This document shows positions 1 through 21,444 of a stretch of DNA of 21,444 bases, piece by piece; positions within the stretch are counted from its first letter, which is position 1; every line of letters starts with the position of its first letter. Where the stretch lies: positions 1-21,444 of IMG/VR virus record IMGVR_UViG_3300008120_000381; one strand, given 5' to 3'. The stretch comes from a virus. The translations under genes were made by a program, and so were the position numbers. The notes below the pieces were generated by a model. That model saw only the letters and a program-made list of their open reading frames with translations, searched no databases and was not told the DNA's origin.

Positions 1-664
1 GGTCCTTGTCGTCGGATGCGATCTGGCTGGCGATCGCCCCGGTCACGGTCCCGGCGTTGCGGCCTTGGGCCAGCTCATACGATGCGTCGTTGGCGCCGAT
101 CTCGCGGATCGACGCTGCATCGGCACGGCCCGTGTTCTGGTCGATCGTCGAGACCTGCCCTGTCGCGACTTGGCCCTGGCCCGACAACGTGTTGGTTGCG
201 GCGTCGGCGCGGCGCTGGTTCTGGTCGGCGAACGTGGCGCCCATCCGGTTGTTGAGATCGTTCACCACGGCGGCTTGGGCACGGCCAGCGCCACGCAGCC
301 CCGAGGAAGCGAGCCGCGCGTTGGTGTTGCGCTGTGCGTCGTCGAGCTGGATCCGCTGGCTCGCCGTCATCACGTTGGGGTCGAGCGCGCTGATCGAGCG
401 CAACTGGGTGCGCGCCTGGTCGCCGGCCTCGAGCGCCGGGGCCCAGCGCGCCGCCGCTTGCGCGTTGGCCGCAGCCTGTGCCGCGCGCGCCGCCTCTTGC
501 GACTGGTTGTACTGGTCGCGCGCCGCCGCGTTGGAGTTCGAGCTGATCACCGCGCTGGCGATCGGGGCCACGGCCGAAATCACCGGGGCGGCTTGCGACA
601 CCGCCTCAGTGACCGGGGCCACAAAGTCTTTGATGCTCGTGAAAATGTCGGAGAACCACGACAT
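1..664 (-). CDS. Ala/Gln-rich virion protein, ejection candidate (partial, 221+ aa)
   Basis: The ATG at 664 follows AAAGGGGAAATAAGCC, and the frame is open to the window edge, so only the first 221 residues are seen. It begins MSWFSDIFTSIKDFVAPVTE, with a hydrophobic Ala/Val/Ile stretch (about 21-42). Then comes a long predicted helix rich in Ala, Gln and Asn (44-90: AAARDQYNQSQEAARAAQAA) and further helical segments with GLRGAGRAQAAVVNDLNNR, DQNQRRADAATNTLSGQG. The combination of a short membrane-active start and long soluble helices is typical of internal or ejection proteins of podoviruses. I cannot name the family. It is probably co-transcribed with the 534-aa gene, whose stop is 3 bases away. 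Confidence 0.7.
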   Translation of the reverse strand, partial: MSWFSDIFTSIKDFVAPVTEAVSQAAPVISAVAPIASAVISSNSNAAARDQYNQSQEAARAAQAAANAQAAARWAPALEAGDQARTQLRSISALDPNVMTASQRIQLDDAQRNTNARLASSGLRGAGRAQAAVVNDLNNRMGATFADQNQRRADAATNTLSGQGQVATGQVSTIDQNTGRADAASIREIGANDASYELAQGRNAGTVTGAIASQIASDDKD

Positions 665-667
665 GGC

Positions 668-2272
668 TTATTTCCCCTTTCCGATCCGAGAGGGCAACGG
701 GCGCACCCCCTTGAGCTGCGAGCCGCGACCGGTCGGGGCGCCACGCTCGGGCGCCGCTGCCGGCATCGCCTGGAAATCCAAGATACCACGGCCACCGCCG
801 CTGGGCGGCATCGGTGCGGGCGCACCGCCAGCCATCGGCGGGGCCTGCGGACGCATGGGCGCGCGCGGGCCACCAGCCATCGGCATCGGCATTGGGGGCT
901 TGGCGCCAGCCGTGGCCGCAATCGGGGTCGGCGCGGCCGGGGCGGCTTGCGGGCGGCCCTGCGGCATCGGCGGGGGCGTGTCTTGGTGTCCGTAACCTTC
1001 CAGCTGCTCGGGCGGTAGGGCAGCGCCAGCATTGGCCGGCGGGCGGCCCGTGAAGCGCTGCACAAACTCGTCCAGAACGGCTTTGCCGCGTTCGGGATCC
1101 ACGTTGCCGTCCTTGTTGCCCATGATCATCTGCAACAGCATTTCGAGGACCCGCGGATCCACATTGCCCATTGCGCTTACGAGCTCTGTCGGCAGGACGT
1201 ATTCGCCAACATCGACGTGCACAGTTCCATCGTCAGGACCTTTGGGGTTCTGGCCACCAACCATGCTCTTGCTGATATAGCCGCCGTCGGCGGTGTAACC
1301 GCCGGCACCGGCATCGCCGCCGCCGCCTGCGCCGTTGTCGCCGTTGTCGCTCGTTCCCGTGCCGCCGCCGCCGCTGGTATCAGAGGAGCCTGCGTCGGAT
1401 GTGCCCACTGAGCCGGTGCCCATGCCGTCGTTGACGCTTGCCGCATCGGGCACGCCCGTTGTCGCATCAACCGTCGTGGCGCTGGTGGTGGTGCTGGTGG
1501 TTGTGTCGCCGCCGAACAAGGAACCCGTGTCCTCGGGCTGGCCAACCGCATTGGGGTTGGCCGAGAGCGAGTTTGCGGCTTGGTCCGGGGTCGGGCCTTG
1601 GCCGGAATACGATGATACGCCGTTGGCGTCGGTCGAAACGGAAAGCTCGCCACGCGATACTGCGGCCTCGGGTCCCTGAGGCACCCCGGCCAGCTCGGCT
1701 CGGCCACGGGCTGCGGCCGCACCCACGCGATTTGCTTCCGCAAAGCCCGGATTGAAATTGGTGCCGCGCTCGAACGCCGAGATCGCGTTCTCTCGCTGGC
1801 TTTTGATGCTGTCGGGCGAAAAGAAGCTGGTGACGCGGCCAACCCCGGTGTCCTCGAGCTGGTTGTTAGTTCGGTTCGTGTCGATCGCGCGGCCGACCAG
1901 GCCGCCCACCGTGGCGAGCCCGCCAACCCCCGTCGCCAAGCCGATCGCTGTCCCGGCGATCGACAATGCGTTCTGGTAGTTCACGTCGAAATACTGGGCG
2001 ACGAACGAAGCCGCATCCTCGAGCGAGAGGCCCGAAAGCTGCTCGCCCAGATCCTTCATTTCCGTGTCGCGCGCGCGCTGGGCATCGTTGCCGTCGGACC
2101 CACCACCAAACGCGCCCGACGCGCTGAAATTGCGCAGCGACATTGGGGCTTGTGCGCCTGGGCTCGCCGAACCGCCCGTCACCGCGCCGTCGCGGGTCTC
2201 AAAGAACTGGTTGGGCCGCGCACGGCCGCCGCCGCCTCGAAAACCTTGACCGTTCTGGATCGACTGCGCCAT
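668..2272 (-). CDS. Low-complexity virion protein, ejection candidate (534 aa)
   Basis: The ATG at 2272 follows TAAGGAGCCACCG, a strong ribosome-binding site. The N-terminus is Gly-rich (FRGGGGRARPN), then come a short helix LSLEDAASFVAQYFDVNYQN (82-101) and a Gly/Ala-rich hydrophobic stretch (102-130) that could insert in a membrane. There follow an amphipathic region (131-200), a Ser/Thr/Gly/Asp low-complexity block (250-330), a conserved-looking block with VDVGEYVLPTELVSAMG (353-369) and LLQMIMGNKDGNVDPERG, and a Pro/Ala/Met/Gly-rich end (430-490). The position after gp10 and next to a second Ala-rich protein resembles the ejection-protein genes of podoviruses, which make internal proteins injected with the DNA. 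No enzyme motif is found; the function is inferred. Confidence 0.7.
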   Translation of the reverse strand: MAQSIQNGQGFRGGGGRARPNQFFETRDGAVTGGSASPGAQAPMSLRNFSASGAFGGGSDGNDAQRARDTEMKDLGEQLSGLSLEDAASFVAQYFDVNYQNALSIAGTAIGLATGVGGLATVGGLVGRAIDTNRTNNQLEDTGVGRVTSFFSPDSIKSQRENAISAFERGTNFNPGFAEANRVGAAAARGRAELAGVPQGPEAAVSRGELSVSTDANGVSSYSGQGPTPDQAANSLSANPNAVGQPEDTGSLFGGDTTTSTTTSATTVDATTGVPDAASVNDGMGTGSVGTSDAGSSDTSGGGGTGTSDNGDNGAGGGGDAGAGGYTADGGYISKSMVGGQNPKGPDDGTVHVDVGEYVLPTELVSAMGNVDPRVLEMLLQMIMGNKDGNVDPERGKAVLDEFVQRFTGRPPANAGAALPPEQLEGYGHQDTPPPMPQGRPQAAPAAPTPIAATAGAKPPMPMPMAGGPRAPMRPQAPPMAGGAPAPMPPSGGGRGILDFQAMPAAAPERGAPTGRGSQLKGVRPLPSRIGKGK

Positions 2273-2282
2273 CGGTGGCTCC

Positions 2283-2546
2283 TTATTGGCCAGAGACTTT
2301 GGTGCGCGCGGCCGTGATGACCGCGTTGAGGGTGTCCTTTATCTCGTTGACCTGGGCCTGGGTCGGCGGGTTGCCGATCGTGGTCTGGATCAGCGGGATC
2401 TCGGCGATCTTTTCCATTTGCAGCACCGAGGGGCGCACACCGTTCCAAAGCTGGGTCGCCCATTGCTGGAACGAAGATATGGTCTGCGCCAATGCGTCGA
2501 TCGTGGTGAGCGGCTGGGTGATCCGAGGGGGTTGAGGGACTGACAT
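2283..2546 (-). CDS. Small conserved phage protein of the tail region (87 aa)
   Basis: The ATG at 2546 overlaps the gp10-like stop (TAATG); a frame that begins further upstream would run inside that gene, so I reject the longer version. The product starts MSVPQPPRITQPLTTIDALA, with a long amphipathic helix AQTISSFQQWATQLWNGVRP (20-39) and a second helical part QAQVNEIKDTLNAVITAART. No known family. It lies between the hub protein and the ejection candidates; it could be a small tail or ejection component, or a helper of the larger protein that follows. Confidence 0.65.
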   Translation of the reverse strand: MSVPQPPRITQPLTTIDALAQTISSFQQWATQLWNGVRPSVLQMEKIAEIPLIQTTIGNPPTQAQVNEIKDTLNAVITAARTKVSGQ

Positions 2547-3955
2547 TAGGTGCCGAGCTCCGTAATGAGGCCTTTGACGTTCGCCAGCTCCCACCGGCAG
2601 GGATCCGTGACGATATACTCGATTTGGAACGAGCTGCAGGAGCCGAGCGCAGGATAGTCGATAAACATGAACTTGTCGCCGCGCGCGCCGAGGCTCTTTT
2701 CCATCCAGCGGGTCCAGGCCCGGTTGTCCTTGTTGATCCGCATTTGGAACTTAGGCGCCACGTTGCCGTTCAACGGATCGCCGCGCGCCACGCGCACCCG
2801 CAGCCCGTCGCACCGGATCGGTCCCCACATATCGTAGTGCCCGGAACGATACAGCGCGCGCTGCACCTGCCCATCGTTGGTGAACGTGTTGCGGTCGAGC
2901 TCGAAGATCTTTCCGTTCTCGCCGCCGACAAAGCTGCGGTTCCAGACCGAGCACACGCTGCGGCCCGGCCAGCACGCCGGCACGCCGCGCCGCGGATCCC
3001 AGCCGTACAGCAAGGACCAGCGATTGTTCTTGTAGTCGAAAATCATGGTGATGCCCGGCGTGCCATACACGTTGATCGCGTGCGGCAGCTGCAGAAGCAT
3101 GAATTTCTGGCCGTCGACCGGCATTTCAGCCGCCCAGGCCTCACTCCAATTCGTGATGTTGTCGAGCTTCTGCTGGATGTCGCCCGAGAGGGGGCGCCCG
3201 ATCTGGCCGCTCGATCGCACAAACTCGTAGTCGGAGTTGACGAACCAAAGCCCATTGTCGGCCGGAACCATCGTGTAGGGCAGGCCCAGGCCTTCGCCCA
3301 CCGCCCACCGCCGATAGAACGGGGTCGTGCCGTCGGGCAGGCGCTCGAATTGCTCGACCGAACTTGGGCCCGCGACCATGAGCTCGCGGAATGGCGTGGC
3401 CACAATGGCCGTCACCACGTCTGGGTTGCTCTCGGCGGTCAGGATGTTGAGAGGGTCCCAGGTGCGCCAGAGGCCGGCATCCGAGTATTGGAAGCGCCCG
3501 CTCGAGCGCTCGTTGGCCACCAGATACCCGTCGGCATAGGCGACGTGCGTTGCAATGGGCGCATCGTTGCTCAGCAGCTCGGTCTTTTTGCCAGCAAAGC
3601 GCAGGATCGGGCCGCCAGCGGCGTAGACCAGCTCGTCCTCGGTCTTGGTGAACACCGGGCGCAGGCCGCCGGAAAGCTGAACGTCGGTGACGCTCTCGGC
3701 GTTGCTGCGATCGTCGATCCGATAGGTGCGGCCCGTGCTCGACACCGCGATCAGGTCGGATTTGTAATCGACGACGAACATGGTCCCGGTCTCGCCCGGG
3801 ATCTGCAGAAACGGTTTTAGGCCGGGAAACCGCGTATGGCCGCCCGCGTCGTTGATGTAGATGTTCTCGAGCGCTGCGGCCGCCTTCTGCAGGCTGGTCT
3901 CCGCGACGTTCTGGAACATCTTTTGATTGACGGCGATCGGGCGCCACTCGGACAT
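2546..3955 (-). CDS. Packaged DNA stabilisation/tail hub protein, P22 gp10-like (469 aa)
   Basis: In P22, gp10 forms a ring below gp4 that closes the tail and holds the DNA in. The ATG at 3955 lies 4 bases after the tailspike stop, with a weak GGGTGA site, and the stop overlaps the next start (TAATG). The sequence fits the gp10 family: it starts MSEWRPIAVNQKMFQNVAET, has ENIYINDAGGHTRFPGLKPF, a run of beta-propeller-like blades (MFVVDYKSDLIAVSSTGRTY, DELVYAAGGPILRFAGKK, RFQYSDAGLWRTWDPLNILT), FRELMVAGPSSVEQFERL, MIFDYKNNRWSLL and FVGGENGKIFELDRNTF. The length is almost equal to P22 gp10 (472 residues). Tailspike lies upstream and likely attaches to the gp4/gp10 collar, as in P22. Confidence 0.88.
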   Translation of the reverse strand: MSEWRPIAVNQKMFQNVAETSLQKAAAALENIYINDAGGHTRFPGLKPFLQIPGETGTMFVVDYKSDLIAVSSTGRTYRIDDRSNAESVTDVQLSGGLRPVFTKTEDELVYAAGGPILRFAGKKTELLSNDAPIATHVAYADGYLVANERSSGRFQYSDAGLWRTWDPLNILTAESNPDVVTAIVATPFRELMVAGPSSVEQFERLPDGTTPFYRRWAVGEGLGLPYTMVPADNGLWFVNSDYEFVRSSGQIGRPLSGDIQQKLDNITNWSEAWAAEMPVDGQKFMLLQLPHAINVYGTPGITMIFDYKNNRWSLLYGWDPRRGVPACWPGRSVCSVWNRSFVGGENGKIFELDRNTFTNDGQVQRALYRSGHYDMWGPIRCDGLRVRVARGDPLNGNVAPKFQMRINKDNRAWTRWMEKSLGARGDKFMFIDYPALGSCSSFQIEYIVTDPCRWELANVKGLITELGT

Positions 3956-3959
3956 GAGA

Positions 3960-5831
3960 TCACCCGTACTTGGTTGCGACGTGAACCGTCCAATTGATGG
4001 TGGTCGATACGGCGCCGGTCACCCTGGCCTCGACCTCGGACGCCGTTGCGGCCAACGTGAAATCCCAGCCCGCCACGTCCTCGAAATCGGTCCCGATCGC
4101 CTCGACCGAGCCCATTACTGCAACGGTGCCGACGGTGAGCGTGCCGTTGACCTGGGCGCTGCCCGTGGCGCCGTCCGTGATGATCTCGTTGTTCTGGAAG
4201 ATCCCGGTGATCGAGCGCAGCGACAATGTGCCGGTGACGCCGCTGTCGCTGTCCGCGACGATCCGCGCCGTGGCGCCCGACGTGGCGCCGGTCAGGATGT
4301 TGCCCACCGTGTAGTTGCCCGTTTGGCTTTGGTAGGCCAGCGTCGAGGGTGCGCGCCGGAATTTGGCGTAGCGACGATAGACCGCACGATTGACGCCGTT
4401 GCGCTGGTTGCCGATTGCGATCGCGTCGATCGCCACGATCTCGCCCGCGTCCAGGGCGCCGGTTGACCACGCCTTGGTGACCGTGCCGTCGGTCGTGGTG
4501 CCGCCCACCGAGCCCTGATCGACCTCGTAGAAGAAATTGATCTTCGTGGTGTCGCCGGTGAACGTCGTTGCGGCATCGGTCGTGCAGTTGATGAACCCGA
4601 TATTGTTCTGGGGCAGGGTGAGCGACATCGTAGCGCCCACGAAATTGCAGCCCTCGAATAGGATGTCGTCGGCCGTGTCTTGGATTGCGATGGTGCCGCT
4701 GCGGAACTCGCATTTCTCCATGCGGAAATACAGGGCCTTGGCCGCGTCGATCGTGGTGGCCAGATTGTCGTCCTGGATCTTCACGTTGTTGGTGTTCGAC
4801 GTGAACGCGCAATCTTGAACGTGGGTGAAGCGCGCGCCGTTGCCGTGCAGGCCGATCCCGGTATTGCTTTGGAACCGCAGCTTCTCAAGCAGGTTGTTGA
4901 CCACGGCCCGGTCCTCGTAGGACAGGTAGATCCCAACCGTGGTGCAAAGCTCGACGAGCCCGCCCGACCATGTGTTGCGCAGCCATTCGCTGCCCGTCGA
5001 GCCGCCGCCCGCATTGACGTCGCCCAGCAGGCGCGCGCCCGAGCCGCAGTTCGAGACCGTGAGATCGCGCCAGAAATTGTTGGTGCCGCCGCGCGCCTCG
5101 ATCCCGGTCTCGAAGCGCCGGATCTGCACGTCGTTCATCCGGGTCTGGGCAAGGCTTTCGCCGTAGACCCCAACCGAGCTCACCATAAGATTGATGCCGT
5201 CGAGCGTCAGATTGGCGAGGCCGCAGCCCGAGCCGACCAGGGTGATCGACCGGCCCGCGACCTGGCTCTGCATGATCGTCGCGGCCTTGCCGGCCCCGAC
5301 CAGGCGCACCCCAGCGCTCAGCGTGATCTGGTTGAACGCGAAGGTCTTGGCGGGAAGGATGACGTCGCCGCCGCCCACCGCTGCGGCCTGGCCGATCGCG
5401 GTCGTAAGCGTGGTGGTGTTCGTCGCTGGCGAGACCCCGATCTCGCCGTAATCCTCGGCAAAGATCTGGTTGGCCACGATGTCTTGCAGGGCGCGCAACC
5501 GGCCGCTGGCGCGCGGCTTGGCCAGCATGTTGCTCGCGTCCTCGCCTTCGACCTCGGTGAGGGGCGGGGTCTGCACCCCGCCAATGTTGCTGCCGTTGAT
5601 CACCAGCTCGAACGCCGCGCCGCAGTAGAGGGGCTGGGAGAACTTGCCGTAAACGACGCCCGCGCCGTCCTGGTAGCTCTCAAGGATCTGGGGGTTTGGG
5701 GCGACCTGGGTGAGCCCGGGATCGTAGTAGACGGTCGCCTTTTGCGTGGTGCCGGCCAAACGGATCTCGACCTCGGAACCGCCCTGGCCTGCCCGCCAAA
5801 TATCGAACTCTGCGATGCGCTGGCCCGCCAT
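3960..5831 (-). CDS. Tailspike/tail fibre with beta-helix domain (623 aa)
   Basis: I chose the ATG at 5831 (MAGQRIAEFDIWRAGQGG), with GGGGCGG upstream; a TTG 18 bases earlier is the alternative. The N-terminal 95 residues form a particle-binding module (VYYDPGL, NPQILES, YGKFSQPLYCGAAFEL). At 111-133 lies RLRALQDIVANQIFAEDYGE, a linker helix. Residues about 136-435 have the repeated short-strand pattern of a pectate-lyase-like right-handed beta-helix: GVRLVGAGKAATIM, NLTLDGINLMVSSVGVYG, NDVQIRRFETGIEARGG, then FEGCNFVGATMSLT. Trimeric spikes of this type bind and often cleave surface polysaccharide. The C-terminal part (450-623) has a beta domain interrupted by a module at about 503-565 (GATSGATARIV). 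The active-site residues cannot be assigned by eye. Confidence 0.85.
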   Translation of the reverse strand: MAGQRIAEFDIWRAGQGGSEVEIRLAGTTQKATVYYDPGLTQVAPNPQILESYQDGAGVVYGKFSQPLYCGAAFELVINGSNIGGVQTPPLTEVEGEDASNMLAKPRASGRLRALQDIVANQIFAEDYGEIGVSPATNTTTLTTAIGQAAAVGGGDVILPAKTFAFNQITLSAGVRLVGAGKAATIMQSQVAGRSITLVGSGCGLANLTLDGINLMVSSVGVYGESLAQTRMNDVQIRRFETGIEARGGTNNFWRDLTVSNCGSGARLLGDVNAGGGSTGSEWLRNTWSGGLVELCTTVGIYLSYEDRAVVNNLLEKLRFQSNTGIGLHGNGARFTHVQDCAFTSNTNNVKIQDDNLATTIDAAKALYFRMEKCEFRSGTIAIQDTADDILFEGCNFVGATMSLTLPQNNIGFINCTTDAATTFTGDTTKINFFYEVDQGSVGGTTTDGTVTKAWSTGALDAGEIVAIDAIAIGNQRNGVNRAVYRRYAKFRRAPSTLAYQSQTGNYTVGNILTGATSGATARIVADSDSGVTGTLSLRSITGIFQNNEIITDGATGSAQVNGTLTVGTVAVMGSVEAIGTDFEDVAGWDFTLAATASEVEARVTGAVSTTINWTVHVATKYG

Positions 5832-5832
5832 T

Positions 5833-6498
5833 TTAGTAATCCGCCCCAAATGCGGTGATGTCGATCGTCTCGCCGGTGCCCAGCGCCGTGCCGGCTGCCG
5901 CCATGAGCACGTCGTCGGCGCCCAGCGTCAGGAAATCGTCGGGCTTGGCGTTGATCCAGGGCATTTCGGTGACGTTGAGCCCGTTCACCGAGGCGTTGGC
6001 CGTGATGTAACCGCTGTTGGCCGGAACGTCGATGATGCCCAGCTGCGCGATACGGTACAGCTTCGTGGTGGCCAGCAAGTTCTCTGCGGCTTGCACCGTC
6101 CCGGTGGCCATGGCGATCGTGCCGGCCGCGACCGACGTGAGAAGCGCCTTGAAATCGTTGGCCAGGGTAGAGGCGCCCAGCAGCTGCAACGGATCGCCGA
6201 TGTTCCAGCCGTCGGTGACGAACGAGCCGCTGGTGCGCGTGATGCTGTCGGAACCGCCGCCGCCGTCGACGAAGGCGCCGGTGCCCACGTTCGAGCCCAG
6301 GGTCAGTGCCTTGCCGATCGCAAGAACGATCGTGTTGGCGCTGGCGTCCGACGACGTGATGCCCAGGCCGTAGATCTTCGATCCGCGCGTGCCGCCGAAG
6401 GCCACGGGATCCCAGATCGGGCGAAAGCGCGTGCCGTGCGCCGGGATCAGGATGCGCTGCTGGGTGCGCGGCTGGCCAAGAAAGGTGGGGGTATCCAT
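5833..6498 (-). CDS. Beta-rich virion protein with inserted module (221 aa)
   Basis: The ATG at 6498 is preceded by TAAGGAGCACCCG, a strong ribosome-binding site. The protein has two halves of a beta sandwich (about 13-70 and 141-221: RILIPAHGTRFRPIW, GSKIYGLGITSSDA; LYRIAQLGIIDVPA, FLTLGADDVLM, ETIDITAFGADY). They are separated by an insert (about 84-138) with SITRTSGSFVTDGWNIGDPL, a small beta module met inside many phage structural proteins. The outer halves resemble the 131-aa protein in pattern. No enzymatic motif is seen. It sits between the 126-aa protein and tailspike and is probably a neck, spike-associated or surface component. Confidence 0.7.
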   Translation of the reverse strand: MDTPTFLGQPRTQQRILIPAHGTRFRPIWDPVAFGGTRGSKIYGLGITSSDASANTIVLAIGKALTLGSNVGTGAFVDGGGGSDSITRTSGSFVTDGWNIGDPLQLLGASTLANDFKALLTSVAAGTIAMATGTVQAAENLLATTKLYRIAQLGIIDVPANSGYITANASVNGLNVTEMPWINAKPDDFLTLGADDVLMAAAGTALGTGETIDITAFGADY

Positions 6499-6508
6499 CG
6501 GGTGCTCC

Positions 6509-6889
6509 TTAGATCGGGGTCCGGGTCAACATGGGGCGCTGGGTGAGCCGTTCCGACATAGCGATGCGGGAAAGCTGGGTCGCATTGTCGATGTCGCTGG
6601 CTTCGACCTGGGGCGAGATAACGCCGGTCTGCTGCTGGCCGACACCGAGGCCGTCGATAACGCAGATCACGTCGTCTTGGAAATAGACGGGCTGCCCGAA
6701 CTTGCCCTGGCTGTCCAGGGTCTGCGGGTTGAGCAACGCGAGGGCCGAGGTTTGATCCTCGAAAAGATCGGCAAGGGTCGACGTCAGATCGCCGGCAGCG
6801 TCGGTCAGAAAGACGGAGACCTCGACGTTTGCATAGACCGGGTTCGGCAGCAGAAAGTCGCGTAGGAGTGTGCGCCGGTTGCTTGCCAT
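6509..6889 (-). CDS. Small fibre-head/adaptor protein (126 aa)
   Basis: I chose the ATG at 6889 (MASNRRTLLRDFLLPNPVYA) with AGAGGCTGAC upstream; a frame that extends further back would overlap the gp4-like gene. Residues 14-85 form a fibre N-terminal-like module: PVYANVEVSVFLTDAAGD, then LLNPQTLDSQGKFGQPVYF and DDVICVIDG. The NPxTLDSxGKFGQPVY motif is the same type seen in the N-terminus of the tailspike (NPQIL...YGKFSQPLY). The C-terminal 40 residues are polar and helical, ending LTQRPMLTRTPI. It may be an adaptor that binds spike or fibre to the connector, or a fibre-head remnant. Confidence 0.7.
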   Translation of the reverse strand: MASNRRTLLRDFLLPNPVYANVEVSVFLTDAAGDLTSTLADLFEDQTSALALLNPQTLDSQGKFGQPVYFQDDVICVIDGLGVGQQQTGVISPQVEASDIDNATQLSRIAMSERLTQRPMLTRTPI

Positions 6890-6897
6890 GTCAGCCT

Positions 6898-7674
6898 CTA
6901 AAAATTGGGGAGAGAGATACGCGGGCGATAGTGATCGTCGTTCTCGAACGCCATGAGCTTGTCGTGCACCTGATCGCGATCGCCCTTGAGCCGGGCCAGC
7001 TCGGCCTCGGGCAAGCGCTTGAACGCGCCGTTGCCCATTTCGTACCCAGTGGCCAAAATGGCCCAAAGTTTCCACGCCGAGCGCAGCTGCGAGATCTGCT
7101 GGCTATCCAGGCGCGTGCTCTCGGGCGCGAAGCTCTGGAAGGTGAGGCGGATCACCTGATAGTCGTCGGTCGGGATCGGCCATACCGTCATCACCGGTTC
7201 CATGGACCGGTCGATGTAGATCATGCTGGGGCGGCCCGATCCGGCCTTGTTCTCGATCCCGTCGTACTCCCAGCGCCGCGCCAGCTTGACCGGCAGCTCG
7301 GATTGGCCCGGATCCGCGCTCGAGAAAATGCTGGCTCGGATCGGGAACTGCACCCCCTCGTCGGGGATGCTGTTGAGCCGAACGGCCGTCCCGGTCTGAT
7401 CGGCTTGGACGATGCGGTTCTTCTGGGCCGACAGGTTGACCGGAACCAGGCTGTAATTGCGCTCGCCTTCGATCAGCGGCAGGTCGATCGTGCGCTGCAC
7501 CAGCCACGCGATGCGCGAAACGCCGGTCAGATTTTGAACGACAATATCCAACCAGTCGGCCGCCTCTTGCAGCCAATGCTTGGGGATGTCCTCGTCCTCG
7601 ATGGAGACCGCGCCGATGCGCCGAAGCGCCTTCTCGGCGATGGCCGACACCGACATCTGACCGGCATCGGGCAT
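6898..7674 (-). CDS. Head-to-tail connector, P22 gp4-like (258 aa)
   Basis: The sequence opens MSVSAIAEKALRRIGAVSIE after a short leader, which matches the N-terminal helix of the gp4-type tail accessory family (pattern: helix, AL-RKIG). It continues with helices containing WLQEAADWLDIVVQNLTG, then a beta region with WLVQRTIDLPLIEGERNYSL, RPSMIYIDRSMEPVMTVWPI, and a C-terminal helical stretch LRSAWKLWAILATGYEMGNG and LARLKGDRDQVHDKLMAF. P22 gp4 binds below the portal ring and starts tail assembly. At 258 residues it is longer than P22 gp4 (166), with an added central beta part like the connectors of some other podoviruses. The ATG at 7674 has no good ribosome-binding site, so initiation may depend on coupling to the stop 3 bases upstream; M7 is an alternative. 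Confidence 0.75.
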   Translation of the reverse strand: MPDAGQMSVSAIAEKALRRIGAVSIEDEDIPKHWLQEAADWLDIVVQNLTGVSRIAWLVQRTIDLPLIEGERNYSLVPVNLSAQKNRIVQADQTGTAVRLNSIPDEGVQFPIRASIFSSADPGQSELPVKLARRWEYDGIENKAGSGRPSMIYIDRSMEPVMTVWPIPTDDYQVIRLTFQSFAPESTRLDSQQISQLRSAWKLWAILATGYEMGNGAFKRLPEAELARLKGDRDQVHDKLMAFENDDHYRPRISLPNF

Positions 7675-7677
7675 GGG

Positions 7678-8196
7678 TTAGGCTCGCAGCGAGTTGGCGA
7701 TGCGGGCCGAGTTGCCGTTGGCCAGCATGCGGTCGATGTCGCCACGCGGCATCGGTGCCGCCTCGGTGCCGTACACGTCGGCCGACGAGTTGGTCGGAAC
7801 GTAGTTGGTCAAGGCGTCGATCATTTCCTCGCGGCTCGCCTCGATCAGATGCTCGCTGTCGGGCAGGCGCGAGCAGCGCGAGGCCAGCGCTTCGTCGTTG
7901 AGCTCGGTGAACGCGGCGACGACTTGGCCCGGGCGAAGGCGGATCCCGCCGGTCGCGGCGTCGTTCTGGATCTCGGGCAGCGGCTCGAGCTTCGCGCCCT
8001 TGTCGTCGACAACCTCGAACGACTTGTCGCACAGGAAGGCCAGGGCGTGCGCGCGCGGCACGTCGATAAATTTCTGGGCCGTCAGTTTGTACTCGACGCC
8101 GCCGACCTCATGGATGCGGGGCTCGGTCTTGGCCAGGAGATCCCGGACCTTGAACGGCTTGGATTTGGGTGCCGGAACGTCGTTCTTGTCGGTCAT
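7678..8196 (-). CDS. Conserved phage protein of unknown function, head-to-tail region (172 aa)
   Basis: I chose the ATG at 8196 (MTDKNDVPAPKSKPFKVRDL) because AAAGGGAAAAC lies just upstream; the frame extends upstream only through the hairpin. The protein is charged and soluble: a KPFKVRDLLAKTEP start, a short strand pair VGGVEYKLTAQKF, ALAFLCDKSFEVVDDKGAKL in the centre, a helix near REEMIDALTNYV and a terminal DIDRMLANGNSARIANSLRA. I recognise no family. It lies between head and connector genes and is the first gene after the hairpin. A connector or head-completion role, or a chaperone role, would fit but is not shown. Confidence 0.65.
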   Translation of the reverse strand: MTDKNDVPAPKSKPFKVRDLLAKTEPRIHEVGGVEYKLTAQKFIDVPRAHALAFLCDKSFEVVDDKGAKLEPLPEIQNDAATGGIRLRPGQVVAAFTELNDEALASRCSRLPDSEHLIEASREEMIDALTNYVPTNSSADVYGTEAAPMPRGDIDRMLANGNSARIANSLRA

Positions 8197-8215
8197 CGTG
8201 TTTTCCCTTTGGTTG

Positions 8216-8261
8216 GTGCAATCAAGGGCCCGAGCATCGCGCCCGGGCCCTCTCATTGCAC
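8216..8261 (-). terminator. Large two-part hairpin after the coat/decoration genes
   Basis: The only sizeable intergenic gap (8197-8279) holds a strong inverted repeat. The inner arms AGGGCCCG (8225-8232) and CGGGCCCT (8244-8251) pair perfectly and can extend inward by three pairs to a 5-base loop. Outer arms GTGCAAT (8216-8222) and ATTGCAC (8255-8261) also pair perfectly, separated by a 2/3-base internal loop. On the minus strand it sits downstream of the 261-aa gene. There is no U-run after it, so it may be an inefficient terminator that lowers tail-gene transcription, or a 3'-end barrier that stabilises coat messages. Confidence 0.75.
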
Positions 8262-8279
8262 TTGGTCACCTAGCGGCGG

Positions 8280-9065
8280 TTACCGCTGGGGCAGCATGTA
8301 CTGGAAGAAGAACCAGCCCTTGGCCGTATCCGTGCCGGCCGAGGTCAGATACACGATCGAGCGCGCGGTCGAGATAACCGCGTGCTTCGGGTTGTTGGTC
8401 CCCACGTCGCCCGCCACGTCCGCACCGGCGAGGAAGTCTGCCAGCAAGACGCCGAGGGTGGTCGACGCAAAGAACTGTTCGTTCGACCCCACGGTGATCA
8501 GCGCCTGGGCCATCGTCGTGCTGCCGTTGGCCCCGGAGATCGCGATGTTGTTGATGAACCCGTCGGTGTCGCCGCCGCTCTCCGAGGAGAGCAGGCCGAC
8601 CTCGAGGTCCTCCGTTGCATCGGTCGCAGCCACGCGCACGCCGGCGCCCCAGGGCAGCACCACCGCACCGGCGGGCAGATCGAAGCCCGTGTCGGTTTCG
8701 GTGTTTGCCGTGCTGTCGGCCACCGAGTACGGCAGCTTGAGCATCTGGACCCGGCGCTGCATGTCGATCATCACTTCGCTGATCGACCCTGCCACCACGT
8801 CCTCGATCACCACGAAATCCCCTTCGGGGCCCATGATGTAGATGTCGACCGAGTTCACGGTGTCGAGCACCGCGAAGCGGCCGGTCCCGTAGTTCAGCGC
8901 GATCGGCTGAGCGAGCGCGGCGAAGCTGTTGTCGGGATTGTAGAGCGCGACGCGATCGGTGCCGCCAGCGGCGACCACGAGTGCGACGCCACCAGCGGCC
9001 AGGATCGAAACGCCGTTGTCCTGGCGCTTCAACTGGAACTCGTGAACGAGATAGTTCTGAGCCAT
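8280..9065 (-). CDS. Probable head decoration/surface protein (261 aa)
   Basis: The gene directly follows the coat gene and has a near-consensus ribosome-binding site, so a very abundant virion protein is expected. An N-terminal module (about 1-92) has YNPDNSFAALAQPIAL, GRFAVL, SVDIYIMGPEGDFVVIED, a pattern I know from virion-attachment or fibre-head domains. The C-terminal part has GFDLPAGAVVLPWGAGVRVA, EDLEVGLLSSESGGDTDGFI and SARSIVYLTSAG-like TARSIVYLTSAGTDTAKGWF, typical of a surface beta domain in phage capsid or fibre proteins. The lack of charged coiled coil argues against a scaffold or protease role. A head decoration or head-fibre protein is the best inference; the alternative is a neck protein. 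Confidence 0.7.
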   Translation of the reverse strand: MAQNYLVHEFQLKRQDNGVSILAAGGVALVVAAGGTDRVALYNPDNSFAALAQPIALNYGTGRFAVLDTVNSVDIYIMGPEGDFVVIEDVVAGSISEVMIDMQRRVQMLKLPYSVADSTANTETDTGFDLPAGAVVLPWGAGVRVAATDATEDLEVGLLSSESGGDTDGFINNIAISGANGSTTMAQALITVGSNEQFFASTTLGVLLADFLAGADVAGDVGTNNPKHAVISTARSIVYLTSAGTDTAKGWFFFQYMLPQR

Positions 9066-9073
9066 TGTTTGAG

Positions 9074-9082
9074 CCCTCCTTT
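9074..9082 (-). promoter_or_regulatory. Consensus ribosome-binding site of the decoration-like gene
   Basis: The minus strand reads AAAGGAGGG, overlapping the coat gene stop codon, with the ATG at 9065 eight bases further on. It is a near-perfect anti-16S match, one of the strongest in the window, which suggests high expression of the 261-aa protein along with the coat. Confidence 0.75.
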
Positions 9083-10196
9083 AGGCTGCAGCCGCGGTGT
9101 AGACCGAGATCGTCCCGAAATCCTCGCGCGTCAGTTCGTCGATGTTCGAGTATTTGAACTGCGGCTTGAGGAGCCCGAAGATCCGACCGTAGGCGACGCC
9201 GGGGCGGTTTTTGTAGTCGTTGGTGTCCGCTTCTTCCCAGTCGGGCTCACCGATCGTGGCAAGGCCCAGCGCCTGGGCACCCAGGAACTGCGCTTGCGCA
9301 CCGTCGATGTTCGAGCCCGCACCCCACTTGGAGCCACCGGCGGCGCCCAGCGTGTTGCAGACCTTCTGGTGGTCGTAGATGATCACGCCCTCGACGTTGG
9401 CCACCGAGTTCGTGAACAGCGGGTTGTCGCTACCCTGCTTGCCCGCCTTGGCCACAATCGCCTGATAGGCCGGGTCGAGCTTGAGGTCGCGAAGCTGCTC
9501 GGTCGAGCACACCAGGGCGTACCAGGGCTTGCCGCCGGCGCGGATCGGACGCAGGCGCTTGCGCTTGGCAACCGCCACGGTGCGAACGATCAGGTTCCAG
9601 TTCAGCTTGTCGGCCGCCGTGAGGGTGGCGGTCGACGTGGCCGCACCAGCGAACACGCGGCGGTTCGTGGTCGGTGCCGCGACATCGGCACCGAACGAAA
9701 GCTGCGGCAGCTGGGAAGCGGTGCGCGTCGCACCGTTGCTGGTCAGGGTGTACGAGCGGCCCGCGATCGTCAGGAACATGAGCTCGTCCAAGGTGTCGGC
9801 CAGCCAGAAGGCCAGCGTATCCTTAGCGACCGAACGGAAGCGGATCGTGCTTTCCTGTTCGGACATACGGCCCTTCGAGCGCACGCCGTTGCGCAGCTGA
9901 TCGACGCGGATCTCGATCGCGTCGTTCACCAGCGCTTCCTCGTTGCCCGTGAGCTCGTTGTCGCCCACGATGCCGTCGCCGCGCAGATCGCCGACCAACT
10001 GCATGACCGCCGTGTTGCCACGCTCGGTCTTGGTCAGTTCGGTGATGCGGTGCACCGGCTTCGTCATGTCGGCCGTGTTGCTGCCCACAAAGCCGTTCGA
10101 CATCCAGAAATTGGCGTCGCGACCGGCCTTGGAGACCTCGTTTGCCCAGAGTTTCTTTTGGGCCGCGCTCAGCGACCCGAAGGCGGTATAGGCCAT
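9081..10196 (-). CDS. Major capsid protein, N4 gp56 family (371 aa)
   Basis: This is the coat subunit that builds the icosahedral shell. It starts MAYTAFGSLSAAQKKLWANE, a typical opening of the N4 gp56-type coat family (DUF4043-like). The family hallmark is at 67-114: LVGDLRGDGIVGDNELTGNE, then the QLRNGVRSKGRMSEQ motif. Later family-like segments are FWLADTLDELMF, the NRRVFAGAATS strand, a WYALVCSTEQLRDLK stretch, an EGVIIYDHQKV strand and GAQALGLATIG. The length (371) is in the usual range and no cleaved N-terminal delta domain is apparent; assembly relies on the separate scaffold. It is unlike the P22 gp5 coat despite the P22-like portal. Start at 10196 is set by AAGGAAG. Confidence 0.92.
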   Translation of the reverse strand: MAYTAFGSLSAAQKKLWANEVSKAGRDANFWMSNGFVGSNTADMTKPVHRITELTKTERGNTAVMQLVGDLRGDGIVGDNELTGNEEALVNDAIEIRVDQLRNGVRSKGRMSEQESTIRFRSVAKDTLAFWLADTLDELMFLTIAGRSYTLTSNGATRTASQLPQLSFGADVAAPTTNRRVFAGAATSTATLTAADKLNWNLIVRTVAVAKRKRLRPIRAGGKPWYALVCSTEQLRDLKLDPAYQAIVAKAGKQGSDNPLFTNSVANVEGVIIYDHQKVCNTLGAAGGSKWGAGSNIDGAQAQFLGAQALGLATIGEPDWEEADTNDYKNRPGVAYGRIFGLLKPQFKYSNIDELTREDFGTISVYTAAAA

Positions 10197-10203
10197 TGTC
10201 TTG

Positions 10204-10210
10204 CTTCCTT
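10204..10210 (-). promoter_or_regulatory. Strong ribosome-binding site of the coat gene
   Basis: The minus strand reads AAGGAAG, then 7 bases, then the coat ATG at 10196. The 43-base gap between scaffold and coat is longer than most gaps here and gives the coat gene its own uncoupled, strong initiation site, as needed for the most abundant protein. A short CCCC/GGGG stem lies just upstream (10213-10225). Confidence 0.7.
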
Positions 10211-10239
10211 TCCCCCGGTGAGGGGTTTCTAGGGTTCCG

Positions 10240-11280
10240 TTATTGCAGGAAGCGTTGGAGTAGCTTGGGCGACACGCGCTCGAGCTCGATGGGCGACATC
10301 TTCATGATGTCCTCCTCGGTCAGCTCGTTCGTGGCGCCCGGCTTGCCGATGGTGCTGATATCCGGTGCCATCGTAGCGGCCAGATCCAGCTTTGCAGCCC
10401 GGGCCGCAGCCGTGGGCGAAAGCGGTTTGGCACCGGGTTTAGGTACGGCCGGGGCAGCGGGTTGCGGCTTGAAATCGGGTGCCCATTGCGGGCCCAACGT
10501 ATCGGACAACGCGGCCATGTCGGCGCGGAACGCCATATCCATCTTGACCTTGTTGTTGCCGAACTGGGCGAATTTCCCCTCGCCATTCCAGCGCGCGCGC
10601 GTCATGTCGGCCAGGGTCTGCAGCTGGGGCGCGGTAAGCACCGTCAGATACGGATGGGCCTGTTCGAGCGTTTGCGAGTGCTGGGTTTGAATGGCGTCAT
10701 CGACCAGCGAGGTCTGCGGTGCCGACTTGGCCGAGGCCGCGATGGCCTCCACCGTGTCGAGCAACAAGTCGTCGAGGGCCGCCAATTTCTCGGCGTACTC
10801 GGTCGAATTGATCTCCGCATTGTCGTAGGCCTGCTGGACGGCAAGGCGACCCTCACGGATCTGCTTGCGTGCCTCTGCAACGGTTGCCGGGGGCTGAGGC
10901 GCTTGGGGCGCCGCTGCCGGATCCGGTTGTGCCGTGGCCGGGGCCAATCCAGCTTGAATGGCTGCGACCTGACCGGCCAAGTAGTTTGCCGTGTCGCGAT
11001 GCTTGTCGCGATCGGCAATTACTGCGTTTAGCCGTTCAATCGGAACCATTTGCGGGGTTGCTTTGGGCTGTTCGACCGGAGCGACCTGTGGTTTGGTCGG
11101 CTCCTCCGGGTCCGCGATGATGCCAGCTTGCGCCGCTTCCTCAGCCGCCACTTGGGCAATCGCCTCCTGCAAAGCGATGTCCTCGGGGTCGGTGCCGCTG
11201 CGCAATTCCATATCGACGGCTGGTGACGCCGGCGCTGGTTGCGGGATCTCGGGGCTCGGTGTCGCAATCGTGTCGGTCAT
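10240..11280 (-). CDS. Head scaffolding protein (346 aa)
   Basis: The ATG at 11280 overlaps the 41-aa stop and follows AGAGGATGGT. The position between portal and coat, plus the composition, identify a scaffold, the helper that guides procapsid assembly and then leaves. It has a disordered Pro/Ala/Glu-rich N-terminus (1-76), a helical segment with VPIERLNAVIADRDKHRDTA (79-98), a Pro/Ala linker (112-133), a second likely coiled coil (134-185), and a helical C-terminus after another Pro/Ala stretch (272-290). The last residues, ELTEEDIMKMSPIELERVSP and KLLQRFLQ, resemble the conserved end of scaffold proteins of this type and are a candidate coat-binding part. No serine-protease motif is seen, so self-cleavage is not supported. 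Confidence 0.85.
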   Translation of the reverse strand: MTDTIATPSPEIPQPAPASPAVDMELRSGTDPEDIALQEAIAQVAAEEAAQAGIIADPEEPTKPQVAPVEQPKATPQMVPIERLNAVIADRDKHRDTANYLAGQVAAIQAGLAPATAQPDPAAAPQAPQPPATVAEARKQIREGRLAVQQAYDNAEINSTEYAEKLAALDDLLLDTVEAIAASAKSAPQTSLVDDAIQTQHSQTLEQAHPYLTVLTAPQLQTLADMTRARWNGEGKFAQFGNNKVKMDMAFRADMAALSDTLGPQWAPDFKPQPAAPAVPKPGAKPLSPTAAARAAKLDLAATMAPDISTIGKPGATNELTEEDIMKMSPIELERVSPKLLQRFLQ

Positions 11281-11402
11281 ACCATCCTCTTTCGCGGGAT
11301 AACGCGGATACGCCCGATCGGCGGCGGCCCGTCCGACGATACGCTCGTCGGCAGCGAGAGCGCCCGATGTCCGGCGGCGGCCCGGTCGTAAAACTGGTTC
11401 AT
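11277..11402 (-). CDS. Micro-protein between the 157-aa gene and scaffold (41 aa)
   Basis: This 41-residue frame begins at the ATG overlapping the 157-aa stop (ATGA), with GAGGGG 6 bases upstream, and ends in a TGA that overlaps the scaffold ATG (ATGA). Two precise coupling overlaps plus a good ribosome-binding site argue for a translated gene rather than chance. The sequence starts MNQFYDRAAAGHRALSLP, has SSDGPPPIGRIRVIP in the middle, and is basic at the end (PRKRMV). I see no known domain. Alternatively it is only a translational bridge that carries ribosomes into the scaffold gene. Confidence 0.6.
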   Translation of the reverse strand: MNQFYDRAAAGHRALSLPTSVSSDGPPPIGRIRVIPRKRMV

Positions 11403-11872
11403 GTCAGCCCCTCGGGGTTCCGCTGGCCCATCGACCGCTGGTATTGCTGGTCGGCCCGCACCCCCAATATTTGGGACTTTATCACAAATGCCTTGCGCCA
11501 TGCAGTATCCGCGTCGGCCAGCCAATGCTCGTCCGTCGCCTGCCGGCAGCGCACCCATGCCTCGTCGTTCTCGACCCAGAACTGGATGTCGTGCTGCGGG
11601 TCGAGCCAGGCCATGCCCCAGCGCTGATCGCCGAACCAAGCGGTGATCCAATACCCGCCGTAGGGCAATTCCCGGTTCAAACGCTGGCAAAGCCGGATCG
11701 TCAGGTCCTGGCGCTCCTGGTCCGGGCGGGCCAAGGCGCCGGTCGGATCCGGGCTCACCATGCCCCGGATCTGGCCGTTCCACGGCGCAAAGGCCACGAA
11801 ACCGTAGCCCCCTGCCTCTTTGGCCAGCTCGGCCATGACGGACTGGAACGCGACTTTGTTGTCGAAGATCAT
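11399..11872 (-). CDS. Tryptophan-rich conserved phage protein of unknown function (157 aa)
   Basis: The ATG at 11872 overlaps the portal stop (ATGA), with AGGAG 7 bases upstream; its own stop overlaps the 41-aa gene (ATGA). It begins MIFDNKVAFQSVMAELAKEA and is unusually rich in tryptophan (nine in 157, for example GGYWITAWFGDQRWGMAWLD), giving a compact globular alpha/beta impression. There is no membrane segment or catalytic motif that I recognise. Lying between portal and scaffold, it may act in head assembly, but it has no counterpart in the P22 gene order. It is translated at a fixed ratio with its neighbours if the overlaps act as coupling sites. Confidence 0.7.
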   Translation of the reverse strand: MIFDNKVAFQSVMAELAKEAGGYGFVAFAPWNGQIRGMVSPDPTGALARPDQERQDLTIRLCQRLNRELPYGGYWITAWFGDQRWGMAWLDPQHDIQFWVENDEAWVRCRQATDEHWLADADTAWRKAFVIKSQILGVRADQQYQRSMGQRNPEGLT

Positions 11873-13878
11873 AGGACGGCTCCTGGGGGCGCTGCGGCGG
11901 CCGCTGGCGGGGCCATGGGCGGCCCGGCTGGGGCAGGCCCAGCGATGGCGGGCGGCGCTCCTGGCGGCCCGGCCATGGGCGCTGGCGGGGGTGCGTTGGG
12001 GTCTGGCGACGGCATATCGGGCGGCAGGCCCATCTGAGCGCGCGCGGCCGCGATGCGGATTTTGATCTGGTCCTTGTTGCCGACCGACGAGGCCTCAAGC
12101 AGCACGTCGTCGGGGATCGGCAGGCCCTTCTCCTTGAGCATCAACAGCTCGGCGAACTGGGCTTCCAGGAACGTGGCCGACATCGGCGTGTCGTCGACCA
12201 CGGCCTGATACTTGCCGTAGGTGACGTCGTTGACGATCGTAGCGGCGGCTGCCCCGTTGGCCATGGCCTTCTTCTGGTTGATCGGAACGTCGATCGGCTT
12301 GCCGTTGTCGCCCGTGATGCGCAGGATCCGGGCCTCGGTGTAGAAGCTCTGGATCAGCTCGAGCTCCTTTTCGCCCAGCAGCGTTTTCGAGCGCTTGTAG
12401 TTGTTGATGTAGAGCTCGAGGCCGATCACGGTCTGCTTCTGCTTGGCCTCGATCGCGCGCCCGGACTGGACGTTCTGGATCTGGCCCAGCGATGCCTCGT
12501 TGACCCCCGAAATGTCTTTCAGATCTTCCTCGGCTTCGTGCTCGAGGTCGCGCATCGCAACCGGAGTGCCGGGCGGTTCGATCTGCTTGGGCTGCGAAAG
12601 TTTGCCGCCCTTGCTGTCCCAGGCGATGTGTACGCCAGCGGTCGAGCCGTAGCGCTCCAAGTTCTCGCGCGCCTGGACGTCGAGCGTGTCTTTCTCGTAC
12701 ATCCAGCCGCCGTTGGCCGCGCGCAGCACCAGGTTGAGGCGGGCGCTGCGGCGCGCGTTGATCTCGCGCTGGGGGTCGATCAGGCTCTCGACCATGCCCT
12801 TCGTCGTGCCGCGCCGGAAATAGGGGAAGAACGGGGTGACGGTGAACGTGTCGTAGGGCGACCATGCATCGTACACGATGATGTCGCCGACGATCTGGGT
12901 GTTGCGGATCCGACGGCCCAGCCGGTTCTCGACGCGGATCGGGTTGCCCATGTACTCGCCGAACTCCAAGACCTTCTTGATCTTGTCGGGCGTGTAGAAA
13001 TCGGGCACGCGCTCGCGCTCGCCGGTCTCGAGATCGACGAAAAAGCGCTGGGGCACCGTCATGTAGTGCTGCTGGTCGATGACGCGGACCAGTTTGCGCT
13101 CCTGGTCGAAATAGTCGAAGAACCGTTCCATGATGTCGGCGTAGTAGCCCTCGGGGTTCTCGTTCTCCCCGCCGAACCGGCGCCACGGCGCGATCTCCGG
13201 GCCATAGTCCATCACGTTCGACGGCATGCCCGAGTTGCCCGGCCCGCTCAGCCAGGGCCTGACCAGCGTGTAGGCCTCGTCGCCGTAAAACAGCTTGACC
13301 TGGTTGAGCGACATCCAGCGGCTTTCGCTGACGTGCTCGCAGCTCTCGTTGAGATCGTATTCTTGGCCGTCCGGGTCGAGGAACACGGAGAACGGATCCA
13401 GCGCGGTATGCTTGACCTCGCCCAGGTCGTTGTTTGCGAAATCGAGGCGCGACGAATAGAAGCCGCGGCCCCCGATCAGGCCGTCCATAAACACCTCGCT
13501 ATCAATGAACTGGATCTTCGACCGGTTGCCGATCTGCTTGCTGATCTGGGACAGGACCTGCGCCACGTCGTAGCTGCCGCTGTCGTCATAGGCCGGCAGG
13601 AACTTGATGTCGGTGCGGTTCTGCAGGTGGAAGCCGACCACCAGCATGATCAGCGGTTTGATCTTGTTCAAGGTCAGTGCCGGCCGATCGGCGTCGAGGA
13701 CGCGCTGCAGATCCTCGGCCGCCCATTGCTTGTCCTCGACGAAATCAAAACACTCCTTGGCGCTCTTGGCCCATGTGTCCTGGGCGCGCGCCGCGCGCTC
13801 GAACCGCGAGGCGACAAGCTGCATGAGCTCCCAGTTCTGGGGCGGCAGTTTGCGCGGTGCTACAGGGCCGTCGAGCAT
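11869..13878 (-). CDS. Portal protein, P22 gp1-like (669 aa)
   Basis: The ATG at 13878 has GGAGTGAAAA upstream. The portal forms the dodecameric ring at one head vertex through which DNA is packaged and ejected. The sequence matches the P22-type portal family: RALTLNK-like PALTLNKIKPLIMLVVG near the N-terminus, FVEDKQWAAEDL, an LDPFSVFLDPDG motif, VYDAWSPYDTFTVTPFFPY, a downstream IDPQREINARRS-type helix, DISGVNEASLGQIQNVQSG and an LYINNYKRSKTLLGEKELEL helix. The length is close to the 725 residues of P22 gp1. The C-terminal 50 residues (from about 618) are almost only Pro, Ala, Gly and Met and look disordered; in P22 this end forms a helical barrel, so the barrel may be missing here. It ends ATGA, overlapping the 157-aa gene. 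Confidence 0.92.
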   Translation of the reverse strand: MLDGPVAPRKLPPQNWELMQLVASRFERAARAQDTWAKSAKECFDFVEDKQWAAEDLQRVLDADRPALTLNKIKPLIMLVVGFHLQNRTDIKFLPAYDDSGSYDVAQVLSQISKQIGNRSKIQFIDSEVFMDGLIGGRGFYSSRLDFANNDLGEVKHTALDPFSVFLDPDGQEYDLNESCEHVSESRWMSLNQVKLFYGDEAYTLVRPWLSGPGNSGMPSNVMDYGPEIAPWRRFGGENENPEGYYADIMERFFDYFDQERKLVRVIDQQHYMTVPQRFFVDLETGERERVPDFYTPDKIKKVLEFGEYMGNPIRVENRLGRRIRNTQIVGDIIVYDAWSPYDTFTVTPFFPYFRRGTTKGMVESLIDPQREINARRSARLNLVLRAANGGWMYEKDTLDVQARENLERYGSTAGVHIAWDSKGGKLSQPKQIEPPGTPVAMRDLEHEAEEDLKDISGVNEASLGQIQNVQSGRAIEAKQKQTVIGLELYINNYKRSKTLLGEKELELIQSFYTEARILRITGDNGKPIDVPINQKKAMANGAAAATIVNDVTYGKYQAVVDDTPMSATFLEAQFAELLMLKEKGLPIPDDVLLEASSVGNKDQIKIRIAAARAQMGLPPDMPSPDPNAPPPAPMAGPPGAPPAIAGPAPAGPPMAPPAAAAAPPGAVL

Positions 13879-13881
13879 TTT

Positions 13882-14508
13882 TCACTCCAACCCAGCAAGG
13901 GTGTCGATGATGGCGGCGCTCAACGTCGATGCGCCGGAATACAGGATCCCGCCCATGATCAGGCCCATGCAGGCCTCGGCCCGCTGCGTCCAGTGCCCCC
14001 CAAACGGTTTGTTGATCGCGTATGCCGCGACGGCAAGCACGCCAACCGCCGCAAAATCGGCAGCGGGGGTAAACCACAGCGCTCCAATTGCCGACGTCAG
14101 CACGTTCAAACCGTACTCGACAGGCCCAATACCAAAAAGATCGAACGCAGGCGGGTTGAAGCGGTCAACATCGAACCGCGTATAGATCGGCAACGTGGCG
14201 ATAAGGGCGACAACCCAACCCCAGGCCCCAAGCAGCAGGTGATCGCGGCCGGGTCTCTCCAAGCCCATACTCGCCCCAAAGTAGCCCAGCACCATTGCCA
14301 CATACAGGGACCCCCAAAGCACAATGAGCGCCGGATCGAACATCGCAGCCAACGGCGCTGCCATAAGGAAGGCGCACGCGATCCGCGTGATCGTCGTCCC
14401 CGGCTCGACAAGGAACAGCTTGCGGACGATTGCCCCAAAGCCACCGCCGCGAAGCGTCCAGACGTATCCGCACCAGATGACGTAAAGAGTTGCGAGAGCG
14501 TAGGTCAC
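13882..14508 (-). CDS. Polytopic membrane protein of unknown function (208 aa)
   Basis: It starts with GTG at 14508, coupled by a 4-base overlap to the 59-aa gene, and ends 3 bases before the portal start. There are about five or six hydrophobic segments: roughly residues 2-19, 41-57, 59-78, 91-109, 134-148, 152-165 and 179-202, separated by charged loops. Near the first segment is WTLRGGGFGAIVRK, a motif like the W-x-LRGG of uncharacterised phage membrane proteins. There is no signal peptide or enzyme motif. Holin function is possible because lysis genes often sit near fibre genes, but the protein is longer and has more segments than most holins and no endolysin is next to it. Superinfection exclusion or modification of the host envelope are other options. 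Confidence 0.75.
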   Translation of the reverse strand: MTYALATLYVIWCGYVWTLRGGGFGAIVRKLFLVEPGTTITRIACAFLMAAPLAAMFDPALIVLWGSLYVAMVLGYFGASMGLERPGRDHLLLGAWGWVVALIATLPIYTRFDVDRFNPPAFDLFGIGPVEYGLNVLTSAIGALWFTPAADFAAVGVLAVAAYAINKPFGGHWTQRAEACMGLIMGGILYSGASTLSAAIIDTLAGLE

Positions 14509-14684
14509 GGCAACGCCTCGATCTTGGCTTGGAGTGCGGCCAATTCCGCAAGCAGCTCATCACGGGTAGGCGCTGCGGGCGCAGGAGGGGGAACGTAGGC
14601 GGCGATTGCGGCGAGTTCTTCCGCCGTGTACTCGCGCACGGTTTCTTCGCCTGTCTTGACGTTGATTTCTCGAACTTGGGTCAT
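14505..14684 (-). CDS. Small protein, possible fibre assembly chaperone (59 aa)
   Basis: The ATG at 14684 follows GAGGAACGC, a good ribosome-binding site that begins inside the previous TGA. The TGA at 14507-14505 overlaps the GTG of the next gene (GTGA). The protein starts MTQVREINVKTGEETVREYT, then has an acidic helix AEELAAIAA, a proline linker PPPAPAAP and a second helix with LLAELAALQAKIEALP, a probable short coiled coil. Small proteins of this make-up (NVxTGE... TAEELAA...) are common beside phage fibre genes and are often annotated as assembly or tail chaperone-like. The role here is inferred from that resemblance and position. Confidence 0.7.
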   Translation of the reverse strand: MTQVREINVKTGEETVREYTAEELAAIAAYVPPPAPAAPTRDELLAELAALQAKIEALP

Positions 14685-14691
14685 GCGTTCC

Positions 14692-15303
14692 TCAGTAGTA
14701 GATGATGTTGTAGGAGCCGCTGTCGAACACGTCGGTGCCGCTGGGCGTCGTTAAACGAACGCGGGACAGCGCACCGGCAAGCGCCTTACGCCCAAAGCAG
14801 TCGTGGCGGTTTGCGGAGCCGTCGATGAGACGCCCGCCCCCAACCCAAGTGTTCGTCGCAGCATCCACGAGGCAGAAGGTCAGCAAGCCCGAATAGAACA
14901 GCGACGCACTGTTGTCATAGAAACGGAAGCCGCTGGTTTGGATGCCCCCGACAACCGAGGCACCAGACAGCCGCTCCTCAAACACCGAGTAGCCGGTCGT
15001 CTCGATCCCGCCTGTCGGGCCGAACTGCACCATCAAAGGCGACGAGCCGTTAGTGGAGACTTGGTTGAGGATGACATGCAGGACCGAAATACCAGTGGGA
15101 ACGGTAGTGAAGTCCACAGACGACCCGCTGGTCGTGGCCGCAAGCGTGCCGCGTGTCACACCGCCGCCCGCATTCAGCGTGTTCCCCGTAAAGCTCAGGC
15201 CGGTCCCAAGCGTGATCTCGCCGGTCGCACCACTCGGGCCACGCCCAAGCAGCCGCGAGGCGGCGAGGGAAACCATCGCGGGGGTTACTAAGGTTTGGCT
15301 CAT
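14692..15303 (-). CDS. Tail fibre/virion surface protein (203 aa)
   Basis: The ATG at 15303 overlaps the cupin stop (ATGA) and is preceded by AAGGGG. The N-terminus holds the common fibre linker LLGRGPSGATGEITLGTGL (18-36). The rest is a beta-rich domain: SGSSVDFTTVPTGISVLHVI, then SLFYSGLLTFCLVD, and a C-terminal SRVRLTTPSGTDVFDSGSYN followed by IIYY. These patterns are typical of distal domains of phage fibres or surface proteins that expose one variable beta-sandwich. It lacks a long shaft, so it may attach to another fibre or directly to the particle. It may bind a host receptor, or work with the neighbouring cupin and glycine-rich protein. Confidence 0.75.
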   Translation of the reverse strand: MSQTLVTPAMVSLAASRLLGRGPSGATGEITLGTGLSFTGNTLNAGGGVTRGTLAATTSGSSVDFTTVPTGISVLHVILNQVSTNGSSPLMVQFGPTGGIETTGYSVFEERLSGASVVGGIQTSGFRFYDNSASLFYSGLLTFCLVDAATNTWVGGGRLIDGSANRHDCFGRKALAGALSRVRLTTPSGTDVFDSGSYNIIYY

Positions 15304-15563
15304 TGTTTGGCCCCTTCAAAGACGTTGAGGATCGACGCCGGTTCGAGGGCTTCAATCGAGTGGAACTTAGGTGCGCGGAAAAGCGCGGGTTGATCCAACG
15401 CGCCAAACTCGCGCTGCGTGTCGTCAGTCGTCACGCGCACGCGGCCCGTCAGCACGATCATCAAGTGATCGACGTTGTGGTTGTGGCGAGGCAAGCCTTC
15501 GCCGGTCGCGAAATCGTATCGCACAAAGTCACTCCCGAGCGCGTGGAAGGCGTGCGTGTTCAC
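15300..15563 (-). CDS. Small cupin-fold protein (87 aa)
   Basis: The start is the GTG at 15563, coupled to the previous stop as GTGA; GGAGG lies about ten bases before it. The sequence fits cupin motif 1 closely: G21, five residues, H27-x-H29, three residues, then H33 where the usual glutamate sits, six residues and G40. H68, in RAPKFHSIEAL, is in the position of the motif 2 histidine. This predicts a single-domain cupin with a possible four-histidine metal site (H27, H29, H33, H68). Cupins include metal-dependent dioxygenases, sugar isomerases and non-catalytic structural proteins, and the substrate cannot be told from sequence. Its position inside the fibre cassette, ATGA-coupled to the 203-aa fibre gene, suggests work on the virion or on the host surface rather than general metabolism, by inference. 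Confidence 0.8.
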   Translation of the reverse strand: MNTHAFHALGSDFVRYDFATGEGLPRHNHNVDHLMIVLTGRVRVTTDDTQREFGALDQPALFRAPKFHSIEALEPASILNVFEGAKQ

Positions 15564-15772
15564 AGTTCAGTTACTCCTCCAACTTCGCCGCTCGATGCAG
15601 GTGCGGGCGGGGGCGGAAGCAACTCGAACGCGCCATTGACATAGCGATGCGTCTGCGGCGTTACGTCGTCGGCGCACTCAACCCAATGCAGAGGCGGTGC
15701 GACGGGAAACGGCGCATCTTCGACTTGGCACAGCCGGTCGTTTTCGCCGGGGGAAATCAGCGCGTACTTCAT
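15560..15772 (-). CDS. Small protein of the fibre cassette (70 aa)
   Basis: The ATG at 15772 overlaps the preceding TGA (ATGA), and its own TGA overlaps the GTG of the cupin gene (GTGA). The sequence begins MKYALISPGENDRLCQVED, has APPLHWVECADDVTPQTHRY in the middle and a proline run near residue 53. It resembles small phage proteins of the form MKYALINP...WVECPDDV...YxxGxF that sit beside fibre genes; no function is established to my knowledge. It could be a fibre-bound subunit or an assembly helper. The coupled overlaps on both sides make coding very likely. Confidence 0.65.
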   Translation of the reverse strand: MKYALISPGENDRLCQVEDAPFPVAPPLHWVECADDVTPQTHRYVNGAFELLPPPPAPASSGEVGGVTEL

Positions 15773-16290
15773 GCGGCACCTTTGAGGTATTCAGTGACGA
15801 CAACTGCCCCAGCGGTGCCTGGGCCACCACCAGAGCCAGCGCCGGTAGTACCGCCGCCGCCGTTAAGGCGTCCCGGCCCTGCGAAACCTCGATAAGCTGG
15901 AAGTCCGCAACCGTATGGAACCTGACCTCCAAACGCCGCTTGACCACGAAGATTTATATCCCCGCCCGAGCCAGAGCCAGCGCCTGTGGAAGATCCCCCT
16001 GTTGCAGATGCAAACGAGCCAAACGAAGATGTACCTCCGGTCGTACCATTAGCGCCCACGACGACAGTAACCCCACTTGGAAGGCTCTGCGTCGGAATGA
16101 GCCGCCGAGAGTACCCGCCAGCACCACCACCATAATCGGCTGCTCCGTCAGCGTGCCCGCCCTCAACCTCAACATCGACAGCGATCAGGTTGGCGGGCTT
16201 GCGGTAGAAGAACGTTCCTGCCGTGTTGTAGACACGCCGCACCATTCGGAACGGCACCGCATTGTCAGCGTCAAAGATGCCAAGGTTCAT
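15769..16290 (-). CDS. Glycine-rich fibre-tip or receptor-binding candidate (173 aa)
   Basis: The ATG at 16290 is 3 bases after the previous stop, with GGGGA upstream; the gene ends ATGA, overlapping the next start. After a short N-terminal region, YNTAGTFFYRKPANLIAVDV (21-40) matches the opening beta strands of phage glycine-rich domains. There follow Gly/Ser-rich stretches from about 44 to 160 (YGGGAGGYSR, GTTGGTSSFGSF, GAGSGSGGD, LNGGGGTTGAGSGGG) and a closing strand, GAVVVTEYL. Such proteins can be distal fibre tips or adhesins with short glycine helices carrying variable loops, as in the gp38-type adhesins of T-even phages. I infer the same job here, as partner of the 512-aa or 203-aa fibre. 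It shows no similarity to those adhesins beyond glycine richness. Confidence 0.7.
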   Translation of the reverse strand: MNLGIFDADNAVPFRMVRRVYNTAGTFFYRKPANLIAVDVEVEGGHADGAADYGGGAGGYSRRLIPTQSLPSGVTVVVGANGTTGGTSSFGSFASATGGSSTGAGSGSGGDINLRGQAAFGGQVPYGCGLPAYRGFAGPGRLNGGGGTTGAGSGGGPGTAGAVVVTEYLKGAA

Positions 16291-16293
16291 GGC

Positions 16294-16689
16294 TTACAGG
16301 TCCCCATGCTCAACGTCGATGTTGGTCGCCTGGGCAATGTGCGGCGCGGCACGAAGAAGATGCGTCGTGCCGGTCAGGATCAGCCCCGCAAGCTCCGGAA
16401 CTTCCGCGTACTGGCCGCGCACTGTGGCGCTGATCGTCGCCGCTGCGAGCGTCACATCGCACAAGAAACGGTTGGTCGTGCCGCTGTCCGTGCTGATGAA
16501 GAAGCTGATCCGGTTCGCCAAGCCGGTTGCGACTGCGCCCGTGACGGCCACGCGCCGGATGCGCCGACCGGCTGCGGTGCCGGAGACGACGGTGACAAGG
16601 GTTCCGGTGCCGTCGATCGCCGTGTTGGCCGCCGTGACTTGCGCCTGCGCGCGGCCGGGGGTCGCTGCGTATTGCGGTGCTGCCGCCAT
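16294..16689 (-). CDS. Beta-rich virion protein, fibre or decoration associated (131 aa)
   Basis: The ATG at 16689 lies one base after the fibre stop and follows AGGAG at good spacing. The protein starts MAAAPQYAATPGRAQAQV and contains a beta-sandwich-like pattern: GTGTLVTVV, GRRIRRVAVTGA, RISFFISTDSGT, and a C-terminal alternation ending NIDVEHGDL. I recognise this type (MAAAPQYAATP start, DGTGTL motif) as a small structural protein common in phage tail or capsid gene blocks. Its core pattern also resembles the 221-aa protein at 5833-6498, which has an extra module. No enzyme motif is present. A role as a virion surface or fibre-associated subunit is inferred. Confidence 0.7.
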   Translation of the reverse strand: MAAAPQYAATPGRAQAQVTAANTAIDGTGTLVTVVSGTAAGRRIRRVAVTGAVATGLANRISFFISTDSGTTNRFLCDVTLAAATISATVRGQYAEVPELAGLILTGTTHLLRAAPHIAQATNIDVEHGDL

Positions 16690-16690
16690 G

Positions 16691-18229
16691 TTAGATCACT
16701 CCTGCGTCTAGAAGAAGGAAAGCAGGCGCACCCGAGGGGGCGTCCTGATACGAAGGGTCGGCGCCAGCGCCGTTGGAAGTTAGAATTTGGCCTGCCGTCG
16801 TGCCGCGAAACAGCTTCGTGGCGTCAACAGCGTTGGCAGCAATCTTCCCCGTCGTTACGGCGGCATCAATGATCTTTGCCGTAGACACAGAACCGTCAGC
16901 AGGCGTGCCGATCGGCGACGACGAGATCGTAAAAGCATAGACCTTCGACAGATTGGCCGGGGCGGTCACAAACGTCAGCGTGGTCCCCGATACCGAAAAG
17001 TCGGTTCCGGGCGCCTGCCGCACGCCGTCGATATAAGTAAAGCACGATTGGTTGGATGCGGGCGTGGCGGTGAGCGTGAATGTCGTATCAATGCCATCGC
17101 CCGTGAACTGGTCGAACGTGATGTTCGCAGCCGACCCGTCTAGGCCGTTGTCGCCGGTGCGCGCAAAGGTCGCAAGCGGCACGTCGGCTGCCGACCAGGT
17201 TCCGTTCGATGACGCATGGGCGACCGTGAGCTGCAGCCACGATCCGTTATCGACCAGCGCCGTGACGGTGAAGATGGCAAAGTCGGAATTTGACCCGTCC
17301 TTGCGGAACGAGAGCGTCCCCTTGTTCGTTGCGTTGCTGTCGTCCCACGTCGCAACAAAGTCGGAAATGTCTGGGTTCCCGGCGTCTGCCGACTGGGACG
17401 AGACCGCGATCTCGGTGACGGATGCAACGGCGGCATTGTTGAACCGGATCCCGCCGGCTCCGGGATCTGCCATCGAGGTGCTGACGTCGAACGTCCACGG
17501 GATGCCCTTGTCCGAACCCTGGTCGCCAGATGCGGCAAACCCGATATAGGCAATGTCGGCGGCCGTCAGAGTGCCGTTCGAGGACGAGTGTACGGTCGTA
17601 AGCTCGAGCCATGTCCCGTTGTCGACGACGTTCGTGACATAGAAGATCGCGAAGGTGGCGGGTGCCGTCTTTTTCCGAAGCGTCAGGGTGCCCTTGTAGA
17701 CGCTGGTGCTATCGGCCCAGTTGGCTACATAGGCAGAAACATCGGGGTTCCCGGTGTCGCCCGAGAGGGCAGAGACCGCGATCGCGGTGACGCTGGCAAC
17801 CGTCGCATTGTTGAGCCGGAAGGCGCCGGTGCCCGGATCCGCCATTGCCGTTGTCGCATCAAAGGCCCAGGGGATGCCGCCGAGCGACGCAAAGGCCTGG
17901 GCCTCGGCGGCACTAACTGCAGCGCTATCTGCGGCCACCACGGCGCCATCGCCCACCGCGACGGCCTGGGCAGCCGAGTTGGCGGCATCTTGCTTGGAGA
18001 TCAGGGCGTCGTTTGCTGAGCCCGCAGCGGCCGTTTGAGACGCGGCAGCGGCATCTGCAGCGGCCTGGGCGCTGGCGGTGGCTTCGTTCACCACGTCGTT
18101 GACCGTGGCCTGGCGCGGCGTCGCGTTCTGCACCACCATGACCAGCTCGTCGCCGGTCAGCGGCAATTTAGCCGCGGGCAGCTGCGAGATCTGCTTGGAC
18201 TGGCCTACCACGGGACCCGTTGCTGCCAC
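16691..18229 (-). CDS. Tail fibre protein with duplicated domain (512 aa)
   Basis: The start is the GTG at 18229 (MAATGPVVGQ), with GGGAGG about 6 bases upstream. Domains in order: an N-terminal fibre motif (about 12-48, QISQLPAAKLPLTGDELV), an Ala-rich likely coiled coil (49-112), two tandem copies of a domain of about 124 residues (118-240 and 242-364), a domain around 369-438 containing FTYIDGVRQAPGTDFSVSG, and a C-terminal fibre segment with ADGSVSTAKI, AANAVDATKL and GQILTSNGAGADPSYQD. These are typical modules of trimeric phage fibres. Each repeat ends in a short collagen-like stretch (GDQGSDKG, GDNGLDG). It probably forms the shaft of a side fibre and cooperates with the glycine-rich protein two genes downstream. 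It lacks an evident receptor-binding tip of its own. Confidence 0.85.
   Translation of the reverse strand: MAATGPVVGQSKQISQLPAAKLPLTGDELVMVVQNATPRQATVNDVVNEATASAQAAADAAAASQTAAAGSANDALISKQDAANSAAQAVAVGDGAVVAADSAAVSAAEAQAFASLGGIPWAFDATTAMADPGTGAFRLNNATVASVTAIAVSALSGDTGNPDVSAYVANWADSTSVYKGTLTLRKKTAPATFAIFYVTNVVDNGTWLELTTVHSSSNGTLTAADIAYIGFAASGDQGSDKGIPWTFDVSTSMADPGAGGIRFNNAAVASVTEIAVSSQSADAGNPDISDFVATWDDSNATNKGTLSFRKDGSNSDFAIFTVTALVDNGSWLQLTVAHASSNGTWSAADVPLATFARTGDNGLDGSAANITFDQFTGDGIDTTFTLTATPASNQSCFTYIDGVRQAPGTDFSVSGTTLTFVTAPANLSKVYAFTISSSPIGTPADGSVSTAKIIDAAVTTGKIAANAVDATKLFRGTTAGQILTSNGAGADPSYQDAPSGAPAFLLLDAGVI
17138..17878 (-). repeat. Tandem duplication of a 124-residue fibre domain
   Basis: Within the 512-aa fibre, residues 118-240 and 242-364 align without gaps: both open GIPWxFD, share MADPG, VASVT, GNPD, KGTL, FAIF and VDNG, and close with xSSNGT then AAD. 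By hand count a little over half of the positions are identical. The plus-strand DNA shows matching blocks near 17460-17500 and 17830-17875. This is an old in-frame duplication of about 372 bp. Confidence 0.85.
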
Positions 18230-18230
18230 C

Positions 18231-18371
18231 CTAGCCTCCCATCATGCGGCCGACGCGCGCAATCATCTGGCGCGGGCTCGGCGGTATTACCACAGGTGGG
18301 GGCGTCCCGTCGACGGGCGGCCAATAGGTGGGGGCGAAATACGCGCCCGTGAAATAGCTACGGGGAAACAT
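18231..18371 (-). CDS. Small phage tail-region protein with Tyr/Phe/Pro-rich N-terminus (46 aa)
   Basis: This short frame starts at an ATG inside the last codons of the 282-aa gene (14-base overlap) with GGTGG upstream, and stops with TAG one base before the GTG of the fibre gene. It begins MFPRSYFTGAYFAPTYWPP and ends in a basic helix-like stretch, RQMIARVGRMMGG. The aromatic FxxxYFxPxYWPP-type start is one I recognise from very small proteins in tail regions of other phages, which supports real coding. Its last codons also hold the GGGAGG ribosome-binding site of the fibre gene, so translation is probably coupled. No function is known to me; a small structural or assembly role is plausible. 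Confidence 0.7.
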   Translation of the reverse strand: MFPRSYFTGAYFAPTYWPPVDGTPPPVVIPPSPRQMIARVGRMMGG

Positions 18372-19206
18372 CGAGAACCACCGACACCCTGTTGCCTGAA
18401 CTGTCGACGACGGCCGTGATGCGAACCGTCGAGCCGTCGACCCCGGTTATCTCGATCGGCCCGGCCGGCGAGCCCGCGAGCTTGCCCAGCAGCGCCGCCG
18501 CCATGAGACGCTGCAGATCGCCCGCCGTATAGCCGCCTTCCAGAACCTCGGTCCATGGATTTGAGGCGCTACCCGCATCATTCAGCTTCTCCCCCATCGT
18601 GCCAGGCGCGTTGTTGGCCGAGGCCAGGGCCGACCAGACGGCGGGCCCGACGTTTGCCGTCGATAGCCCGGTGCCGGTCACCACGATGTCGATCGCCATG
18701 TTGCCGTAGGCCGCGATCGTGGCGTCCAGATCGCCGGTGCCGGTCAGATCGAGCCCAAGGTTTGCGATCCCGCTCATAGAGGCGTCGAGATCCCCGGATC
18801 CGGTCAGGGCAATGCCTGCGTTGAGCTGCCCTACGATGGTCGCGGCCAAGGTGCCGGATCCGGTGAGAGCGATCCCCATCGCGACGACGAGGGCTGCGGT
18901 CGCGTTGAAATCCCCGCTGCCCGTAAAGTCGATCGACATCGGGTAGCTCGGGATCAGGCCGCCGGCTAGGCCGCCGTTGCCCGCGACCCACATTGCCATT
19001 TCGCCGACCTTGATCGGCGGGTGGTAGACGTAGGGCAGATATTGCCCCGGGGGATTGGCGGCGCCCTGCTGCACCGTGGCCGAGCCGTCGGCCATGATGA
19101 ATTTCTCGAACTGGCGGTAGCTGTCGAATTGGCCGGGCAACAGGGCGTGCGCGCTGTGCTCGACCGTGTTCCCGTGATAGATGCGGAAGAAATTGGCTTC
19201 CAGCAT
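18358..19206 (-). CDS. Repeat-containing virion/tail protein (282 aa)
   Basis: The ATG at 19206 overlaps the preceding TGA (TGATG); GTG and TTG codons just upstream are alternatives. Domains in order: a globular N-terminal part (about 1-85), a block of four tandem 20-residue repeats (91-170) with core phi-x-phi-TGSG-D/T-phi-x-A and a degenerate fifth copy, then a C-terminal domain (about 185-282). The C-terminal domain contains AVWSAL, GYTAGDLQRLMAAALLGKL and a final beta hairpin, SSGNRVSVVLDV. That C-terminal domain is one I recognise from phage structural proteins of unknown role. The exact 20-residue period with TG turns suggests a beta-solenoid or stacked-strand spacer. The position just before the fibre genes suggests a tail or fibre-linking role, by inference. 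Confidence 0.75.
   Translation of the reverse strand: MLEANFFRIYHGNTVEHSAHALLPGQFDSYRQFEKFIMADGSATVQQGAANPPGQYLPYVYHPPIKVGEMAMWVAGNGGLAGGLIPSYPMSIDFTGSGDFNATAALVVAMGIALTGSGTLAATIVGQLNAGIALTGSGDLDASMSGIANLGLDLTGTGDLDATIAAYGNMAIDIVVTGTGLSTANVGPAVWSALASANNAPGTMGEKLNDAGSASNPWTEVLEGGYTAGDLQRLMAAALLGKLAGSPAGPIEITGVDGSTVRITAVVDSSGNRVSVVLDVSP
18697..18936 (-). repeat. Four tandem 60-bp repeats encoding 20-residue units
   Basis: Residues 91-170 of the 282-aa protein form four in-frame units of exactly 20 residues: the copies begin SIDFTGSG, GIALTGSG, GIALTGSG and GLDLTGTG. On the plus strand the related stretches around 18735, 18795, 18855 and 18915 share forms such as CCGGTCAG and CCGGATCCGGT. A partial fifth copy (AIDIVVTGTG) follows. 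The units differ in sequence but not in length, so the period is probably held by structure. Confidence 0.85.
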
Positions 19207-20390
19207 CACGTCCAACCAAACAGCATGCTTGCCTCGATCAGCGAGTTGGCCGGCGTGGCTGCCCCGGACTTGCCAATCATGTAGATGGCCGCCCCGTCAT
19301 TGACGCGGCACCCACCGTCGAACCGGTACGGCACGGACTGGCCCAGCACCTGCAGCGGCACTGGCTCGCCGAGCGGCCGGAACAGCGCCACGGTGTACAT
19401 GCCCGAGGTATAAGTCGCGTTGTTGCGGATCGTCTGGATCGTGCGGATCCCGCTGTCGGCGCCCTGCAGCGGCATGGCCGGGCCGAACTTTCCTGCACCC
19501 GTGGCGCCGGTGTAGAGGATGTGCGACGCGGTGGCCGCCGTCTTGCCGATCGGAAGGCTCGGCGTGGTCGGGGTTGCGCGCGCGCCCGTGCCCGCCCCGT
19601 TCTGGTAGCCCAGCGAGAGGCCGGGCGTGCCAGCGCCCAGCGCCGTGGCTTGCGGGTTGAAGAACATGGCCTGCACGCCCACGCCGTCGCTGTAGCGCGG
19701 CAGGCGCACGTCGACGACGTTCGTACCGGTGCCCGCATCGGTAAACGCGATGGCGGTGCCCGCGATCGCGTTCGCGCGCGACGTGGCATAGCGGCTGGTC
19801 GTGGCCGAGACCCGGATCGTGTAATAGTCGGTGCCGGCCACCAAGCCAGTCGGCAGCGCACCGCCCGAGTTGCGGAACCGGACCTTCGACAGGTTCTGGA
19901 TGTCGTTAGTGTAGGTGCCCAGCAGACCCGACGAGCTCGAGAACGTGGTGGCTTCGCCGCCGCCCGTCGCCGTGCCGTCGTTCCAGGGCCAGATCACGTT
20001 CTGCGCCGTCGTCGTGGTGACGCTCGTTACCCGGATCCAGCCCAGGATGTCGACGAACTGCACCCAGAACGGAACCACGGTGCCGGCCGCCGTGTTGAGC
20101 ATCGCGCTCTCGAGGATCTTGAAATCGTCGCCGGCCGCCCCGACGTCGCCGCCGTGATAGAGCGAGCCCGCGTTGGCCGTCTGGTCGGAGAGCGAATTGA
20201 ACAGCAGGTTGGTCCCAGTGTCGAAGATCGCGTCGGCCTGCGGAAACCCACCGCCGCGCGCCAAGCTGTGCCACTCGTTGGCCACGGCTACAGCGGTCGG
20301 GTTGAACTGCTTGGACATGAGGGTTTGGAACCGCTTGCCCAGCACCGACATTGCGTTGAGCCTGTTATCCAGGCCTGAGAAACCGCCCAT
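19206..20390 (-). CDS. Virion structural protein, paralogue B with inserted domain (394 aa)
   Basis: The ATG at 20390 directly follows the TAA of the previous gene and is preceded by GGAGGCTTAA, a good ribosome-binding site. The protein is a full-length relative of the 285-aa product: GGGFPQA (46-52), SLYHGGD (76-82), VQFVDILGW (110-118), RLPRYSDGVGVQAM (229-242), PLQGADSGIRTIQTI (307-321) and ALFRPL (335-340) match in order. Between VIWPW and RLPRY it carries about 75 extra residues (roughly 150-226, including GGALPTGL and AFTDAGTGTN). These extra residues resemble a small beta module I know from many phage fibre and structural proteins. The gene ends in TGATG, overlapping the next ATG. The function in the particle is unknown; the pair may form related or mixed oligomers. 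Confidence 0.75.
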   Translation of the reverse strand: MGGFSGLDNRLNAMSVLGKRFQTLMSKQFNPTAVAVANEWHSLARGGGFPQADAIFDTGTNLLFNSLSDQTANAGSLYHGGDVGAAGDDFKILESAMLNTAAGTVVPFWVQFVDILGWIRVTSVTTTTAQNVIWPWNDGTATGGGEATTFSSSSGLLGTYTNDIQNLSKVRFRNSGGALPTGLVAGTDYYTIRVSATTSRYATSRANAIAGTAIAFTDAGTGTNVVDVRLPRYSDGVGVQAMFFNPQATALGAGTPGLSLGYQNGAGTGARATPTTPSLPIGKTAATASHILYTGATGAGKFGPAMPLQGADSGIRTIQTIRNNATYTSGMYTVALFRPLGEPVPLQVLGQSVPYRFDGGCRVNDGAAIYMIGKSGAATPANSLIEASMLFGWT

Positions 20391-21248
20391 TTAAGCCTCC
20401 ACCCAATATGTTTTAAGTTGGCCCTCGATGACTGCCCCGGACAACGAGCCCAGGGGCGTGCACACCATCGACAGGTAGGCGTCGTCTTGGATCTGCTCGG
20501 TGATGCCCAGGTGGCGCCACATATCCCAGTCCGACGGGTTGACGTTCTCGTAGTTGGCGAACGGGGTCAGCGGCTTCACCAGCACGGCCGCAAGGTTGCC
20601 GGCGTCGGGAGTAAAAAACTCGATGCTCTCGATCGAGCGCACCCCGCCGTCGCCCTGCTGCAGCGGCACGAAGGTTCCTGGGCAGCCCAACGTGGCCGGC
20701 GCCGAGGTCGCGATCGTGCCAAGTGCTGTCTGAGTGTTCACGGTGCAGATCGCTGAAAGGCGCCCCGCGACGCCGCGCGAGTTCGTGTAGTTCACCCGGA
20801 ACGTGACGCCGCCGACATAGGGGAACTGCTCGACCATCATAATCTGCACGCCCTCGCCCGTCGTGTGACGGGGCAGCGGGACCGTGTTGATCAGGGTCTG
20901 CACGTCCTCCATGGGGATCAACGGGTAGTACAGCAGATAGTCGAGGAGCTGCAGCGGCATCGGGCAGGCTAGGGCGGTGGTCGAGAAGATCGTCATGCCG
21001 CCGACGAACTTTTTGAAGGCGCTGCCCTTGTCCTCGCCATGGTCAAGCCCGCCGTCCGTGCTGCGGCGCAGCGCGCGCGACGTCAGGGACGCCCCATCGG
21101 TGTAGTAGTTTGCCGCGGGGAAGCGGCCGAACACGGTAAGGTCGATCGCGATGCCCGAGGCGGTGACCACCGACGGGTTCTTGATCCAGGGGCGCACCAG
21201 CGAGCGGCCGAGATCCGGCGCCTCAAAGAGCTTCTTGTGGGTCAGCAT
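20391..21248 (-). CDS. Virion structural protein, paralogue A (285 aa)
   Basis: I chose the ATG at 21248 (MLTHKKLFEAPDLG) because it overlaps the previous stop as TGATG and has GGTGG just upstream; the frame stays open further upstream but there it would overlap the 49-aa gene. The protein is a soluble, beta-rich type with no signal peptide or clear membrane segment. It aligns along most of its length with the next gene: a G-x-FP-A motif near residue 41, an LDHGED-type motif near 68, LLDYLLYYPL at 101-110, PLPRHTTGEGVQIM at 124-137, PLQQGDGGVRSIESI at 195-209 and VLVKPL at 222-227. It is therefore one member of a tandem paralogous pair. I recognise the type as an unnamed phage structural protein found near tail-fibre genes. 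A particle role is inferred from context. Confidence 0.75.
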   Translation of the reverse strand: MLTHKKLFEAPDLGRSLVRPWIKNPSVVTASGIAIDLTVFGRFPAANYYTDGASLTSRALRRSTDGGLDHGEDKGSAFKKFVGGMTIFSTTALACPMPLQLLDYLLYYPLIPMEDVQTLINTVPLPRHTTGEGVQIMMVEQFPYVGGVTFRVNYTNSRGVAGRLSAICTVNTQTALGTIATSAPATLGCPGTFVPLQQGDGGVRSIESIEFFTPDAGNLAAVLVKPLTPFANYENVNPSDWDMWRHLGITEQIQDDAYLSMVCTPLGSLSGAVIEGQLKTYWVEA

Positions 21249-21397
21249 CAACCACCGTCCTGGGCGGGCGGGGCCTCGGCGGGCTCCTCCGGCTCCTCGA
21301 CGAACGGTGCGCGACAGGCGCACGCCACATAGGCGTCCCCGGCCTCGACGCGCGTTACCAGCCCGCAGTTCGTGCAGGTGTAACGCACGATCGGCAC
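21248..21397 (-). CDS. Small protein with a possible Cys4 zinc site, 49 aa
   Basis: A GTG-started frame of 49 residues ends in TGA, which overlaps the ATG of the next gene by one base (TGATG). An in-frame TAA lies 27 bases upstream of the GTG, and ATG is not available, so GTG is the likely start; GGAG lies about 12 bases before it. The N-terminal half has paired cysteines, C8-x2-C11 (YTCTNCG) and C26-x-C28 (YVACAC), the pattern of a small zinc ribbon. The C-terminal third is Glu/Pro/Ala-rich and probably disordered. The role is unknown; zinc-binding micro-proteins in phages can be structural or regulatory. The coding call rests on the coupled overlaps and the cysteine pattern. Confidence 0.6.
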   Translation of the reverse strand: MPIVRYTCTNCGLVTRVEAGDAYVACACRAPFVEEPEEPAEAPPAQDGG

Positions 21398-21399
21398 GG

Positions 21400-21444
21400 T
21401 CAGACGCTCCGACCGGTCAGATTAGAAAGGAACTGCCGCACCGT
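21400..21444 (-). CDS. C-terminal end of an unseen upstream gene (partial)
   Basis: Reading the minus strand from the window edge gives an open frame of 14 residues (TVRQFLSNLTGRSV) followed by TGA at 21402-21400. The stop lies 2 bases before the GTG of the next gene, the same tight spacing seen throughout the operon, so this is probably the tail end of a real co-transcribed gene. Too little is visible to name it. In phages of this layout a terminase or another structural gene could sit here, but that is a guess from gene order only. Confidence 0.5.
   Translation of the reverse strand, partial: TVRQFLSNLTGRSV

Follow-up and report, generated by a model that had tools for sequence, protein, structure and literature searches.

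A small metal-site cupin gene lying among phage fibre genes raises the question of what such a protein does there and which of its neighbors it works with. The locus is found in the window, a 21,444-nucleotide stretch of viral DNA (IMG/VR record IMGVR_UViG_3300008120_000381, positions 1 to 21,444) that also encodes a P22-like portal and a phage capsid protein. A preliminary description based on the sequence alone identified an 87-residue four-histidine cupin with 4-nucleotide overlaps on both sides between fibre genes, and proposed that it is either an unusual structural subunit or an enzyme acting on sugars or on the fibre itself, with no described role in virions. The observation was confirmed in this analysis. 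The interpretation was only partly supported: coupling of a predicted four-His cupin to fibre-type genes holds across hundreds of phage contigs, but neither a virion subunit nor an enzyme acting on sugars or on the fibre was established.

The cupin gene and its neighborhood

The ORF at 15300-15563 (minus strand) encodes 87 amino acids from a GTG start and contains the motif G21-x5-H27-x-H29-x3-H33-x6-G40, followed by H68. It overlaps the stop codon of a 70-aa ORF through GTGA at 15560-15563 and the start codon of a 203-aa ORF through ATGA at 15300-15303. Pfam Cupin_2 matches at E 2.5e-5, a sub-threshold score (24.3 against a curated cutoff of 27.2 bits) for a divergent member. AlphaFold2 with 60 homologs predicts a nine-strand cupin barrel (pLDDT 95, pTM 0.83), and the best Foldseek matches in the PDB are cupins (TM 0.73-0.86), among them TM1459, KdgF and the cellulose oxidative enzyme CelOCE. 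In the alignment of 60 sequences, extending down to about 30% identity, the invariant columns are G21, G23, H27, H29, H33, G40, H68 and E71, a pattern far beyond chance. The spacing is that of cupin motif 1 (G-x5-HxH-x3,4-E-x6-G), but the Glu is replaced by a His that is invariant in 60 of 60 sequences.

The placement between fibre genes is supported by the 173-aa Gly-rich product encoded upstream of the 70-aa protein (15769-16290, minus strand; phrog_863 tail fiber assembly, E 7e-10) and by the 512-aa product (16691-18229, minus strand; phrog_18673 tail fiber protein, E 4e-9). It is only likely for the 203-aa product directly after the cupin (14692-15303, minus strand), a probable fibre-tip domain that matches phrog_29482, a family of unknown function, at E 6.8e-7; similar sequences follow type I cupins (the type found in the window, see below) in L046 and L062 (L numbers designate the viral stretches compared). 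The 70-aa product (15560-15772, minus strand; MKxALISP family) has no significant match to a described family. Its predicted structure comprises a five-strand domain (residues 1-51), without significant similarity to any PDB structure, and a low-confidence tail from about residue 52 that includes the Pro-rich linker PPPPAPASSGEV (15581-15616, minus strand).

Distribution among viral contigs

The cupin is not peculiar to this phage but is common in phages of uncultured bacteria. Close cupins occur in L002 and L003 (same phage type as the window), in L004 (74% identity, a different phage) and in L086 (69%). Among isolated phages, the search for close relatives returned a single match, MW202879.1, in one uncultured assembly. 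The MW202879.1 cupin (32% identity) led to 270 viral-contig relatives, and an alignment query found at least 479 stretches in viral contigs. Thus, the two conditions named beforehand as refuting the preliminary description, occurrence next to fibre genes only in this phage, or a predicted fold other than a cupin with non-conserved histidines, do not apply. Recent capture of a bacterial gene was also considered, but two scans of 85k bacterial and archaeal genomes, sensitive only to close relatives, found none. Genes located before the small protein match mainly tail-fibre PHROGs, while those after the cupin are fibre, baseplate, endolysin or unknown genes. The 92-aa type I cupin gene of MW202879.1 (22927-23202; L005:5962-6237) has no CDS of its own in the GenBank annotation and lies between two annotated hypothetical genes.

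A C-terminal tag on the upstream protein

The preliminary description did not recognize the most informative feature of these loci, which lies outside the cupin gene. The small protein encoded immediately upstream belongs to very different families, but its last residues are nearly always QPxxxG(A/S/T)QTL-COOH, usually ending in the ATGA or GTGA overlap with the cupin; the same 4-nucleotide geometry is found in L004 and most type I loci. Clustering of the upstream proteins without their last 18 residues left at least a dozen clusters that have no detectable similarity but share the tag, so that a conserved peptide occupies the extreme C-terminus of otherwise unrelated proteins. The 70-aa protein of the window ends in GGVTEL (15563-15580, minus strand), the window-clade form of the GxQTL tag, and the upstream protein of L004, which belongs to another cluster, ends in the same six residues. 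In 97 distinct tag sequences, the consensus is Q83 P86 x x x G97 [AST] Q92 T81 L90, with Gly at -5 invariant. All four Gly codons, both Gln codons, four Thr codons and four Leu codons are in use, and the stop codon is TGA or TAA. This codon freedom, together with persistence of the tag when a third gene lies between the tagged protein and the cupin, rules out a Shine-Dalgarno sequence or an overlap constraint and indicates that selection acts on the peptide. No same-frame fusion of small protein and cupin was found.

The tag is not universal, as some type I cupins directly follow other proteins. In L086, the cupin is preceded by an untagged small protein of a type like the 59-aa one encoded at 14505-14684 of the window, making it the one close relative that departs from the rule.

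Tag and cupin types

Other cupins in these contigs go with other tags or none. Type II cupins (VHIGCVANLYSRMM...HTHQFDH) follow the same small-protein families as type I, which then end in IPxx(I/V)L. Type IV cupins (HxHx5H) go with PxV(I/V)(A), and type III cupins (HTHxFSH) go with no tag.

The correspondence was examined in two small-protein families collected by their folded domain only, so that membership did not depend on the cupin, and pooled with members already identified. With cupin type read within 800 nt downstream, 72 of 74 type I loci carried GxQTL, 28 of 31 type II loci IPxxVL and 9 of 9 type IV loci PxVIA, whereas 0 of 5 type III loci and 5 of 48 loci without a cupin were tagged; there was no cross-match to a wrong tag type. 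In total, 157 of 167 loci agree, against a mean of 61.8 and a maximum of 84 in 20,000 shuffles within family, although the tag patterns were written after seeing the data, many contigs are fragments and the overall set was gathered partly through cupins. Pairs of small domains with 75-97% identity but different cupins differ in tag accordingly in most cases; domains 79-90% identical carry different tags when the cupin differs, for example L159 (type I, GAQTL) and L169 (type II, EIPRSIL), which are 90% identical. In another pair, with small domains 97% identical, L398 has a type IV cupin and the tag SDAPTVI, while L385 has no cupin and ends in TDAPTS, a possible decayed tag. Cupin type changes at least 30 and 21 times on the two domain trees, but these trees are short and poorly supported, with only one to three independent pairs on supported branches.

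A mechanical scan of all ORFs ending in G-x-Q-[TED]-[LF] identified 107, of which 99 have a type I cupin within 800 nt downstream. Five of the other eight lie on contigs with a type I cupin elsewhere, and three contigs (of L250, L348 and L383), which may be fragments, carry the tag with no cupin found.

A possible partnership in phage fibres

These observations suggest that the cupin is the dedicated partner of the small fibre-associated protein made just before it. In this view, which is favored only slightly over the alternatives taken together, the cupin recognizes the C-terminal peptide presented on a flexible Pro-rich tail, probably docking it at the mouth of its barrel near the metal and perhaps also acting on it, and unrelated small domains can be swapped while the same cupin is kept; the low-confidence tail in the model of the 70-aa protein is as expected for a tethered peptide. 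The complex would most likely serve fibre assembly or the fibre tip. The analysis establishes the fold as a prediction, the invariant His set, the wide occurrence in fibre loci, the tag, its match to cupin type and selection on the tag as protein; physical binding, a bound metal, presence in the virion and any catalysis are inferences only. In a broader form, about as likely as not, phage fibre loci would use a peptide code in which several types of small metal-site cupin each recognize their own tag, a plug-and-socket system with a metal site in or near the socket that allows exchanged small domains to recruit, or be processed by, the right cupin. Phages evolve host range by swapping fibre parts, and how swapped parts stay compatible is an open practical question. 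A short peptide that predicts the neighboring cupin provides a clue to this compatibility, a marker for fibre modules in uncultured phages, a direct and cheap test (a peptide plus an 87-aa protein) and a biological setting for four-His cupins, whose natural role is unknown in the best-studied example, TM1459.

It is possible, though unlikely on present evidence, that the tag is instead a substrate and that the cupin is an oxygenase-like enzyme modifying the C-terminal peptide or the Pro-rich linker. The invariance of the four His and E71 and the enzymatic nature of the nearest solved relatives are compatible with this view. In addition, a 2OG-Fe(II) oxygenase (PF13640/PF13759), another metal enzyme fold, is the next gene after the small protein in 8 of 42 cupin-free loci, and such oxygenases also sit beside type I and type II cupins. 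Examples in the same slot after the small protein or right beside the cupin are at L012:4315-4857 and L340:1737-2861, both PF13640, and at L261:1764-2306, recognized only by eye and without a Pfam match. Some type III cupins carry a C-terminal half resembling a SET methyltransferase, a protein-modifying domain (L132:7423-8355 and L246:3896-4771; PF00856 at 6e-10 in L132, by eye only in Rhodoferax phage P26218 gp30). However, GAQTL is not a known substrate, the 2OG genes are often in loci without any tag, and type III-like relatives such as Vibrio phage VPMS1 gp18 have lost the full His set but keep the fold, which favors a structural role.

Two other readings appear less likely still. Tag and cupin might simply form a recombination cassette, with crossovers in the linker and an overlap that serves translational coupling, since most pairs overlap by 4 nt, tag and cupin nearly always travel together and small domains change often on the trees. 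Yet the tag is conserved as amino acids with free synonymous change, is kept across strongly diverged type I cupins, and is kept with an intervening gene or with the cupin elsewhere on the contig; in L385 versus L398, absence of the cupin goes with apparent tag decay. Alternatively, the cupin may be an independent enzyme on host surface sugars or sugar precursors, merely co-expressed with fibre genes. Fibres act at host contact, and by profile the nearest solved sequences are carbohydrate-active cupins, so that action on sugars is not excluded, but this similarity is at superfamily level (16% identity) and this reading leaves the type-specific tag unexplained.

Comparison with described proteins

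A PDB sequence search with the single protein returned nothing significant, but the family profile matched the cellulose oxidative enzyme CelOCE (PDB 9bwf; 8e-6), the pectin-degradation cupin KdgF (5fpz, 7zyc; 7e-5) and the Thermotoga maritima four-His manganese cupin TM1459 (1vj2, 8awp; 1e-3 to 2e-3). TM1459 has the same ligand set with nearly the same spacing (H52, H54, H58, H92; PMC5031596) and the same fold (Foldseek 4.5e-5, TM 0.84), but is only about 13-15% identical and is not known to be tied to fibre genes or a tag. CelOCE, a small copper jelly-roll that oxidizes cellulose (PMC13353379), and KdgF are likewise small single-domain cupins, but they are stand-alone carbohydrate enzymes with about 16% identity that are not part of phage fibre loci, and CelOCE aligns with Gln rather than His at the third ligand position.

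The statement that no role had been described requires a small correction, because short-tail-fibre proteins with an RmlC-like cupin domain have been annotated before, without experiments (Ralstonia phage phiAP1 ORF43, PMC8703784; VPMS1 gp18). These belong with phrog_24280 and phrog_12032 ('tail fiber adhesin', 'short tail fiber protein'), which type III cupins match clearly (E 5e-20), whereas the window cupin matches only at E 1.4e-3 over 28 residues. VPMS1 and its relatives have an extra N-terminal region, lack the complete His set and have no tag partner. Literature searches on cupins in virions, fibres or receptor-binding proteins found no experimental role, and no paper on a cupin-tag pairing was found in the open-access literature, the only part that could be searched; the new and testable element is the type-specific C-terminal tag. 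The small domain of the MQATLTSL family is homologous to the PB1-like 'tail fiber protein' (PB1 gp47), which is likewise placed after the large fibre gene, between the fibre and endolysin genes, but has 142 aa, is followed by endolysin and has no cupin.

Variants of the type I arrangement include a tandem arrangement in one phage, L105 and L108 (L108:4656-6798), where two pairs of tagged small protein and type I cupin flank another ORF and the small proteins belong to two unrelated families. In L138 (1715-2146), L313 and L314, the type I cupin has a C-terminal extension of about 55 residues of unknown nature.
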